NCBI RefSeq assembly: GCF_003014575.1 | Contig: NZ_PYGF01000004.1 | Coordinates: 62,001-126,000, forward strand | Reading direction: 5' to 3' | Source: Cecembia rubra | GTDB taxonomy: Bacteria; Bacteroidota; Bacteroidia; Cytophagales; Cyclobacteriaceae | DNA length: 64,000 nt | Shown here: positions 1 through 64,000 of the stretch, piece after piece | Numbering within the stretch: position 1 is the first letter of the stretch | Layout: each line of letters opens with the position of its first letter | Notes under the pieces: model-generated | Databases searched by the model: none | What the model saw: the letters and a program-made list of their open reading frames with translations, nothing else | Told to the model about the DNA's origin: nothing | Program-made: the position numbers and the translations under genes

Positions 1-827
1 CTGTTTCCGGGGCTGCAGCTATGTTGCTGATACCAAATACCGGGAACGGAGATTCTTTTGTCTTTCCCTTGATTTACTTATCCCTTGCTACCATAGGCTT
101 ATATGGAGGAGGTGTAGCCTTCAATGATGTTTTTGATGCCAAACTGGATGCAATTGAAAGACCGGAAAGGCCTATCCCTAGTGGAAAGGTAAAAATAAGC
201 CATGCTGCATGGATGGCTTCTTCGCTCATCCTACTAGGGATTTTAGCTGCCTTCCAAGTTAATATTTGGAGCGGTTTCCTGGCTCTTGCTGTAGGTTTTT
301 TGGCGGTGCTTTACGATGCATGGGGAAAACATCAGGCTATTTTCGGACCGATCAATATGGGCCTTTGCCGTACAGGTAATTTGCTCTTGGGCATTTCAGT
401 GATCCCTGAGCTAATTCTGAATTTCTGGGCATTAGGTTTAATTCCTTTAGCCTATGTATCCGCCATCACCATGATCAGCAGGGGTGAAGTACATGGAAAA
501 AACAAAAATGCACTGATCTGTGGCCTGGGTATTTATATCCTTATCATTGCCTTGCTTCTCTTCATCGCGTTTATGGAAGGAAATGCTGGATGGATTATCA
601 TACCTTTTGTAGGTTTGTTTGCCTATATGATTCTTCCCCCATTGATCAAAGCCTTACGCTTACAGCAACCACAATTGATAGGGAAATCGGTAAAAGCTGC
701 TGTAATTTCCATGGTCATACTTAATGCATCCCTTGCCGCTAGCTTCTCTGGATGGTGGGTTGGGCTCTGCATTTTGATCCTACTTCCTATTTCATTAAGA
801 TTGGCAAAAATATTTGCCGTAACTTGA
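1..827 (+). CDS. eboC: UbiA-like membrane prenyltransferase EboC (5' partial)
   Basis: Integral-membrane protein of the UbiA superfamily, of the kind named EboC when it lies in an EBO cluster. The gene is cut by the window edge: the frame is open from base 3 and encodes VSGAAA just before the first ATG (base 21), a stretch typical of the interior of the first UbiA helix, so the true start lies upstream. The first aspartate-rich motif is intact (NDVFDAKLD, residues 35-43 from the ATG at 21). The second, normally an aspartate pair before a membrane helix, is replaced by SRGEVHGKNK. Several hydrophobic segments follow. UbiA enzymes join isoprenoid chains to acceptors; the EboC substrate is not known to me. 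It is followed 21 bases later by eboD on the same strand. Confidence 0.85.
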   Translation, partial: VSGAAAMLLIPNTGNGDSFVFPLIYLSLATIGLYGGGVAFNDVFDAKLDAIERPERPIPSGKVKISHAAWMASSLILLGILAAFQVNIWSGFLALAVGFLAVLYDAWGKHQAIFGPINMGLCRTGNLLLGISVIPELILNFWALGLIPLAYVSAITMISRGEVHGKNKNALICGLGIYILIIALLLFIAFMEGNAGWIIIPFVGLFAYMILPPLIKALRLQQPQLIGKSVKAAVISMVILNASLAASFSGWWVGLCILILLPISLRLAKIFAVT

Positions 828-848
828 TGCTTCAACGCACTGATTAAA

Positions 849-2000
849 ATGACACATACAGTACTTCAACAGGCCTTTTCAGTCAATTTCCAATATAAGG
901 TATGCTTTACCCATGGCCTGTTTGATTCAAATAATAGCCTTTTGGCAAATCAGCTTATGGCTGAAAATCCTGTAAAGGTCTTCGTGGTACTGGACCAGGG
1001 CCTTACTGAAGCCCGGCCTGACCTGATTTCCAAGCTGCAGCAATATTTTGAAACTTACAAAAAGGAAATTTTCCTGTGTGCAGCACCAATGATAGTACCG
1101 GGAGGGGAAGCTTCCAAAAACGATGAAAACCTGGTAAGACAAATCGTAGAAGCCACCCACCTGCACGCCATAGACCGGCATTCTTACATTATGGCCATAG
1201 GCGGTGGAGCGGTATTGGATATGGTGGGGTTTGCCGCGGCCATATCCCATCGTGGAGTGAGGCATATCAGAATCCCTACCACTGTCCTATCACAAAATGA
1301 CTCTGGCGTGGGGGTAAAGAACAGCATCAATTATTTCGGAAAGAAAAATTACATAGGCACCTTTGCCACTCCTTATCTGGTAGTCAATGATTTTGATTTT
1401 CTAAAGACTTTAGATGACAGAGATTGGAGATCCGGTTTGTCAGAAGCCATCAAAGTGGCCCTGATCAAGGATACGGATTTTTTCCAATGGATGGAAAAGC
1501 ATGCCCGAAATCTGGCCAAAAGAGAGATGGAACCCATGAAAGAATCCATCATCCGCTGCGCACAGATGCACCTGGACCATATTGCAGGAAAAGATCCCTT
1601 TGAAATGGGTTCATCCAGACCCTTGGACTTTGGGCACTGGGCAGCCCATAAGCTGGAATACCTGACCAACTTTGACTTAAGGCATGGGGAAGCGGTCGCC
1701 ATTGGCATCGCTTTGGACAGTACTTACTCCTTTTTGAAGGGTTGGATAGAACAAGATGATTTAGATAGGATATTGAAACTGATCTCTGACTTGGGCTTCG
1801 AGCTGTATGTTCCCGAACTGACAGGAGAAAACCTGATCAGAGGCCTTGAAGAGTTCAGGGAACATCTAGGTGGAAGACTGACCATCATGTTGCTCAAATC
1901 CATAGGAAAAGGAGAAGAAGTACATGAAATGGATCCTAGCTTGATTCGTGAAGCCATCACTTATCTGGAATCAAAGCATAAAACAGAAAAAGTGAATTAA
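849..2000 (+). CDS. eboD: 3-dehydroquinate synthase-like sugar phosphate cyclase EboD
   Basis: Sugar phosphate cyclase of the AroB superfamily, 383 residues. NAD-binding features are visible: GGEASK near 86, AIGGGAVLD near 116-124 and IPTTVL near 142. The three metal ligands of dehydroquinate synthases can be placed at E199 (GLSEAIK), H263 (DFGHWAAH) and H279 (RHGEAVAIG), so a working metal site is likely. The context (UbiA-like protein before, TIM-barrel protein 5 bases after) argues for the EBO-cluster paralogue and against shikimate-pathway AroB. Its substrate is unknown; related cyclases also make valiolone or aminoquinate products. The family call is firm; EboD is assigned from the neighbours. 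Confidence 0.85.
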   Translation: MTHTVLQQAFSVNFQYKVCFTHGLFDSNNSLLANQLMAENPVKVFVVLDQGLTEARPDLISKLQQYFETYKKEIFLCAAPMIVPGGEASKNDENLVRQIVEATHLHAIDRHSYIMAIGGGAVLDMVGFAAAISHRGVRHIRIPTTVLSQNDSGVGVKNSINYFGKKNYIGTFATPYLVVNDFDFLKTLDDRDWRSGLSEAIKVALIKDTDFFQWMEKHARNLAKREMEPMKESIIRCAQMHLDHIAGKDPFEMGSSRPLDFGHWAAHKLEYLTNFDLRHGEAVAIGIALDSTYSFLKGWIEQDDLDRILKLISDLGFELYVPELTGENLIRGLEEFREHLGGRLTIMLLKSIGKGEEVHEMDPSLIREAITYLESKHKTEKVN

Positions 2001-2005
2001 GGAAA

Positions 2006-3217
2006 ATGCAAATAAAGGGACATCATTTGAGTTATTGCACCAATATCCATCCTGGAGAAACCTGGGAAGATACTTTCCAAAGCATCAAGGATTACGTTCC
2101 AAAAGTCAAAACCAACTTGGGTATTCAAGGTCCTTTCGGTATTGGTCTCAGGCTTTCCAATCAGGCCAGCGAAACATTGATTTCTGATGGAAACCTATCG
2201 GAATTTCAGAAATGGTTAGATACCCATAATTGCTATGTTTTTACCATGAACGGTTTCCCTTATGGGGAATTCCATCATACAGTGGTCAAAGACAAAGTTC
2301 ACCAACCGGATTGGTCTACTGCTGCCAGAAAGGAATATACACTCAGACTTTTCCAGATTCTGGAAGCATTAACCCCAAAAGGTCAGGAAGGCAGTATTTC
2401 CACCTCTCCTATTTCTTACAGGCATTGGTTTGAGACCAGTTTGGAAAGGGAAAAAGTGCTTCAAATCGCTTGCGAACAATTAGCTGAAATTACAGCCGAA
2501 TTGCATCAAATCGAGCAAAAAGCCCAGAAAACGCTTCATTTGGATATAGAACCCGAACCCGATGGGATTTTGGAAAATACGGAGGAAGTACTTTGGTTTT
2601 TCAAGGACTGGTTGATTCCAAAAGGAGGTGCATGGCTGGTTGATAAATTGGGGATTTCCCCAGTTGCTTCAGCGCAACTATTGAAACACCATGTCAGAAT
2701 CTGTTATGATGTTTGTCATTTTGCCATTGTATACGAAAAAGCAGAAGATACTTTCCGGAAATTACAAGAAGAAGGCATCAAAATTGGCAAAATTCAGATC
2801 TCAGCGGCCTTGAAAGTGGACGTTCCATCAGATCTAAATGAAAGACAAAACCTTCAATCAAAACTCAAACCCCTGGCCGAATCGACTTACCTGCATCAGG
2901 TCATTGGAAGAGATGCATCCGGTAACCTCCAATCTTACCCAGACCTACCGGAAGCGATTGCTATTCTGGATCAAATAGAAATTGAGGAAATGAGAATACA
3001 CTTTCATGTACCTGTGTTCTTGGCCCATTATGGTAACCTTTCCTCCACCCAGTCGGACATCATTCATGTGCTGGAGGAGATTAAAAAAAATCCAGTCTGC
3101 AGCCATTTTGAAGTGGAAACTTACACTTGGGATGTATTGGACAAGGCCCTTAGACAAGAACTATCTTCCTCCATTACCCGTGAAATGGAATGGGTCATCA
3201 ACACTTTTGAAAAATGA
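2006..3217 (+). CDS. eboE: EboE, xylose-isomerase-like TIM-barrel metabolite traffic protein
   Basis: Cytoplasmic protein of 403 residues resembling the AP endonuclease 2 / xylose isomerase TIM-barrel superfamily, as annotated for EboE. Candidate metal or active-site segments are the N-terminal YCTNIHPGETW (10-20), HLDIEPEPDG (178-187), CYDVCHFA (233-240) and a late IHFHVPVF. No signal peptide is seen. Five bases separate it from eboD, and its stop overlaps the eboF start by four bases (ATGA), which implies translational coupling in one operon. EboE has been linked to movement of a secondary metabolite to the periplasm in cyanobacteria; its chemistry is unknown. Confidence 0.85.
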   Translation: MQIKGHHLSYCTNIHPGETWEDTFQSIKDYVPKVKTNLGIQGPFGIGLRLSNQASETLISDGNLSEFQKWLDTHNCYVFTMNGFPYGEFHHTVVKDKVHQPDWSTAARKEYTLRLFQILEALTPKGQEGSISTSPISYRHWFETSLEREKVLQIACEQLAEITAELHQIEQKAQKTLHLDIEPEPDGILENTEEVLWFFKDWLIPKGGAWLVDKLGISPVASAQLLKHHVRICYDVCHFAIVYEKAEDTFRKLQEEGIKIGKIQISAALKVDVPSDLNERQNLQSKLKPLAESTYLHQVIGRDASGNLQSYPDLPEAIAILDQIEIEEMRIHFHVPVFLAHYGNLSSTQSDIIHVLEEIKKNPVCSHFEVETYTWDVLDKALRQELSSSITREMEWVINTFEK

Positions 3218-4587
3218 AAAAAACTGCTGTTATCAATATTGTGGCTTTATCCTCCAGGTTGATTGGAGAGCATACACCTTTTCTTAAAAAATGGATAGAA
3301 AAGCGGCAAAAGAACTTTATCCAACCTGTATTACCTGCAGTGACCTGCTCTTCCCAGTCGGTTTACCTTACGGGAAAATGGCCTGAAGAAAACGGAATAG
3401 TCGGCAACGGATGGTATTTCAGGGACGAATGCGAAATCAAATTCTGGAGACAGTCCAACCATCTGGTGCAGGTACCAAAAATCTGGGATAAGCTAAAGAA
3501 TCAGGACCCCAATTTCACTTGTGCCAACATGTTCTGGTGGTATAATATGTACTCCTCAGTGGATTATGCAGTAACACCAAGACCCTTGTATCCAGCAGAT
3601 GGGAGAAAACTACCGGACATTCACAGCCAACCCATGGACCTCAGAGACAGATTGCAGCAGGAATTAGGGCAGTTTCCGCTTTTCTCTTTTTGGGGACCCA
3701 ATGCCAATATCGAATCCACCCAATGGATTGCCGAGGCATCCAAAAAAGTAGACCAATGGTTCAACCCAACCCTTAACCTTATTTACCTTCCCCATTTGGA
3801 TTATGGTTTGCAACGCTACGGCCTGGACTTTAAAAAAATAAAAAAGGACCTCAGGGAAATTGACAAAGTAGCAGAGGATCTCATTAGCTATTTTGAAAAA
3901 CAGGGAACTGAAGTCATTCTTTTATCTGAATATGGTATCACTGCTGTCAATAACCCTATCCATATCAACAGGATTTTAAGGAAGGAAGGTTGCATTGTGG
4001 TAAAAGATGAACTTGGAAGAGAAACCTTGGATGCCGGCACCTGCAAGGCATTTGCCGTGTCGGACCATCAATTGGCCCATGTATATGTCAAAGACGAAGC
4101 AGACATTCCAGCTATCAAAAGCATGCTGGAAAGGGTGCCCGGAATTGAAAAAGTATTGGACAAGGAAGGAAAGCAAAAATTCCACTTGGATCATCCAAGG
4201 GCTGGAGAACTGATTGCCGTAGCTGACAAGGATTCCTGGTTTACCTATTATTTCTGGCTGGATGATAATAAGGCACCGGATTATGCCAGGACGGTAGACA
4301 TTCACCGCAAGCCGGGCTATGATCCAGTTGAAACTTTGGCCGATCCGGAAATAAAATTCCTGAAGGGTAAAATCGGGATGAAGCTTTTAAAAAAGAAACT
4401 TGGTTTCAGGTATTTGATGGATGTGATTTCTTTAGATGCCAGCTTGGTCAAGGGTTCCCATGGCAGGATTCCGGAAGACCCAATGGATTGGCCAATTTTT
4501 GTAGGTTCCGATACCAGCGATCAAAATTCCGGAGAAATAGAACCAACCGAAATATTTGACAGGATATTTAAAACGGTAATGGGATAG
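3214..4587 (+). CDS. eboF: Alkaline phosphatase/nucleotide pyrophosphatase-superfamily protein, EboF type
   Basis: Protein of 457 residues of the alkaline phosphatase superfamily, phosphodiesterase / nucleotide pyrophosphatase branch. The likely nucleophile is T44 in PAVTCSSQS. Other metal-site candidates are PHLDYGLQRYG (193-203), SEYG (238-241), SDHQLAHVY (283-291) and a C-terminal GSHGR. No signal peptide is evident, so it probably acts in the cytoplasm. The start overlaps the end of eboE by four bases. It is the last gene of the EBO block here; the next gene is convergent, nine bases after the stop. The superfamily is clear; the symbol eboF depends on synteny. The substrate is not known. 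Confidence 0.78.
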   Translation: MKKTAVINIVALSSRLIGEHTPFLKKWIEKRQKNFIQPVLPAVTCSSQSVYLTGKWPEENGIVGNGWYFRDECEIKFWRQSNHLVQVPKIWDKLKNQDPNFTCANMFWWYNMYSSVDYAVTPRPLYPADGRKLPDIHSQPMDLRDRLQQELGQFPLFSFWGPNANIESTQWIAEASKKVDQWFNPTLNLIYLPHLDYGLQRYGLDFKKIKKDLREIDKVAEDLISYFEKQGTEVILLSEYGITAVNNPIHINRILRKEGCIVVKDELGRETLDAGTCKAFAVSDHQLAHVYVKDEADIPAIKSMLERVPGIEKVLDKEGKQKFHLDHPRAGELIAVADKDSWFTYYFWLDDNKAPDYARTVDIHRKPGYDPVETLADPEIKFLKGKIGMKLLKKKLGFRYLMDVISLDASLVKGSHGRIPEDPMDWPIFVGSDTSDQNSGEIEPTEIFDRIFKTVMG

Positions 4588-4596
4588 GAATTAAGC

Positions 4597-4770
4597 TTAC
4601 ATTTTAGTCTTTTTACGCATCTTCAAGGATTGGGCAAAAAACAATACTGCCCCTAGTACCAGCGCCAATGCCGTCACCCAAGAAGGTATATAGACCATCT
4701 GATATATAAATTGGTTTACCAAAATCAATGGCATCAAAAGGTAGAAGTAAAAATTGTACAGTTTCTCCAC
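4597..4770 (-). CDS. Small two-helix membrane protein, 57 aa
   Basis: Short reading frame with a GTG start and a TAA stop. It encodes 57 residues with two hydrophobic helices (about 7-24 and 30-47) and a basic tail ending KMRKKTKM, the usual inside-positive topology. A stop codon lies a few codons upstream, so GTG is the best start; the nearby ATG (4776-4778) is in another frame. It lies 32 bases downstream of another tiny membrane protein on the same strand, and the two probably form an operon convergent with eboF. I do not recognise the family. Confidence 0.6.
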   Translation of the reverse strand: MEKLYNFYFYLLMPLILVNQFIYQMVYIPSWVTALALVLGAVLFFAQSLKMRKKTKM

Positions 4771-4802
4771 AATAACATATTTTAATTATTGGAACAAAAA
4801 TG

Positions 4803-4985
4803 CTAATTCTCCCGAGCTCTGGATTTATAAATGTTTAAATACTCCTGAAAAATCTGGATAACATTTGATATAAACACAAATCCCATAGCCAAGGCAGTCA
4901 AATGGGATCCACGTATCAGTGCCAATGTCCCTAAGGTCAATGCAACAATCCCTAAAAAAATATTAAAAATCAATATCCCTTTCAT
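4803..4985 (-). CDS. Small two-helix membrane protein, 60 aa
   Basis: Sixty-residue protein beginning MKGILIFNIF, with two predicted membrane helices (about 3-23 and 30-47) and a polar tail. A purine-rich GGGGGAAAGG stretch lies just upstream of the ATG on the coding strand, an unusually good ribosome-binding site for Bacteroidota. It is followed by the 57-residue membrane protein. Function unknown. The EBO cluster next door runs in the opposite direction, so co-transcription with it is excluded. Confidence 0.6.
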   Translation of the reverse strand: MKGILIFNIFLGIVALTLGTLALIRGSHLTALAMGFVFISNVIQIFQEYLNIYKSRAREN

Positions 4986-5046
4986 CTGAACCTTTCCCCC
5001 AAAATAGTGATATTCTTTAATTTTAAAATAATAGGTAATGTGATTT

Positions 5047-5083
5047 AAAAAAAACAGCCCACGTCAAAAACCCGGGCCGTTTT
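5047..5083 (-). terminator. Terminator of ettA
   Basis: Hairpin with arms AAAACAGCCC (5051-5060) and GGGCCGTTTT (5074-5083), one mismatch inside. Adenines to its left on the plus strand give a U-tract when transcribed leftwards. It lies about 145 bases beyond the ettA stop, with the heptanucleotide repeat in between. Confidence 0.6.
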
Positions 5084-5114
5084 CCCAATTCCAATTTTAG
5101 ATATCCGAATTCAA

Positions 5115-5232
5115 TTCTTATTTCTTGATTCTTGTCTCTTTGTCACGTCCTGGATTTACTTGACAATTGTTTCTTGCCTCTTGTCTCTTGATTCTTGCCT
5201 CTCGCTTCTAATCTCTCGCTTCTCGTCTCTAC
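5115..5232 (-). repeat. Heptanucleotide-period repeat in the ettA 3' region
   Basis: On the minus strand this is a purine-rich degenerate array with a 7-base period; units include AGAGACG, AGAAGCG, AGAGGCA, AGAATCA, AGAGACA and AGAAACA. The phase is interrupted at about 5143-5167 and then resumes with AGAGACA and AGAATCA. It starts at the ettA stop codon and ends before the terminator, so it should be part of the ettA mRNA. Similar arrays occur after tsf (23484) and beside hslV (28966). Confidence 0.7.
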
Positions 5233-6908
5233 CTAAGCTTCTTATACTTAATCCGCTTCGGAGTCACATCACCCAAGCGCTTTTTCTTATTTTCCTCGTA
5301 ATCAGAGAAGTTGCCCTCAAACCAATATACTTGGGAATCTCCTTCAAAAGCCAGGATATGCGTACAGATCCTATCCAGAAACCAACGGTCGTGGGAAATA
5401 ATCACTGCACAACCACCGAAGTTCTCCAATGCCTCTTCCAAAGCCCTCAGGGTGTTCACATCCAAATCGTTGGTAGGTTCGTCCAAAAGCAATAAGTTGC
5501 CGCCTTCCTTCAAAGTGATCGCCAAGTGAACCCTGTTGCGCTCACCGCCAGAGAGCACGCCCAACTTCTTCTCCTGATCTGAACCTGCAAAATTGAATTT
5601 GCTGACATAGGCCCTTGCATTGACTTCTTTATTCCCCAGTTTGATCAGTTCATTTCCCTCCGAAATGGCCTGATATACCGTCTTATTGGGATCCAAGTGG
5701 TCATGCTCCTGATCTACATAAGCCAGTTTTACTGTCTCTCCAATTTCAAAATGTCCGGCATCGGGCTTTTCCTGCCCTGTAATCAATTTGAAGAGGGTGG
5801 ATTTACCAGCACCGTTTGGTCCGATAATCCCGACGATGCCACCTTGTGGCAGGCTGAAGGAAAGGTTTTCAAAAAGTAATTTGTCTCCATAAGCCTTGGA
5901 CACGCCATTCACCTCGATCACTTTTGCTCCCAATCTTGGTCCTGGGGGAATGTAAAGCTCCAATTTAGCTTCTTTTTCTTTGGACTCTTCGGAGACCAGT
6001 TTGTCATAAGCAGAAAGGCGGGCCTTCCCTTTGGCCTGTCTGGCTTTTGGCGCCATTCGAATCCACTCCAATTCCCTCTCCAAGGTCTTCTGACGTTTGG
6101 ATTCGGTTTTTTCTTCCTGCTTTAATCTGTCCTGTTTTTGTTCCAACCAGGAAGAATAGTTGCCTTTCCAGGGAATGCCTTCTCCCCTATCCAATTCCAG
6201 AATCCAGCCAGCCACATTATCCAGGAAATAACGGTCGTGGGTCACGGCAATTACCGTTCCCTTGTATTGCTGTAAATGCTGCTCTAACCAAAGCACAGAC
6301 TCCGCGTCCAGGTGGTTGGTCGGTTCATCCAGCAACAACACATCCGGTTCTTGTAACAAAAGTCTGCAAAGTGCTACCCTTCTTTTCTCCCCTCCGGAAA
6401 GATTGCCAACAATTGCCTCGCTGGGTGGAAGTCTCAGGGCATCCATGGCCCTTTCCAGCATGGTATCCAATTCCCAGGCATTGGCAGCATCCAATTTCTC
6501 CTGAACTTCCCCCTGCTTTTGGATCAATTTGTCCATGGCGTCAGGATCTTCCATGATGGCAGGATCCATGAATTTTTCATTGATTTCCTCAAATTCTTTG
6601 AGCAGAGCAACTGTCCCTGCAACTGCTTCCTCCACTATTTCCTTTACGGTTTTGGAAGGGTCCAATTGGGGTTCCTGCTCCAACATGCCCACAGTATAGC
6701 CCGGGGACCAAACCACTTCTCCAATAAAGTCTTTGTCTACACCTGCTATGATCCGTAAGAGGGAAGATTTACCTGAACCATTAAGACCCAAAACACCAAT
6801 TTTGGCTCCATAGAAAAAAGAGAGGTAAATATCTTTCAAAACTTTTTTCTGTGGCGGGTAAATTTTTGACACCCCTGCCATAGAAAATATGATTTTTTCG
6901 TTGCTCAT
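5229..6908 (-). CDS. ettA: Energy-dependent translational throttle protein EttA (ABC-F ATPase)
   Basis: Soluble ABC-F ATPase of 559 residues, matching the usual EttA length. EttA binds the ribosomal E site and gates entry into elongation according to ATP/ADP. Two nucleotide-binding domains are visible: Walker [10 protein letters not shown] (41-49) with [12 protein letters not shown] and [11 protein letters not shown], then GPNGAGKST with [12 protein letters not shown] and [11 protein letters not shown]. The linker between them is charged and helical. There are no membrane segments, which excludes a transporter. The N-terminal [19 protein letters not shown] is characteristic of EttA rather than Uup or YheS. 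It is monocistronic and divergent from the DUF349 gene. Confidence 0.93.
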
Positions 6909-7043
6909 AACTGAATTTGATAGGATTTTTTTAACTACGAAGACAAAGATGGCAAAAAAAGGGCTTTCTTAGGATAAATGCTTTTGAATTAATTAATTTG
7001 CAAAAAATATAAAAAGGATTACCACGCAACCTATTAAATCGAA

Positions 7044-8294
7044 ATGGAGCATCCATACGGGTACATTAAAGATAACAAGGTTTATCTCAGGGGATTTTTG
7101 AATCAGCCGGACAGGGTGATTGGCGAAGTTAAAGAAGATGAAGCTTCTACAATTAAGTATTTTGAAGACAGATTTGAGTCTTTGAAGGAAAAAATTGAAG
7201 CCCTTAAAAAGGATATTGAGGAAAATCAGAACAAGGGTTCTTTTTTGATGAAACTCATCCACCTCAAGGACTCTCTTTTAGAATATGATGCTTTGGGGGA
7301 TTTTGTACCCCTCATTGAGGACCTGGAAAAGCAACAGGTCTTCCTGGAAGATATTATTCAGAAGAACAGGGCCAGAAATCTGGAGATCAAGAAAGGCCTT
7401 ATTTTGGAAGCCGAAGCATTCAAAAACAGCACTGACTGGAAGAATACAGCGGAGGAACTGAAAAACATCAAAATGCGCTGGATCAAAACCGGACCGGTGG
7501 AGAAAGAATTTGAGGATGAAATTGAATCCCAATTCAATTCCGCTGTAGACACCTTTTTTGATAACAGGAAACATTATTTTGAAGGCTTGGCCTTACAGGC
7601 TGAGGTAAACATTAAAGTTTACGAGGATCTGGTCATACAGGCAAGAGAGGCTTTTGATAATCCTGATGCAAAAAAAGCCTTTGAAATTTCCAAAAGAATC
7701 CAAAAAGAATGGAAGGCAGCCGGGAAAGTTCCAGCAGAACGAAGGCAGCCACTCTGGGATGAATTCTCAAAACTCAACAACAGAATCTTCAGTCGATTCA
7801 AAAGGTCAGTGCAAACTGAGCCCCAGATGAAGCCTTGGGAACTTATGAAAAAGATGGAGAGTATGACTGAGGAAATGAAAAAATTGGCCAAGGCTGAAAC
7901 AAATCCTGAGGTGATTTCGTCTGCCAAGAGATTGCAGGCTGATTGGAAGAAACTTCCACAGAGGAAGCCACGTGAAGCCAACTTGGTCATGCGTTCTTTT
8001 ACATTCTTCTCAGAGGTGGTGTTTGAAAAACTCTTCCTTGACAAATTGGCAAACAGCAAGTTTCAGGAATTTGATAAAAAAGATCCTGTTGAGCAGAAAA
8101 AAATCAAGGCTTCCATCCTCAAAGATCTTATTTATAGGGATGAAAATGAACTTGCAACAGTTAAAGACAATGCGGATAATTTCAAAACCAATGAAGAGGA
8201 ATTTGAAATCATGCTAAGAAGAAAAATTAGTGCCTTCAAAAGGAAGATTGACGTGAAAAATTTCATCCTGAAGGAACTCACAAATAAATATTAA
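7044..8294 (+). CDS. DUF349 domain-containing protein
   Basis: Charged, helical cytoplasmic protein of 416 residues with two or more DUF349-type units. Two are easy to see, around KMRWIKTGPVEKEF and QKEWKAAGKVPAERRQPLW, each with the pattern W-x(3)-G-x-V followed by an aromatic/charged helix; a third, weaker unit contains LQADWKKLPQRKP. No enzymatic motif or signal peptide is visible. DUF349 proteins are conserved across Bacteroidota with no agreed function. The gene has its own 135-base divergent spacer from ettA and is followed by the DUF2795 gene. Confidence 0.85.
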   Translation: MEHPYGYIKDNKVYLRGFLNQPDRVIGEVKEDEASTIKYFEDRFESLKEKIEALKKDIEENQNKGSFLMKLIHLKDSLLEYDALGDFVPLIEDLEKQQVFLEDIIQKNRARNLEIKKGLILEAEAFKNSTDWKNTAEELKNIKMRWIKTGPVEKEFEDEIESQFNSAVDTFFDNRKHYFEGLALQAEVNIKVYEDLVIQAREAFDNPDAKKAFEISKRIQKEWKAAGKVPAERRQPLWDEFSKLNNRIFSRFKRSVQTEPQMKPWELMKKMESMTEEMKKLAKAETNPEVISSAKRLQADWKKLPQRKPREANLVMRSFTFFSEVVFEKLFLDKLANSKFQEFDKKDPVEQKKIKASILKDLIYRDENELATVKDNADNFKTNEEEFEIMLRRKISAFKRKIDVKNFILKELTNKY

Positions 8295-8366
8295 TGCAAT
8301 AATTGAAAATTTAAAACAATTTCTATTTTTACATGCCGTTAAGGCAAAACATAAACTCTGAAAATT

Positions 8367-8588
8367 ATGTATTGGACACTAGAACTTGCATCTTACTTGG
8401 AAGATGCGCCTTGGCCTGCAACCAAAGACGAGTTGATTGATTACGCAATTCGTTCAGGTGCTCCTCTGGAAGTGGTAGAAAACCTCCAGGAACTAGAAGA
8501 TGACGGCGAGCCTTACGAGAACATCGAAGAGATTTGGCCAGATTATCCAACCAAAGATGACTTCTTCTTCAACGAAGATGAATATTAA
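8367..8588 (+). CDS. DUF2795 family small acidic protein
   Basis: Very acidic protein of 73 residues starting MYWTLELASYLEDAPWPATK and ending FFFNEDEY, the classic short Bacteroidota DUF2795 protein. Many Asp/Glu residues and conserved Trp/Pro suggest a small folded protein-interaction module; no function is established. A possible promoter is TTG at 8304-8306 with TATTTTTA near 8325, one mismatch from TAnnTTTG. A strong terminator follows two bases after the stop, so it is probably an independent and well-expressed transcript. Confidence 0.85.
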   Translation: MYWTLELASYLEDAPWPATKDELIDYAIRSGAPLEVVENLQELEDDGEPYENIEEIWPDYPTKDDFFFNEDEY

Positions 8589-8591
8589 AAA

Positions 8592-8618
8592 AAGCCCTGA
8601 TACTTCAGGGCTTTTCAT
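8592..8618. terminator. Bidirectional terminator between DUF2795 and lytTR regulator genes
   Basis: Nine-base-pair stem AAGCCCTGA (8592-8600) / TCAGGGCTT (8605-8613) with loop TACT. It is flanked by A-rich sequence on the left and T-rich on the right, so it can end transcription from both convergent genes. Confidence 0.9.
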
Positions 8619-8621
8619 TTA

Positions 8622-9344
8622 TTAAATTCCCAACACTTTTTTCAATTTAGGCATTCCTGATTTACTGATAGGGATATATTCACCCGATCTCAAGCGGATT
8701 CGGTAGGATTCTTTTTCGTAGGGCTCAAGTTTGGAAATTTCACCTACACGGACGATATAAGACCGGTGCACCCTAATAAATTGGCTTCCATCCAAAGCTT
8801 TCTCAAAATGGCTGAGTGTTTTATTCTTTAGAAATTTTCCCTCTTTGGTGTAAATATTCACATAATCATCATTGGCCTCCAAAAAATGAATATCCTCCAC
8901 AGGTATGATCTTTATACCATTTTTTACCCTCAATACGACTCTGCTTACAGGACCATCCTGTAATTCTTCCTGCTCGGATGATATACTCTTATTGCCATTC
9001 AAAAATCTTTGCATAGCCTGCGAAAACCTGTTTTTGGAAAAAGGCTTTAGCAGGTAATCAATAGCCTGAGCATCAAATGCCCTGACAGCATACTGATCAT
9101 AAGCAGTCGTAAATATAATCCCAGGTGGATTATCAAGTAGCTCTAACATCTCAAAACCATTGATCTTTGGCATCTCTACATCCAAAAACACCAAGTCCGG
9201 CTGAAAATTCTGTATGGCCTTGATACCATCAAAACCATCATAGGCTATGTGGACAACTTCAATTTCAGGATAGTCTTTCAGGTATTCTTTGATCAATTCT
9301 ACTGCCAATGGCTCATCGTCAATTATTACTGCTTTCGTCATCAT
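8622..9344 (-). CDS. LytTR-family response regulator
   Basis: Response regulator of 240 residues: receiver domain (1-120) with acidic pocket IIDDE and phospho-acceptor D55 in LVFLDVEMPK, followed by a LytTR DNA-binding domain (about 135-240) containing FLEANDDYVNIY and FIRVHRSYIVRV. Such proteins bind DNA as dimers after phosphorylation by LytS-type kinases. Its ATG overlaps the kinase stop by four bases, so the two are translationally coupled; the pair follows a LiaF-like gene. Target promoters cannot be seen. Confidence 0.93.
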   Translation of the reverse strand: MMTKAVIIDDEPLAVELIKEYLKDYPEIEVVHIAYDGFDGIKAIQNFQPDLVFLDVEMPKINGFEMLELLDNPPGIIFTTAYDQYAVRAFDAQAIDYLLKPFSKNRFSQAMQRFLNGNKSISSEQEELQDGPVSRVVLRVKNGIKIIPVEDIHFLEANDDYVNIYTKEGKFLKNKTLSHFEKALDGSQFIRVHRSYIVRVGEISKLEPYEKESYRIRLRSGEYIPISKSGMPKLKKVLGI

Positions 9345-10375
9345 GGCTGGGGTATTCTCAAAATTACAATAAAGTTATTGTCATGTTTCAAAATCTGAAT
9401 TAAATCATTTCTGCCAAAAATCAGGTATAATCTTCTTTTCACTGCCTCCAGCCCAAACCCGCTACCTTTGGGCTGTCCTGCCTTTGGATCAAAGGGATTT
9501 GATAGGCGGATTATCAGGTATTTATTTTCTTTTTTTATTCCCAATTGGATCAGAACCTCGCCCCTCAACCCATACAGACTGTGTTTGATAGCATTCTCCA
9601 AAAGCGGTTGAACCATTAATTGGGGAATTGTTAGCGACTCAGCATCCTTTTCTGCCTGGATACTGACCTTTAGTCTGTCCCCAAACCGGACTTTCTCTAT
9701 GCTTAAAAAAAGCTTGAGCTGCTCAAGTTCTTCTGACAAACTAATCCATTTGTTACTGTCTTTCTTGATGGTGCCACGTAAAAATTCAGCCAGATTTACC
9801 ACCATTTCTCTCGCTTCTTCTGGCTTCGTGACAATTAGTGCGTTGATTGAGTTTAGGCTATTGAATAAAAAATGCGGCTGAAGCTGCTGTCTCAAATAAT
9901 ACATTTCCGCCTCCTTAGCCAATTTTTGGGAGTTATCTTCCATCTCTCGGATTTTCCTTTGATCCTCCAGTTTAGCTGCAAAAACTAGCAGAATTGCCCA
10001 AAACTGGAACATCAAATAAAAGTATACTCCTTTGATGACACCTGTACTGCTAAGAAAAATCTGGAACTCTTGATTTACTTTGATCAACTGGACCAACAGA
10101 AAAAAGGAAAACCATGAAAAGAATGCTGCCAATACAAATGGTACAGCAATTACAATCCAAAAATGACCCCTTCTGGGGGAATAATATGAAAAAATATTTC
10201 CAAGCATTAAAAACCCCAGGAAGATCCAAAAGGTTTGAATCACGGATTCCAATAAGGACAATTGGAATTCAAGTCCATACCAATGTATAATAAAAGTCTT
10301 GGCCAATATCCAAGTGAAGATAATGGCCAAGACTTTCAGAAAATGCCTTTCAAAGAATAATTTGATCAGGTTCAC
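9341..10375 (-). CDS. LytS/YehU-type membrane sensor histidine kinase
   Basis: Sensor kinase of 344 residues with about four N-terminal membrane helices (12-135), a short coiled coil, then the His_kinase domain with phospho-acceptor H168 in QLQPHFLFNSLNSI. A C-terminal ATPase domain carries MVQPLLENAIKHSLYG (N box) and GSGFGLEAVKRRL (G box). There is no extracellular sensor domain, which suggests sensing within the membrane or through the LiaF-like partner two bases upstream. The stop overlaps the response regulator start (ATGA). The cognate target is unknown. Confidence 0.92.
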   Translation of the reverse strand: MNLIKLFFERHFLKVLAIIFTWILAKTFIIHWYGLEFQLSLLESVIQTFWIFLGFLMLGNIFSYYSPRRGHFWIVIAVPFVLAAFFSWFSFFLLVQLIKVNQEFQIFLSSTGVIKGVYFYLMFQFWAILLVFAAKLEDQRKIREMEDNSQKLAKEAEMYYLRQQLQPHFLFNSLNSINALIVTKPEEAREMVVNLAEFLRGTIKKDSNKWISLSEELEQLKLFLSIEKVRFGDRLKVSIQAEKDAESLTIPQLMVQPLLENAIKHSLYGLRGEVLIQLGIKKENKYLIIRLSNPFDPKAGQPKGSGFGLEAVKRRLYLIFGRNDLIQILKHDNNFIVILRIPQP

Positions 10376-10377
10376 CC

Positions 10378-11166
10378 TTAGAATGATTTAATTTCAAGCC
10401 CACCAAAGACCATAGATCCATGGATTTTCAATACCTTATTGGAATCGGTCGCTGATGGGTTAAAAATTCTTTTATCCTCAACACCTGCAGCGAAAACAGT
10501 TCCCATATTGACCTGTACATCCCAATGTGGCGGTACTACAAGTTTAACTCCTCCAAAGGCAATTTCTACTTGTAGAACTGCCTGGCCATCAATATCGGCT
10601 TGACTCAAATCCAATTCAATCCCACCGAAAATCGCGGAAGTCTTGCCCCCTTTAAAGCTTTTTGAAAAAATCCTCCTTTGAATACCTGTGAATAAAGCCT
10701 GGGCACTGATCACTTCTGACTTGTCTCCTCCGACTTGGTAAGAAGACAGCACTGTATCAGCACTGGAAGTAAAAGGCTGTTGGGAGGGATTTTCATACTT
10801 TTTGTAGGACTTAAAAAATTCCTCATTAAAGCGTTTGTTGTCCTTACTCCTTTTCAGAATAAGATAAAGGCCAAATATGATCAAACCAGTAGGAACCAAA
10901 TAAGGTCTCAGTTCAAATGGAAAACCAAAATAATTCCGAACTAAAAAGAAGGAACCTAAAAGCAGCATAAAAAATCCAAATCCGTTTTGGAAGTTATGTC
11001 TTGCCAAAATTATCAGACCTATCGCAATAAGGATCATAGGCCATGAAATAAACCATACAGGAAACCAGAAGCCTACGGCCTTTAACAGCAATATTACGCC
11101 AACAATCAAAATCACCAGGCCTGCTGTAATGTCGTTGTTACTTGAAGAAAATTTTTGCTTTGCCAT
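10378..11166 (-). CDS. LiaF-like membrane protein (DUF5668 / cell-wall-stress response domain)
   Basis: Membrane protein of 262 residues. About four short helices (12-125) have the glycine-rich repeated pattern of DUF5668/LiaF-type proteins. A soluble C-terminal beta-rich domain follows (about 165-262, containing SAIFGGIELDLSQADI and IAFGGVKLVVPPHWDV), matching the LiaF C-terminal family. In Firmicutes LiaF restrains the LiaS kinase under envelope stress. Its position directly before a LytS kinase and LytTR regulator (2-base gap and 4-base overlap) suggests a comparable three-part system. First gene of the operon. Confidence 0.82.
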   Translation of the reverse strand: MAKQKFSSSNNDITAGLVILIVGVILLLKAVGFWFPVWFISWPMILIAIGLIILARHNFQNGFGFFMLLLGSFFLVRNYFGFPFELRPYLVPTGLIIFGLYLILKRSKDNKRFNEEFFKSYKKYENPSQQPFTSSADTVLSSYQVGGDKSEVISAQALFTGIQRRIFSKSFKGGKTSAIFGGIELDLSQADIDGQAVLQVEIAFGGVKLVVPPHWDVQVNMGTVFAAGVEDKRIFNPSATDSNKVLKIHGSMVFGGLEIKSF

Positions 11167-11281
11167 GTTTATATTTATTAAAGATCAGAGCAAAAATAAA
11201 TTCCAGAAAAACCTTTCCAGAGAATGATTAGGTTACTTTCCCTCAAAACTCGGTAAATGACCGGATTGAATCGGTGAAATT

Positions 11282-11962
11282 TCAGTTTGATTTTTTACCG
11301 ATCAAAAAATCTGCATATTCTAAATCTTCCGGTGTGGTTATTTTGATATTTTCAAGATTACCTGATATCAGGTGGACTTGCCACCCCTGATGTTCATACA
11401 CGGTGGCATCATCGGTAAATTGGGCCAACTCCTGGACTTCGAAGGCTTTTTTGATCTTGGACAGATCAAATGTCTGGGGGGTCTGCACAAGCCGGTAGTA
11501 TTGCCTTTCCTTAAAAACTGATTTACCATCATCCGTGAGTTTTCGGATGGAATCCTTCAAAGGAATTACAGTTATGGCACTACCCTTTTTTTCAGCCTCC
11601 AAAAAGCTCTCTAAAATTACTTCCCTACTTACAAAAGGCCGTACCCCATCATGGATAGCTACAATCCCTTGAGAATCTGAAATTGAATTCAGCCCATTTT
11701 TTACTGACTGAAACCTACTCCTTCCTCCAGAAACCAAATGATGGGGAACTGAAAAGGCATGTTCTTCACACAATTTTCCCCAAAAAACAAAATCACCTTC
11801 AGGAATAACTAAAGTCAGATCAATCATGGGATCTGTATTATGAAATTTTTCAAGCGTATGCATCAGGACTGGCCTTCTTCCAATTGGAAGGTACTGCTTG
11901 GAAATGGGAGCCCCCATTCTTGTACCATTTCCTCCTGCAACTATCAGAGCAAATTTTTTCAT
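11282..11962 (-). CDS. ispD: 2-C-methyl-D-erythritol 4-phosphate cytidylyltransferase IspD
   Basis: Cytidylyltransferase of the MEP isoprenoid pathway: converts MEP and CTP to CDP-ME. 226 residues, the usual IspD length. The nucleotide-binding signature LIVAGGNGTRMG near the N-terminus, the SKQYLPIGRRP segment and HDGVRPFVS are typical. I start at the ATG at 11962; an in-frame ATG at 12019 would add 19 residues with no family resemblance ahead of MKKFALIVAGG. It is expressed away from queA, with a terminator between them. Confidence 0.93.
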   Translation of the reverse strand: MKKFALIVAGGNGTRMGAPISKQYLPIGRRPVLMHTLEKFHNTDPMIDLTLVIPEGDFVFWGKLCEEHAFSVPHHLVSGGRSRFQSVKNGLNSISDSQGIVAIHDGVRPFVSREVILESFLEAEKKGSAITVIPLKDSIRKLTDDGKSVFKERQYYRLVQTPQTFDLSKIKKAFEVQELAQFTDDATVYEHQGWQVHLISGNLENIKITTPEDLEYADFLIGKKSN

Positions 11963-12039
11963 AATCCCATAGAATTCCCACAAAAATATCAAAAGTGTTC
12001 TACATGCATACTTCATCAATAGGAATAAAAAAACATAAA

Positions 12040-12065
12040 ATAAAAAAGGGGCTGATCACCCCTTT
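12040..12065 (-). terminator. Terminator of queA
   Basis: Hairpin AAAGGGG (12045-12051) / CCCCTTT (12059-12065) with a 7-base loop, six bases beyond the queA stop. A-rich plus-strand sequence on the left supplies the U-tract on the minus strand. Confidence 0.85.
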
Positions 12066-12070
12066 CTTTT

Positions 12071-13120
12071 TTACAATATCAACATAGCATCTCCATAAGA
12101 GAAGAACCTGTATTTTTCTTTGACTGCTTCCTTGTAAGCTTTCATGATCAGGTCATATCCACCAAATGCTGCTGCTGTCATCAATAAAGTCGACTCTGGA
12201 AGGTGGAAATTCGTGATCAGCGCATTGGCAATTTTGAAGTCATAAGGAGGAATGATAAATTTATCCGTCCAACCATTGCTTACCTTAAGCCGTCCATTGG
12301 CTGTTACAGAAGATTCAATGGTTTTCAAAGTGGTCGTTCCTACAGCAACTACTCTTCTCTTATTGTCCAAAGCTTCATTGACCAATTCAACAGTTTTTTC
12401 AGGAATATCATAATTCTCTGAGTCCATCTTATGCTTGGTAAGGTCCTCCACATCTACTTGACGGAAAGTACCTAATCCAACATGAAGAGTCACCGGGGAA
12501 ATGGAAACACCTTTCAACTCCAACCTTTTCAAAAGATGGGGAGTGAAATGAAGTCCTGCAGTAGGTGCAGCAACAGCACCAACGTTTTTGGCAAAGATGG
12601 TCTGATACCTTTCTCTGTCCTCAGGTTCAACTTTCCTTTCGATATATTCTTTTAATATAGGAGTCTCACCCAAAGAATCAATGGTCTTGTAAAATTCCTC
12701 ATCGGTACCATCAAACAAAAACCTGATGGTACGTCCTCTTGAAGTAGTGTTGTCAATTACTTCTGCTACTAAGTCACTGTCTCCAAAATAAAGCTTATTG
12801 CCTACTCTGATTTTTCTTGCGGGGTCTACCAATACATCCCATAACCTTAAATCTGCATTAAGCTCTCTTAAAAGAAAGACTTCAATTTTTGCTCCAGTCT
12901 TTTCCTTGTTGCCATATAGCCTTGCAGGAAAAACCTTGGTATCGTTCATCACAAAAACATCACCATCTCCAAAATATTCTATGATATCTTTGAAGGTGCG
13001 GTGCTCGATTTCACCCGTTTTTCTATGGACAACCATCAGGCGAGATTCGTCTCTGTTATCTGTAGGATATAAGGAAATAAGTTTTTTGGGAAAGTCGAAT
13101 TTAAAGTCTGATAACTTCAT
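12071..13120 (-). CDS. queA: tRNA preQ1(34) S-adenosylmethionine ribosyltransferase-isomerase QueA
   Basis: QueA transfers and isomerises the ribosyl group of SAM onto preQ1 in tRNA wobble position 34, giving epoxyqueuosine. The 349-residue length is normal. Recognisable segments are the N-terminal LIALYP-like [25 protein letters not shown], the central [11 protein letters not shown] and [10 protein letters not shown], and C-terminal [19 protein letters not shown]. It is flanked by a terminator and by a divergent permease gene, so it is probably a single-gene transcript. Confidence 0.95.
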
Positions 13121-13244
13121 ATGGTATGGATAGGTAATTGCTCGCTTTTCTTATAATTATTATTTTAAAAACCGCAAAGTTAACAATAAAAATCCCGAAA
13201 TCTACCTATCTTGTCAATTAGTTTTTAACACTTTACAAAAAACT

Positions 13245-14489
13245 GTGATTTACTTAAAATTAATTTGGGAGAGCATACGGTTTGCTATGCAGGCCCTTAA
13301 ATCCAATCTTACCAGGACAATACTTTCCCTTTTGGGAGTAACAGTGGGTATTTTTGCCATCATTGCTGTATTTACATTGGTTGACTCGTTAGAAAAAAAC
13401 ATCAAATCCAGCTTTAGTTTTTTAGGAAGTAATGTAGTATCGGTCAACAGATTCCAGTTTGTAGGAGGGCCTGATTATCCATGGTGGAAGTTTTTCAGAC
13501 GTCCTTATAACACTTATGGGGAATATGTATTCCTGAAAGACAAAATGAGAAATGCAGAAGCAGTTACTTTTTCTGCTTCGGCCAACACAACCGTACAAGC
13601 GGGAAGTAATTCCTATAAGGGTACGAATCTTACCGGAGCAGTTTTTAGCTACAAGGATGTCTATGACCTCCCCTTGGAATCCGGAAGGTTTTTTACCGAA
13701 ATGGAAGTAAATGCCAGTAGAAATGTGGCCTTGGTTGGGGTGAAAATAGCCAATACTCTTTTTCCGGGAAAGGATCCTTTGGGAAAAGAGCTGAAAATAA
13801 AAGGGAATAAATTTGTGGTCATCGGTGTATTTGAAGAAGAAGGAGAGGGACTTTTTGAAATTGCCTCCAAAGATGAAGCTGTAATGATCCCATATGGCAG
13901 TTTCACCAAACTCTATTATGTGGGCCAAAATGGGATAGAACCCAGCATAGCAGTCAAAGGGAAGGATGAAGATATTGGCATGGTAGCTTTGGAAAATGAA
14001 CTTATAGGTTTGATGAGAGCAAAGAGAGGCTTGAAACCAACTCAGGAAGACAATTTTTCACTCAACAAATCAGAGTTTATCATGAATACTATAGGTTCCA
14101 TTTTCGATGTGATCAGCGCTGCAGGCTGGGTGATTGGTGGATTTTCAATTTTGGTAGGTGGATTTGGTATCGCCAACATAATGTTTGTCTCTGTAAAAGA
14201 ACGTACCAATATTATTGGTATCCAAAAATCATTAGGGGCCAAAAATTACTTTATTCTCTTCCAATTTCTTTTTGAAGCAGTATTCCTCAGTTTAATAGGT
14301 GGATTGGCCGGTATCATCATCGTTTATTGTATAACATTTATACAATTAGGTTCGCTTGAACTTGTTCTTTCCTTCAAAAACATCATTTTAGGCTTGGGCA
14401 TATCTTCTGCCATCGGTATAGTTTCGGGGATTGTACCTGCTACTTTAGCCGCTAGACTGGATCCTGTAGAAGCGATCAGGGCGACTTGA
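13245..14489 (+). CDS. MacB/FtsX-type ABC transporter permease
   Basis: Permease of 414 residues with MacB-like topology: an N-terminal helix (about 20-45), a large periplasmic MacB_PCD domain (50-270), then three C-terminal helices with the FtsX domain ending LAARLDPVEAIRAT. The start is GTG at 13245. Such proteins work with a LolD/MacB-type ATPase to drive lipoprotein, peptide or drug efflux, but no ATPase gene lies nearby; it must be encoded elsewhere. It has the same length and architecture as the permease at 56843-58087. Substrate unknown. Confidence 0.88.
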   Translation: MIYLKLIWESIRFAMQALKSNLTRTILSLLGVTVGIFAIIAVFTLVDSLEKNIKSSFSFLGSNVVSVNRFQFVGGPDYPWWKFFRRPYNTYGEYVFLKDKMRNAEAVTFSASANTTVQAGSNSYKGTNLTGAVFSYKDVYDLPLESGRFFTEMEVNASRNVALVGVKIANTLFPGKDPLGKELKIKGNKFVVIGVFEEEGEGLFEIASKDEAVMIPYGSFTKLYYVGQNGIEPSIAVKGKDEDIGMVALENELIGLMRAKRGLKPTQEDNFSLNKSEFIMNTIGSIFDVISAAGWVIGGFSILVGGFGIANIMFVSVKERTNIIGIQKSLGAKNYFILFQFLFEAVFLSLIGGLAGIIIVYCITFIQLGSLELVLSFKNIILGLGISSAIGIVSGIVPATLAARLDPVEAIRAT

Positions 14490-14616
14490 TAAATTTGGCC
14501 TGCCTATCAGAAATTTTTCCATCAAATCAATTATATATCATTTAACATAAATTGATATGTGGGTATTTGCTTGGCTTGACTATTTTTAAAAATATAAGTT
14601 GTATACTTTGCTCTGG

Positions 14617-14700
14617 AAGTATCCCAGATGAACGAAAGAATACTTGAAAGAAACAAAATGAACAAAAATTAAAGGCGGCTTACAGGGCCGCCTTTGTTTT
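14617..14700 (+). ncRNA. Candidate short transcript (small RNA or 14-codon ORF)
   Basis: Between the permease and recA lies a promoter-like pair on the plus strand (TTGAC at 14576-14580, TATACTTTG at 14602-14610), a spacer of about 60 bases, then a strong terminator. The short transcript would contain a small CTGG/CCAG hairpin and a 14-codon ORF starting at 14628 (MNERILERNKMNKN). The -7 box deviates from TAnnTTTG by one spacer base. It may be a small RNA, a small peptide gene, or an accident upstream of a shared terminator. Confidence 0.25.
14671..14700. terminator. Strong GC-rich terminator between permease and recA
   Basis: Stem AAAGGCGGC (14671-14679) / GCCGCCTTT (14687-14695) with a 7-base loop. 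T-rich on the right and A-rich on the left, so it should end recA transcription (minus) and also anything coming from the left. Confidence 0.9.
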
Positions 14701-14720
14701 TGTGTTGATCAATTCTGATT

Positions 14721-15755
14721 TTAATCCACTTCTTCTCCAGGCTCCACTTTCACGCTTGCACCCAATCCAGCTTTTTCTTTGATCTTTTTTTCCAGCTCTT
14801 CCATAAGCTCTGGATTATCAAGCAGAAGACTTTTCACAGCATCCCTACCCTGCCCGAGTTTATTACCTTCATAAGAGAACCAGGAGCCTGCTTTTTTGAT
14901 GATATCAAACTCCACTCCTAAATCAATTACCTCTCCTACTTTGGAGATTCCCTGCCCGTACATAATATCAAACTCCACCACTTTAAAAGGAGGGGCTACT
15001 TTATTTTTTACCACCTTGACTTTAGTACGGTTACCGATTACATTATCAGCACCTTCTTTTATCTGACCAATCCTTCTGATATCCAACCGTACGGAGGCGT
15101 AAAATTTCAAAGCATTTCCACCGGTAGTGGTTTCTGGATTACCGAACATCACGCCGATTTTATCCCTTAGCTGGTTAATAAATATACAGGCACAACCTGT
15201 TTTATTGATAGCACCAGTCAGCTTTCTAAGGGCCTGTGACATTAACCTTGCCTGAAGACCCATTTTACTATCACCCATATCTCCTTCCAGTTCTCCTTTA
15301 GGTACCAGGGCTGCTACAGAGTCAATGACTATGATGTCTATTGCTCCAGAACGGATAAGGTGCTCAGCAATTTCAAGTGCCTGTTCTCCATTGTCCGGTT
15401 GGGAAATCAGCAAGTTCTCTGTATCAATACCCAATTTTTCAGCATAGGTCTTATCAAAGGCATGCTCCGCATCTATAAAAGCCGCCAAGCCTCCGGCCTT
15501 TTGGGCTTCCGCAATACAGTGCATGGTCAAAGTAGTCTTACCTGAAGATTCCGGCCCATAAATTTCAATCACCCTGCCCCTGGGAATTCCGCCTACACCC
15601 AAGGCCATGTCCAGCCCAAGAGAACCAGTGGAAATGGCAGGCACATCCTGAACCTTGTTGTCACTAAGTTTCATCACTGTACCCTTGCCATATGTTTTTT
15701 CCAACTTGTCAATGGTCAACTGTAGGGCTTTCAATTTTTCGGAATTTGCGCTCAT
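14721..15755 (-). CDS. recA: Recombinase RecA
   Basis: DNA strand-exchange ATPase and SOS co-protease, 344 residues. Walker [10 protein letters not shown] (67-75), Walker [15 protein letters not shown], the L1 loop [15 protein letters not shown] and the L2-region [22 protein letters not shown] are intact. The C-terminal domain carries the acidic tail typical of RecA. The upstream minus strand contains a TTGCCT / TATAAT-like pair unlike the usual Bacteroidota promoter, which I consider weak. No LexA-type operator is evident. Confidence 0.97.
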
Positions 15756-15927
15756 ATGATCTTTCTATCTTTTTTTGAATCCTTGTTTCTCGCATTATAA
15801 TCTTCTAGACCCAACTCAGGCAAAAAGGTTTTCGTATTTTCTTTTTGGCAACAAAAATCAGGCTTCTGCAATATTTTGCTAATATTGGAATAATGTTTGA
15901 AAAGCTTGAAGTACAAAGCTCAAATTA

Positions 15928-16716
15928 ATGAAAAAAGTAACCTTTAAGTCAGTAATTGTCACATTTTTTTTCTGCCTTGCAAGCCTACAAGTACTTGCCC
16001 AAAAAAACATGGCTTTCAAAACCGGAGAAGAACTTACTTTTAAAGTAAGCTTTGGCTTCTTGGATGCCGCTGAGGCCAAAATGCTGGTAAATCCCAAAAT
16101 CTATCATACCGACAATAGGCCTACCTTTAAAATAGATGTCTATGGACAGACTTTGGGTGTTTTCAAATTATTCAAAGTGAATGACAATTGGGGCAGCTTT
16201 CTGGATACTGCCAAAATTATCCCTTACCAATCCTACAGGCACATCGAGGAAGGTAAGTATAGAAAGCATGAAAGAGTACTATTTGACCATCAGAAGAAAA
16301 ATGCCCATGTAAGGCTGTATGACAGGGAAAATAAGGAATTGGTATCTACAATGGATTATCCTGTACCCGCCAATGTACAGGATATTGTCAGTGGCTTCTA
16401 TTTTCTGCGAACGATGGATCTCAAAAAACTTAAAAAGGGAGACATGGTCACCTTAAGCGGATTTTTTGATAAGGAAGTCCATCATATCAAACTTATATAT
16501 TCCGGAAAAGAGCATCTCAAAACCAAAATCGGAGATTTTGACACTTTTGTCTTTTCACCGATTATTCCCAAAAACAAACTTTTCAGGGGAGAACAACCTG
16601 TTACTGTTTGGGTGACGGATGATGCAAATAAAATCCCTGTAAGGATCAAAGCAAAACTTTGGGTAGGTTCTTTGGACATGGAAATTACCGAAGCCAAAGA
16701 GCTACGTAATAATTAA
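15928..16716 (+). CDS. DUF3108 domain secreted protein
   Basis: Exported protein of 262 residues. The signal peptide runs to about VLAQ (residues 1-25). The mature part is the DUF3108 domain: FKTGEELTFKVSFGFLDAAEA near the start, then DVYGQTLGVFKLFKVNDNW and a late FDTFVFSPI. Members are periplasmic or outer-membrane-associated beta-rich proteins of uncertain role. It precedes the PhoB/PhoR-type pair on the same strand, with a 150-base spacer that probably holds a separate promoter. Confidence 0.82.
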   Translation: MKKVTFKSVIVTFFFCLASLQVLAQKNMAFKTGEELTFKVSFGFLDAAEAKMLVNPKIYHTDNRPTFKIDVYGQTLGVFKLFKVNDNWGSFLDTAKIIPYQSYRHIEEGKYRKHERVLFDHQKKNAHVRLYDRENKELVSTMDYPVPANVQDIVSGFYFLRTMDLKKLKKGDMVTLSGFFDKEVHHIKLIYSGKEHLKTKIGDFDTFVFSPIIPKNKLFRGEQPVTVWVTDDANKIPVRIKAKLWVGSLDMEITEAKELRNN

Positions 16717-16866
16717 TTCACCCCTTTTTAATATTGACTTAACATAAGGATAGCAAATAAAAATTTTATGTTGTATTTTGATGATGAATCAAACAAAAAT
16801 CTTTTTATGTCCTCCCTTTTTCTAAATTAGCATCACATTAGGGAAACATAAACCCGAAATCAGCAA

Positions 16867-17556
16867 ATGAGTGACAAACCAAAGATCAAGGTTTTGGTCG
16901 TTGACGACGAACCGGACATAGTTGACCTCCTTACTTACAACCTCAAAAAAGAAGGTTATGAAGTGGAAACTGCAGAGGATGGAATCAAGGCCGTCAAAGT
17001 GGCATCCAAATTTTTACCGGATGTCATCCTATTGGATATTATGATGCCCAATCAGGATGGAGTTGAAACCTGTCGCCAAATGCGTGAAATCCCTGAACTG
17101 AAGAGCACCTTTATAATATTCCTAACTGCCAGATCTGAAGAATACTCCGAAGTAGCAGCTTTTGATGTAGGGGCAGATGACTATATCACCAAACCCATAA
17201 AGCCCCGGGCACTAATGAGCAGGATAGCCGCATTATTCCGTCGGGAATCTAAAAAAGAGCAGGAATTTTCCCAGATTAAAATCAAGGATTTGATCATTGA
17301 CAGGACCAGCTATACCATTGATAAAGGCGGTAAAATCATTACTTTACCAAAAAAAGAATTCGAACTTTTGTATTTCCTTGCCAAAAACCCTAATATGGTC
17401 TTTAGTAGAGATGATCTTTTGCAGAATATCTGGGGAGCAGATGTTTTTGTCCTTGCCAGAACTGTGGACGTACACATCAGAAAAGTAAGGGAAAAGATTG
17501 GCGAAGATTATATCACTACTGTTAAAGGTGTAGGTTATAAGTTCGACTTGAATTAA
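16867..17556 (+). CDS. OmpR/PhoB-family response regulator
   Basis: Response regulator of 229 residues. The receiver domain has VVDDEPD, phospho-acceptor D57 in DVILLDIMMP, and the switch Thr/Lys in FLTARSEE and DYITKPIKP. A winged-helix DNA-binding domain follows (about 130-229) with LPKKEFELLYFLAKNPN and RTVDVHIRKVREKIG. Four bases separate it from the PhoR-like kinase. A phosphate role is possible but no pst or pho genes are present, so no symbol is given. Confidence 0.95.
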   Translation: MSDKPKIKVLVVDDEPDIVDLLTYNLKKEGYEVETAEDGIKAVKVASKFLPDVILLDIMMPNQDGVETCRQMREIPELKSTFIIFLTARSEEYSEVAAFDVGADDYITKPIKPRALMSRIAALFRRESKKEQEFSQIKIKDLIIDRTSYTIDKGGKIITLPKKEFELLYFLAKNPNMVFSRDDLLQNIWGADVFVLARTVDVHIRKVREKIGEDYITTVKGVGYKFDLN

Positions 17557-17560
17557 TAAT

Positions 17561-18625
17561 ATGCTGACCACTTCCCGTGGAATTTCCTTAGTATTAGCAA
17601 TAGCCATTTCTGCCCTCACGGTAGCCTTCTTACTCCTGATGGAGAATGCTACACCTACCCTATTGCTGGTTGCAGGTGGTATTTCGTTCTCTGTATCTTA
17701 TATACTGATGCAGGTTACTTTGGAATTCCTCATTTTTAAAGAGATCAGTAATATTTATGGGGTATTGGAAAAAATCCAGAAAAAAGACTACCCCTCAATC
17801 CCTAACAAATCTGATAGACTTTCAATTTCACCCCTGCGTAAAATCAATAATACCATTAACACCTATGCGCAGGCAAAAAACAGGGAGATCGAAACCCTTC
17901 AAAAAAATGCTGAATTCAGAAGGGAATTTATTGCAGACATATCCCATGAGTTAAAGACCCCGATATTTGCGGCCCAGGGCTATATCCATACCCTATTGGA
18001 TGGTGCAGTAGAGGACAAATCCGTAAGGTTGAAATTCCTGAAGAGGGCAGCCAAAAGCCTCAATGCGCTTGACAAACTTGTGCAGGACCTACTCACACTC
18101 AATCAGATGGAAAGTGGGGTTATCAAATTCAACTTTGAAGCTTTTGATCTGAAAGAGCTCATTCATGAAGTCATTGAAGAACTGGAACAGAAAGCAGCCA
18201 AAAGGGATGTATTGATCCGTTTTTTTTACGATAAAGGGAAATCCTACAAAACCATAGCGGATAAAGACAAAATTTTCAGGGTCTGCCAGAATCTTATCTC
18301 GAATGCCATCAAGTACAACCATGATGGCGGAGAGGTAGAAGTTCACCTCAAAACACATAAAAACTATATTCTTGTAGAGGTGAAAGACAATGGCAAAGGC
18401 ATTCCTCCAGAGGACCTAAAAAGGATTTTTGAGCGCTTTTACAGGGTGGAAAAAAGCAGATCAAGAGAAGGAGGAGGTACTGGACTGGGGCTTGCTATTG
18501 TCAAGCATATCCTCGAAGGTCACAAAAGTAAGATCTCCGTTAGCAGTACCTTGGGAAAGGGCTCAATTTTTAGTTTTGAATTGCCTTGTGAGAAACCGGC
18601 AAAAGAAGCTTCCCTAAAGATCTGA
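17561..18625 (+). CDS. PhoR-like membrane sensor histidine kinase
   Basis: Sensor kinase of 354 residues with two membrane helices (about 8-27 and 33-54) and only a few residues between them, so there is almost no periplasmic sensor. H129 lies in FIADISHELKTPIF (H box). Then come the N box CQNLISNAIKYNHDG, the G1 box VKDNGKGIPPEDL, the F box IFERFYRV and the G2 box GGGTGLGLAIVKHI. It follows the response regulator gene directly. Signal unknown. Confidence 0.94.
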   Translation: MLTTSRGISLVLAIAISALTVAFLLLMENATPTLLLVAGGISFSVSYILMQVTLEFLIFKEISNIYGVLEKIQKKDYPSIPNKSDRLSISPLRKINNTINTYAQAKNREIETLQKNAEFRREFIADISHELKTPIFAAQGYIHTLLDGAVEDKSVRLKFLKRAAKSLNALDKLVQDLLTLNQMESGVIKFNFEAFDLKELIHEVIEELEQKAAKRDVLIRFFYDKGKSYKTIADKDKIFRVCQNLISNAIKYNHDGGEVEVHLKTHKNYILVEVKDNGKGIPPEDLKRIFERFYRVEKSRSREGGGTGLGLAIVKHILEGHKSKISVSSTLGKGSIFSFELPCEKPAKEASLKI

Positions 18626-18644
18626 ACGCTTATTTAATTCCTTT

Positions 18645-19028
18645 TTATTTGACATAAGTATTGAAAAGATCCTCAAGGGTACTTTCCAGATCAGCACTCA
18701 GTCCACCATGCGGCCTTGATGTTTGCAGCATAGAACTCCGCGGCGCTGTCAGCCAGCGAAACCTCGAAGCACTATCTTGTAGGGAAATCGGGCTAAGTTC
18801 ATTCTTCCCTTCGCAGATAAGTTCCAATGACTTAATGTAGTCTGATAGAATACTGAAATCAGCCTCAGGATCTAAAGCATGCAGTTTGCTTTTATCAAGT
18901 TGGACTTTGCAGCAAAGAAAATTTTCCTTTTTGCAGCAAAGCAAAACTCCCACATTGATAAATTCCTCACGCTCTACCTTAGGGACTACCCTAAGAATGG
19001 CATATTCATACAAGTGTTTTTCTTGCAT
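18645..19028 (-). CDS. DUF3037 domain-containing protein
   Basis: Protein of 127 residues beginning MQEKHLYEYAILRVVPKVER and continuing EEFINVGVLLCCKKENFLCC, matching the DUF3037 family. The start lies 23 bases inside the end of the HipA-like gene, so the pair is co-transcribed and probably coupled. DUF3037 genes are often found beside HipA-family kinases; no activity is established. Four cysteines occur in two CC pairs. It converges with the PhoR-like gene. Confidence 0.82.
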   Translation of the reverse strand: MQEKHLYEYAILRVVPKVEREEFINVGVLLCCKKENFLCCKVQLDKSKLHALDPEADFSILSDYIKSLELICEGKNELSPISLQDSASRFRWLTAPRSSMLQTSRPHGGLSADLESTLEDLFNTYVK

Positions 19029-19809
19029 CTTCTGCGCCTTTTATAAACACCTCGGAATGATTTAATCGATCGAGCAAAAATTGCTTGTAGATGGCCTTGC
19101 CCTCTTCGGCAGTTTCCACATCTCTGGATTCCAGGATCCACTCATCAGGAATAAGGTTGATCAAGTGGTTGATTTTCTCTTGGCTAAGAATTGTTTTTAA
19201 TGCTTCATCCGCCTCTCTCAGCATACTGGCAGCTGGGAGACAGACATGGTCCTTGATCATAGGGAAGGCACTTTTGGCTTGCTTTTCCCAGTTTTCCCAA
19301 GAGTGATGGAATAAAAAAGAAGCTCCATGGTCAATCAGCCACAACTCCCTGTTCCAAATCAGCATATTGGTATTTCGGAAAGTACGGTCTACATTGGTGA
19401 TGAACGCATCAAGCCAGACTATTTTGGATGCTAGGAAAGGATCAAGCGAAGAAGCACCTGGATCAAAAGTCAGTGCTTTGGAAAGAAAATGCAGTGCAAG
19501 ATTCATACCTTGGCTGCCTTTGAGCAGGTCCTGGATTTCCTCATCTCCTTCAGATCTTCCAAAAGCTTCATCCAGATTGGCGAAGACCAGTTCGGGGACC
19601 TTAAGACCCAACATTCTTGCAATTTCTCCACCGAGCAGTTCAGCGATAAGTGCTTTCTCCCGCTGTCCCGCACCTCTAAATTTGAGTACGTAGCTGAACC
19701 CATCGTCTGCATTTGCCAGGGCAGGCAGAGAACCACCTTCCCTTAAAGGCATGACATAGCGGGTCACATTCACTGTCCTAAGCTGAAGGATCTTGTTGTT
19801 TTCGTCCAT
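19006..19809 (-). CDS. HipA-family kinase
   Basis: HipA-like kinase, 267 residues from the ATG at 19809; an in-frame ATG at 19950 would add 47 residues lying in the promoter-like spacer and without family resemblance. Visible kinase motifs are VLKFRG (candidate ATP-binding K43), the catalytic-loop-like ITNVDRTFRNTNML (137-150) and LIDHGASFLF (158-167, metal-binding Asp). It is shorter than true HipA toxins (about 440 residues), lacks their N-terminal subdomain and has no HipB gene beside it; the DUF3037 gene overlaps its end instead. Function unknown. Confidence 0.83.
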   Translation of the reverse strand: MDENNKILQLRTVNVTRYVMPLREGGSLPALANADDGFSYVLKFRGAGQREKALIAELLGGEIARMLGLKVPELVFANLDEAFGRSEGDEEIQDLLKGSQGMNLALHFLSKALTFDPGASSLDPFLASKIVWLDAFITNVDRTFRNTNMLIWNRELWLIDHGASFLFHHSWENWEKQAKSAFPMIKDHVCLPAASMLREADEALKTILSQEKINHLINLIPDEWILESRDVETAEEGKAIYKQFLLDRLNHSEVFIKGAEDARKTLV

Positions 19810-19987
19810 TCCTGTTGTCAATTCCTTTTCAAATGTACTGGCAAAAACATCAAACTCCAATCCTAATTCACATGTTATCTTTGCGGCAAATTGGTATTTA
19901 CCCCTGTTGGTAATAGACTTATTACTTAACAGGATTGAAACAGAGATCAAAATTTTCTTAAAATTTTTTTCAGATTTCAGAATTTTC

Positions 19988-19995
19988 TACCTTTG
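19988..19995 (+). promoter_or_regulatory. -7 box upstream of the pseudouridine synthase gene
   Basis: TACCTTTG fits TAnnTTTG exactly. The start point would be near 20002, 17 bases before the ATG at 20019, which rules out the earlier in-frame TTG at 20004 as a useful start. The -33 region is only T-rich. Confidence 0.55.
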
Positions 19996-20018
19996 CAGGC
20001 TCATTGGGGAAGCACTGC

Positions 20019-20729
20019 ATGAAGAAGATTGATTTTAAGGACTTGATTCTGTTTGAAAACGAGGATTACCTTGTCATCAATAAGCCTCCCTATTTATCGA
20101 CATTGGACGACAGGCATGAAGCACAGAACATCCTGGAATTGGCCAGAGAGTACACCCCAGATGCCCAGGTGTGTCACCGACTGGACAAAGAAACATCAGG
20201 CTGCCTTGTAATCGCCAAACACCAAGAGGCTTATCGGAACATCGCTATCCAGTTTGAAGACCGAAAAGTCAGCAAAATCTATCATGCAGTAGTGGAAGGC
20301 ATCCATGAGTACAAAGATGTACTGGTGGACCGTAATATCCACGCGACCAATAAAGGCATCGCCAAGATAACCAAAGAAGGCAAGCCTGCACAGACGATTT
20401 TCAATACCCTGAGAACTTATTACTCCTATACTTTGGTGGAGTGTAAGCCGATTACAGGTAGATTGCACCAAATCAGGGTGCATTTGGCCTACCTGAATTC
20501 TCCTATCTGCGGGGATGAAATGTATGGAGGCAAGCCCCTTTACTTATCTGCCTTAAAAAGGCGCTTTAATCTCAAAAAAGGCACAGATGAACTGCCCATC
20601 ATGCAGCGTGTTTCGCTCCATGCTTATGCCATAGGCTTCGAAGGCATTAAGGGAGAGCGCATTGAAGTGATTGCTCCATACCCTAAAGACTTTGATGTTT
20701 TGGTCAAGCAACTGGAAAAAAACCGCTAA
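20019..20729 (+). CDS. RluA-family pseudouridine synthase
   Basis: RNA pseudouridine synthase of 236 residues. The catalytic aspartate is D56 in CHRLDKETSG, and the family segment CKPITGRLHQIRVHLAYL is complete. There is no S4 domain at the N-terminus, so the RluA/TruC-like subgroup is likelier than RluC or RluD. The target RNA (rRNA or tRNA) cannot be read from sequence. Divergent from the HipA-like gene and followed by the rplM operon, which has its own promoter. Confidence 0.9.
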   Translation: MKKIDFKDLILFENEDYLVINKPPYLSTLDDRHEAQNILELAREYTPDAQVCHRLDKETSGCLVIAKHQEAYRNIAIQFEDRKVSKIYHAVVEGIHEYKDVLVDRNIHATNKGIAKITKEGKPAQTIFNTLRTYYSYTLVECKPITGRLHQIRVHLAYLNSPICGDEMYGGKPLYLSALKRRFNLKKGTDELPIMQRVSLHAYAIGFEGIKGERIEVIAPYPKDFDVLVKQLEKNR

Positions 20730-20761
20730 CTCGTAGAAAATGTGGGCAATAATATTGTTTC

Positions 20762-20794
20762 TTTTGCAATAAAAAGAAATTACTTCTATCTTTG
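20762..20794 (+). promoter_or_regulatory. Promoter of rplM-rpsI-rpsB
   Basis: Canonical Bacteroidota promoter: TTTTG at 20762-20766, a 20-base gap, then TATCTTTG at 20787-20794. The start point would be near 20801, inside a small palindrome (CCCTT/AAGGG, 20798-20810), giving a leader of about 50 bases before rplM. Confidence 0.8.
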
Positions 20795-20850
20795 TGTCCC
20801 TTTTTAAGGGTACAGTATATTTAACAAGCTAATAATTAAACATTTACACA

Positions 20851-21294
20851 GTGGATACATTAAGCTACAAAACCAAATCAGCAAATGCCGCGACTGTAGA
20901 GAAAAACTGGGTGGTAGTGGATGCCCAGGCTGCAGTGTTGGGTAGATTTGCCAGTGAGGTTGCCAAAATCCTAAGGGGTAAGCATAAGCCTTATTATACC
21001 CCTCACGTGGACTGCGGAGACAACGTGATTGTCATCAATGCAGACAAGGTTAGGTTGACCGGAAGAAAAATGGACGAAAAAGTATATGTTCGTCATACCG
21101 GCTACCCAGGTGGACAGCGTATTTCTACCCCAAAATTGTTGAAGCAAAAATCTGCTTCCATTTTGGTAGAAAAAGCAGTTAGAGGTATGCTTCCTAAAAA
21201 CAGATTGGGAAGACAATTGTACAGAAACCTTTACGTTTACAACAGTTCTGAGCATCCTCATGCTGCGCAGCAACCTAAAGAAATCAAATTCTAA
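20851..21294 (+). CDS. rplM: 50S ribosomal protein L13
   Basis: Ribosomal protein uL13, 147 residues, one of the first proteins to bind 23S rRNA. Typical blocks are WVVVDAQAAVLGRFASEVAK, HVDCGDNVIVINADKVRLTG and RGMLPKNRLGRQ. The start is GTG at 20851. It is the first gene of rplM-rpsI-rpsB, with rpsI 12 bases downstream. Confidence 0.97.
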   Translation: MDTLSYKTKSANAATVEKNWVVVDAQAAVLGRFASEVAKILRGKHKPYYTPHVDCGDNVIVINADKVRLTGRKMDEKVYVRHTGYPGGQRISTPKLLKQKSASILVEKAVRGMLPKNRLGRQLYRNLYVYNSSEHPHAAQQPKEIKF

Positions 21295-21306
21295 TCTCAG
21301 CAGTTC

Positions 21307-21693
21307 ATGGAAATTATCAATACAATCGGTAGAAGAAAGACATCTGTTGCAAGAATCTACATGAAGCCGGGAAAAGGTGAGATCACTGTTAACAACAGAC
21401 CGATCGAAGTTTACTTCCCATTTGATCTGCATCAGATTGTAGTAAGACAGCCTCTGGCACTTGTTGGTGTAGACGGTACTTACGACATCAAAATCAACGT
21501 AGACGGTGGTGGTATCAAGGGACAGGCCGAGGCAGCCAGAATGGCTATCTCAAGAGCTTTGTGCGAATTTGATATCGAGCACAGACCTGCATTGAAAAAA
21601 GAAGGATTCCTTACCAGAGACCCAAGAATGGTGGAGCGTAAGAAAGCCGGACGTAGAAAAGCAAGAAGAAGATTCCAGTTCTCTAAACGTTAA
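21307..21693 (+). CDS. rpsI: 30S ribosomal protein S9
   Basis: Ribosomal protein uS9, 128 residues. The N-terminal IGRRKTSVARIYMKPGKG, the central GGIKGQAEAARMAISRAL and the basic C-terminus ending FQFSKR, which reaches the P-site tRNA, are all present. It sits between rplM and rpsB with short gaps, the classical order. Confidence 0.98.
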   Translation: MEIINTIGRRKTSVARIYMKPGKGEITVNNRPIEVYFPFDLHQIVVRQPLALVGVDGTYDIKINVDGGGIKGQAEAARMAISRALCEFDIEHRPALKKEGFLTRDPRMVERKKAGRRKARRRFQFSKR

Positions 21694-21738
21694 TCTGGAT
21701 TTACTTCGAATTTTATATCGAAACTATCTTATTTATTA

Positions 21739-22500
21739 ATGGCACAAATAGAATATAAAGACTTACTGGATGCTGGTGTTCACTTCGGACACTTGACGAG
21801 AAAGTGGGATCCAAGAATGGCTCCGTATATCTTCATGGAGAAGAACGGTATCCATATCATTGACCTAAACAAAACGCTTGTTTGCCTCGAAGAAGCATCC
21901 AACGCAATCAAGCAGATCGTACGCTCAGGCAAAAAAGTTATGTTCGTCGCTACTAAAAAGCAGGCGAAAGACTTGGTAGCTGAGGAAGCAAAAAGGCTGA
22001 GCATGCCTTTCGTAACCGAAAGATGGTTGGGCGGAATGTTGACCAACTTCGCTACTATCCGTAAGTCCTTGAAGAAAATGTCTTCCATCGATAAAATGAT
22101 GAAAGAAGATTCTTACAAGAACCTAGCTAAAAAAGAGCGTTTGATGATCACCAGACAAAGAGAAAAACTGGAAACTGTATTGGGCGGTATTGCTGACCTT
22201 ACCAGACTTCCAGCGGCTTTGTTTATAGTAGACATTAAGAGAGAGCACATCGCTATCTCTGAAGCACAAAAGCTTGGTATCCCAGTATTCGCGTTGGTTG
22301 ATACGAACTCTAACCCTAATGAGGTAGATTTCCCAATCCCAGCTAACGACGATGCATACAAATCAATCTCTTTGTTGGTAAAAGCATTCGGTGCAGCTAT
22401 TGAAGAAGGTCTTTCTGAAAGGAAAAAAGACAAAGAAGAAGCTAAACTTTCTGAAGAGGAAGAAGCTAAAAAAGCTGTAGATGCTGAAACACAAGAGTAA
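21739..22500 (+). CDS. rpsB: 30S ribosomal protein S2
   Basis: Ribosomal protein uS2, 253 residues. Landmarks are [47 protein letters not shown] and [20 protein letters not shown]. The C-terminal tail is highly charged (Lys/Glu), as is common in Bacteroidota. Last gene before a strong terminator, so tsf is probably transcribed partly or wholly from its own start. Confidence 0.98.
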
Positions 22501-22522
22501 TCCACTTTGATATACTGATTAC

Positions 22523-22566
22523 AAAAAATTGAACATGTGGTACATCCTGTGTTCAATTTTTTGTTT
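22523..22566 (+). terminator. Terminator or attenuator between rpsB and tsf
   Basis: Thirteen-base-pair stem AAAAAATTGAACA (22523-22535) / TGTTCAATTTTTT (22550-22562) with a 14-base loop and further T residues. It may be partial, giving more S2 than EF-Ts. Confidence 0.85.
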
Positions 22567-22648
22567 TTACTAAACCTGTCAGGCCTTGTAATCCAAACAG
22601 GTTCCACACTTAAAGAAAAAAGTTTAATCGCATAAATTGACTAAAACA

Positions 22649-23479
22649 ATGGCTATTACTGCACAAGAAGTTAACAAACTGAGACAAATGACCGGTGCCG
22701 GTATGATGGACTGTAAAAAAGCCCTTACTGAAGCTGAAGGAGATTTTGAAAAAGCTATCGATATTCTAAGGAAAAAAGGTCAGAAAGTTTCTGCTTCCAG
22801 AGCGGACAGAGAAACCAAAGAAGGTACTATCGTCACCAAGGTAACTGCTGATGGCAAAACCGGCTTGTTGCTTTCTTTAACCTGTGAAACTGACTTCGTA
22901 GCTAAAAATGAAGAGTTCGTTTCTTTTGCAAACACAGCATTGGAACTGGCTTCCAACAATAACGCTACTTCTGTAGCTGATATCTTGGCCCTACCATTCG
23001 AAGGAATTACTGTAGGTGAAAAAATCGTTGAATTGACCGGTAAAATCGGTGAAAAAATCGAAATCTCCCACTTTGAAGTGGTAAACGGTGAAGCTGTGGT
23101 TCCTTACATCCACTCCAATGGTAAATTGGGAGTATTGGTAGCCCTTATCAACACCAATGGTGCAGCAGTTGAAGAAGCTGGAAAAGACGTAGCAATGCAG
23201 ATTGCTGCAATGAACCCAGTAGCTGTTGATAAAGATGGCGTAGATGCTACTACTGTACAAAGAGAAATCGAAGTTGGTAAAGAGCAGGCAAGACAAGAAG
23301 GTAAGCCTGAAGAGATGTTGGAAAAAATTGCATTGGGCAAATTGCAGAAATTCTACAAAGAAAACACTTTGTTGAGCCAAGCATTCGTAAAAGACAACTC
23401 TTTGTCTATTGCTCAGTACCTGGATAAAGTAAGCAAAGGAATGACTGTTGCAGCTTTCAAAAGGGTATCTATAGGATAA
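22649..23479 (+). CDS. tsf: Elongation factor Ts
   Basis: Guanine nucleotide exchange factor for EF-Tu, 276 residues. The N-terminal UBA-like part reads MAITAQEVNKLRQMTGAGMM with the signature DCKKALTEAEGDFEKAI; the core contains LSLTCETDFVAKNEEF. I start at the ATG at 22649; an in-frame TTG twelve bases earlier is not needed. It follows rpsB in the usual order but is separated by a terminator. The stop codon is followed at once by a heptanucleotide repeat. Confidence 0.97.
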   Translation: MAITAQEVNKLRQMTGAGMMDCKKALTEAEGDFEKAIDILRKKGQKVSASRADRETKEGTIVTKVTADGKTGLLLSLTCETDFVAKNEEFVSFANTALELASNNNATSVADILALPFEGITVGEKIVELTGKIGEKIEISHFEVVNGEAVVPYIHSNGKLGVLVALINTNGAAVEEAGKDVAMQIAAMNPVAVDKDGVDATTVQREIEVGKEQARQEGKPEEMLEKIALGKLQKFYKENTLLSQAFVKDNSLSIAQYLDKVSKGMTVAAFKRVSIG

Positions 23480-23483
23480 TATT

Positions 23484-23550
23484 AGAAGCAAGAAACAAGA
23501 CTCAAGAAGCAAGACTCAAAGCTCGTCCCGAAGGATTTCTGGAAAGCAAG
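23484..23550 (+). repeat. Heptanucleotide-period repeat in the tsf 3' region
   Basis: Five perfectly phased 7-base units, AGAAGCA, AGAAACA, AGACTCA, AGAAGCA, AGACTCA (23484-23518), then a degenerate continuation with AGCAAGACTTGAG near 23543. It starts four bases after the tsf stop and lies before the terminator at 23569. Same consensus (AGAnnCA) as the arrays after ettA and near hslV. Confidence 0.75.
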
Positions 23551-23568
23551 ACTTGAGAAATTGGATAT

Positions 23569-23600
23569 AAAGCTGACTTCGAAAGGGGTCAGCTTTTTTT
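23569..23600 (+). terminator. Terminator of tsf
   Basis: Stem AAAGCTGAC (23569-23577) / GTCAGCTTT (23588-23596), 10-base loop, followed by TTTT. About 90 bases after the tsf stop, with the heptanucleotide repeat in between. Confidence 0.88.
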
Positions 23601-23810
23601 ATCTAATTTGGCAACAAATGCAAAATGTCACAAAGTGTTTGTTTAAGAAATTTAATTCATTGTTACTACACACGCCAATTGATGGCAATCCCTTTCAGGA
23701 TCAAAACACTGAAAATGTAATTCAAAGATGGCAACTCATTGAATTTTCAAATAGACGGAGCTGTGGAAAACAAAAAGTTTGAAATAAAACTAAATAACCA
23801 ATATTCTATA

Positions 23811-23939
23811 TCAGATATATTCCCGGGTTAAAGTATCAGCAATAATCTCCTTGTGGTCAAAGGCCAAAACTGGAAGTTGGCCAAGAGGAAACCAGCTGAC
23901 GGCAACGCTGTCCGTGCTCAGGGACTGGACATGCGATTT
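23811..23939 (-). pseudogene. C-terminal remnant of a NUDIX-hydrolase-like gene
   Basis: In the 714-base spacer between tsf and the ABC1 kinase, the minus strand encodes about 42 residues ending VAVSWFPLGQLPVLAFDHKE plus IIADTLTREYI and a stop. The W-F-P-L-x-x-L-P ... F-D-H pattern is typical of the C-terminus of NrtR/ADP-ribose-type NUDIX proteins. A TGA lies directly upstream in frame and no NUDIX box is found. Further upstream to about 24110 are short open stretches in shifted frames (for example EEWESFGVIEGFNTGVVFQL). This looks like a decayed gene. The rest of the spacer (23601-23810) shows nothing. Confidence 0.45.
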
Positions 23940-24134
23940 TCACCCAGGATTGTATCCTGCATATTGAATAGCCCTTAAGGCCTCACTATGTGACTTCAGG
24001 ATAGCCCTCTGTGAAACAATTGAAAAACGACCCCTGTATTAAAACCCTCAATAACTCCAAAGCTCTCCCATTCTTCATACTAAATTTCCCCTATCAATAG
24101 TAGTTCACTTACTGCTTCAGATTTCAAAATCCAA

Positions 24135-24163
24135 CAAAAAACCACCCCGGTATCCCAAGGTGG
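24135..24163 (-). terminator. Terminator of the ABC1 kinase gene
   Basis: Stem CCACC (24142-24146) / GGTGG (24159-24163) with an adenine run to the left that becomes a U-tract on the minus strand. About 30 bases after the kinase stop. Confidence 0.7.
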
Positions 24164-24193
24164 CTTCGATGGTGAATTAAACAACTCTCTGTT

Positions 24194-25513
24194 CTATTCC
24201 AGCCATTTTGGCTTTGTGGTCTTGATATTGGCCCCCAATTGGTTCAGGATGTTATACAATCCAAAATAAGTCCTATTGATATAAAGCCCATGCCTGGAAC
24301 CTCTCGCCTGGCGGGACTTCTTGAACATTTTGTCATTGGAAATTCTGTCCCCCAATTGGAAGATTTGCTCAAAATAACTGTCATCTGCAAAATCAAATGT
24401 TGCTGCATGGAAAGGTTTACCCAAAAGAGAAATCATTTCTTTGAAAACTCCTTTGAAATAAGCCTTTTCTTCTTCAGTATCTTTGTCAGAAATAAACTCT
24501 AGCGCATAGAACACTTCATTCAATTCCTGTTCATTAAGCAGCATATCCTTTTTGATCAGGGCGAAATAACCCTCATAAAAATCCTTTGGAAGAATTTTTA
24601 CACAACCAAAATCAATAATTCCCAATTTATCATCATTGGTAATAATAAAATTCCCCGGATGGGGATCAGCATGTACCTGTTGAAGGTTGTGCACCTGATG
24701 GTGGTAGAAATTCCAAAGAGATTGACCTACCTTGTTTTTGGCTTCCTGTGTAGGATTGAAATCCAACCATTCTTTGATATGTTTGCCTTCAATCCAGTCC
24801 ATCGTGATGATACGCTCAGAACTCATCTCCTGATAATAACCAGGGAAGGTCAAGCCTTCGATATGGCTGCAAGCTGCTGATATTTCCAAAGAGCGCTGTA
24901 CCTCCAACACATAATCCGTCTCTTCAATCAACTTACTTTCTACTTCCTCCATATAATGGTCCAGCTCCCTTTCATTCATATTGAGCAATCTCAAAGCAAA
25001 TGGTTTCACCAATTTAAGATCAGAGCTTACAGAATCTGCCACCCCTGGATACTGGATTTTTACTGCAAAGGTCTTACCCTCCTTAGTAGCTTTATGTACC
25101 TGTCCAATAGAGGCGGCATTTACCGCTGATTTGGTAAAGGTATCATACATTTGATCAGGGGTTTTTCCAAAATACTTTTGGAAAGTCTTTACTACCAAAG
25201 GATAGGACAAGGGTGGCGCACTGTATTGGGCCATGGTAAATTTGTCCTGATAAGCTCTAGGCAATAAATTCTTATCCATTGACATCATCTGGGCTACTTT
25301 AAGGGCTGAACCCTTCAGCTGGCTAAGAGAGTTGTAAATATCCTCTGCATTATTATTGTGCAGTTCTTCTTTGGATAGAGATGGGTTGACTACCTTCTTG
25401 GCATAATGCTTTACATAATTGCCCCCAACTTTTGCTCCAGTGCTTATAAATTTTGCAGCACGCTGCACTTTGGAAACAGGAATACTCTGCTGTTCCTTCA
25501 CACTTCTTTCCAT
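24194..25513 (-). CDS. ABC1/UbiB (AarF, ADCK) family atypical kinase
   Basis: Protein kinase-like ATPase of 439 residues of the ABC1/COQ8/UbiB family, linked to isoprenoid lipid and quinone metabolism. Motifs: the K-x-G-Q region appears as LKVAQMMS (71-78), then NAASIGQVHKAT (132-143), the ATP-lysine segment AVKIQYPG (150-157), the catalytic HADPHPGNFI and the metal site IIDFGCVKI. The canonical glycine of KxGQ is alanine here. No C-terminal membrane helix is obvious, unlike E. coli UbiB. It lies 12 bases after the TetR gene, so they form an operon. Confidence 0.9.
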   Translation of the reverse strand: MERSVKEQQSIPVSKVQRAAKFISTGAKVGGNYVKHYAKKVVNPSLSKEELHNNNAEDIYNSLSQLKGSALKVAQMMSMDKNLLPRAYQDKFTMAQYSAPPLSYPLVVKTFQKYFGKTPDQMYDTFTKSAVNAASIGQVHKATKEGKTFAVKIQYPGVADSVSSDLKLVKPFALRLLNMNERELDHYMEEVESKLIEETDYVLEVQRSLEISAACSHIEGLTFPGYYQEMSSERIITMDWIEGKHIKEWLDFNPTQEAKNKVGQSLWNFYHHQVHNLQQVHADPHPGNFIITNDDKLGIIDFGCVKILPKDFYEGYFALIKKDMLLNEQELNEVFYALEFISDKDTEEEKAYFKGVFKEMISLLGKPFHAATFDFADDSYFEQIFQLGDRISNDKMFKKSRQARGSRHGLYINRTYFGLYNILNQLGANIKTTKPKWLE

Positions 25514-25525
25514 TAATTCCTGATC

Positions 25526-26191
25526 TTATTTGTTTTGGTATAAAAACTTGGCAAAATCAATAAAGGTATCCAGGGCACTTTTTCCCATCAAGTCAAAAGC
25601 AAGATTAACCGACTTTTCAATTGCTGCATCTGTTTTTTCAAATGATGGTGAAGTATCTTTCAGCCAGAACTGAAACACAAACCATACTTGCAACCACAAT
25701 GCCTCATCATAACGTTCGGTAATCAATGGCCTATTGGCAATTTCTTCGGTTTCCTTTCCTTCCAATATAATCTCATTGGCAAATTCCTTGAATTTATCTT
25801 TGAAAATCTTCACTTCTTGAGGAAGCAATTTTTTCATGTCTTTTTGCCCTCCATAGAGAGACAAGAGATAGGACCGGTTTTTTTTAAGTTCTTCCACCAG
25901 GGTAAAAAGAAAACCAAGCAATTTTTCTCTGGCACTGTATTCCTTGAAAACTTCCTGTGATTCCAAGTTTTGAATTGTATCATCATACAATTTACCCCAG
26001 ACTGCTGATTTTATTGCTTCAAAAGAAGTGAAATAGGTATAGAAATCTGCCTCATTCATCTTGAGTTCTTTGGCAAACTTATATATGGACAAGGGTTCAG
26101 ACCCCTTTTCCAGAACATGGTTGACATAACCCGTGATAATTTTTATTCTGGGATCAACTTTACTTGCCTTCTTTGCAGTTGTATTTTCCAT
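25526..26191 (-). CDS. TetR-family transcriptional regulator
   Basis: TetR regulator, 221 residues from the ATG at 26191; another in-frame ATG at 26221 would add ten poorly conserved residues. The N-terminal helix-turn-helix covers KIITGYVNHVLEKG, PLSIYKFAKELKMNEADFYT and YFTSFEAIKSAVW; the rest is the helical ligand-binding domain of a Bacteroidota TetR group with conserved Trp residues. It is the first gene of an operon with the ABC1 kinase. An 18-base inverted repeat just upstream is a natural candidate for its own operator. Confidence 0.87.
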   Translation of the reverse strand: MENTTAKKASKVDPRIKIITGYVNHVLEKGSEPLSIYKFAKELKMNEADFYTYFTSFEAIKSAVWGKLYDDTIQNLESQEVFKEYSAREKLLGFLFTLVEELKKNRSYLLSLYGGQKDMKKLLPQEVKIFKDKFKEFANEIILEGKETEEIANRPLITERYDEALWLQVWFVFQFWLKDTSPSFEKTDAAIEKSVNLAFDLMGKSALDTFIDFAKFLYQNK

Positions 26192-26233
26192 TATGGTATT
26201 GTTTACTTTAAGTATAACCAATAAAGGGGAGCT

Positions 26234-26251
26234 GAAGTTTTGAAAAGCTTC
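26234..26251 (-). promoter_or_regulatory. Candidate TetR operator
   Basis: GAAGTTTTGAAAAGCTTC is an 18-base inverted repeat with one mismatched pair (arms GAAGTTTT and AAAAGCTTC around the centre). It lies 43 bases upstream of the TetR start. Position and size suit a TetR autoregulatory site. Confidence 0.45.
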
Positions 26252-26458
26252 ATTATTTAAATACTATAAAAAAATGGGCCTTGCCTGTAAATAAGATTAT
26301 CCTTGATAGGGCTCAAAGAAATAGGTGGATTTTATTAGACCAAATAAATCAAAATTTATTAAATTTAGAATAACAGTAAAAGTACTGCGGGATTTAAGAA
26401 GTTTTTCGTCCAGTTTGAGTAAAAAATACAGTCTCAATAATAACCAACCGGTTAAGCT

Positions 26459-27283
26459 ATGATCTATCAATATATAGCACCAAGTCAGGCCTTAAAGGAG
26501 TTTGTTAGGGATTATTTGATAGCTCATTTTAATTTTGATAGAAATAAAAATATCCCGTTCAAGCCTTATTCTCCTAAACCTGAGCAAACTATCACTTTTC
26601 TACCAAAAGGAAAATTAACTATTTGGAATCCTCTAACTGATGAAACGCAACTTGCTCCAGTTATATCCATCTGTGGGCAGCAAGTTTCCAGATACAATTT
26701 TTACCTTACTTCGGAGTATCTTATGCTGAGGATCCATTTCCAGCCAGGGGCACTTTTTCGTTTGCTGGGAATTCCTCTTTTAGAGTTTACCGATTCTTGG
26801 TTTGATGCAGAGTCAGTCATAGGACGCGAAATATTGGAAGTGAATGAGCGCCTAGCCAATTGTCGAAACTATGGTGAAATGATCGCAGTTGTTGAAGATT
26901 ACTTGACAATTAAGATTAAGAAAGTAAGAGCAGGAACACACCCACTTGATAAGGTGGCCTCCTACCTCTTTTCCAATCCATACCAATGCTCTTTAGATTG
27001 GCTTTCCAAGCAGGCCTTCCTTTGCCCAAGACAATTTAATCGCAAGTTTAATGAACGAATGGGGGTTGGCCCTAAACTGTACAGCCGTGTTGTACGTTTT
27101 TACAACGCATATCAATACAAAGAAACACATCCCAAGGAGGATTGGTTGACCATTGCTTTACGGTTTGGTTATACTGATTACCAGCATATGGTGAAAGATT
27201 TCAACCAATTTGCACAGGTAAACCCTAATTTATGGATCGATCAGGATAATCAATCACCGGAAAGGATATTGAATCTCGAATGA
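26459..27283 (+). CDS. AraC-family transcriptional regulator
   Basis: Regulator of 274 residues. The N-terminal half (about 1-150) is a DUF6597-like sensing domain with TITFLPKGKLTIWNP and LRIHFQPGALFRLLGIPL. The C-terminal AraC helix-turn-helix region (160-265) contains CPRQFNRKFNERMGVGPK and RFGYTDYQHMVKDFNQF. The target may be the cupin lipoprotein gene, which is convergent and ends 110 bases away, but that is only a guess. A 237-base spacer separates it from the TetR gene. Confidence 0.9.
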   Translation: MIYQYIAPSQALKEFVRDYLIAHFNFDRNKNIPFKPYSPKPEQTITFLPKGKLTIWNPLTDETQLAPVISICGQQVSRYNFYLTSEYLMLRIHFQPGALFRLLGIPLLEFTDSWFDAESVIGREILEVNERLANCRNYGEMIAVVEDYLTIKIKKVRAGTHPLDKVASYLFSNPYQCSLDWLSKQAFLCPRQFNRKFNERMGVGPKLYSRVVRFYNAYQYKETHPKEDWLTIALRFGYTDYQHMVKDFNQFAQVNPNLWIDQDNQSPERILNLE

Positions 27284-27391
27284 AAAATCTCATTTGTATG
27301 GAATCCATAGGAATGGACAATCCATAGAATACGCTGATTAAGTCTATCAATAACAGTTCATTTAAATATTCATGTGTATGGTATTTTGGTT

Positions 27392-27982
27392 CTAATGTTC
27401 TGCAAGCGGAGGGCCTACTACTTTCATACCATGTGCTGCAAATAAATCCTCAGCTTCTTCCGGTGTTGGGGGATGGTTCATCCCACAGCTTTTCATGAAG
27501 AATGCTTCAAGTGATCCCGCCGGCTGAACAGCCAATAGCAATGTTCCTGGATTGTCCCCAAAATAAGCCCAAACATGTGGGATCATGCGAGGGGCAAATA
27601 GTGAATCGCCGGGTTTCAGCACAAATTTTTCATCTCCAACTTCAAAAGCAAACTCCCCCTCCAGTGCATAAAACCATTCATCTTGGTCATAGTGGAAATG
27701 CCGGGGAGGTCCACCTTTGCCCATTTTGGCATGTTCGAAAACGAAAATCGATCCATCTGTATCTTTACCGGAAACTTTGATCTGAAGGGGTATAATTCCC
27801 CAAATCATGAGTTGCTCTTGGAATCGGTTAGCTCCATTAGGAACATACACCGCCTTTTCAGCCCTTCTCCTTATGTCACTTGCTGAATTTGCAGGTACTC
27901 TACTTGAGCAACCAGCCATTCCTCCTGTTACCACTGCGGCGGCACCAATGCTGGCAAATTGTATAAATTGTTTCCTGTCCAT
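27392..27982 (-). CDS. Cupin-domain lipoprotein
   Basis: Exported lipoprotein of 196 residues. The N-terminus has a charged start, a hydrophobic stretch and a lipobox ending GGMAGC, with C25 as the lipidation site. The mature part is a single cupin barrel (about 70-165): PPRHFHYDQDEWFYALEGE supplies metal ligands (His, His, Glu) and APRMIPHVWAYFG the last His. Quercetinase-like or sugar-binding roles are possible. It converges with the AraC gene and has no operon partner. Confidence 0.83.
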   Translation of the reverse strand: MDRKQFIQFASIGAAAVVTGGMAGCSSRVPANSASDIRRRAEKAVYVPNGANRFQEQLMIWGIIPLQIKVSGKDTDGSIFVFEHAKMGKGGPPRHFHYDQDEWFYALEGEFAFEVGDEKFVLKPGDSLFAPRMIPHVWAYFGDNPGTLLLAVQPAGSLEAFFMKSCGMNHPPTPEEAEDLFAAHGMKVVGPPLAEH

Positions 27983-28415
27983 AGCATTTGTTTCTTATGA
28001 AGAACAAACCTACTCCCATTTATACATTGCTTGGTGGTAAAAAAAAGACTTCATATTGCCATGCATCCTTCTTTCTGACTAAAGAAGAATCTTGACAGGG
28101 TAATTACCAGATGGGTTGATTTTCAGGTATTCCTTTGGGATTATTATTGGGTCAATAAAGACACAAATTCAATTCACTCAAATTACTGTCAAAAAACACC
28201 TTACATGATTGTTCACTTTCTTGGCAGTAGAATCATCACAATAGAATTAAGCTACGATTTCAAACCAATATCAATGAATAACTTGTCCGCAGAGGCGGAT
28301 CCAATATCTATTATTATCAGGTGGATTCAAGACCCAATTAAAATTGGTTAATGGTCTAATTACGGATATACATAACACCTTATCATCAAAAGGAATTAAC
28401 AATTCCTGCCAAACC
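27983..28415. other. 433-base spacer without a clear gene
   Basis: AT-rich spacer between hslV (ending at 28416) and the cupin gene start. The minus strand near 28078-28150 can encode IIPKEYLKINPSGNYPVKIL followed by a stop, which looks like the end of a lost coding region, but no start or family is recognisable. No strong hairpin or promoter was found. Confidence 0.3.
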
Positions 28416-28958
28416 TTATTTCACCACTTTCTCCACTACCAAATTATGATTGGTGTAGATGCAGACATCGGCAGCTATCCCCAAACTCTCTCTGACCATT
28501 TCTTCGGCAGATAGCTGAGGTGCAAATTTCTTTAATGCCCTTGCCGCAGACTGGGCATACATACTTCCTGAACCAATGGTTGCGATTTCCATATCGGGTT
28601 CAATTACATCGCCCGTTCCGGAAATGATCAGAATATCCTGACTGTCCGCCACAATCATCATGGCTTCCAATCTGCTTAGCATCCTGTCCATTCTCCACTC
28701 CTTGGCCAACTCTACTGCAGCACGCTTCATATTATTGCCATATGCTCCCAACTTTTCCTCAAACTTTTCCAAAAGTGTAAAAGCATCAGCAGTTGATCCA
28801 GCAAAACCGGTAATTATTTTTCCACCCTGAAGTTTCCTGATTTTATTTACAGAACTTTTGGCTACCGTATTTCCCAAAGTCGCCTGACCATCTGCTCCGA
28901 TAACTACTTCTCCATTATGCTTGATGGCCACAACGGTGGTTGATTTTATTTTTTCCAT
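28416..28958 (-). CDS. hslV: ATP-dependent protease peptidase subunit HslV
   Basis: Proteasome-like threonine peptidase, 180 residues, which forms a double hexamer and works with HslU. The catalytic N-terminal threonine lies in STTVVAIKHNG; the gene encodes MEKIKS ahead of it, a short propeptide that must be removed, unlike the single Met in E. coli. Other family segments are VVIGADGQATLGNTV, GFAGSTADAFTLLEKFE and IGSGSMYAQSAARAL. hslU is not adjacent. Directly upstream is a 7-base-period repeat. Confidence 0.95.
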   Translation of the reverse strand: MEKIKSTTVVAIKHNGEVVIGADGQATLGNTVAKSSVNKIRKLQGGKIITGFAGSTADAFTLLEKFEEKLGAYGNNMKRAAVELAKEWRMDRMLSRLEAMMIVADSQDILIISGTGDVIEPDMEIATIGSGSMYAQSAARALKKFAPQLSAEEMVRESLGIAADVCIYTNHNLVVEKVVK

Positions 28959-28965
28959 TTTTTTA

Positions 28966-29000
28966 AGACTTAAGATTCAAGACGAAAGATTTTAGATGAA
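28966..29000 (-). repeat. Heptanucleotide-period repeat upstream of hslV
   Basis: On the plus strand the units AGACTTA, AGATTCA, AGACGAA, AGATTTT and AGATGAA follow each other in phase. More degenerate than the arrays near ettA and tsf. It lies directly before the hslV start codon, within its presumed leader. Confidence 0.55.
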
Positions 29001-29033
29001 ATAAACATGAAGAAATAAGGTTGAAATAGAAAT

Positions 29034-29260
29034 TTGCTACGCGATATTGAATATTCGCTTTGCGCTATTTTTAAATTAGAAATGGTACATGAATTTGTTC
29101 AAATTGAAACCCAAGAAAATATTCCAATATCAATTAATATCCATAAATATCACCCTTATTTCCACTGTATTTCTACCCTATTTCAATTTGTTTCAATCAA
29201 TATCGCTGCAAACTAATATCCCAATATCTTATAATATCTATAAATATCCCTCCTCTACCT
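29034..29260. repeat. AT-rich ATATC/GATATT repeat block
   Basis: Spacer DNA with two similar units of about 38 bases (29117-29154 and 29214-29251, roughly 80 percent alike by eye), each rich in AATATC with TAAATATC, plus a small palindrome GCGATATTGAATATTCGC near 29040. No coding potential is convincing. Confidence 0.5.
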
Positions 29261-29283
29261 ATTTCAATAACCATACTAAAAAC

Positions 29284-29311
29284 AAAAAGTCCTGACAGAT
29301 CAGGACTTTTT
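29284..29311 (-). terminator. Terminator of the E2 gene
   Basis: Perfect 12-base-pair stem AAAAAGTCCTGA (29284-29295) / TCAGGACTTTTT (29300-29311), loop CAGA. It lies 20 bases after the stop of the pyruvate dehydrogenase E2 gene. Confidence 0.93.
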
Positions 29312-29330
29312 GACATATTTGAATTGACAA

Positions 29331-30992
29331 TTAAATCAAAATTCTCACTGGGTCCTCCAATAGACCTTTTAAAGTTTTTAGGAATGCAGAACCTACAGCA
29401 CCATCCACTACCCTGTGATCGCATGACAAAGTTACTTTCATTACATTACCCACTTGCATCTGTCCATTTTTGACAACAACAGTTTCTTTGATTCCACCCA
29501 CTGCCAAGATACAGGCATCTGGTGGGTTGATGATGGCAGTAAACTCTTCGATGCCAAACATTCCCAAGTTGGAAATGGTAAAGGTATTACCTTCCCAGTC
29601 TTTGGGCTGAAGTTCTTTGTTCTTGGCTTTCGCACCAAGGGTCTTCGCTTCATTGGAAATCTGAGAAAGTGACTTGCTGTCTGCAAAACGGATTACCGGT
29701 ACCAACAGACCTTCCTCTACAGCTACGGCCATCCCGATATGGATGTGGTCATTGTATCTGATTTTTTCACCTAACCATGAAGAATTTACCTTAGGATGCT
29801 GACGTAGGGCAGCTGCCGTAGCTTTGATAACCATGTCGTTGAAGGAAATCTTTACAGGGGCCACTTCATTCATGCTGTTTCTCGCTTCAATGGCCTTATC
29901 CATATTGATTTCCATGGTCAGATAGAAGTGAGGTGCACTGAATTTGCTTTCTGCCAATCGCTTGGCAATGACTTTCCTCATTTGGGAAACCTTTTCTTCT
30001 CTGAAGGATTCCTGACCTACAACTGGGGCTGAAGTGGCCATTGCTGTCGGGGCCGCAGCAGTCTGGGCTACTGATGGAGTGTAGTTTTCTACATCCCTTT
30101 TCACAATTCTTCCACCTTCTCCGGAACCTTTCACCAAAGTGATATCTATACCTTTTTCCGAAGCCATTTTCTTGGCCAATGGAGAGGCTTTAACCCTTCC
30201 GCCTTCAGCGTTAGAAACTGTAGTTGTTGGAATTTCAGGGGCTTTTGACACATCCTCTTTTTTAGTTTCCTCTGCGGGGGCATCCTTCTTTTCCTCAACA
30301 GGAGAGGATGACTCAGTACCTGACTTGGACTGATGGGCTTTGAGTAGTTTCTCAAAATCTGATCCTTTTTCTCCAATAATGGCAATTACGCCATCTACAG
30401 CGACTGAATCACCAGCTTCAACACCTATATATAATAAAGTTCCATCCTCATATGATTCCAGTTCCATGGTAGCTTTGTCCGTTTCTACCTCAGCAATGAT
30501 GTCGCCCGACTTCACAGAATCACCAACCTTCTTCAACCAAGAAGCTATTGTTCCTTCAGTCATGGTATCACTCATCTTGGGCATGGTAATTACCGTAGCA
30601 TTGATACCTGAAACATCGATGTTATCAGTACTAGGAGTCTTATCAGCCGGCTTTTTTTCTGATTTTGGCTTTTCTACTTCTTCTTTAACTTCGGTAGTAG
30701 AAGCACCACTTCCGCCAACTTCAATGTCCTTTAATATTTTATCTATATTCTCACCTTTCTCACCTATAATGGCTATAACTCCATTGACAGCTACAGCGTC
30801 CTTTTCCTGCACACCAATGTACAGCAAAACTCCTTCTTCATAAGACTCCAGTTCCATGGTAGCCTTATCAGTTTCTACCTCTGCCAATATATCTCCTGGC
30901 TTTACGGTATCTCCTACTTTCTTTAACCACGCTGCGATAACACCTTCTTCCATGGTGTCGCTCATTTTAGGCATTCTAATTATCTCGGCCAT
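29331..30992 (-). CDS. Pyruvate dehydrogenase complex E2 (dihydrolipoamide acetyltransferase)
   Basis: E2 core subunit of 553 residues that transfers acetyl groups to CoA. Domains: lipoyl domain 1 (K43 in ETDKATMELES), lipoyl domain 2 (K173 in the same motif), linkers rich in Glu/Lys/Pro, peripheral-subunit-binding domain (about 267-303, VKASPLAKKMASEKGIDIT), and the catalytic domain ending LSCDHRVVDGAVG with the active-site His. The twin lipoyl domains are nearly identical. E1 and E3 genes are not adjacent. The pyruvate type is inferred from MAEIIRMPKMSDTMEEGVIA; a branched-chain type is less likely. Confidence 0.93.
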   Translation of the reverse strand: MAEIIRMPKMSDTMEEGVIAAWLKKVGDTVKPGDILAEVETDKATMELESYEEGVLLYIGVQEKDAVAVNGVIAIIGEKGENIDKILKDIEVGGSGASTTEVKEEVEKPKSEKKPADKTPSTDNIDVSGINATVITMPKMSDTMTEGTIASWLKKVGDSVKSGDIIAEVETDKATMELESYEDGTLLYIGVEAGDSVAVDGVIAIIGEKGSDFEKLLKAHQSKSGTESSSPVEEKKDAPAEETKKEDVSKAPEIPTTTVSNAEGGRVKASPLAKKMASEKGIDITLVKGSGEGGRIVKRDVENYTPSVAQTAAAPTAMATSAPVVGQESFREEKVSQMRKVIAKRLAESKFSAPHFYLTMEINMDKAIEARNSMNEVAPVKISFNDMVIKATAAALRQHPKVNSSWLGEKIRYNDHIHIGMAVAVEEGLLVPVIRFADSKSLSQISNEAKTLGAKAKNKELQPKDWEGNTFTISNLGMFGIEEFTAIINPPDACILAVGGIKETVVVKNGQMQVGNVMKVTLSCDHRVVDGAVGSAFLKTLKGLLEDPVRILI

Positions 30993-31115
30993 AAGCTTAT
31001 TTTATCCTAGTCAAATTTTAAGGAGCCCAAAAATAGTTCTTAAAATGTCTTAATTCAAATTTAATAATAGTATTTTCAGGATTAAAAAGTCCAAAACAGC
31101 TGATTTTGTTTGATA

Positions 31116-32075
31116 ATGCCTATAATCCACAAAACCAATTATGAATACCCACCATGGCTTTTCAATGGTCATTTACAAACAATTTTTCCGGCGCTCATGC
31201 GTCCTTCTGCACCATTACCCTTTGAAAGAGAAAGGATTATTACTCCAGATGGGGATTTCCTAGACCTTGACTGGCTCAGAAATGGCTCAAAAAACCTTGT
31301 CATAATCAGCCATGGTCTGGAAGGAAATAGCAAGCGACCCTATATGACCGGTATGGCCCGCCAATTTTACACACAAAGTTTTGATTTGCTCAATTGGAAT
31401 TATAGGGGATGTAGTGAAGAAATGAACAACAAGCCCATTTTTTACCATTCAGGAGCAACTTATGACCTCCATCATGTGGTCAATTATGCTTCAGCCTCCT
31501 ACGAAAACGTATTTTTGATTGGATTCAGTTTGGGTGGAAATCTCACATTGAAATACCTGGGTGAAAAAAGGGAAAGATCCCCTAAAATAAAAAAAGGCAT
31601 CGCCATTTCTGTTCCCCTTCATCTAGAAAGCTCCTGTATAAAAATCTCCACAGGGGAAAATATAATTTATGCCAAAAGGTTTCTGAAAACCCTTAAGGAA
31701 AAAGTAGTGAAAAAAGCGAAAAAGTTTCCGGATGAAATTCCGCTTGGAATTCTTCGGAAAATCAAAACCCTACAGGATTTTGATGACCATTATACTGGCC
31801 CTCTTCATGGTTTTGATGATGCACATGATTATTATGAGCAAAATTCGTCTTTATATTTCCTTGAAAACATTGAAGTACCAGCACTGATTTTAAGTGCCCA
31901 GAATGACCCTTTTTTGAGTGACAAATGCTTCCCTATAAGTCTGGGAAGAAAACTGGACCAAGTATGGATGGAATTCCCTAAATATGGAGGACATGTTGGA
32001 TTCAGCCCCAGAAAAAAAGAAGATATCTACTGGTCTGAAAAAAGGTCATTTGAATTTATCACAGGCAATCTGTAA
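31116..32075 (+). CDS. YheT-like alpha/beta hydrolase
   Basis: Alpha/beta hydrolase of 319 residues of the YheT/UPF0017 group. The N-terminal YPPWLFNGHLQTIFPAL is the family hallmark. The nucleophile elbow is IGFSLGGNLTLKYLG; the oxyanion region is ISHGLEGNSKRPYM; late acid/base residues lie in AQNDPF and GGHVGF. I start at the ATG at 31116, six bases after an in-frame TTG. Twenty-one bases separate it from the SRAP gene, so they are probably one operon. Physiological substrate unknown. Confidence 0.88.
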   Translation: MPIIHKTNYEYPPWLFNGHLQTIFPALMRPSAPLPFERERIITPDGDFLDLDWLRNGSKNLVIISHGLEGNSKRPYMTGMARQFYTQSFDLLNWNYRGCSEEMNNKPIFYHSGATYDLHHVVNYASASYENVFLIGFSLGGNLTLKYLGEKRERSPKIKKGIAISVPLHLESSCIKISTGENIIYAKRFLKTLKEKVVKKAKKFPDEIPLGILRKIKTLQDFDDHYTGPLHGFDDAHDYYEQNSSLYFLENIEVPALILSAQNDPFLSDKCFPISLGRKLDQVWMEFPKYGGHVGFSPRKKEDIYWSEKRSFEFITGNL

Positions 32076-32096
32076 TTTTCCAGAAAACAAAACCTT

Positions 32097-32798
32097 ATGT
32101 GCGGTAGATATTCTTTGAGCAAAAGCAAAATCCAGCTAGAGGAAAGATTTCAGGCAGAAATGTTGGGGGAATTCAACCCAAGGTATAACATAGCCCCAAC
32201 ACAGCTTGTGCCGGTCATCACTTCTGACAGTCCCAAAGGGTTCTCTTTTTTTTATTGGGGTATCACACCGGATTTCGGAAAGAACAAACCTGTATCCCAA
32301 AAGTTTATCAATGCAAAAGCCGAAACTGTGCATGAAAAAATCTCTTTCAAAAATTCCTTTCTGAAAAGAAGGTGTTTGGTGCCCGCAGATGGCTTTTTTG
32401 AGTGGAAAAGACTAGGGAAAAAGACTAAAATCCCATATCGTTTTACCCTGGCCAATGAGGAAGCTTTTGCTTTTGCTGGTATTTGGGAGGAATATGAAAA
32501 CGAGTTTGGGGAAAGTAACCACACCTTTCTTATCCTAACAACTGAATCCAATTCACTTGTCTCAGAAGTTCATGACAGAATGCCGGTCATACTAAAAAAA
32601 GAAGATGAAAAAAAATGGCTGGATACTTACAGAAGTCAGGAAGATCTCATCAAATTGCTCACTCCCTACCAGGTGGATGAAATGCTCAGTTACACAGTAT
32701 CTCCACTCGTAAACAGTGTAAGCAATGACAGCCCTTCCATTATCCGAAAGACTTCCGCTCCTATAGATCAATTCGGAAATTACACCCTATTTGGCTAA
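32097..32798 (+). CDS. SRAP domain protein (YedK/HMCES-like abasic-site DNA-protein crosslinker)
   Basis: SOS response-associated peptidase family protein, 233 residues. It shields abasic sites in single-stranded DNA by a covalent link through Cys2, which requires removal of Met1. The sequence starts MCGRYSL, giving that Cys. Other active-site parts are FNPRYNIAPTQ (Asn), LVPADGFFEWK (Glu) and VHDRMPVIL (His). Its stop overlaps the next start (TAATG), indicating coupling with the metallo-beta-lactamase-fold gene. Confidence 0.93.
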   Translation: MCGRYSLSKSKIQLEERFQAEMLGEFNPRYNIAPTQLVPVITSDSPKGFSFFYWGITPDFGKNKPVSQKFINAKAETVHEKISFKNSFLKRRCLVPADGFFEWKRLGKKTKIPYRFTLANEEAFAFAGIWEEYENEFGESNHTFLILTTESNSLVSEVHDRMPVILKKEDEKKWLDTYRSQEDLIKLLTPYQVDEMLSYTVSPLVNSVSNDSPSIIRKTSAPIDQFGNYTLFG

Positions 32799-33697
32799 TG
32801 GAAAGTATCCAGATCATAGACCTCAAATTTTTAGAAACAAAAGATGCCATTGCTTCTTTTTTAATACAGACGGAAATTGGTCCCATATTGATAGAATCCG
32901 GTCCGGAAAGCACATTCAGCGCATTGAAAAAATCAATAGAGGAATTGGGATTTGACCTCAAGGACATTCAGCATGTACTTTTAACCCATATCCATTTTGA
33001 TCATGCAGGAGCAGCCTGGAAATTGGCGGAGCTTGGGGCAAAAATTTATGTACACCCTCTTGGAAAACCCCATTTGGAATCCCCTGAAAAGCTATGGAAT
33101 TCTGCCAAACAGATTTATGTGGAAGAAATGGACAGGTTATGGGGCCAAATGCAGCCCATACCGGAAAATCAGTTGATAGCCGTAAAAGATGGTGAAGTCC
33201 TTGAATTTGGAACCACAAGGATCAAATCCCTTCACACGCCAGGGCATGCCATACACCACATTGCATGGAATTTTGATGGTAATATTTTTACTGGAGATGT
33301 AGCGGGTGTAAAAATTGACGGTGGTCCTGTGGTTCCCCCCTGCCCACCCCCAGACATCAACATTGAAGCATGGAAAAACTCTTTGACTATATTGAAAGCA
33401 GAAAAACCAAAAGCTTTGTACCTGACACATTTTGGAAGAATCACTGAGATAGACTCTCATTTAAACAGCCTTTCGGATATATTGGAGGATTGGGCAAACT
33501 GGTTTAAACCGCATTACGAAAAAGGAGAAGAACAAGAACTTGTCATACCAAAATTCATGGAGTACACCCAATCCCAATTAAAAAAAGGAGGATGCTCCGA
33601 AACACAGATCCAGGTCTATGAATACGCAAATCCAAGCTGGATGTCCGTAGCAGGTCTATACCGATACTGGAAATTGAAATTCCAGGGAAGAATCTGA
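32798..33697 (+). CDS. MBL-fold metallo-hydrolase
   Basis: Metallo-beta-lactamase superfamily hydrolase of 299 residues with THIHFDHAG (63-71, H64/H66/D68/H69), a later HTPGHA histidine, GDVAGV and LYLTHFGR. The long insertion after the metal motif and a C-terminal helical part place it with general MBL-fold enzymes such as glyoxalase II- or lactonase-like proteins. One-base overlap with the SRAP gene. No signal peptide. Substrate unknown. Confidence 0.9.
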   Translation: MESIQIIDLKFLETKDAIASFLIQTEIGPILIESGPESTFSALKKSIEELGFDLKDIQHVLLTHIHFDHAGAAWKLAELGAKIYVHPLGKPHLESPEKLWNSAKQIYVEEMDRLWGQMQPIPENQLIAVKDGEVLEFGTTRIKSLHTPGHAIHHIAWNFDGNIFTGDVAGVKIDGGPVVPPCPPPDINIEAWKNSLTILKAEKPKALYLTHFGRITEIDSHLNSLSDILEDWANWFKPHYEKGEEQELVIPKFMEYTQSQLKKGGCSETQIQVYEYANPSWMSVAGLYRYWKLKFQGRI

Positions 33698-33734
33698 TTT
33701 TTTATTCCGTTTCAATTAACTTAAAGCCATTCCT

Positions 33735-33839
33735 ATGAGCTATTGTTTGGAAAACGATCAGGAAGTAGGATATTTGTATGCAGTGCATAATACATCATAC
33801 AAGGCAGTTTTAAATAATCCCAAGAAGCTTTATAGATGA
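33735..33839 (+). CDS. 34-codon ORF overlapping the fabH start
   Basis: Short ORF starting ATG at 33735 and encoding MSYCLENDQEVGYLYAVHNT followed by SYKAVLNNPKKLYR, with its TGA overlapping the fabH ATG (ATGA, 33836-33839). A stop codon lies six codons upstream, so the frame is bounded. The exact overlap suggests translational coupling or a regulatory leader. No homologue is recognised; chance is possible at this length. Confidence 0.35.
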   Translation: MSYCLENDQEVGYLYAVHNTSYKAVLNNPKKLYR

Positions 33840-34834
33840 AAAAATCCAGAATAATCGGTGTAGGCCACTATGTCCCTGAGAGGGTCATTACCAACGAATT
33901 TCTTTCTACTATCATGGATACCAATAATGATTGGATCGTGGAAAGAACAGGCATCCAAGAAAGACGATGGTTTACTCCTGGAAAAGATACTGTAACAAGC
34001 ATGTCAGCGGCAGCTTCAAGGATGGCTTTGGAAAGAGCCAATAAATCAGCTAAGGATATTGATTTCATAATATTTGCAACAATCACACCGGATTATTTTC
34101 TACCGGGAAATGGCGTGTTATTGCAAAGAGAATTAGGCATGGGGACAATAGGTGCATTGGACATCAGAAATGCTTGCTCGGGTTTTATTTATGCCTTATC
34201 TATTGCCGATCAGTTTATCAAAACCGGTATGTACAAAAACATACTTGTGGTAGGTGCCGAAATCCAGTCTTCTGCACTGGACAAAAGCGATGAAGGAAGA
34301 TCAAGTGCAGTGATTTTCGCAGATGGAGCCGGTGCTGCAGTATTGACTGCCGTGGAACCTGATCAGCCCGGAATTTTATCTACCCATTTACATGCTGAAG
34401 GCCAGCATGCAGAAGAACTTTTCTGCTTAGCTCCCAGCAGCAGTACAGAAGTTAGAATTTCCCAGGAAATGATTGAAAGAGGAGATTTTTTCCTGAAAAT
34501 GAACGGAAATGCAGTCTTCAAACATGCCGTAGTAAGATTTTCAGAGGTCATACAGGAAGCTTTGGATGCTAATGGGAAAGACAAATCAGAAATCGATTTA
34601 TTAGTACCCCACCAAGCTAATCTTAGGATCAGCAACTACATCCAGCAAAAAATGGGATTGCCAGATGAAAAGGTCTTCAATAATATAATGAGACTGGGAA
34701 ATACCACCGCAGGCACTATCCCTATTGCGCTGAGTGAAGCCTGGGAACAAGGAAAGATCAAAGAAGGCGATTTGGTTTGTCTCGCTGCTTTTGGCAGTGG
34801 GTTTGCCTGGGCTTCTGCATTGTTGAACTGGTAA
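33836..34834 (+). CDS. 3-oxoacyl-ACP synthase III family protein (FabH-like)
   Basis: KAS III-type ketosynthase of 332 residues. Catalytic triad C114 (IRNACSGF), H259 (VPHQAN) and N289 (RLGNTTAG) is complete. KAS III starts fatty acid synthesis from acetyl-CoA and malonyl-ACP; paralogues make specialised lipids or polyketides. It is not next to plsX or other fab genes, as true fabH often is, so either housekeeping FabH or a paralogue is possible; the symbol is withheld. The 34-codon ORF overlaps its start, and a 185-residue unknown follows 13 bases later. Confidence 0.92.
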   Translation: MKKSRIIGVGHYVPERVITNEFLSTIMDTNNDWIVERTGIQERRWFTPGKDTVTSMSAAASRMALERANKSAKDIDFIIFATITPDYFLPGNGVLLQRELGMGTIGALDIRNACSGFIYALSIADQFIKTGMYKNILVVGAEIQSSALDKSDEGRSSAVIFADGAGAAVLTAVEPDQPGILSTHLHAEGQHAEELFCLAPSSSTEVRISQEMIERGDFFLKMNGNAVFKHAVVRFSEVIQEALDANGKDKSEIDLLVPHQANLRISNYIQQKMGLPDEKVFNNIMRLGNTTAGTIPIALSEAWEQGKIKEGDLVCLAAFGSGFAWASALLNW

Positions 34835-34847
34835 TTACAGCATTTAC

Positions 34848-35405
34848 TTGACAAATAAACTGGATATTGCTTTTTGGAATGAGTCCAAGGATCTGTTCTA
34901 TCATTTTCACCATCAGGTGAAAATCATCCAGGATATTTTGACAGAAATTTCCAATCATTTTCCGCAAGAATACCTCATGAAGTATTTTGCACAGGCTAAA
35001 GGCTGCAAAGTAAGTAAAGGTAATCAATTGGACCGTCTCCCTTATCAGGTATTGGATATCGTGCGCGATTTTGATCCCCTGACAGGTTTCAATATCCGCT
35101 TACTCAATTGGTGGGGCAACGGATTTTATGTTTTCATAACTTACGGTAGCCAAGTCAAACATAAGTATAAAAATAACTGGAAACACCAATTTGAGGGATA
35201 TCAGATTTCTTTTCTAGAAACACCATATAATTATCTTCAAGTTGAAAAAAACAGCCTGATTTTGAATGAAAAAAATATTACTTTAGCTATCAATTCTTCA
35301 AATCAGCTTCAAATCTGGAAAAAAATCGAATTATCAGAAGATCCTCACACAACCCACCAAATGCTCTGTAAATTGTTGACAGACATTTTAGAAGTTCATT
35401 GTTGA
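34848..35405 (+). CDS. Hypothetical protein, 185 aa
   Basis: Soluble protein of 185 residues; no family recognised. The best start is TTG at 34848 (13 bases after the fabH-like stop); there is no in-frame ATG near the beginning of the conserved-looking region. Aromatic-rich central part with NIRLLNWWGNGFYVFITYGS, no signal peptide, no membrane helix and no enzymatic motif. Its close spacing to the ketosynthase suggests co-expression. Confidence 0.6.
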   Translation: MTNKLDIAFWNESKDLFYHFHHQVKIIQDILTEISNHFPQEYLMKYFAQAKGCKVSKGNQLDRLPYQVLDIVRDFDPLTGFNIRLLNWWGNGFYVFITYGSQVKHKYKNNWKHQFEGYQISFLETPYNYLQVEKNSLILNEKNITLAINSSNQLQIWKKIELSEDPHTTHQMLCKLLTDILEVHC

Positions 35406-35473
35406 GGTGATTCAATCGACTTAATGAAGTTAAATTAGAACCGATCAAAGGTTATTTCGTATTCTATTTGAAA

Positions 35474-37081
35474 ATGAAACCATTCCCTATGAAATATATT
35501 TTTGGCATTTTGATTTTCATGGTACTACAAACAACGTCCTGGGCACAAAGAAGACCTAACGTTGTTTCCATATTCAATTCCGATTCCACTCTTGTAGGCA
35601 CTGGAATATTAAATGATGGATTTATGGAAGGACTTTGGAGGTTTGAAAACCCCATGACAAAAAGGTTGGTTCAGACCATAAATTTTGAAAGAGGTAAAAG
35701 AGAAGGGCTTGCTGTAAGCTTTTTCCCATCAGGTTCGAAAAATGTAGAGGCAGAATACCGAAACAACAAATTGAATGGAGTCTATAGGCAATACGATTCC
35801 AATGGAATATTGAAACTGGACATGGTGTTCAGGGACAGTGTCCGGATTGGCCCTTATAGGGAATATTATGGAAGTGATGGACAGCCAAATTTTTTCAACC
35901 CCCGGCAGATAAAGGTGGAAGGGCAATATGTGGAGGGTAAAAGGAACGGAAAGTGGGTAACTTACTACAATAATGGTGAAATTGCCATTATCCAAAATTA
36001 TGAAAACGGAGTTCAGGAAGGCACCTATTCAGAATACGATGTATATGGTACGCTAATCTTAGAAACCACTTATAAAAATGATCAACCCCATGGCTCATTT
36101 ATAAGGTATTCAGTAGGAAAATTGGTTGAGGAGAAGGGTGACTTCAGAAATGGTAGAAGAATAGGGAATTGGACAACTTACTTTCCAGGGACAAGGACAT
36201 TAGAATCGGAAAAATTTTATGACCAGAATGGAAACAGGACAGGAGAGTGGAAGTTTTATTACCAAAACCGTAGGCTTGCCAGGATTGAAAAATATGAGAA
36301 TGATATTCCTGTAGGTACTTGGGAAGAATATTTCCCTAACAGAACATTAGCCAAAAAAATGAACTATGAATTAGGTTTGCCGGTAGGAGAATACATTGAG
36401 AATCATTCCAATGGAAAAGTTTCTGTAACCGGACAATATAAAAATGGAGTAAAAGACGGGTTGTGGAAAAGTTATTTTCCTGAAGGAAATTTATATTCTA
36501 TTGGAGAATATAAAAACGACCTCAAAACTGGGCTATGGAAATATTTTAACAAAATCGGTATCCTTATCGCTGAAGGTGAATATGTTTTGGGCTCAGAAAG
36601 TGGGCAATGGGTATATTATTACGACGGTGGTCAATTGAAATCTATTGGAAGTTATTTTCTTGGATTTGAAGATGGCACATGGGGTTTATTCTATGACAAC
36701 AAACAACTTACCCAAGAAGAATATTGGAACAATGGAAGGCTCATGAATGTCGGAGAATACAATTCATTTGATGGGGAAAATACCTACGACAAAGGAACAT
36801 TGACTGATGGAAACGGCACCAGGATCACCTATTATACTTCTGGAAAAAAAGAATCTGAAGGCAATTATAAAACAGGAAAACCAGATGGACTTTGGACTTA
36901 TTTCCATGAAAATGGCAATAAAGCCTCAGAAGGTCAAATGGTTGACGGTAAAAAAGAAGGTGCTTGGAGATACTATAATTTGAGCGGAAGACTAGAACAA
37001 ATCATCAATTTCAAAAACGATGAAATTGTGACGGAGGAAGAGGAAATGATCAACGAAATCAGATTCAACAGATTCAATTAA
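35474..37081 (+). CDS. Secreted MORN-repeat (YwqK-like) protein
   Basis: Exported protein of about 535 residues. Signal peptide ends near TTSWAQ; the start may be the ATG at 35474 or 35489. The mature part is almost entirely MORN/YwqK-type repeats of about 22 residues with the pattern G-x-W-x-x-Y-[FY]-x-[ND]-G-x-[KL], for example GKWVTYYNNGEI, GLWKSYFPEGNLY and GLWTYFHENGNKA, roughly 18-20 copies. Such repeats form an elongated beta sheet and bind lipids or proteins. Annotated elsewhere as a toxin-antitoxin YwqK-family antitoxin, a name with weak support here. Confidence 0.85.
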   Translation: MKPFPMKYIFGILIFMVLQTTSWAQRRPNVVSIFNSDSTLVGTGILNDGFMEGLWRFENPMTKRLVQTINFERGKREGLAVSFFPSGSKNVEAEYRNNKLNGVYRQYDSNGILKLDMVFRDSVRIGPYREYYGSDGQPNFFNPRQIKVEGQYVEGKRNGKWVTYYNNGEIAIIQNYENGVQEGTYSEYDVYGTLILETTYKNDQPHGSFIRYSVGKLVEEKGDFRNGRRIGNWTTYFPGTRTLESEKFYDQNGNRTGEWKFYYQNRRLARIEKYENDIPVGTWEEYFPNRTLAKKMNYELGLPVGEYIENHSNGKVSVTGQYKNGVKDGLWKSYFPEGNLYSIGEYKNDLKTGLWKYFNKIGILIAEGEYVLGSESGQWVYYYDGGQLKSIGSYFLGFEDGTWGLFYDNKQLTQEEYWNNGRLMNVGEYNSFDGENTYDKGTLTDGNGTRITYYTSGKKESEGNYKTGKPDGLWTYFHENGNKASEGQMVDGKKEGAWRYYNLSGRLEQIINFKNDEIVTEEEEMINEIRFNRFN

Positions 37082-37118
37082 ACACTATATCCCAAACAGC
37101 GTTTATCAAATAAAAAGT

Positions 37119-37289
37119 ATGTTTGGTTTATTTAAGAAAAAATCAGAACTGGAAAAACTGCAGGAGACATACAAAAGTCTTTTGGACAAGTCCTATAAAA
37201 TGTCACACAGCAATAGAGCTGAGGCAGATCGATTAATGGCAGAAGCTGAAGTAATTGCAAAAAAAATCGAATCCTTGAAAAAAAATTAA
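37119..37289 (+). CDS. Lacal_2735 family small protein
   Basis: Fifty-six-residue protein beginning MFGLFKKKSELEKLQETYKS and ending in a Lys-rich helix. It is the typical short Bacteroidota family with a MFGLFKKKS start followed by one amphipathic coiled coil; function unknown. It lies 37 bases after the MORN gene and is followed at once by a strong terminator, so it may be the last gene of that transcript. Confidence 0.75.
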   Translation: MFGLFKKKSELEKLQETYKSLLDKSYKMSHSNRAEADRLMAEAEVIAKKIESLKKN

Positions 37290-37320
37290 AAAGAGGTCCA
37301 AAAATGGACCTCTTTTTGCT
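37288..37320 (+). terminator. Terminator of the MORN/Lacal_2735 unit
   Basis: Thirteen-base-pair stem AAAAAGAGGTCCA (37288-37300) / TGGACCTCTTTTT (37305-37317) with loop AAAA, overlapping the Lacal_2735 stop codon. Confidence 0.93.
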
Positions 37321-37419
37321 TTAAATCCCTTGAGATTTTTATACATCCCAAAAACTCCCAAATTCCAGTAAGAAAAATTCCAGTATTTTCTAAATATGCT
37401 TACATAATTTATATTGGCT

Positions 37420-37429
37420 AAAACGTTTT
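37420..37429. promoter_or_regulatory. Palindrome AAAACGTTTT upstream of DUF6600
   Basis: Perfect 10-base palindrome about 90 bases before the DUF6600 start, in a very AT-rich leader. LacI-type operators often have such a CG-centred core, and a LacI regulator lies 4 kb away, but no second copy was noticed. Low confidence. Confidence 0.2.
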
Positions 37430-37521
37430 TTCTAATTTTTTATTCCAAAATTATTATTTTTTACAAAACTTTGGTATGTAGATTGCCGTAAATACAATCA
37501 AAAGCACTAAATGACACTGTT

Positions 37522-38913
37522 ATGAAAAAGGCAACTATATATCTGATAAGTCTTGCACTCGTGCTGGGCATGGGTATGGCTTCTATTGGCAAAGCTAGCG
37601 CCTCTCCTCCAAATTTTGGGGTTTCTTTCCAGATCTTCTATAATGAGCTGAGCCCTTATGGGGATTGGGTAATGGATCCGACTCATGGTTATGTTTGGGT
37701 TCCTTATGTAGATAGGGGATTTCAACCCTATGTAACCAATGGGTATTGGACCATGACCAATTTTGGAAATACTTGGGTGTCGCATTATGATTGGGGCTGG
37801 GCACCATTTCATTACGGCAGATGGTTCTGGAATGATTTCTATGGATGGGCATGGATTCCTGGATATGAATGGGGACCAGCTTGGGTAAGTTGGAGAACAG
37901 GAGGCGGATTCTATGGATGGGCACCACTTGGACCAGGTATGCATGTGGGAGTCAATATTATGATCCCTGCAAGACACTGGGTATTCGTTCCTCAAAGAAG
38001 GTTCCGAGGCAAACACTTCCACAGGTATTTCGTTCCTCATCACCAAGTAGTCAATGTATACAACAGGACCACTATCATCAACAATACCTATGTAGTGAAT
38101 AACACTACTTATTACACCGGACCTTCCAGAAGGGAAATTCAAAGAGTAACCGGATCCAATGTTCCAGTGTATCAGGTAAACAATGCTTCAAGACCGGGAA
38201 GGGCAATTGTTCAAAACAACAATGTAAATATCTACCGTCCTGAAATAAATAGAGGAAGGGGAGGCAATGAACAAGCCAGGCCATCAAGGGCATATACTGC
38301 GGATGAATTTAGACAAAGATCTGCTGTACAGCAGCGATCTACTGAACAAGGAAGGGTCAATTCAGCTGCTCCTAATAGAAATACTCAGGCTACCCCTTCA
38401 AGAAATGCGCAACAGCCATCTCAGAACCAGGCGGTTCGTGGAAATGCCAACAATGGACAAAATGGAACTGCCACCAGGACTGTGCAGTCAAGACCTAGCA
38501 ACAATGGTCAGGTAGGCACTCCTAATGTAAGGGAAAGTAATGCCAACAGACCAAACAATTATGGAGCAAATGGAGCGTCTTCTCCAAGCCGCCAGCAAAA
38601 TCCAGTAGTGGGAAACAACGCTTCCAGGCAATCTGGCACTACTGTTCAGCAGCGCACCAATGGACGTCAAAACAATGCTGCAGTGGGAAGTCCTTCTTCA
38701 GGCAGGCAAAGTTCCGGTACTGTTGGGAATGCAGGCCCTAGTAGACAAACAAATGTCAATGTTAGAAGTAATTCTAGTACAAGGCAATCCGGGCCTGCAG
38801 TTAATTCATCAGGGGGAAACACCAGGTCAAATTCAGGCACCATGAACAGGTCAAGCAATAATCCTGGTAACCGAAGTGCAAACTCAAATAGAGGCGGAAG
38901 AGGAAATGAATAA
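37522..38913 (+). CDS. DUF6600 domain exported protein with disordered C-terminus
   Basis: Exported protein of 463 residues. Signal peptide to about KASAS (residue 30). The N-terminal third (30-190) has Trp/Tyr/Gly-rich DUF6600-type repeats: GDWVMDPTHGYVWVPYV, GYWTMTNFGNTWVSHYDWGW, WAPFHYGRWFW and WAWIPGYEWGPAWVSW. The rest (about 230-463) is low-complexity Asn/Ser/Gln/Arg/Gly and is probably disordered and cationic. Probably secreted or attached to the surface; function unknown. It is monocistronic, with a terminator directly after the stop. Confidence 0.83.
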   Translation: MKKATIYLISLALVLGMGMASIGKASASPPNFGVSFQIFYNELSPYGDWVMDPTHGYVWVPYVDRGFQPYVTNGYWTMTNFGNTWVSHYDWGWAPFHYGRWFWNDFYGWAWIPGYEWGPAWVSWRTGGGFYGWAPLGPGMHVGVNIMIPARHWVFVPQRRFRGKHFHRYFVPHHQVVNVYNRTTIINNTYVVNNTTYYTGPSRREIQRVTGSNVPVYQVNNASRPGRAIVQNNNVNIYRPEINRGRGGNEQARPSRAYTADEFRQRSAVQQRSTEQGRVNSAAPNRNTQATPSRNAQQPSQNQAVRGNANNGQNGTATRTVQSRPSNNGQVGTPNVRESNANRPNNYGANGASSPSRQQNPVVGNNASRQSGTTVQQRTNGRQNNAAVGSPSSGRQSSGTVGNAGPSRQTNVNVRSNSSTRQSGPAVNSSGGNTRSNSGTMNRSSNNPGNRSANSNRGGRGNE

Positions 38914-38940
38914 ATAAAGGGGACTAGCGTCCCCTTTATT
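38913..38940 (+). terminator. Terminator of the DUF6600 gene
   Basis: Stem AATAAAGGGGAC (38913-38924) / GTCCCCTTTATT (38929-38940) with loop TAGC, starting at the stop codon. Confidence 0.92.
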
Positions 38941-39092
38941 CTGATTTTAAAAAAACTTTTTCAACTTAGCACCCCAACTTCAAACCTTAATACTAAAATT
39001 GATTAAGAATTCGATATTATTTGATTTTTTCAATTAAGCCCTTTTGTAATTCCTTAAAAATTCACGTAATTGATTTTTTAAATTTTGCCGTA

Positions 39093-40331
39093 ATGAATTT
39101 AATCGACCCTAAAAAGGCCCTTGAAAAAATTGAAGGGGTGGTAGAAACAAAAAGCTACCTAAATAAACTCAAATTGATCAAAAACCTATACACAAAAGGA
39201 AGCAATACCGCAGGAGAAATGTGTAATGAGGTTGGGATAAGTTTACCTACTGTCAATTCCCTTTTGAGCGACCTTATGGCATCAGGTGAAATCATCAAAC
39301 ATGGTAGGGCAGAATCACAAGGAGGAAGGAAACCTGATTTGTATAAGCTGGCAGAGGATTCATTTTACATCATTTCGGTCGACATCAACAAATTCAGGAT
39401 GCGTACCTGTATTTACAACAGCGCAAACCAAGCCGTTACAGAAGTTTCCATGCTGAAAATTCAGTTAAATAATGAGAAAGAAACTTTTGATAAGATCTGT
39501 GATTTTATTCTTGCTCATAAAAACAACTCCGGATTACCTGATGAAAAAATTATTGCTGTTGGAATTTCCATGCCAGGCCTAATAGATTCCGTCAATGGGG
39601 TGAATTATACTTACCTTAAATTCGGCAAGAAAAACTTACTTGATAACTTTGAGTCGAAATTGGGCAGGAGAGTATTCCTTGAAAATGACGCAAGAGCAAT
39701 GACATTGGCTGAATTTAAGTTTGGGCATAATGATCAATACAAAAACGTCTTGGGGATTTTTATCGGATGGGGCATTGGCTTAGGTATATTAATAGATGGA
39801 AAGATTTATCATGGCGCCTCAGGCTTTGCAGGGGAGTTCAGTCATTCCCCCATATTTGAATCAAGGGACATTACCTGTAGTTGTGGTAAGAAAGGATGCC
39901 TTGAATCCGTTGCTTCAGGAACAGCCATAGTTAGAATGGCAAAAGCAGCTATAGAAAACGATCCGGACTCAATTCTTGCAAGAATGGCCAGGGAAAACGA
40001 AGGAGAGGTAGAACCTTTTCTTGTAGTAGATGCTGCATTGGCTGGTGACCAAAGGGCCATCACAATTCTTTCAGATGCAGGATTGGATTTAGGAAGGGGC
40101 ATTTCAATTCTAATCCAATTATTGAATCCTGAATTGATCATCATTGGGGGATCTGTTGCAGAAGCCAAGCAATATTTGATTACTCCTATCCAACAGGCTT
40201 TGAATATCTATGCCATGGCCAAGGCAAGGGAAAACACAGAACTTGCTCTTTACAAACTCGGTAAAGAGGTAGGATTACTTGGTGGAGTGGCTGTAGTCAA
40301 TGAAAAAATTTTTGGAGAAATTCTTAATTAA
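39093..40331 (+). CDS. ROK-family transcriptional regulator
   Basis: NagC/XylR-type ROK repressor, 412 residues from the ATG at 39093 (an in-frame ATG at 39021 adds an unrelated AT-rich stretch). An N-terminal winged helix covers GEMCNEVGISLPTVNSLLSD. The ROK sugar-binding domain has VGISMPGLIDS, LENDARAMTLAEF, GIFIGWGIGLGILIDG and the zinc motif CSCGKKGCLE. Such regulators respond to sugars or amino sugars. It converges with a ROK kinase gene 36 bases away. Confidence 0.92.
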   Translation: MNLIDPKKALEKIEGVVETKSYLNKLKLIKNLYTKGSNTAGEMCNEVGISLPTVNSLLSDLMASGEIIKHGRAESQGGRKPDLYKLAEDSFYIISVDINKFRMRTCIYNSANQAVTEVSMLKIQLNNEKETFDKICDFILAHKNNSGLPDEKIIAVGISMPGLIDSVNGVNYTYLKFGKKNLLDNFESKLGRRVFLENDARAMTLAEFKFGHNDQYKNVLGIFIGWGIGLGILIDGKIYHGASGFAGEFSHSPIFESRDITCSCGKKGCLESVASGTAIVRMAKAAIENDPDSILARMARENEGEVEPFLVVDAALAGDQRAITILSDAGLDLGRGISILIQLLNPELIIIGGSVAEAKQYLITPIQQALNIYAMAKARENTELALYKLGKEVGLLGGVAVVNEKIFGEILN

Positions 40332-40367
40332 CATTTACCTGTCAAATTAGACAACCGCCAATTATTT

Positions 40368-41258
40368 TCAATTAAGGATAAGCCTGGTTCCCTTATTACT
40401 ATCAAAAAATAGTGCAGCAGCACCATAAAGGGCAGCATTTTCACCCAGTTGACTAATTTCAATGGGTAAATCAAGACCTGCTTGATATAGGTATTCCTTG
40501 ACCTTCCTTTGGAAAAAAAGAGAAGACTTGGAAATATTACCACTTAAAATGATACATTCAAAATGATGAATATGATATTGTTGGATAATAAATTCGCCAA
40601 GATTTAAAGCAAATTCCGAAAAAATATCCCTTAACACCTTTGTATCTCCTACTGTTTCGATTAATTCCTTTACCCCGATTATCTCTATTCCCAATTTATC
40701 CCTGGCCTGCATCTGAAACCATTTTGTACCAAGGTAATCCTCCACAATCCCATCTTTAAACGGAAAATTCCAAAGAGATGCATCCCTTATTTCTTTTCCT
40801 TTTTTTAAGGCAGAACCAAGGCCAGAGCCTAAGGTTATTCCCAATAGCGCATCAATATTTTTACCTTTCCCAAACAAGACTTCTCCACTCAAAAATGCTT
40901 CAGCGTCATTGATAAACTTTATATGATGCTCAGGGATTCCAAGCTCATTACTGAATTCCTTTTTTAGGTTGACTCCATAAAGACTTAAAAATTTTCCCTG
41001 CTCTTGAATGAGGCAAACCCCCTCCAAATAATCAAAAGGAGCAGGCATAGCCATTGAAATATAGACACCTTCGAAAGAATTGACCAAACTTTTTAAACCC
41101 GCAAACCAGTTTTGTAAAATTTCTGATTTACCAAGTCGGGAATCTATAGAAACCCTTTCCATTTTTTGAAGATGAAAGCCTTTGTCATATTCTTCAAATA
41201 ATGCAACAGTCAAATGGGAGCCTCCAATATCCCCCGAAATAATTCTTTTGTAGGTCAT
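40368..41258 (-). CDS. ROK-family sugar kinase
   Basis: ROK kinase of 296 residues without an N-terminal helix-turn-helix. The phosphate-binding GDIGGSHLTVALF, active-site FINDAEAFLSGE and GITLGSGLGSAL are present. Unlike most ROK proteins it lacks the CxCGxxGCxE zinc motif; a glucokinase-like role is possible. A 15-codon ORF ends in an ATGA overlap with its start, and a hairpin lies just upstream. The LacI regulator precedes it on the same strand. Confidence 0.85.
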   Translation of the reverse strand: MTYKRIISGDIGGSHLTVALFEEYDKGFHLQKMERVSIDSRLGKSEILQNWFAGLKSLVNSFEGVYISMAMPAPFDYLEGVCLIQEQGKFLSLYGVNLKKEFSNELGIPEHHIKFINDAEAFLSGEVLFGKGKNIDALLGITLGSGLGSALKKGKEIRDASLWNFPFKDGIVEDYLGTKWFQMQARDKLGIEIIGVKELIETVGDTKVLRDIFSEFALNLGEFIIQQYHIHHFECIILSGNISKSSLFFQRKVKEYLYQAGLDLPIEISQLGENAALYGAAALFFDSNKGTRLILN

Positions 41259-41302
41259 TTGGGTTTGTGGTTTTTAAATAATACCCTTATCCACCGGCTC
41301 AT
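41255..41302 (-). CDS. 15-codon leader ORF before the ROK kinase
   Basis: ATG at 41302 encodes MSRWIRVLFKNHKPK and ends TGA overlapping the kinase ATG (ATGA). AGGAGG sits just two bases before the ATG, unusually close. The ORF starts within the loop of the 41281-41319 inverted repeat, a layout that would suit translational control of the kinase. Chance occurrence is possible. Confidence 0.35.
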   Translation of the reverse strand: MSRWIRVLFKNHKPK

Positions 41303-41319
41303 TGCCTCCTAAAGGGTAT
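41281..41319 (-). promoter_or_regulatory. Inverted repeat in the ROK kinase leader
   Basis: Arms ATACCCTT (41281-41288) and AAGGGTAT (41312-41319) are perfect complements around a 23-base loop that holds the AGGAGG and start of the 15-codon ORF. It may be an RNA hairpin or a protein-binding site for the LacI or ROK regulator. Confidence 0.4.
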
Positions 41320-41407
41320 GATTTGAAAATTATTCTGCTAAAAGGTTTTACCTAAATTAATTAATTTTCCGTTAACACAAGCAAATATGTCGTTTTTATT
41401 TTGTTTA

Positions 41408-42427
41408 TCACTTATATACAGAAGATTCTCTCAGATTAAGCTTATTTGGTAAGATTATTTTATTGTTTTGAACTTCACCATGTTCCAGCTGCTTCAACAT
41501 TAAATCCATAAGATTTTCCGCTATTTCTTCGATAGGTTGTTCAATAGCTGTAATCGGTGGCTGAAACAAATTGAAAAAATAATGGTCGTCAAAAGAAACC
41601 AATCTGATCTGTTCGGGAATTTTTTTCCCGAGTTTTATCAATGCATGAAGTCCCTCAAATGCGAGGTAATTGGTTGAAAAAAACACTCCATCCAATTCAG
41701 GATGGGAAGAAAAAAATTCTAAGATTTTACGGGAAGCTTCCTGCTCAGAAATGGTATGAAACTTCACTTTTAAAATTGCGGATTTGGCTTCGGTCCCTAT
41801 TAAAGCTTCCAGAAATCCATCCATCCTATCATTCATTTGAGTCTGGCTGGAATCAACAGTGACAAAACCCAAGTTTTTGCAGCCTTGATGAATTAAATGC
41901 TGGGTCGCTTCCTTGGCACTCAACTTGTTTTCAACCACAACATAACTGCAATCTACATCAGGAATCCATCGGTCAAATAGTACTACTGCAAAATCTTCCT
42001 CCAATAATTTCCTTACAACATGCTCCAGGCCGGGAGTAGGTGTGATAATAAAACCATCTACATTTCGCATTTTAAATGTAGAAATCAATTCCTTGGTTTT
42101 GATTGTGTCATTCTCTGTACTGCAGTAAATAATTTTGTATCCGTTTTTGTAGGCTTTCTCTTCAATCAGTCTGGCAATAGAAGCAAAAAACTGGTTAGAA
42201 ATGTCTTCTACCATGAAAACAATGATCTTCGACTTACCAAGTCGCAAACTTTGAGCAATATGGCTGGGTTTATAACCGATTTTTTTGATATAATCCTGCA
42301 CTTTACCCGTCATTTCATCACTTATCCTTTTTTCTCTGGCTTTCCCATTTAAAATAAATGAAACCGTAGTGATTGAAACCCCTAAAGCTTCTGCAATGTC
42401 TTTAATGGATGTCTTTTTTTTAGCCAT
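41408..42427 (-). CDS. LacI-family transcriptional regulator
   Basis: LacI regulator of 339 residues. The N-terminal helix-turn-helix is SIKDIAEALGVSITTVSFIL, followed by the hinge helix PSHIAQSLRLGKSK. The periplasmic-binding-protein-like core (60-339) contains VDGFIITPTPG, VVLFDRW and LGFVTVDSSQTQMNDRMDGF. Ligand unknown. It lies 149 bases upstream of the ROK kinase on the same strand and may control it or the SusCD region. Confidence 0.93.
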   Translation of the reverse strand: MAKKKTSIKDIAEALGVSITTVSFILNGKAREKRISDEMTGKVQDYIKKIGYKPSHIAQSLRLGKSKIIVFMVEDISNQFFASIARLIEEKAYKNGYKIIYCSTENDTIKTKELISTFKMRNVDGFIITPTPGLEHVVRKLLEEDFAVVLFDRWIPDVDCSYVVVENKLSAKEATQHLIHQGCKNLGFVTVDSSQTQMNDRMDGFLEALIGTEAKSAILKVKFHTISEQEASRKILEFFSSHPELDGVFFSTNYLAFEGLHALIKLGKKIPEQIRLVSFDDHYFFNLFQPPITAIEQPIEEIAENLMDLMLKQLEHGEVQNNKIILPNKLNLRESSVYK

Positions 42428-42553
42428 ATTATCCGATTGATCTTAAAAATACTTAGCAATATGGGGAAAATTAAGTTTAATTCCTGATATCGCCTTTTTT
42501 TTGCCAAGTATGCAAACAAACCATTTAATCAGAATCAAAAATAAGACCAACAA

Positions 42554-42588
42554 AAAAAGCCCGGAATAAGATAACTCCCGGGCTTTTT
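42554..42588 (-). terminator. Terminator of glnN
   Basis: Stem AAAAAGCCCGG (42554-42564) / CCGGGCTTTTT (42578-42588) with a 13-base loop, beginning 17 bases after the glutamine synthetase stop. Confidence 0.92.
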
Positions 42589-42604
42589 AATTACCATTTC
42601 TGAA

Positions 42605-44767
42605 TTACTTGATAAAGAGCATTTCTCTGTATTTTACTAATGGCCAGAATTCATCATCCACCAAAAGCTCCAGTTTATCTACAGCATATCTGATTTTATC
42701 AAAATAAGCCTCTTTGACATCAGTACAATAACCTTTTGCACGTTTTGCAACATCCTCTTCCTTGTTCAACCTCCTACGCGCATCAATCATGGCATTCACA
42801 CTTGATTTAAGCGATTCTAAATGCTTGCTCACCTCTTTAATGGTTTCCACGGCTGGTTTATTATCCAAACCAAGACCCTTCAGCCCATTGGCATTTTCTA
42901 TGAGCTTATTCTGGTATTGGATAGCTGTTGGGATTACATGGTTAAGTGCAAGATCTCCCATAACCCTGGATTCAATTTGCACTTTCTTAATATAATTTTC
43001 CAACATGATTTCATGCCTTGCATGCAGTTCTATTGGAGTCAAGACATTGTGTTTCCCGAACAGTTCAATTACTTTCTTATCATGATACGCTTCCAAAGCA
43101 AATGGGGTACTCTTCAGGTTAGAAAGTCCTCTTTTAGCGGCTTCATTTGCCCATTCCTCTGAATAACCATCTCCCTCAAATCTGATTTTTTTGCTATCCT
43201 TGATATATTTTCTCAAAACATTGACAATAGCAATTTTTTTCTCTTTACCTGCAGCTATTTCTTTATCAATGTCCTTAGCCATTGTTCTAAGCACTTCAGC
43301 GACTATCACATTCAAGACTGTCATTGGACCTGCAGAGTTGGCACTGGAACCAACCGCTCTGAACTCAAACTTGTTACCTGTAAATGCGAATGGAGAGGTC
43401 CTGTTTCTATCAGTGTTGTCCAAAATGATTTCAGGGATTTTAGAAATCCCTAATTTCATGTACATGTTGTCCCCCTTCTCAATTTTCACGTTTCCGTTTT
43501 TCTCCAGTTCATCCAATACCCCGGTCAATGTAGACCCTAGGAAAACCGACATGATGGCAGGAGGTGCTTCATTGGCTCCAAGTCTGAAATCATTACTTGC
43601 AGAAGCAATACTTGCTCTAAGTAGGTCAGCATTGTCATAGACCGCTTTCACTGTGGCCACAACAAAAGCTAGGAATTGAAGGTTTTCTCTCGCAGAATTA
43701 CTTGGCTGGAAAAGATTCACCCCTGTATCTGTAATCAAAGACCAGTTGTTGTGTTTGCCACTTCCGTTCACTCCTGCAAAGGGTTTCTCATGCAATAATA
43801 CCTTCAAACCATGCTTTTCAGCTACCTTATCCATAAGGTCCATCAAAAGCTGGTTGTGATCAATCGCTTTGTTGATCTCTTCAAAAATCGGAGCCACTTC
43901 AAATTGACTTGGCGCCACTTCATTGTGGCGTGTAGAGACAGGAATCCCCAGTTTATGGGCCTCAATTTCGAAATCCACCATAAAATCCTTCACTCGGGTT
44001 GGAATCGAACCAAAGTAATGATCCTCCAACTGCTGCCCTCTGGCCGGATTATGCCCAAATACAGTTCTACCAGACATCACAAGGTCTGGTCTTGTAGCAT
44101 ATAATGCTTTATCAATTACAAAGTATTCCTGCTCAATACCTAAAGATGGAGTTACTTTCCTGACATTCCTATCAAACAACTGACAGACTGCCACCGCAGC
44201 CTCATTAATTGCCTCCATGGATTTTAAGAGAGGTGTCTTATAATCCAATGCTTCACCTGTATAAGAAACGAAGATCGTAGGAATACAAAGTGTTTTGTCA
44301 AAAATAAATATAGGCGAGGAAGGGTCCCATGCCGTATAGCCTCTTGCCTCAAAAGTAGATCTTATTCCACCATGGGGAAAAGAAGAGGCATCAGGCTCCT
44401 GTTGAACAAGTGCAGAACCTTTGAATTTTTCTATCCCAGCATGGGCATCAAAAAATGCATCGTGCTTTTCGGCAGTAGATCCTGTCAATGGCTGGAACCA
44501 GTGGGTATAATGTGTCACTCCTTTGGACATTGCCCAGACCTTTACAGCTGAAGCAATTTCTTCAGCAGTTGATGGATCTATCTTTGAACCCTTTTCGATA
44601 GCTTCACCTACCTTCTTAAAAACAGAAGGTGCTAAAGATTCTTTCATTTGCTGTAGCCCAAAAACCAAGTTTCCAAAGTAATCCGAAACCTTATTAGAGG
44701 GCGGTGTCACCGTCACTTTTGGCCTTGATTGTGCCATTAAAAGCGCTTTTTGTCTTAAAGTTGCCAT
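42605..44767 (-). CDS. glnN: Glutamine synthetase type III
   Basis: GSIII of 720 residues, the long form common in Bacteroidota; makes glutamine from glutamate, ammonia and ATP. The N-terminal GSIII-specific region contains YFGNLVFGLQQMKES. The catalytic part has FTHWF-like THYTHWFQPLTG, GIEQEYFVID, STRHNEVAPSQFEVAP, FAGVNGSGKHNNWSL and RNRTSPFAFTGNKFEFRAVG. No adenylylation tyrosine is expected in this class. It is monocistronic with its own promoter and terminator and diverges from mtaB. Confidence 0.96.
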   Translation of the reverse strand: MATLRQKALLMAQSRPKVTVTPPSNKVSDYFGNLVFGLQQMKESLAPSVFKKVGEAIEKGSKIDPSTAEEIASAVKVWAMSKGVTHYTHWFQPLTGSTAEKHDAFFDAHAGIEKFKGSALVQQEPDASSFPHGGIRSTFEARGYTAWDPSSPIFIFDKTLCIPTIFVSYTGEALDYKTPLLKSMEAINEAAVAVCQLFDRNVRKVTPSLGIEQEYFVIDKALYATRPDLVMSGRTVFGHNPARGQQLEDHYFGSIPTRVKDFMVDFEIEAHKLGIPVSTRHNEVAPSQFEVAPIFEEINKAIDHNQLLMDLMDKVAEKHGLKVLLHEKPFAGVNGSGKHNNWSLITDTGVNLFQPSNSARENLQFLAFVVATVKAVYDNADLLRASIASASNDFRLGANEAPPAIMSVFLGSTLTGVLDELEKNGNVKIEKGDNMYMKLGISKIPEIILDNTDRNRTSPFAFTGNKFEFRAVGSSANSAGPMTVLNVIVAEVLRTMAKDIDKEIAAGKEKKIAIVNVLRKYIKDSKKIRFEGDGYSEEWANEAAKRGLSNLKSTPFALEAYHDKKVIELFGKHNVLTPIELHARHEIMLENYIKKVQIESRVMGDLALNHVIPTAIQYQNKLIENANGLKGLGLDNKPAVETIKEVSKHLESLKSSVNAMIDARRRLNKEEDVAKRAKGYCTDVKEAYFDKIRYAVDKLELLVDDEFWPLVKYREMLFIK

Positions 44768-44799
44768 TTTCTACAATATGTGGTTTAATATTATACCCA

Positions 44800-44807
44800 C
44801 AAAAATA
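44800..44807 (-). promoter_or_regulatory. -7 box of glnN
   Basis: On the minus strand TATTTTTG fits TAnnTTTG exactly, about 33 bases upstream of the glnN start. No good -33 box is seen. Confidence 0.4.
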
Positions 44808-44946
44808 TAAAATATTATTGATTATAAAGAGAAAGGGTGATTTTTAACCCTGTTTTTGGAAAATTTTACATTATTTTTAAAAAAACAACCCTGTTTTAGA
44901 GTTTATATCCCAAAAAAAACAGGAAAATGGCTTGAAAAATAGAAAA

Positions 44947-44976
44947 TTGAAAACTGAAGGATAATATTTAACTTTG
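44947..44976 (+). promoter_or_regulatory. Promoter of mtaB
   Basis: TTG at 44947-44949, a 19-base gap, and TAACTTTG at 44969-44976: a full match to the Bacteroidota promoter. Start point near 44983, only about 18 bases before the GTG start at 45001. Confidence 0.75.
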
Positions 44977-45000
44977 CATCCTGAAACAAAGGAGATTGGC

Positions 45001-46320
45001 GTGAAAAAAGTAGCATTTTACACTTTAGGATGTAAATTAAATTATTCTGAAACCTCAACAATAAGCAGAATGTTTGAGGCTAAAGGCTATCAAAAAGTGG
45101 AATTTGAACAGAATCCTGATATTTTTATCATCAACACTTGCTCTGTAACCGAAAATGCCGACAAAAAGTGTAAAAAGATAGTAAAAGAGGCCAAAAAAAT
45201 ATCACCCAACTCATATGTGACCATAATTGGCTGTTATGCCCAGCTCAAACCTCAAGAGATATCCGAGATCGAAGGTGTTGATGCAGTTCTGGGAGCAGCA
45301 GAAAAATTCAGATTAATTGAATTATTGGATGGATTTGCAAAGGAACAGGAAACTAAGATCCTAGCATCAGAAATTCAGGAAGCCAATATTTTCAACAATG
45401 CTTATTCAATACACGACCGTACAAGAACTTTCCTGAAGGTTCAGGATGGCTGCAATTATGGTTGTGCTTTTTGTACCATTCCGTTGGCAAGAGGAAAAAG
45501 CAGAAGTGACAGTATTAACAATATCCTCGATTCGGCGAGGGAAATCGCCAAAACTGATGTTAAAGAAATCGTACTGACAGGAGTTAATATTGGAGATTTT
45601 GGTGTCCATGAAGGCAAGAGAAAAGAAAAATTTTCGGATCTAGTCCAAGCTCTTGATGAAATTGAAGGTATAGACAGAATAAGGATTTCTTCCATAGAGC
45701 CCAACCTACTTACCAACGAAGTCATCGAATTTGTATCTCAATCCAAAAGGTTTGTACCTCATTTTCATATCCCACTACAATCAGGAAGCAATACTATCCT
45801 GAGAAAAATGGGAAGAAGATATCTCCGGGAACTTTATGAGGACCGAGTCAATAAAATAAAAACGCTTATGCCGCATTGCTGCATCGGTGTGGATGTGATC
45901 GTGGGTTTTCCAGGAGAAACAGATGAGCTTTTTCTTGAAACTTACAACTTTCTCAATGAATTGGATATTTCCTACCTCCATGTATTTACTTATTCAGAAA
46001 GGGCCAACACCAGGGCTGTAGAGATGGAAGGCGTTGTCCCTATGAGGAAGAGGAATGAAAGATCCAAAATGCTTAGGATCCTATCTGAAAAGAAAAGGAG
46101 AAAATTCTATGAAGAAAACCTTGGAAAGACTTTTACGGTCTTATTTGAGGAAGATATAGAAGATGGCAAAATGCATGGTTTTACAGAAAATTATATTCGG
46201 GTTGCAGCGAAATATGATCCCGTTTTGATCAATGAACTAAAAACATTAAAACTCAGCGGAATCAATGAAAAGGGCAATGTCGAGGTCATTGAACCGGATA
46301 TGGTCTATGAAACACATTAA
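45001..46320 (+). CDS. mtaB: tRNA (N6-threonylcarbamoyladenosine-C2)-methylthiotransferase MtaB
   Basis: Radical-SAM methylthiotransferase of 439 residues that converts t6A37 to ms2t6A37. The UPF0004 domain cysteines lie in TLGCKLNYSE, INTCSVTENA and IIGCYAQLKP. The radical-SAM motif is DGCNYGCAFC, and a TRAM-like C-terminal domain follows. I choose GTG at 45001: AAAGGAG lies at good spacing, and the earlier in-frame TTG (44974) overlaps the promoter. MtaB rather than MiaB is preferred from GCKLNYSE and the DKKC spacing. Confidence 0.92.
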   Translation: MKKVAFYTLGCKLNYSETSTISRMFEAKGYQKVEFEQNPDIFIINTCSVTENADKKCKKIVKEAKKISPNSYVTIIGCYAQLKPQEISEIEGVDAVLGAAEKFRLIELLDGFAKEQETKILASEIQEANIFNNAYSIHDRTRTFLKVQDGCNYGCAFCTIPLARGKSRSDSINNILDSAREIAKTDVKEIVLTGVNIGDFGVHEGKRKEKFSDLVQALDEIEGIDRIRISSIEPNLLTNEVIEFVSQSKRFVPHFHIPLQSGSNTILRKMGRRYLRELYEDRVNKIKTLMPHCCIGVDVIVGFPGETDELFLETYNFLNELDISYLHVFTYSERANTRAVEMEGVVPMRKRNERSKMLRILSEKKRRKFYEENLGKTFTVLFEEDIEDGKMHGFTENYIRVAAKYDPVLINELKTLKLSGINEKGNVEVIEPDMVYETH

Positions 46321-46629
46321 TCTTAAGAAATTAAATGGATTCCCTGGAATGTCCGGATTGGCTTGGTCTGAAACCCATTCAGAAAAAGGTTTAGGTTTAT
46401 TTTTAAGGAATGCAGGGCTTTTGTTTTATGTGCTGGGAAAAGGTATATTTACCTATATTGGCTAAGAGTAATTGGTGTCTTGAAAATAAAGGGGGTAAGA
46501 CATGAAAGTTTAGGCTCCAGATGCATAACTATTGAAAATTTATCTAGATACCATACAGGCTTTTACCAAAACCTATCAGAAATTCAAATAATGCCCTTAT
46601 TTATTCAGATTCATATTTTGAAAAATTTT
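46321..46629. other. 309-base spacer before the haloperoxidase gene
   Basis: AT-rich spacer. It holds the end of a 52-codon frame that starts inside mtaB (46307, MKHINLKKLNGFPGMSGLAW) and ends at 46465 with a hydrophobic C-terminus; unsupported. An in-frame upstream ATG for the haloperoxidase at 46480 exists but adds 50 residues before the signal peptide. No terminator for mtaB and no clear promoter were found. Confidence 0.3.
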
Positions 46630-47967
46630 ATGAGGACTATTTTGTTCCTCATTCAATTACCTTTTTTGTTAATTTTTTGTATCAATGATACTATTGCACA
46701 GGAAAACAAAATAGAGATCTCCCATTACATAGATAATTTGTTCAATATCACAGAGGTAATGGTAACAGATGTAGCCTCTCCTCCGGCTGCAGCAAGATTT
46801 TATGCTTATTCTACTTTGGCAGCCCATATAGCTTGGTCCGAACTCCAAAATGTCCCTGTTAATCAACAACTTGTTCCTGCCAGTCTGATTGGAGAGTTGA
46901 AATTAAAAACCCCTCCAAATGGCCTTAAGCCGGAATTTATTGCAATTTACTGCATGTTGGAAGTGGGAAAAAAAATTATGCCATCTGGAAAACTTTTAAC
47001 GGAAAAGCAGGACGAACTGGTAAAGAAAGCACTAAAAAACAAGTGGATATCAAGAAAAGCTCTAGCCCAACACCAGGAATATGCGCAATATATTGCTGCC
47101 GAAGTAATGAAATTAGCATATTCTGATGGCTATAATCAGCTAAGTACATTGACAAGGTACAGTCCCAAAAAAGGAGATGGATTTTGGTATCCTACTCCTC
47201 CGGCTTACATGGCTGCAGTAGAACCCGAGTGGAGAACGATTAGGCCCTTTTTCCTTGACAACATTAAGGAATTTAAACCATCACCTCCAGCTCCGTTTGA
47301 CTTAGATGCGGGAAGCCCTTTCCATAATCAGCTAATGGAAGTATATGAAGCAACTTCCCATCTGACCGATGAGCAAATTTTGGTTGCTAACTTCTGGGAT
47401 TGCAATCCTTTTATGGTTCAATATTCAGGTCATATGGCCATAGGAATTAAAAAGATTTCCCCTGGAGGTCATTGGATTGGCATTACAGGTATCGCAGCCC
47501 AAAAAGCCGGCTTAGACTGGAGAAAAACCTTATACATACACGCCCTGGTTGCCATGGGATTACATGATTCATTTATCAGCTGTTGGGAAGAAAAATATGA
47601 CTCCGAACGTATACGACCTGAATCCGCTATTCAAAAGTATGTAGATGGAACTTGGAGACCTTTACTTCAAACACCTCCATTTCCAGAGTATACTAGTGGC
47701 CATAGTGTCATTTCAAGCACTTCAGCAGCAATACTAACTGCCTACTTTGGTGACAATTTTGATTTTATAGACAGTTCTGAGGTTTATTTTGGTTTACCAG
47801 AAAGAGCTTTTTCCTCCTTCTTCCAAGCATCCGAAGAAGCGGCTATTTCCAGATTATATGGGGGTATCCACTTTAGAGATGCTATTGAGGAAGGAGTTAA
47901 GCAAGGAAAAAAAATAGGGTCATTAATATTGGAAAAAGTCAATCCTCAAGTAAGCCTTGCAGATTAA
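46630..47967 (+). CDS. Exported vanadium-dependent haloperoxidase / PAP2-superfamily protein
   Basis: PAP2-superfamily protein of 445 residues with a signal peptide (MRTILFLIQLPFLLIFCIND to about TIAQ). The start is placed at 46630 because only there does the signal peptide begin. The vanadate/phosphate pocket is complete: KYDSERIRP (about 322-330), YTSGHSVIS (about 354) and SRLYGGIHF (about 407). Members oxidise halides or act as acid phosphatases. Its 3' end overlaps the convergent FAD oxidoreductase by 29 bases. Confidence 0.88.
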   Translation: MRTILFLIQLPFLLIFCINDTIAQENKIEISHYIDNLFNITEVMVTDVASPPAAARFYAYSTLAAHIAWSELQNVPVNQQLVPASLIGELKLKTPPNGLKPEFIAIYCMLEVGKKIMPSGKLLTEKQDELVKKALKNKWISRKALAQHQEYAQYIAAEVMKLAYSDGYNQLSTLTRYSPKKGDGFWYPTPPAYMAAVEPEWRTIRPFFLDNIKEFKPSPPAPFDLDAGSPFHNQLMEVYEATSHLTDEQILVANFWDCNPFMVQYSGHMAIGIKKISPGGHWIGITGIAAQKAGLDWRKTLYIHALVAMGLHDSFISCWEEKYDSERIRPESAIQKYVDGTWRPLLQTPPFPEYTSGHSVISSTSAAILTAYFGDNFDFIDSSEVYFGLPERAFSSFFQASEEAAISRLYGGIHFRDAIEEGVKQGKKIGSLILEKVNPQVSLAD

Positions 47968-49798
47968 CCGGAATAGCAAAAGGATTTAAAATATTATCTA
48001 CCAAAACCGCCACTTGCAACCTGGTAAGTCGTTGATCTAAATTGAACAAATCTTTTTCAAACCCTGCCTCTAACCATACTTTTTCCAAATCCCTAATTTC
48101 AATTTTGTCATCAATTTCCCTTAGCAATCCATGCAGGAAGCTAATTGTCAACATTTCTCCAGATGCGGACCAGTAATTGGACAAACTGGTATAATAGGGT
48201 CTCAGACCCTCTGCTAATTCAAATTCAGAAACTTCTTTTTCAGGGTAAAACCAAGTTTGATTGGCCCATTTGTAGGGCACACCAAATCCTTTTAAAATCC
48301 CCGTAGCTCCAATCTTTTGTATAGATTGGAAATGCTTATGCTTAGGATTGACATCAATATACGGCATGATATAGGCATTTGAATTCAAAATATTTTGCTG
48401 CACAGATCTCACCGAAACCTCCTGGAGGTTTTTACCCTCCAATAATGCTGTGGCGGCTATGGCTCCTGCAGCTTGACCAATACCTAGAACTACTGGCTGC
48501 AACCTACTTGCACCATTTACAATATTGGATACTCCTATATTCTTTTCAGCCACTATTAAATGCGTGGATCCTTTAGGAATCAAACTTCCCATAGGAACAT
48601 TATAAGAAGGCACCCTTATCTTTATAAAATCAATCTCTGGAGCCTCGGGGTTCATTTTATGATGATGATCTATGGTGTAATCTCCTACGGCGACCCCAGT
48701 CTTATACAGGGATTCTGATTGCTTAAATGGATCTAATACATGAGGAAGGGTCAAAATACTTTCGGTCAATGTCCTTCGTGACTCACGGTGATAGGGAATA
48801 AAAGGTAACTGATCTTCTGTTGGGTATTCATCATCTGCCAATCCCAAATGTTTGTATCCCAACTCATGTTGTATATAATACACAAATCGCAATGAATGCA
48901 GCTTAGCCTCTTTTAAGGCCTCTTTTCTTTCAAAAGGGTTAAGCTCTATAATATTCATATATATGTCATTGCCACAATTTGGCCAGTTGATCATGTATTT
49001 TCCATTAGGCAACTTGCCATAATTGAGCATTTTTTGGCAATCATTGGTAGGATCATCAAATGAAGTAGGGTCAGCATGGTCACAGGCGCATGCAAAAACT
49101 GTCGGGTCATACCCTTTAGGTTTGGGTATAGTCATATCCTTTCCTTGTCCAAAATCCTTCAGGGTTACCACATAAGTAATATCCTGCACAATATCATTGG
49201 CTTGCTCAGGGGCATATTGCTCGCCAAACCTATCCCTACTGTCCATACCTACATAATAATCTAATTTCAAAGAAGCGATTACATCCCCAAGCTCTGAAGC
49301 ATCGATAAGCATTTGTGCAAAGACTATATTCTCCTCTTGGTCTTTCAAATAAACAACTTTCCATTTCCCTTCTTCATGCTTAATCTCTTTCCAGATTGCC
49401 TCTTGAATTACTGTCAAGGAAGTTTGCTCTTTCACCCATTCCTGAAAAAATCTATTGCCTATGGAAGGCTCAAATAAAGTATTGGAAACCCAGCCAGTCT
49501 CAACAGCTTTCGGACCACCATAATGCGCATATAGTTTCTCCCTGAATTCCCCCCAAATTCCTGAAGGCATTTTATGATTCCCATCAATAGCAGATACACC
49601 TGCTGCTGTCAACATACCTCCAAGCCATGGAGTTTCTTCCAAAATCAAAGTTTCTATACCCATTCTGGAAGCTTGGATTCCTGCAGAAACCCCACTCGCT
49701 CCACCACCGATTACCAATAGCTGCACTTCTTTTTGGCCCAGTACGGGTAAGGAAAAACAAGTCAATAGGAAAACAATTATTAAACTTCTTATTTTCAT
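47939..49798 (-). CDS. Exported FAD-dependent oxidoreductase (FAD_oxidored family)
   Basis: FAD-binding protein of 619 residues with a signal peptide (to about VLGQ, residue 22) followed by the dinucleotide fold LLVIGGGASGVSAGIQASRM. Further PF12831-type blocks are LEETPWLGGMLTAAGVSA, MLIDASELGDVIA and GSTHLIVAEKNIGVS. The C-terminal part (about 490-619: GILKGFGVPYKWANQTWFYP) resembles an SLH-like region. Export of a flavoprotein with its cofactor usually needs Tat, yet no twin-arginine is present. It converges with the haloperoxidase. Substrate unknown. Confidence 0.87.
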   Translation of the reverse strand: MKIRSLIIVFLLTCFSLPVLGQKEVQLLVIGGGASGVSAGIQASRMGIETLILEETPWLGGMLTAAGVSAIDGNHKMPSGIWGEFREKLYAHYGGPKAVETGWVSNTLFEPSIGNRFFQEWVKEQTSLTVIQEAIWKEIKHEEGKWKVVYLKDQEENIVFAQMLIDASELGDVIASLKLDYYVGMDSRDRFGEQYAPEQANDIVQDITYVVTLKDFGQGKDMTIPKPKGYDPTVFACACDHADPTSFDDPTNDCQKMLNYGKLPNGKYMINWPNCGNDIYMNIIELNPFERKEALKEAKLHSLRFVYYIQHELGYKHLGLADDEYPTEDQLPFIPYHRESRRTLTESILTLPHVLDPFKQSESLYKTGVAVGDYTIDHHHKMNPEAPEIDFIKIRVPSYNVPMGSLIPKGSTHLIVAEKNIGVSNIVNGASRLQPVVLGIGQAAGAIAATALLEGKNLQEVSVRSVQQNILNSNAYIMPYIDVNPKHKHFQSIQKIGATGILKGFGVPYKWANQTWFYPEKEVSEFELAEGLRPYYTSLSNYWSASGEMLTISFLHGLLREIDDKIEIRDLEKVWLEAGFEKDLFNLDQRLTRLQVAVLVDNILNPFAIPVNLQGLLED

Positions 49799-49977
49799 GA
49801 TTTACAAACTATATAGATAATGGGATTAACGTCTAAAATAGGTTTAAAATTTTTACCTAAATGAATTTAAATTATACGCTTGAAAACACCAAAACAGTTT
49901 TATTAAGAACTCCAGTCAAAACTAACACATGATTTTTTCCTGACGATTCACCAGTTCTAATTACTGAAAGTAGATAA

Positions 49978-50008
49978 AAAAAGGTACCACTATTTATGGC
50001 ACCTTTTT
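49978..50008 (-). terminator. Terminator of the SusCD operon
   Basis: Stem AAAAAGGT-A-CCA (49978-49989) / TGG-C-ACCTTTTT (49997-50008) with one internal mismatch. A-rich plus-strand sequence on the left gives the U-tract, 22 bases after the SusD stop. Confidence 0.8.
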
Positions 50009-50030
50009 CTATTTAAGAAGAACCTAGAGA

Positions 50031-51632
50031 TCAATTTCCTCCATCCCACCAAGTTCTTGTAATCCAATTATCTCCTCCCATACGGGTAACAGCAGCTCTT
50101 AATGACTCACCATTGGTTGATGATTCACCAGCCGGATAAGGCTGTCTTCTTGGAATTTGGCCTGAACTGAAATTTCCGGGGAAGTTAACGGGAGTCAATT
50201 CTGGGAATCCGGTACGTTTCCAATTGTTCCAAGCTTCCAAAAAGTTTGCAAATAAACTGGTTGTAGCCCAAATCTGCTCATTAATCATTTTCAAAGAGGC
50301 ATTTGCAGAACTTACATTTAAAGGGTTGGCATTAATATAAGCTGTAGCTGCCGAAGCAGAAACTGTTTCACCGCCGAATTTTGCCATGGAGGTAAAAGCG
50401 CCCAAGACACCTTGTCTGTAAAAGTCAGCTGCTGATCCCGGAACAAAACCCCTCACAGCTGCATCAGCCAATAACAATTGTACTTCTGCATAGGTCAAAA
50501 GAAACACAGGAGCGTTTCTTCTTCTGTAAATTGCTGTTGGCCTAGAGTATGCTCCAATAATTGCTACATCGCCCCCTGAGCCTGTTGCACCAGGAAAATT
50601 CGGGTGATTTGAAATATCAAATGAACCACCCCTTAAATCAAAACCGTTAGGCAGGCCAATCTGAACGGCGGGATCATTATTCCCAACTACCAGTCCATTC
50701 CTGTTGGCGGCTAGGCCTGCAGGTGGCACTTCTGCGACAATTCTTAACCTGGGATCATTGGTGTTTTTTAAGTAATCAATCATTAATTTAGACCAACGTA
50801 CCTCATAGATATCATCAGGAACATTCAAGGCATTGGCACTTGAATTAGAATAGCCATTGGCTTCATCAGAGGGTACTAAAGCATCATCATCAGCTGATGT
50901 AAATACTCCACCTGCAACTGCTTTTTGAACCCATGACTGAGCTCCGGAAGCATTGACCTTGGTCAGGCGCAATCCAAGCTTAAGCATGAGGGAATATCCA
51001 AATTTTCTCCATTTAGTAATATCTCCTCTGTACATGACATCATTTCTGAGCTGGTCCCCGGAAGCACTCAATGAATTAAGGGCCGCTTCAAGGTCACTGA
51101 GCATCTTATTATATACATCCGCCTGACTGTCATATTTCGGTTGTGAAATACCTTGCTGGGCCTGAAGCGCCTCTGAATAAGGAATATCTCCGTAGGTATC
51201 CGCAACAACTGAAAGAGCACTTACCTTCATGATCTGGCCAACTGCATTAAGATTATTCAACCCTCTTTGCTGTGCCAATATCTGCATCTGATTCAACCTG
51301 GAAGAAAGCGAAAATCCTACGTTCCAGTTACCTTCGATATAGTTTGGCGTACTTGGAGAGGCTACGTATTTATCTGCATTGGAATAATAATTGGCGCCAC
51401 CAGTTGAAGTAGAAGCCAAAGCCTGAATCCACATGCTTTGAAACAAAATCGGCCCTGAATAACCAGTGATTAAATCCCCATGCTGAAAAGTAGCAGTAGG
51501 AAGGAGTAAGTTAGGATCAAAAACTGATCCTCCAGGTCTATTTGGATCCGTGTTTAGCTCTTCAAATCTTTCATCACAAGATGTGATTACTAAAATGCTA
51601 CTTAGCAGAAATAAACTTATATACTTTTTCAT
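50031..51632 (-). CDS. SusD/RagB-family outer-membrane lipoprotein
   Basis: Surface glycan or peptide-binding lipoprotein of 533 residues (SusD-like 2 subgroup). Signal peptide with lipobox ending VITSC (C19), then DERFEELNTDPNRP, the typical start. Helical TPR-like segments and YGDIPYSEALQ are visible. It acts with SusC to import oligomers through the outer membrane. Two bases downstream of the SusC gene, in one operon. Confidence 0.93.
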   Translation of the reverse strand: MKKYISLFLLSSILVITSCDERFEELNTDPNRPGGSVFDPNLLLPTATFQHGDLITGYSGPILFQSMWIQALASTSTGGANYYSNADKYVASPSTPNYIEGNWNVGFSLSSRLNQMQILAQQRGLNNLNAVGQIMKVSALSVVADTYGDIPYSEALQAQQGISQPKYDSQADVYNKMLSDLEAALNSLSASGDQLRNDVMYRGDITKWRKFGYSLMLKLGLRLTKVNASGAQSWVQKAVAGGVFTSADDDALVPSDEANGYSNSSANALNVPDDIYEVRWSKLMIDYLKNTNDPRLRIVAEVPPAGLAANRNGLVVGNNDPAVQIGLPNGFDLRGGSFDISNHPNFPGATGSGGDVAIIGAYSRPTAIYRRRNAPVFLLTYAEVQLLLADAAVRGFVPGSAADFYRQGVLGAFTSMAKFGGETVSASAATAYINANPLNVSSANASLKMINEQIWATTSLFANFLEAWNNWKRTGFPELTPVNFPGNFSSGQIPRRQPYPAGESSTNGESLRAAVTRMGGDNWITRTWWDGGN

Positions 51633-51634
51633 AA

Positions 51635-54600
51635 TTAGTTCAATTTGAAGTTTAAGTTAAATCCTATAGAGCGTGTTGGGGGCAAAGCAGTACCTTCTAT
51701 ACCAAAAAAGCCAATGTTTGATCCGAATTGGGCTTCTGGATCAATATTTTCAGCTTTCCTCCATAAGATTGCCAGATTTCTCGCAACAATAGAGGCCGTC
51801 AAGCCTTTAAAGACTGGAACAGAATTAAACACGGATGCAGGGAAGGTATATCCCAAGGTTAACTGACGAAGCTTGATAAAATCACCGTCAACAACACTTG
51901 TACTTGTTATGTTTTGAACAAGTGCCTGATAGTACCTTTCGGCTGGAGCAGTAAACTCTCCAGTAGTTACTCCCCCTTCTCTTCCAACTAAAGTGTTTTG
52001 GTGCAATCCACGGAAATAGGCATTAAATTCTGTGGCAGACAAGACTTTATTTCCAAAGTTGTAATCCACCAAAAATGAAAACCCTATTCCTTTATAATTA
52101 AATTCGTTATTCCAACCTCCATAATGAGTAGGAAGTACTGAACCCCAGTTTTTAAGTTCTCCGCGGACCGGCAGACCGTCTGCATTTACCACTATGTTGC
52201 CATTGGCATCGCGCTGATAATCAAAAGCTCTAATTTGAGGTCCTGGAAGTCCCGGAACGAAGGCTGTCACAGCATTTCCCAGCATCTGTCTGGTTTGACC
52301 GAGATTGATAGGAGTGTTTTCCAAGTTTGTGTTCAAAACTTCATTTCTGACATTAGTGAAATTTAAGGTTGATCTCCAAGTAAAGTTCCCTGTTTGAATA
52401 GGTGTACCTGAAACCATCAATTCCAAACCTCTATTGTTAACAGATCCAGTTGCTACTACTGCACTTGAGAAACCTGAAGAAATACTGGTTGTGGCAGGCA
52501 TGATCTCATTATTTGTGGTTTTTGTAAAATAGGCAACATCTAATGACAAGCGGTTTTTGAAGAAGACCAGATCAAAACCAACTTCTATTTCATCAGTAGT
52601 AAATGGTTTTAAGAAGAGGTTTGGCAAAGTAAGGGGGGAAGAACCAGCCGCAATACCATTAAATGTGTTCGCTGAACTGAAATAAAACTGGGTTTGATAA
52701 GCATCAAATGGCTCGCCACTTGTTACAGCGTAACTCGCCCTAAACTTTCCGAAATCCAATGCAGGAACCTTCAAGAATTTATCAAAAAGGAAAGCACCTG
52801 TAACTGATGGTGAGAAGATGCTGTTGTTGCCAATAGGCAAGGTACTGTAAACATCATACCGTCCAGTGGTAGTCAAGGTCAGGAAATCTTTATATCCCAA
52901 TCCAATAGAGTAAAAACCTGAAAGAACTTCCCTTTCATTGAAACCATATCCCCTGTTGAATACATCCACATTGAATGGAGAATATAATCCGGGGATTACA
53001 AATCGAGAACCTCCCACACTAACTTGTTCAAACCTGTTGTTTCGGAAAGTACCTCCCAACAAGCCATCAAAGGTAAGGTCATTGGTGATTTGAAACTCAG
53101 ATCCAAATATCGCATCGATATTTGTTTCTGATCTAGTGGACAATCCTCTTCCTCCAAGATTACCTCTTTGTTCCTGTGTATATGCTAAGCCTGTCGGTTC
53201 AACGTTGAAAAAATCATCATTTTGAACGTCATTACCAACCCGGAATAAAGCATAAGTTTTGGGTGTGAAATTATAACGAGCTGCCAAAGCCGAAATAGTT
53301 CTATTTCTTCCTCTGTCATTTATTCCATTGGCAGTAATGAAGTATGGGTTAGTCACGAAAATATCATCACTGAATACAATTTCTCTTCCATTTTCGTTGA
53401 ATCCGGGAGAAAAAATACTAGGACGGATATTTGGAGCTAGGAATAAAAAGTTATTAGGATTTCTTGGTCCATCACTCAAAAATGGAATATTGGTATTCTT
53501 TTGATCCAAATAATTGACCATTGCTGAAATATTCAATTTATCGGTGATGTTCTGATCCACATTTAGGTTGACACTTAACCTGTCCATACCACTATTTGGA
53601 ACAATAGAATTTGATCTTAAATCAGAAACTGACAACCTAAATGAACCATCATTACCAATCCCTTTTGAAACTGCCAAAGTATTGGTAACCAGTGTCCCGG
53701 TACGGTAAAAATCCAACCAGTTATCGCTGGCAGGCTCATACGGATATTGATTGCCATCAAAACCTATCACATTGCCACCCATTCTTTCTCCCCATGCAAA
53801 TCTGCCTGTGGTTTGTGCGTCTGTGGCAGTCTGAGGACGTCGTCCACCGGTACCCTGACCATACTGCTTCTGGAAATTGGTGAAGTCCATAGCCTGCTCT
53901 GTCATTAAGTTGAAATTATATGTCAGTGTCCAGTCACTGCCTCTTTTAGCCCCTTTTGTGGTGATCATAATCACACCATTGGATGCTCTTGCACCATACA
54001 ATGCAGAGGCAGCCTGCCCTTTCAGGACAGTCATGGATTCAATATCATCAGGGCTTAAATTACCTATCCCGTCACCGTTATCACTTCCACCCCATTGACC
54101 AGCAGACCCAAGCTGGGTATTGTCCATAGGTACACCATTAATGACAAACAAAGGAGATCCTGTACCAGAAATACTGGGAAGCCCCCTTAGAACTATGTTT
54201 GCCGTACCTTGTGGACCACTATTCGTTCCTCTGACTACAAGACCGGCTACCTGACCAGTAAGGGAGTTGGCCACATTGGGTTCACGGGCAAGATTCATTT
54301 GATCACCACCTACAGTAGTGACAGCATAACCAATCCTTTCCTTGTCCTTTGTCAATCCAAGTGCAGTTACAACAACTTCACCCAGAGCCGTTGCATCTTC
54401 CTGTAAAGTCAGATTCAGTTCTGTTCTGTTGCCAACTACTAATTCCTGGGTCTGAAAACCTATAAATGAAAAGACCAAAGTAGTGGAATTGGTTACTTGA
54501 ATTGAATACCTACCATCCAAATCAGTGGTAGTACCTGTATTAGTCTGCTTATCCAGGATATTCACCCCTGGAATCGGCTCACCGGAAGGGTCAGAAACCT

Positions 54601-54691
54601 TTCCGGACAAAACCCTGGTCTGTGCATTTGCTTGAAATTGAAAAACAATTGACAGAATCAGTGCTAGCATTAGTTGTAGAACTCTGTTCAT
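51635..54691 (-). CDS. SusC/RagA-family TonB-linked outer-membrane protein
   Basis: TonB-dependent outer-membrane transporter of 1018 residues. Signal peptide (to about FQANAQ), a carboxypeptidase-like regulatory domain (VLSGKVSDPSGEPIPGVNIL), a plug with LVIRGLPS-like LRGLPSISGTGSPLFVINGV and ASALYGARASNGVIMITTKG, then the beta barrel ending in Phe/Asn-rich strands. No N-terminal STN domain, so no sigma/anti-sigma signalling is implied. Substrate unknown; no glycoside hydrolase lies nearby. Confidence 0.96.
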   Translation of the reverse strand: MNRVLQLMLALILSIVFQFQANAQTRVLSGKVSDPSGEPIPGVNILDKQTNTGTTTDLDGRYSIQVTNSTTLVFSFIGFQTQELVVGNRTELNLTLQEDATALGEVVVTALGLTKDKERIGYAVTTVGGDQMNLAREPNVANSLTGQVAGLVVRGTNSGPQGTANIVLRGLPSISGTGSPLFVINGVPMDNTQLGSAGQWGGSDNGDGIGNLSPDDIESMTVLKGQAASALYGARASNGVIMITTKGAKRGSDWTLTYNFNLMTEQAMDFTNFQKQYGQGTGGRRPQTATDAQTTGRFAWGERMGGNVIGFDGNQYPYEPASDNWLDFYRTGTLVTNTLAVSKGIGNDGSFRLSVSDLRSNSIVPNSGMDRLSVNLNVDQNITDKLNISAMVNYLDQKNTNIPFLSDGPRNPNNFLFLAPNIRPSIFSPGFNENGREIVFSDDIFVTNPYFITANGINDRGRNRTISALAARYNFTPKTYALFRVGNDVQNDDFFNVEPTGLAYTQEQRGNLGGRGLSTRSETNIDAIFGSEFQITNDLTFDGLLGGTFRNNRFEQVSVGGSRFVIPGLYSPFNVDVFNRGYGFNEREVLSGFYSIGLGYKDFLTLTTTGRYDVYSTLPIGNNSIFSPSVTGAFLFDKFLKVPALDFGKFRASYAVTSGEPFDAYQTQFYFSSANTFNGIAAGSSPLTLPNLFLKPFTTDEIEVGFDLVFFKNRLSLDVAYFTKTTNNEIMPATTSISSGFSSAVVATGSVNNRGLELMVSGTPIQTGNFTWRSTLNFTNVRNEVLNTNLENTPINLGQTRQMLGNAVTAFVPGLPGPQIRAFDYQRDANGNIVVNADGLPVRGELKNWGSVLPTHYGGWNNEFNYKGIGFSFLVDYNFGNKVLSATEFNAYFRGLHQNTLVGREGGVTTGEFTAPAERYYQALVQNITSTSVVDGDFIKLRQLTLGYTFPASVFNSVPVFKGLTASIVARNLAILWRKAENIDPEAQFGSNIGFFGIEGTALPPTRSIGFNLNFKLN

Positions 54692-55152
54692 AGAATTTAT
54701 TGGGATTTAATTTAACTGGTTTCTCTTAAATAAGTCACGGCAGGCTTTCAAATCTAATTCATACTGCAAATAATTATATTTAATTCAATCTAAAATCTTC
54801 AAATTAAACAATCAAAGAATTTTATTATCCAAATAGATAAGTCCTCCAATTTAAATAAAAAAAATATCAAGATAAAACAATGTTCATTTTTTTTACTAAC
54901 TACACCAATTTTTACAATTTATTTTCTACTTGTAATATTCTTAAGCTATTTTTTTAAAAAACAGAATGAGGATTTGTAATTTTAATAAAAACACACTTAT
55001 TTATCTGAGGTTCTAATTAATGGAAACTCATTAAAAACGCACTTTTTGGAGCATGCGCGAATTGTAATAATGCCTTTATCCCAACAGGAAAGGATTTGAG
55101 AGATAAATTGAAAATAATTCTTTTGATTGTTACAAAAATTAGCCTGAAGGGC
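54692..55152. other. 461-base AT-rich regulatory spacer upstream of SusC
   Basis: Very AT-rich spacer. On the minus strand TAGATTTG at 54749-54756 fits TAnnTTTG and is a candidate -7 box about 60 bases before the SusC start; no -33 box is in place. The remainder (about 54780-55150) shows no ORF, terminator or clear operator. It separates SusC from the GMC oxidoreductase that is transcribed towards it. Confidence 0.4.
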
Positions 55153-56841
55153 TTAAATATCTCCTTTTTTCAATGCCTTTACAGCAAAATCAACCGCTCT
55201 TGCGGTCAAAGCCATATAGGTAATGGAAGGGTTTTGGGTACCTGTCGAGGTCATACAGGATCCATCCGTTACAAAAACATTTTTACAATGGTGCATTTGG
55301 TTCCATCCATTCAGCAAGGAAGTTTCTGGATCTCGTCCCATTCTCACTCCGCCCATTTCATGAATATCCAGCCCAGGTGCCTGTTTGCTGTCTGATTTAC
55401 GGATATTTGAACAGCCAGCCTTTTCAAGCATCGCAGTTCCTTGCTCAAAAAAATCATTTATTATCTTTTCATCATTTTCATCATAGTCCACCTTTATCTT
55501 AAGAAGAGGCATACCCCACTCATCCTTCTCAGACTCACTCAGGCTAACATAATTGTCAATTTTTGGAATAGTCTCTCCCTGCATCATCATAAAAACATGC
55601 CAAGGTCCAGGAAGGGAATTCCTCTCTTTAAACCCTGGCCCAAAGGATTCCTGGGGCTTTGCCCCCCAACCACTTCTTCCAGCAGAGTAAAAAGTCATAT
55701 ATCCCCTTAAAAAATCCATTTCTTGTTTTTTGACATTCCTAAAATTGGGCATCATCACAGCTGTGGGTCTCCTGCCGAAATAATAATTGTCCTCATAGCC
55801 TTCAAAATCGGCATATATATTTCCTCTATAATTATGAAAAGCAATGTATTTGCCCAAAAGACCATTATCATTACCTAGGCCATAGGGAAATCTTTGGGAT
55901 TGACTGTTCAAAAGAATTAAATTGGAATTGAGTGCCGCAGCATTTAGAAAAATGACTTTTGCATAATATTCTTTGGCCTCTTTGGTGACCCTATCAATGA
56001 CCCTTACTCCTGTAACTTTTTCTTTTTTATCGTCATAAATAATAGAATGGACTACAGAATCAGGCCTGACAATTAGGTTACCAGTTGCGGCAGCAGCAGG
56101 AAGGGTAGATGAATTTGAACTAAAATACGCACCAAATGGACAACCCCTATAACACTGATTTCTAGCCATACACTGGCCTCTGCCCTGTTGTAGATGATGG
56201 TCTTGGGGCTGGGTAAGATGCGCACATCTGCCAATCATCACATGCCTGTCTTTGAATTCTGAAATAATTCTGTCACGGATCACTTTCTCCACACAGTTCA
56301 TTTCCCATGCAGGCAAAAATTCCCCATCCGGAAGGGTCTCCACACCATCCTTGTTTCCACTTATCCCTACAAATCTTTCAACATAACTATACCAAGGAGC
56401 TAAATCTTCATACCTGATGGGCCAATCTACTGCAAAACCATCTCTTCCTGGGCCTTCAAAATCATATTTGCTCCAACGCTGCGTCTGCCGGGCCCAAATC
56501 AATGACTTACCCCCAACCTGATATCCTCTTACCCAATCAAAGGGTTTTTCCTGAATATAGGGATGTTCCTTATCCCGAACGAAAAAATGAGCAGTATCTT
56601 CTTTGTAAGCATAACACCTGTTTACTACAGGATTCTCAAGCTTATCGGTCAATGGTATCCTATTCCGATGCGGCATTTCCCAAGGGTCAGAAAGCATAGT
56701 AGGGTAATCTGCTTTATGCTCAACATTTCTGCCGCGCTCCAAAACAAGGGTCTTCAAACCCTTCTCACACAATTCCTTTGCAGCCCAGCCCCCGCTAATC
56801 CCTGAACCTATTACTATGGCATCAAAATTACGGGTATCCAT
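55153..56841 (-). CDS. GMC-family oxidoreductase with iron-sulfur cysteine motif
   Basis: Glucose-methanol-choline oxidoreductase of 562 residues. FAD fold IVIGSGISGGWAAKEL (10-25); catalytic H494 in DIHEMGGVRMG and N537 in STGTQNPSITYMAL. A Cys cluster at C224, C230 and C234 (GQCMARNQCYRGCPFGA) resembles the [3Fe-4S] site of FAD glucose dehydrogenase alpha subunits and glucoside 3-dehydrogenases. The usual small partner (gluconate 2-dehydrogenase subunit 3 type, Tat-exported) is absent here. It follows the permease gene after one base. Confidence 0.9.
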   Translation of the reverse strand: MDTRNFDAIVIGSGISGGWAAKELCEKGLKTLVLERGRNVEHKADYPTMLSDPWEMPHRNRIPLTDKLENPVVNRCYAYKEDTAHFFVRDKEHPYIQEKPFDWVRGYQVGGKSLIWARQTQRWSKYDFEGPGRDGFAVDWPIRYEDLAPWYSYVERFVGISGNKDGVETLPDGEFLPAWEMNCVEKVIRDRIISEFKDRHVMIGRCAHLTQPQDHHLQQGRGQCMARNQCYRGCPFGAYFSSNSSTLPAAAATGNLIVRPDSVVHSIIYDDKKEKVTGVRVIDRVTKEAKEYYAKVIFLNAAALNSNLILLNSQSQRFPYGLGNDNGLLGKYIAFHNYRGNIYADFEGYEDNYYFGRRPTAVMMPNFRNVKKQEMDFLRGYMTFYSAGRSGWGAKPQESFGPGFKERNSLPGPWHVFMMMQGETIPKIDNYVSLSESEKDEWGMPLLKIKVDYDENDEKIINDFFEQGTAMLEKAGCSNIRKSDSKQAPGLDIHEMGGVRMGRDPETSLLNGWNQMHHCKNVFVTDGSCMTSTGTQNPSITYMALTARAVDFAVKALKKGDI

Positions 56842-56842
56842 T

Positions 56843-58087
56843 TTATTCGTATCTAAGTGATTCTATTGGATCTAATTTGCTTGCCTTTCTCGCTGGAAAA
56901 TACCCTGATGCAAGCCCAACAAAAATACAAATGACAAATGCTACCATAATCCAAATCCAGGGAATTAAAAACCCACCCGGGCCTATGGCATTCGCTACGA
57001 TATTTCCAATTCCGATCCCCAATAATACACCTAAAATTCCTCCTATGATGCAGATAACAATCGCTTCTATCAAGAATTGTTGCCTGATCCTTAAAGGAGT
57101 GGCCCCCAAAGCTTTTCTAATTCCGATCTCCCTGGTTCTCTCTGTTACTGATACCATCATGATATTCATCAATCCAATAGCCGCACCCAATAAAGTGATA
57201 AATCCAATAGTGAAACCGCCTATCCTAAGGTATCCTGCCACCTCCTCAAGACTCTCTCCTACCGATCGGCTTTTTACTATCTCAAAAGAATCTTCTTCAC
57301 CCACCCTATCTTGTCTGATTTTGCGCATAATACCTGTAGCCTGACCCATTTCATAATCTAATTTAAGAGGATCAGAACCACTCACTGTGACGGTATATCG
57401 AAATGTACCTCTGCTATCCAATCGGCTTGCATTTTCAATAGGGATAAAAATCGCCCGGTCCGGTCCAGGACCTCCACCCACACTTCCCTGTTTTTCTAGA
57501 ATTCCCACAATAGTATACCTTCTTCCAAATACAGTTATATAGTCATTGAGAGGATCTTCATCCTTTCCAAACAAGGATTCAATGACATCCGTACCTATTA
57601 CACATACACCGTTTCCATATTGGACCTCAGTTGCACTAAAATTCCTTCCTTTTTCTATTTTGATACCTTTGATATTAAAATATAGGTCATCAGCACCTGT
57701 AATCCTCACATTGGGATTGGTCTTTTTGGAACCTCTCTTTACTTCTGCAGCTCCGGTGACAGTGGAAAAAATAGTGGATGGTGCTATAGAATTAAATTCT
57801 TCCTGAAATTTTACTGCCTCTCTATATTTTAAATTGGGATAAATCTTTTCTGATTTCCCTTCCTGTACTGCCGCTCCACCAGATGTCCCACGGGATCTTA
57901 CATCAAAATTACTTGCACCCAAACCCGAAAAACTCTCTTCTATCTGAGCCTTGATGCCATCAATAGCTGTAAGCATACCAACAAGTGAAGTAATGCCAAT
58001 TGCAATAATGGTTCCCGTAAGGATGGTTCTCAACAAATTCACCTTTACTGACTTGAGCGCCTCCTTAATATTTTCGACCAAATTCAT
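56843..58087 (-). CDS. MacB/FtsX-type ABC transporter permease
   Basis: Permease of 414 residues with the MacB architecture: helix at about 20-45, a MacB_PCD periplasmic domain to about 275, three helices and the FtsX end PARKASKLDPIESLRYE. The conserved cytoplasmic VSVTERTREIGIRKALGAT is present. One base separates it from the GMC gene, so they share a transcript although no functional link is known. No ATPase or membrane-fusion gene is nearby. Confidence 0.9.
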   Translation of the reverse strand: MNLVENIKEALKSVKVNLLRTILTGTIIAIGITSLVGMLTAIDGIKAQIEESFSGLGASNFDVRSRGTSGGAAVQEGKSEKIYPNLKYREAVKFQEEFNSIAPSTIFSTVTGAAEVKRGSKKTNPNVRITGADDLYFNIKGIKIEKGRNFSATEVQYGNGVCVIGTDVIESLFGKDEDPLNDYITVFGRRYTIVGILEKQGSVGGGPGPDRAIFIPIENASRLDSRGTFRYTVTVSGSDPLKLDYEMGQATGIMRKIRQDRVGEEDSFEIVKSRSVGESLEEVAGYLRIGGFTIGFITLLGAAIGLMNIMMVSVTERTREIGIRKALGATPLRIRQQFLIEAIVICIIGGILGVLLGIGIGNIVANAIGPGGFLIPWIWIMVAFVICIFVGLASGYFPARKASKLDPIESLRYE

Positions 58088-58200
58088 AAACTGTACGAAA
58101 TAGAACGGTTTAATTTAAAAATCAACCTAAACGACATTAATATTACTCAAGTATTCTGAAAAAATAAGGGAATACTTAAATTTTTCTACTCCCGGCTTTT

Positions 58201-58812
58201 TCAGTGCATTCTATCACCCCTCAACTCCAGGCCTTCCAAAACTTCTGCCTCATATGCCAACCACTCCTTCCAACGCGCATTTACTTTCTCCTTATCATAT
58301 AAATTTCTCGCCAACTCAATGAAATTAACATAATGTCCTGCTTCTGAAACCATCAATTCATAATAGAATTTTTTAAGTTCCTCATCCTGAATATGCAGGG
58401 AAAGTAATTTAAACCTTTCACAGCTCCTTGCCTCAATCAAAGCATTCATCAAAAGATATTCAGTAAGTTGTTGTTCCCTACTGCCTCCCTTTTTCACAAA
58501 CTGGGAAAGTTTAACTACATATTCATCTTTGCGTGGCTTCCCCAATGGATAACCCCTTTTCTTTAGATGCTCCATTACCCTCTCAAAATGACCCCATTCT
58601 TCAGCTACAACTGGCGTCAGGGTATTTACAACCTCTTCAAAATCAAAGAAGTTAACAATAAGTGAAATACATGAAGAGGCCGCCTTCTGCTCACAATAGG
58701 CATGATCTACCAATATATCCTCAATATTCATTCCCGCTATATTCACCCACCTAGGATCAGTGGGTAACTGCAGATGTAACATTTTCTGCCTCGTACTTTC
58801 TTCCCAACTCAT
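58201..58812 (-). CDS. miaE: tRNA-(ms2io6A)-hydroxylase MiaE
   Basis: Non-haem diiron monooxygenase of 203 residues, ferritin-like fold, that hydroxylates the isopentenyl group of ms2i6A37 in tRNA. Iron ligands are expected in DHAYCEQKAAS, VAEEWGHFERVM, IEARSCERF and MVSEAGHYVNF. It is downstream of the porin gene with a 3-base gap and may be its operon partner. The family call is firm. Confidence 0.9.
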   Translation of the reverse strand: MSWEESTRQKMLHLQLPTDPRWVNIAGMNIEDILVDHAYCEQKAASSCISLIVNFFDFEEVVNTLTPVVAEEWGHFERVMEHLKKRGYPLGKPRKDEYVVKLSQFVKKGGSREQQLTEYLLMNALIEARSCERFKLLSLHIQDEELKKFYYELMVSEAGHYVNFIELARNLYDKEKVNARWKEWLAYEAEVLEGLELRGDRMH

Positions 58813-58815
58813 AAG

Positions 58816-60786
58816 TCAATCAAACAAAGGCCAACTTATTCCAATATCCAAACTTCTCCTCAATCCGGTAAAGTAAGGCGTAACGAAATAACCCGGCTGG
58901 TTCATCATATTTATATTCAAATGATTCATCCTTAGCAAAATCCTTGTTCTTTGTATTCTGGCATTTAAAAAAAAGTCTAAAACCGGGTAGGCAAAGACAT
59001 TGAAATCATTCTGCAAAAAAAACTGCTGCATAGAAGGATTATAATTGAAAGCAAAATAATCACTTCTATACCTTCCCTCTAAGCCAATTTGCACAAATAG
59101 ATTTTCATTGAACATTGGACTGTCAAAATAAATCCTTGTATTAAGAACAAGTTCTGGGATCCTAAAATTATCAGCCCCATCACCAGACAGGAGCGTATAG
59201 TATGCCTCGGATTCCCAAAATAGCTTCTTACGGAAATTGAACATGGATTTAACACCCGGAATCAACATAAAAGCCTCTCCACTTGCCTGACTTGCCTGTT
59301 GCTCCTCATTAAAATAAACAAAATTGTTGACCCTGTTGATGGCCAGATTTGGTCTAAATGCCCAGCTTGAAAAGTCCAACTTCATTACTCCTTTTATCTG
59401 ATCTACACCAATATTACTGAAATCATTCTCCCATTGATGGTGATTGCCTGCATACATCATCTGCATCGAAGTGGGTTTGTATAAGGCCTTGGTATAAGAT
59501 GCTTCCAACCATGGTGAAACAAAAAGTCCTTTGATTCGGAATGCGCCAGGTATCAAGTATTCCCCTTCTGCCTCAAAGCTCCATTGGTCATTGATTTGCC
59601 CCCTTAAAGCACCACCTAGAAAAAGTTCATTGAACCGGTTGGGCGAATCAAAAGCAGGACTTGCCATATTTCCGCTCCTGAACCTTAAGTATGCATTATA
59701 ATAAAGTGGGCCAATATCACCCTTAAATCCTGCTTCATTTCTCCATTCCCTAAACGCATTGAGGTTCAATGTTGTATCATTGTCATTAAACCGCTCCGGG
59801 TTGAATAAATTGAAGAACACAGAATCTGCTGTATTAAGATTTGAAAAAAAGAACACTTCTTGCTTCTTTCTATCAAGAATATGATAAACCTGCCACCCTT
59901 TGACCAGTTCAAATTCATGGTATAAGTGTAATTCTTGCCTCAGATCATTCACCCTGGAATTCCTCAGCCAGACCTTCGCATCTTCATAGGCAAAGAGAAT
60001 AGAATTTTCGTCTATTTCAGGTGGAACAATCCCTCCCTGTTCCCTTACCTTATGCTTCATCCTGGAAAAATTTGCCAAAAGGAAATATTTCTCGTTTTCG
60101 GAACGGTAATTGGTGTGAAATGAGTAGCTGTTTTGTTCCGCAAAATTATCATCCCTAGCATTGGGATTGAGGGTTTTCCTTGCCCTTATGGTGCTGAGGT
60201 TAAAGCCGACATTCCAACGGGGATTCACATTTCTAGCAAATACCAAATCCAGAAGATTCCTGTTTCCTCCTCCCCAAAAAGCGTTCATCTGACTGAAAGG
60301 AGACTTAGTGTCATAGTACTTAATACTATCAGATGAATTATAATATAGGTCATAGACATGAAAACCTGAAGTGACACCTATCATTCGGGGAACCTCATAA
60401 AATATTGGGATAGCCGCACTACCAACATTTCCAAGATCCTGATACAGCCAGCCTGATTTTGCTACTGGTTCATAGTAATGGAAATTATTTAGAACTGTAT
60501 CAATCTCATATTTTTTGACCCGATTCCTTTTGACATCTTTTTCAAAAAAATACAGGGAAGTCTTTGGACCAAAAACCATTTTGGTAGAATCATCAATCAG
60601 CTTCTTCCTGCCTCCTTGCTCGCCTTGCCCCTCCTGTCCCGGATCGACCAGCTGCCTTTCTCGTGGCGCACCCGGAGGAACCTGCTGTCCTTGATTGGGT
60701 AGAGGCCTATTGGGAAATTGGGCCAGGACATCAATAAGCCCCACCCAAATCAAAAAAAGAAATAAAATAGAAACTTTTAATCTCAC
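58816..60786 (-). CDS. Putative porin
   Basis: Outer-membrane beta-barrel protein of 656 residues of the Bacteroidota putative porin family (DUF4289-like). Signal peptide to about VLAQ (residue 23), then a Pro/Gln/Gly-rich linker (25-60), then a long barrel-like region with alternating aromatic strands and a final RRSLDIGISWPLFD. A characteristic family block is YHYYEPVAKSGWLYQDLGN-like NFHYYEPVAKSGWLYQDLG. It is 4 bases after lpxK and 3 bases before miaE. Confidence 0.83.
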   Translation of the reverse strand: MRLKVSILFLFLIWVGLIDVLAQFPNRPLPNQGQQVPPGAPRERQLVDPGQEGQGEQGGRKKLIDDSTKMVFGPKTSLYFFEKDVKRNRVKKYEIDTVLNNFHYYEPVAKSGWLYQDLGNVGSAAIPIFYEVPRMIGVTSGFHVYDLYYNSSDSIKYYDTKSPFSQMNAFWGGGNRNLLDLVFARNVNPRWNVGFNLSTIRARKTLNPNARDDNFAEQNSYSFHTNYRSENEKYFLLANFSRMKHKVREQGGIVPPEIDENSILFAYEDAKVWLRNSRVNDLRQELHLYHEFELVKGWQVYHILDRKKQEVFFFSNLNTADSVFFNLFNPERFNDNDTTLNLNAFREWRNEAGFKGDIGPLYYNAYLRFRSGNMASPAFDSPNRFNELFLGGALRGQINDQWSFEAEGEYLIPGAFRIKGLFVSPWLEASYTKALYKPTSMQMMYAGNHHQWENDFSNIGVDQIKGVMKLDFSSWAFRPNLAINRVNNFVYFNEEQQASQASGEAFMLIPGVKSMFNFRKKLFWESEAYYTLLSGDGADNFRIPELVLNTRIYFDSPMFNENLFVQIGLEGRYRSDYFAFNYNPSMQQFFLQNDFNVFAYPVLDFFLNARIQRTRILLRMNHLNINMMNQPGYFVTPYFTGLRRSLDIGISWPLFD

Positions 60787-60790
60787 TGAG

Positions 60791-61831
60791 CTATGCTTTA
60801 TTGGCTACAATTTGATTCAATTTATCTTTCAGCCAATCCAAAATCTCACTATCAAGCTGAACCTGAATGGGCAGGACAAAAATCGGAATTTCTGACAAAT
60901 ATTTTTGGAATGCTTCATTTTTAAGTTTTGCCGCATCCTTTTCGGTAGTCAAGACCATACAATTCTCCCTTGATTTGGCTAGTTGTTGGATTCTTAAAAC
61001 GTCTGAAACTTTATAGTAGTAATGATCGCCAAAACTTAATCTTTCAACTACCTTATAACTTTTAGATACTTCTTGGTAAAGTAATCTGTCATTTGCTATT
61101 CCCGAAACCAAAATTACATTTTTATTTTCTTCAAAGGATTCACCAAATAGTGGAAACGGCTTTCCATATCTTATTCCAGCGAATGCAATTTTCCCTTTAG
61201 TGTATTTACAAATGGTTTCACGATACCGGTTTTTTACTTCCTCCGAAACCCCGGCAGGGGTTTTGGTTACGATTACCAAGTCTGCCCTGTCAGCACCTTT
61301 GGGATCTTCCCTTAAGGTACCTAATGGCAATATACTGTCTTCAAAAAAAGGTTTTTGATAGGTAGTGAGCAAAATATTGATATCTCCTTTGACATATCGG
61401 TGTTGAAAGGCATCATCCAAAAGGATCAAATTGGTTTCAGGCCGCAAGGAAATTATTTTAGAAATCGCCTTCACCCTGTCCTCACCTACAGCCACAGTTA
61501 GGCATTTCCCATATTTTGAAAAAATCTGGAAAGGCTCATCTCCAAGCTCATCGGGTCCCATATGGACCTCTCCGATTAAGAAACCTCTTGATTTCCTTCC
61601 ATAACCTCTGCTTAATGTAGCAAGTTGAAAATCATCTTTCAAGTACTCAATCAGGAGTTCTACCATAGGCGTCTTACCAGAACCTCCTACATTGAGATTG
61701 CCAACCACTATGGTAGGGACGGAAAAAGAAATACTCTTTTTTAGACCCTTGTCAAATAATCTGTTGCGCAGAGCAGTCACTCCTCCGTAAAGTAAAGCAA
61801 AGGGATATAAAAGTGGATCGTACCAGCGCAT
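60791..61831 (-). CDS. lpxK: Tetraacyldisaccharide 4'-kinase LpxK
   Basis: Inner-membrane-associated kinase of lipid A synthesis, 346 residues, adding the 4'-phosphate to make lipid IVA. The P-loop is GNLNVGGSGKTP (44-55), preceded by the membrane-associated N-terminal helix (LLYPFALLYGGVTALRN). ILLDDAFQHRYVK and LTTEKDAAKL are also typical. First gene of the lpxK-porin-miaE block and divergent from the Nif3-like gene. Confidence 0.95.
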   Translation of the reverse strand: MRWYDPLLYPFALLYGGVTALRNRLFDKGLKKSISFSVPTIVVGNLNVGGSGKTPMVELLIEYLKDDFQLATLSRGYGRKSRGFLIGEVHMGPDELGDEPFQIFSKYGKCLTVAVGEDRVKAISKIISLRPETNLILLDDAFQHRYVKGDINILLTTYQKPFFEDSILPLGTLREDPKGADRADLVIVTKTPAGVSEEVKNRYRETICKYTKGKIAFAGIRYGKPFPLFGESFEENKNVILVSGIANDRLLYQEVSKSYKVVERLSFGDHYYYKVSDVLRIQQLAKSRENCMVLTTEKDAAKLKNEAFQKYLSEIPIFVLPIQVQLDSEILDWLKDKLNQIVANKA

Positions 61832-61844
61832 TCGCTAATTTTCT

Positions 61845-61852
61845 TAATTTTG
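61845..61852 (+). promoter_or_regulatory. -7 box of the Nif3-like gene
   Basis: TAATTTTG fits TAnnTTTG, with the start point near 61859, 14 bases before the ATG at 61873. This excludes the in-frame upstream ATG at 61813, which overlaps the start of lpxK. The -33 box would fall inside the lpxK 5' coding region and is not clear. Confidence 0.5.
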
Positions 61853-61872
61853 GACAAAGTAAAATAAAAAAT

Positions 61873-62973
61873 ATGGTTTACACGATTCAGGACATAGTTT
61901 CTTACTTAGAGAAAATTGCACCACCGGCCTATCAGGAATCCTATGACAATGCCCAACTGATAACAGGGGATTCTAAAAACCAGGTCAAAGGAATCCTTTG
62001 CAGCCTAGATGCCACTGAGGCAGTGATTGAGGAAGCAATTTCATTAGGCTGTAATCTTGTCATTGCTCACCATCCGATTATTTTTAAAGGCTTAAAGAGC
62101 CTGACAGGAAAAAACTATGTGGAAAGAACCATTATCAAAGCCATCAAAAATGATATTGCTATCTACGCCATCCATACCAATCTCGACCATGTAGCACATG
62201 GGGTGAATAAAAAAATCGCTGATAAAATCGGCCTGACAAATACATCCATCCTTCAGCCCAAAAAAGAGCTTCTGTCCAAGCTCACCACTTTTGTTCCACT
62301 AGAAGCCAAAGAAAAGGTACTGTCGGCTTTGTTTGAAGCAGGGGCAGGCCAAATAGGAGAATATTCCGGTTGTAGCTTCATAGCAGAAGGCAATGGAACT
62401 TTTATACCATCTGAAAATGCCAATCCCACCAAAGGAGTCCGGGGAAAAGTGCACGAAGAAGCTGAAGTAAGAATTGAAGTTCTTTTGCCTAGCTATCTGG
62501 AAAAAAGAGTACTTGCATCAATGAAAAATGCCCATCCCTATGAGGAAGTAGCTTACTTTCTTCACAAATTAGAAAATGAAAACCAATTGGTAGGAGCAGG
62601 AATGATCGGTGAACTTTCGTTTCCAATGGATGAAATGGAATTTCTCCTTCACCTCAAAAAAAACATGAACCTTAAGGTTATCAAACATACAAGCCTATTA
62701 AACAGGCCCATTCAAAAAGTAGCAATATGTGGAGGTGCTGGGATATTCTTGCTAAAAGAATCCAAAAAATCCGGAGCAGACATTTTCATTACTGCGGATG
62801 TGAAATACCATGAATTCTTTGATGCTGAAAATCAGATAGTTGTATGCGATATTGGGCATTACGAAAGTGAAATTTACACAAAAGAATTATTGGGAGAGTT
62901 ATTGTCGCAAAATTTTACTAATATTGCACTCTATTTGACAAAAGTAGTTACGAATCCCATAACTTACCTATAG
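61873..62973 (+). CDS. Nif3-like dinuclear metal centre protein
   Basis: YbgI/Nif3-like GTP cyclohydrolase I type 2 family protein, 366 residues, with the inserted PII-like domain (about 125-235) present in larger members. Metal ligands: IAHHPIIF (two His), AIHTNLDHVAHGVN and C-terminal DIGHYESE. The enzyme activity is uncertain. It is 3 bases upstream of the zinc-ribbon gene, in one operon, a common Bacteroidota pairing. Confidence 0.9.
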   Translation: MVYTIQDIVSYLEKIAPPAYQESYDNAQLITGDSKNQVKGILCSLDATEAVIEEAISLGCNLVIAHHPIIFKGLKSLTGKNYVERTIIKAIKNDIAIYAIHTNLDHVAHGVNKKIADKIGLTNTSILQPKKELLSKLTTFVPLEAKEKVLSALFEAGAGQIGEYSGCSFIAEGNGTFIPSENANPTKGVRGKVHEEAEVRIEVLLPSYLEKRVLASMKNAHPYEEVAYFLHKLENENQLVGAGMIGELSFPMDEMEFLLHLKKNMNLKVIKHTSLLNRPIQKVAICGGAGIFLLKESKKSGADIFITADVKYHEFFDAENQIVVCDIGHYESEIYTKELLGELLSQNFTNIALYLTKVVTNPITYL

Positions 62974-62976
62974 TAC

Positions 62977-63741
62977 ATGGAAAGTACAGTTGCACAAAAA
63001 CTCGAAGCTTTACTGAACCTTCAAAAAATAGATTCCAGACTCGACGCAATTTTTAAAGTTAGAGGAGCCCTTCCAGAAGAAGTCCAAGACCTTGAAGACG
63101 AGATAGCAGGATATGAAACCAGATTGGACAAATTCAATCAGGACATACAAAGCTTAGAGGAGGACATCAAGAGATTCAAAGAGAACATCAAAGAATCTGA
63201 GAAGCTGATAAAAAAATATCAGGAACAGCAAATGAATGTCCGAAACAACAGGGAGTACGACGCTATCACAAAGGAGCTGGAATTGCAAGATCTTGAAATA
63301 CAGGTTTCAAAAAAGAAAATCGGCGAAGCCCAAGCTAAAATCGAGAACAAAAACAAAGATGTTGAGGAGTTAAGGGATCACCTTAAAGAAAGACAGAAAG
63401 ACCTCTCCAACAAGCAGGATGAATTGAAGACCATCGTATCTGAAAGCGAAAACGAAGAAGGCAAGCTGGAAGCTGACAGAGAGAAGGCCGTAAAGAAAAT
63501 TGAGGACAGACTTTACAAGTCCTACTCCAAAATCAGAAGCAATGCTAAAAATGGCCTAGCTGTGGTAATGGTAAAAAGAGGTGCTTGTGGTGGCTGTTTC
63601 AATGTGGTACCACCGCAAAGGCAGGCAGATATCCGAGAAAAGAAAAAACTGATTGTATGTGAGCATTGCGGAAGAATCTTTGCCGGAGTAGAAGATGAAA
63701 TCGAGGAAGAAAGCAGCAAGAAAAAAAGAAGCAGAGCTTAA
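62977..63741 (+). CDS. Coiled-coil zinc-ribbon protein (C4-type, CdsZ-like)
   Basis: Protein of 254 residues: a long antiparallel coiled coil (about 25-185, heavily charged), then a C4 zinc ribbon with CGGC (about 208-211) and CEHCGR (about 229-234), and a Lys/Arg/Ser tail. This family (PF02591) includes CdsZ, a hub in secretion and transcription, but its general role is uncertain. Directly downstream of the Nif3-like gene, with a terminator after it. Confidence 0.9.
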   Translation: MESTVAQKLEALLNLQKIDSRLDAIFKVRGALPEEVQDLEDEIAGYETRLDKFNQDIQSLEEDIKRFKENIKESEKLIKKYQEQQMNVRNNREYDAITKELELQDLEIQVSKKKIGEAQAKIENKNKDVEELRDHLKERQKDLSNKQDELKTIVSESENEEGKLEADREKAVKKIEDRLYKSYSKIRSNAKNGLAVVMVKRGACGGCFNVVPPQRQADIREKKKLIVCEHCGRIFAGVEDEIEEESSKKKRSRA

Positions 63742-63750
63742 AAAATACCA

Positions 63751-63776
63751 AAACCCGGAAATTCCGGGTTTTTTTG
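63751..63776 (+). terminator. Terminator of the Nif3/zinc-ribbon operon
   Basis: Stem AAACCCGG (63751-63758) / CCGGGTTT (63764-63771) with a 5-base loop and a long T-run, ten bases after the stop. Confidence 0.9.
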
Positions 63777-63847
63777 TTTTAATACCTTCAGGGACAGATT
63801 TAAAACAAATGATTGTATCTCACGTTTTAATTTCATAGATTTCAATC

Positions 63848-64000
63848 ATGAAAAGGTTTTTCCTGTCCATATCGTGCTTTTTTATTTACCTGGGTGTCTT
63901 CGCAGAAAACCCGGGAGAAAAGACTTATTTGATTCTTTTTGACAAGTCTGAACTGAAAGAACTCAAATCAAGTCCTCAATACATTGAAATGAGCCTTATG
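63848..64000 (+). CDS. Start of a secreted protein (3' partial)
   Basis: ATG at 63848 opens a frame of 51 residues running off the window. It begins MKRFFLSISCFFIYLGVFAE, a good signal peptide with cleavage near FAE, then NPGEKTYLILFDKSELKELK. The mature N-terminus cannot be assigned to a family. It follows the terminator at 63751-63776, so it should have its own promoter. Confidence 0.65.
   Translation, partial: MKRFFLSISCFFIYLGVFAENPGEKTYLILFDKSELKELKSSPQYIEMSLM

Follow-up and report, generated by a model that had tools for sequence, protein, structure and literature searches.

Heptamer arrays of the AGANNYN type in Cecembia rubra and close relatives and their placement at stop codons

Directly behind the gene encoding elongation factor Ts (tsf), the genome of Cecembia rubra carries five heptamers in perfect phase. 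A reading made from the sequence alone had assigned them to a repeat family AGANNCA seen at three loci. This raises the question whether such a family exists in the genome as a whole and what could place arrays with a 7-nt step behind genes.

Heptamer arrays in the window

In the window, i.e. the whole stretch of 64,000 nt analyzed here, the tsf array (23484..23518, + strand) consists of the units AGAAGCA, AGAAACA, AGACTCA, AGAAGCA and AGACTCA and starts 4 nt past the stop codon of tsf (22637..23479, +; TIGR00116, E 4.8e-78). The remainder of the span first ascribed to it (23519-23550) is non-array, except for the first bases of two extra units, AGACTTG and AGAAATT (23549..23562, +), which are out of phase with the array. 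The related species G001 has an array of other units at the same place, and the equivalent units AGACTTG and AGGAATT adjoin it directly. The tsf array is located between the stop codon and an intrinsic-terminator-like hairpin read from the sequence (AAGCTGAC...GTCAGCTT, then T; 23570..23600, +). The same hairpin is present in G001.

Behind ettA (5229..6908, -; TIGR03719, E 1.9e-288) there are nine units on the minus strand (5168..5230), AGAGACG, AGAAGCG, AGAGATT and AGAAGCG followed by AGAGGCA, AGAATCA, AGAGACA, AGAGGCA and AGAAACA. Two nucleotides of the TAG stop codon are already part of the first unit. A second block comprises the four units AGAGACA, AGAATCA, AGAAATA and AGAATTG (5112..5139, -). 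G001 carries an array after ettA at the same place, too. The sequence-only reading had described five phased units after tsf and about ten degenerate ones after ettA, with the purine-rich strand as mRNA strand at both genes; this was borne out, both arrays being sense to their genes. Its third locus, five units before hslV, held only in part. A period-7 stretch is indeed present (28963..28997, +) upstream of hslV (28416..28958, -), but it is weak, is antisense to hslV and fits the three-unit AGANNCA pattern only with 2 mismatches.

At up to 3 mismatches the window contains 15 three-unit matches compared to 3.4 expected, and none of 100 shuffles reached 15. A search of the window against Rfam 15 gave no match above the gathering score and thus no known structured RNA family. 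Gene calls were obtained with a self-built model of codon usage, for which the window served as training set, and not with a published gene finder.

Genome-wide occurrence, placement and strand

Two tests of the family had been named beforehand, a genome-wide excess over a control and a strand bias. The first was passed: the C. rubra genome (G000, 4.75 Mb) contains 106 exact three-unit AGANNCA matches, compared to 0 for a reversed-pattern control. From the listed exact matches (100 of the 106) 37 array clusters were built, all of which were retrieved. Exact AGANNCA matches were also detected in 11 of 59 sampled genomes of relatives and in 42 of 395 genomes across the phylum. The arrays are therefore a real and widespread heptamer family in C. 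rubra and its close relatives. A four-unit scan of named genomes returned, among the matches listed, Mariniradius, Mongoliitalea, Belliella, Aquiflexum, Algoriphagus and Pararhodonellum, which we take to be Cyclobacteriaceae, and, likewise among those listed, Mucilaginibacter, Chryseobacterium, Flavobacterium and scattered unrelated taxa.

The strand bias was assessed on 168 arrays of at least four units in retrieved loci of G000, G001, G021 and G002, with 20 stretches each of G021 and G002 drawn from longer lists. Since the loci were selected for holding exact arrays, all frequencies refer to array loci; unbiased sampling was confined to the window and to 20 stretches of G001. Intergenic arrays made up 154 of the 168, and 14 were located in coding sequence. 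In 51 of the 154 intergenic arrays the start falls between -20 and 15 nt relative to a sense stop codon (24 of 60 in G000, 8 of 32 in G001, 12 of 27 in G021 and 7 of 35 in G002), compared to 2.9-4.1% for random intergenic placement. The antisense mirror of this placement occurred in 1 of 154. The second test was thus passed as well. The bias is near complete only for arrays at stop codons and moderate over all arrays, with 68 sense and 40 antisense ones between co-directional genes; antisense arrays include the five tandem copies of a single locus (L038). Between convergent genes all arrays amount to 24 sense and 2 antisense, and 10 arrays lie between divergent genes.

Among 50 stop-anchored arrays with at least three units downstream, 25 have the stop codon itself in register with their units (1 in 7 expected, p 2.4e-9). 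In register means that TAG stands one base, or TGA or TAA two bases, before a unit boundary. The data from these loci lent no support to an association with terminators (14 of 51 in the presence of an array and 130 of 383 in its absence).

Hairpins formed by inverted arrays were considered as a general feature and rejected as rare, an inverted array within 200 nt downstream being present in 2 of 51 cases. Such hairpins were noticed by eye at L038, at L042 and in the tsf region of G426, which belongs to another family. There (L194), AGA-type heptamers form a long, nearly perfect inverted repeat behind the tsf stop codon. L038 (4008-4444, G000:C8) consists of tandem copies of about 82 bp, each with a sense AGA array and then an inverted one, directly upstream of a tRNA-Arg gene (CCT anticodon, L038 4490-4562). 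At the same tRNA-Arg gene G001 has a single array (L202).

Dispersed arrays, patchy among related genera and located at gene ends, might also be expected from the cargo or relics of a mobile element of the IS, MITE or REP type that targets such ends. We regard this as very improbable, as inspection of the 37 clusters of C. rubra by eye revealed neither a constant flank nor terminal inverted repeats nor a target duplication, and inverted partners are as rare as stated above.

In the chromosome of G001 the arrays are also biased to the G-rich strand. The third-position skew calculated from 20 evenly placed stretches of G001 changes its sign near 1.2 and 3.5 Mb, and 25 of 32 AGA clusters of this genome lie on the G-rich strand (p 0.002). 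Coding bases in G001 show no bias to this strand (about 47%). The gene dnaA is located at 17 kb, away from the skew change near 1.2 Mb, so that the G-rich strand rather than an origin-based strand is what was measured.

For at least 13 of the 37 C. rubra clusters, G001 has an array with the same position and orientation, the counterparts of the others being mostly outside the comparison. Whole units were gained or lost between the species while the place of the array was kept (e.g. a three-unit difference at L044/L217), and at L042/L215 even the stop codon differs (TGA in G000, TAG in G001). After tsf, G001 was the only one among 28 relatives with an AGANNCA array; in G021 and G022 this position is occupied by AGANNTT-like units. 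In G007 (L185) tsf is followed by about ten copies of a perfect CTATCAC repeat, unlike the degenerate AGA arrays. At two places in G001 (L199, L205) an identical long sequence lies downstream of the array, which looks like one insertion sequence that landed in or beside two arrays.

Composition of the units and possible origin of the arrays

The units are better described as AGANNYN than as AGANNCA, with a core Y-N-A-G-A recurring every 7 nt and variable bases between. Arrays open with AGANNCG, AGANNTT or AGANNCT and then shift to AGANNCA. In the four genomes ordered unit pairs with non-A before A outnumber those with A before non-A by 572 to 45, the last unit of each array being omitted from this count. 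Thereby the units closest to the gene are those of the AGANNCG type, which have a C-rich complement. The complement of the arrays, TCTTGNN, is pyrimidine-rich with TC every 7 nt, and both the order of the units and the direction of the arrays at stop codons would suit a role in which this complement loads Rho or a cold-shock protein and stops antisense transcription entering the 3' end of the gene. Binding of one cold-shock protein per heptamer is cited in the accessible part of PMC4679880. For arrays between co-directional genes there is no obvious source of antisense transcripts, and we consider such a role unlikely.

In AGA arrays found by their period alone, some phases accumulate more changes than others (variance 1.85 vs 1.10 in G000; likewise in G001, G021 and G002), whereas in other heptamer families changes are spread evenly over the phases, with no mask of fixed and variable positions. 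The even spread would be expected from plain neutral microsatellites, i.e. perfect heptamer repeats that arose by slippage and are now decaying. Perfect AGANNCA arrays do occur in many unrelated bacteria. When the 80 loci with a printed title were sorted by this title, repeats with one NN were, among the matches listed, the commonest class outside Bacteroidota (22 of 43 arrays). Viral arrays, again among the matches listed, were mostly perfect, too (one NN in 49, two in 20, three or more in 14). Within Bacteroidota, however, at least three NN variants were present in 26 of 41 arrays compared to 7 of 43 in the others (titled loci among the matches listed). Since a decaying perfect repeat yields no phase mask, no order of subtypes and no stop-codon register, this explanation is already strained for the AGA arrays and appears improbable.

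We favour, with a probability of roughly 0.4, an explanation of the arrays as self-propagating satellites of heptamers, nucleated at stop codons by means of the YNAGA core. New units would arise by replication slippage or template switching with a 7-nt step, the pentamer YNAGA providing the short homology that permits strand misalignment. Copying would continue for units that retain the pentamer, whereas their two intervening bases would be free to drift. This pentamer is also present, in the sense direction, where a purine comes after a stop codon (TAG-A, TGA-GA, TAA-GA). Arrays would therefore nucleate at such sites and could extend downstream, whereas extension upstream would destroy the gene. 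No host function is needed. Register, sense direction, bias to the G-rich strand, turnover between species and species-specific spectra fit this explanation. In particular, the NN spectra differ among the four genomes (chi-square p 5e-22), as predicted by concerted turnover.

Other observations fit self-propagating satellites less well. Copying from one locus to another was not seen directly. Adjacent units in G000 are not more alike than within-array shuffles (0.221 vs 0.230). One-unit slippage was therefore rejected as not visible in this genome, which counts against satellites. Similarity at lag 3 (21 nt), which speaks for satellites, was found in 25 of 60 cases in G000 compared to 0.25 expected, possibly driven by in-frame arrays of histidine-kinase-like genes. 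AGA arrays lie in frame inside such paralogous genes at L031 (four arrays) and L045 (one array) of G000, the units differing between the paralogues; the label histidine-kinase-like is a reading of the motif alone and not the result of a family search. Nor is the order of subtypes accounted for by satellites.

The main alternative, held tentatively possible, is that the arrays are functional elements of the 3'UTR. A putative oligomeric protein binding RNA or single strands would read AGA/Y every 7 nt past the stop codon, leaving the two bases between uncontacted, and might protect the mRNA end or tune termination. The concentration of changes by phase in all four genomes and the kept place and strand in a second species despite changed units are explained in this way about as well as by satellites. 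The orientation of the arrays at stop codons (51 sense, 1 antisense) and the fact that tsf and ettA are core translation genes agree with it, too. Its weak points are the patchy distribution, most relatives being devoid of AGA arrays, the 14 copies in coding sequence and 40 antisense ones between co-directional genes, and the lack of a consistent link to terminators.

Arrays of a second type, GTACNAN, occur in the same five genomes of the family as those of AGANNCG (G000, G001, G002, G021 and G022), with at least 15 GTACNAN matches in each. G038 has GTACNAN as well and G009 a perfect AGANNCG repeat, so that both types are found in 6 of 35 genomes each. GTACNAN heptamers follow ettA in G021 and G002, and in the latter the array begins directly after the stop codon. 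GTACNAN lacks YNAGA and in G001 shows no leading-strand bias (8 of 15). Both its position right after a stop codon despite the missing core and the missing strand bias count against self-propagating satellites, and since the other heptamer families have no fixed/variable mask, the argument from the core covers the AGA family alone. In modular 3' regions (L214 in G001, L230 in G000) AGANNCG units are followed by AGANNCA units, in G001 only, and then by GTACNAN.

Further heptamer families co-occur in array-bearing genomes, and 7 together with its double, 14, is the conspicuous period in the range from 5 to 14. Both this and the co-occurrence of unrelated families such as GTACNAN count in favour of satellites. 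In array-bearing loci 51-70 stretches per genome had period 7, compared to 1-17 with period 6, 7-19 with period 14 and 0-5 with periods 5 and 8-13. Period 7 was found 10 times in the 50 kb of intergenic DNA covered by the 20 unbiased stretches of G001, and periods 5, 6 and 8 were found 2, 3 and 1 times, respectively; period 4 also reached 10 and periods 9-15 were at 0. A general 7-nt periodicity of intergenic DNA was rejected, as lag-7 autocorrelation is confined to the arrays and mostly disappears once they are masked. It is conceivable, if rather doubtful, that stop-registered and subtype-ordered arrays are written or read by a machine with a 7-nt step, be it a slipping polymerase or an oligomeric nucleic-acid-binding protein; AGANNYN, GTACNAN and the others would then be dialects of one 3'-end code. 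Because the arrays are tied to the stop codon, its register and the sense strand and, in one chromosome, to the G-rich strand, the 7-nt step is open to testing, the choice being between replication as the source of such arrays and a reader of heptamer steps in 3'UTRs. If their lengths vary between strains, the arrays could also be used as fast strain markers.

Comparison with known heptamer repeats

Heptamer repeats have been on record for years in distant bacteria. The sequence-only reading had likened the 7-base period to that of cyanobacterial STRR, which we take heptamers such as GGGGA(C/T)T of Nostoc to be, and had noted a different consensus. This is correct for the published heptamers compared, from which AGANNYN is distinct. 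According to the accessible part of PMC4692102, the cyanobacterial heptamers (e.g. GGGGA(C/T)T of Nostoc) share with the AGA arrays the period of 7 and a dispersed, mostly intergenic location, but have another consensus and in Nostoc a larger intragenic share and a same-strand share of 18%. Simple sequence repeats of phase variation, in which identical units switch a gene by their number, differ from the arrays described here, whose units vary within arrays and which are intergenic in 154 of 168 cases.

The claim that no such family had been described in Bacteroidota has to be narrowed. TAACTGA heptamer repeats are reported from Beggiatoaceae, cyanobacteria and five Bacteroidetes (MacGregor 2015, PMC4679880). 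They are intergenic direct repeats of patchy distribution like ours, but in the part of that source available near-matches are rarely repeated and the repeats lie mostly just upstream of start codons, whereas degenerate AGANNYN units lie at stop codons. No published description of the AGANNYN family was recognized in the literature searched, and the novelty seems to be confined to this consensus, heptamer repeats as such being already known in Bacteroidetes.

The closest known kind are the heterogeneous heptamer arrays (GGGANTN)n of Xanthomonas (Rehm et al. 2015, PMC4692102). As far as the accessible part of that paper goes, both consist of heptamers with fixed and variable positions and are mostly intergenic (about 90% in Xanthomonas). 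The Xanthomonas arrays keep a shorter distance to the ORF in front of them (28 nt) than to the one behind (160 nt), comparable to the location of about a third of ours (51 of 154) near a sense stop codon. In both cases the same gene pairs carry arrays in two species, with variable length and sequence. Unlike AGANNYN, the Xanthomonas units contain a G-tract core able to form G-quadruplexes. Their arrays are present in similar shares on both strands, whereas ours follow the sense strand at stop codons, and convergent inverted pairs are numerous in Xanthomonas (70 cases in Xcc) but rare here. Compared to what is described for Xanthomonas in the part available, the AGA arrays are set apart by the ordered subtypes of their units and by a stop codon in register with the repeat.
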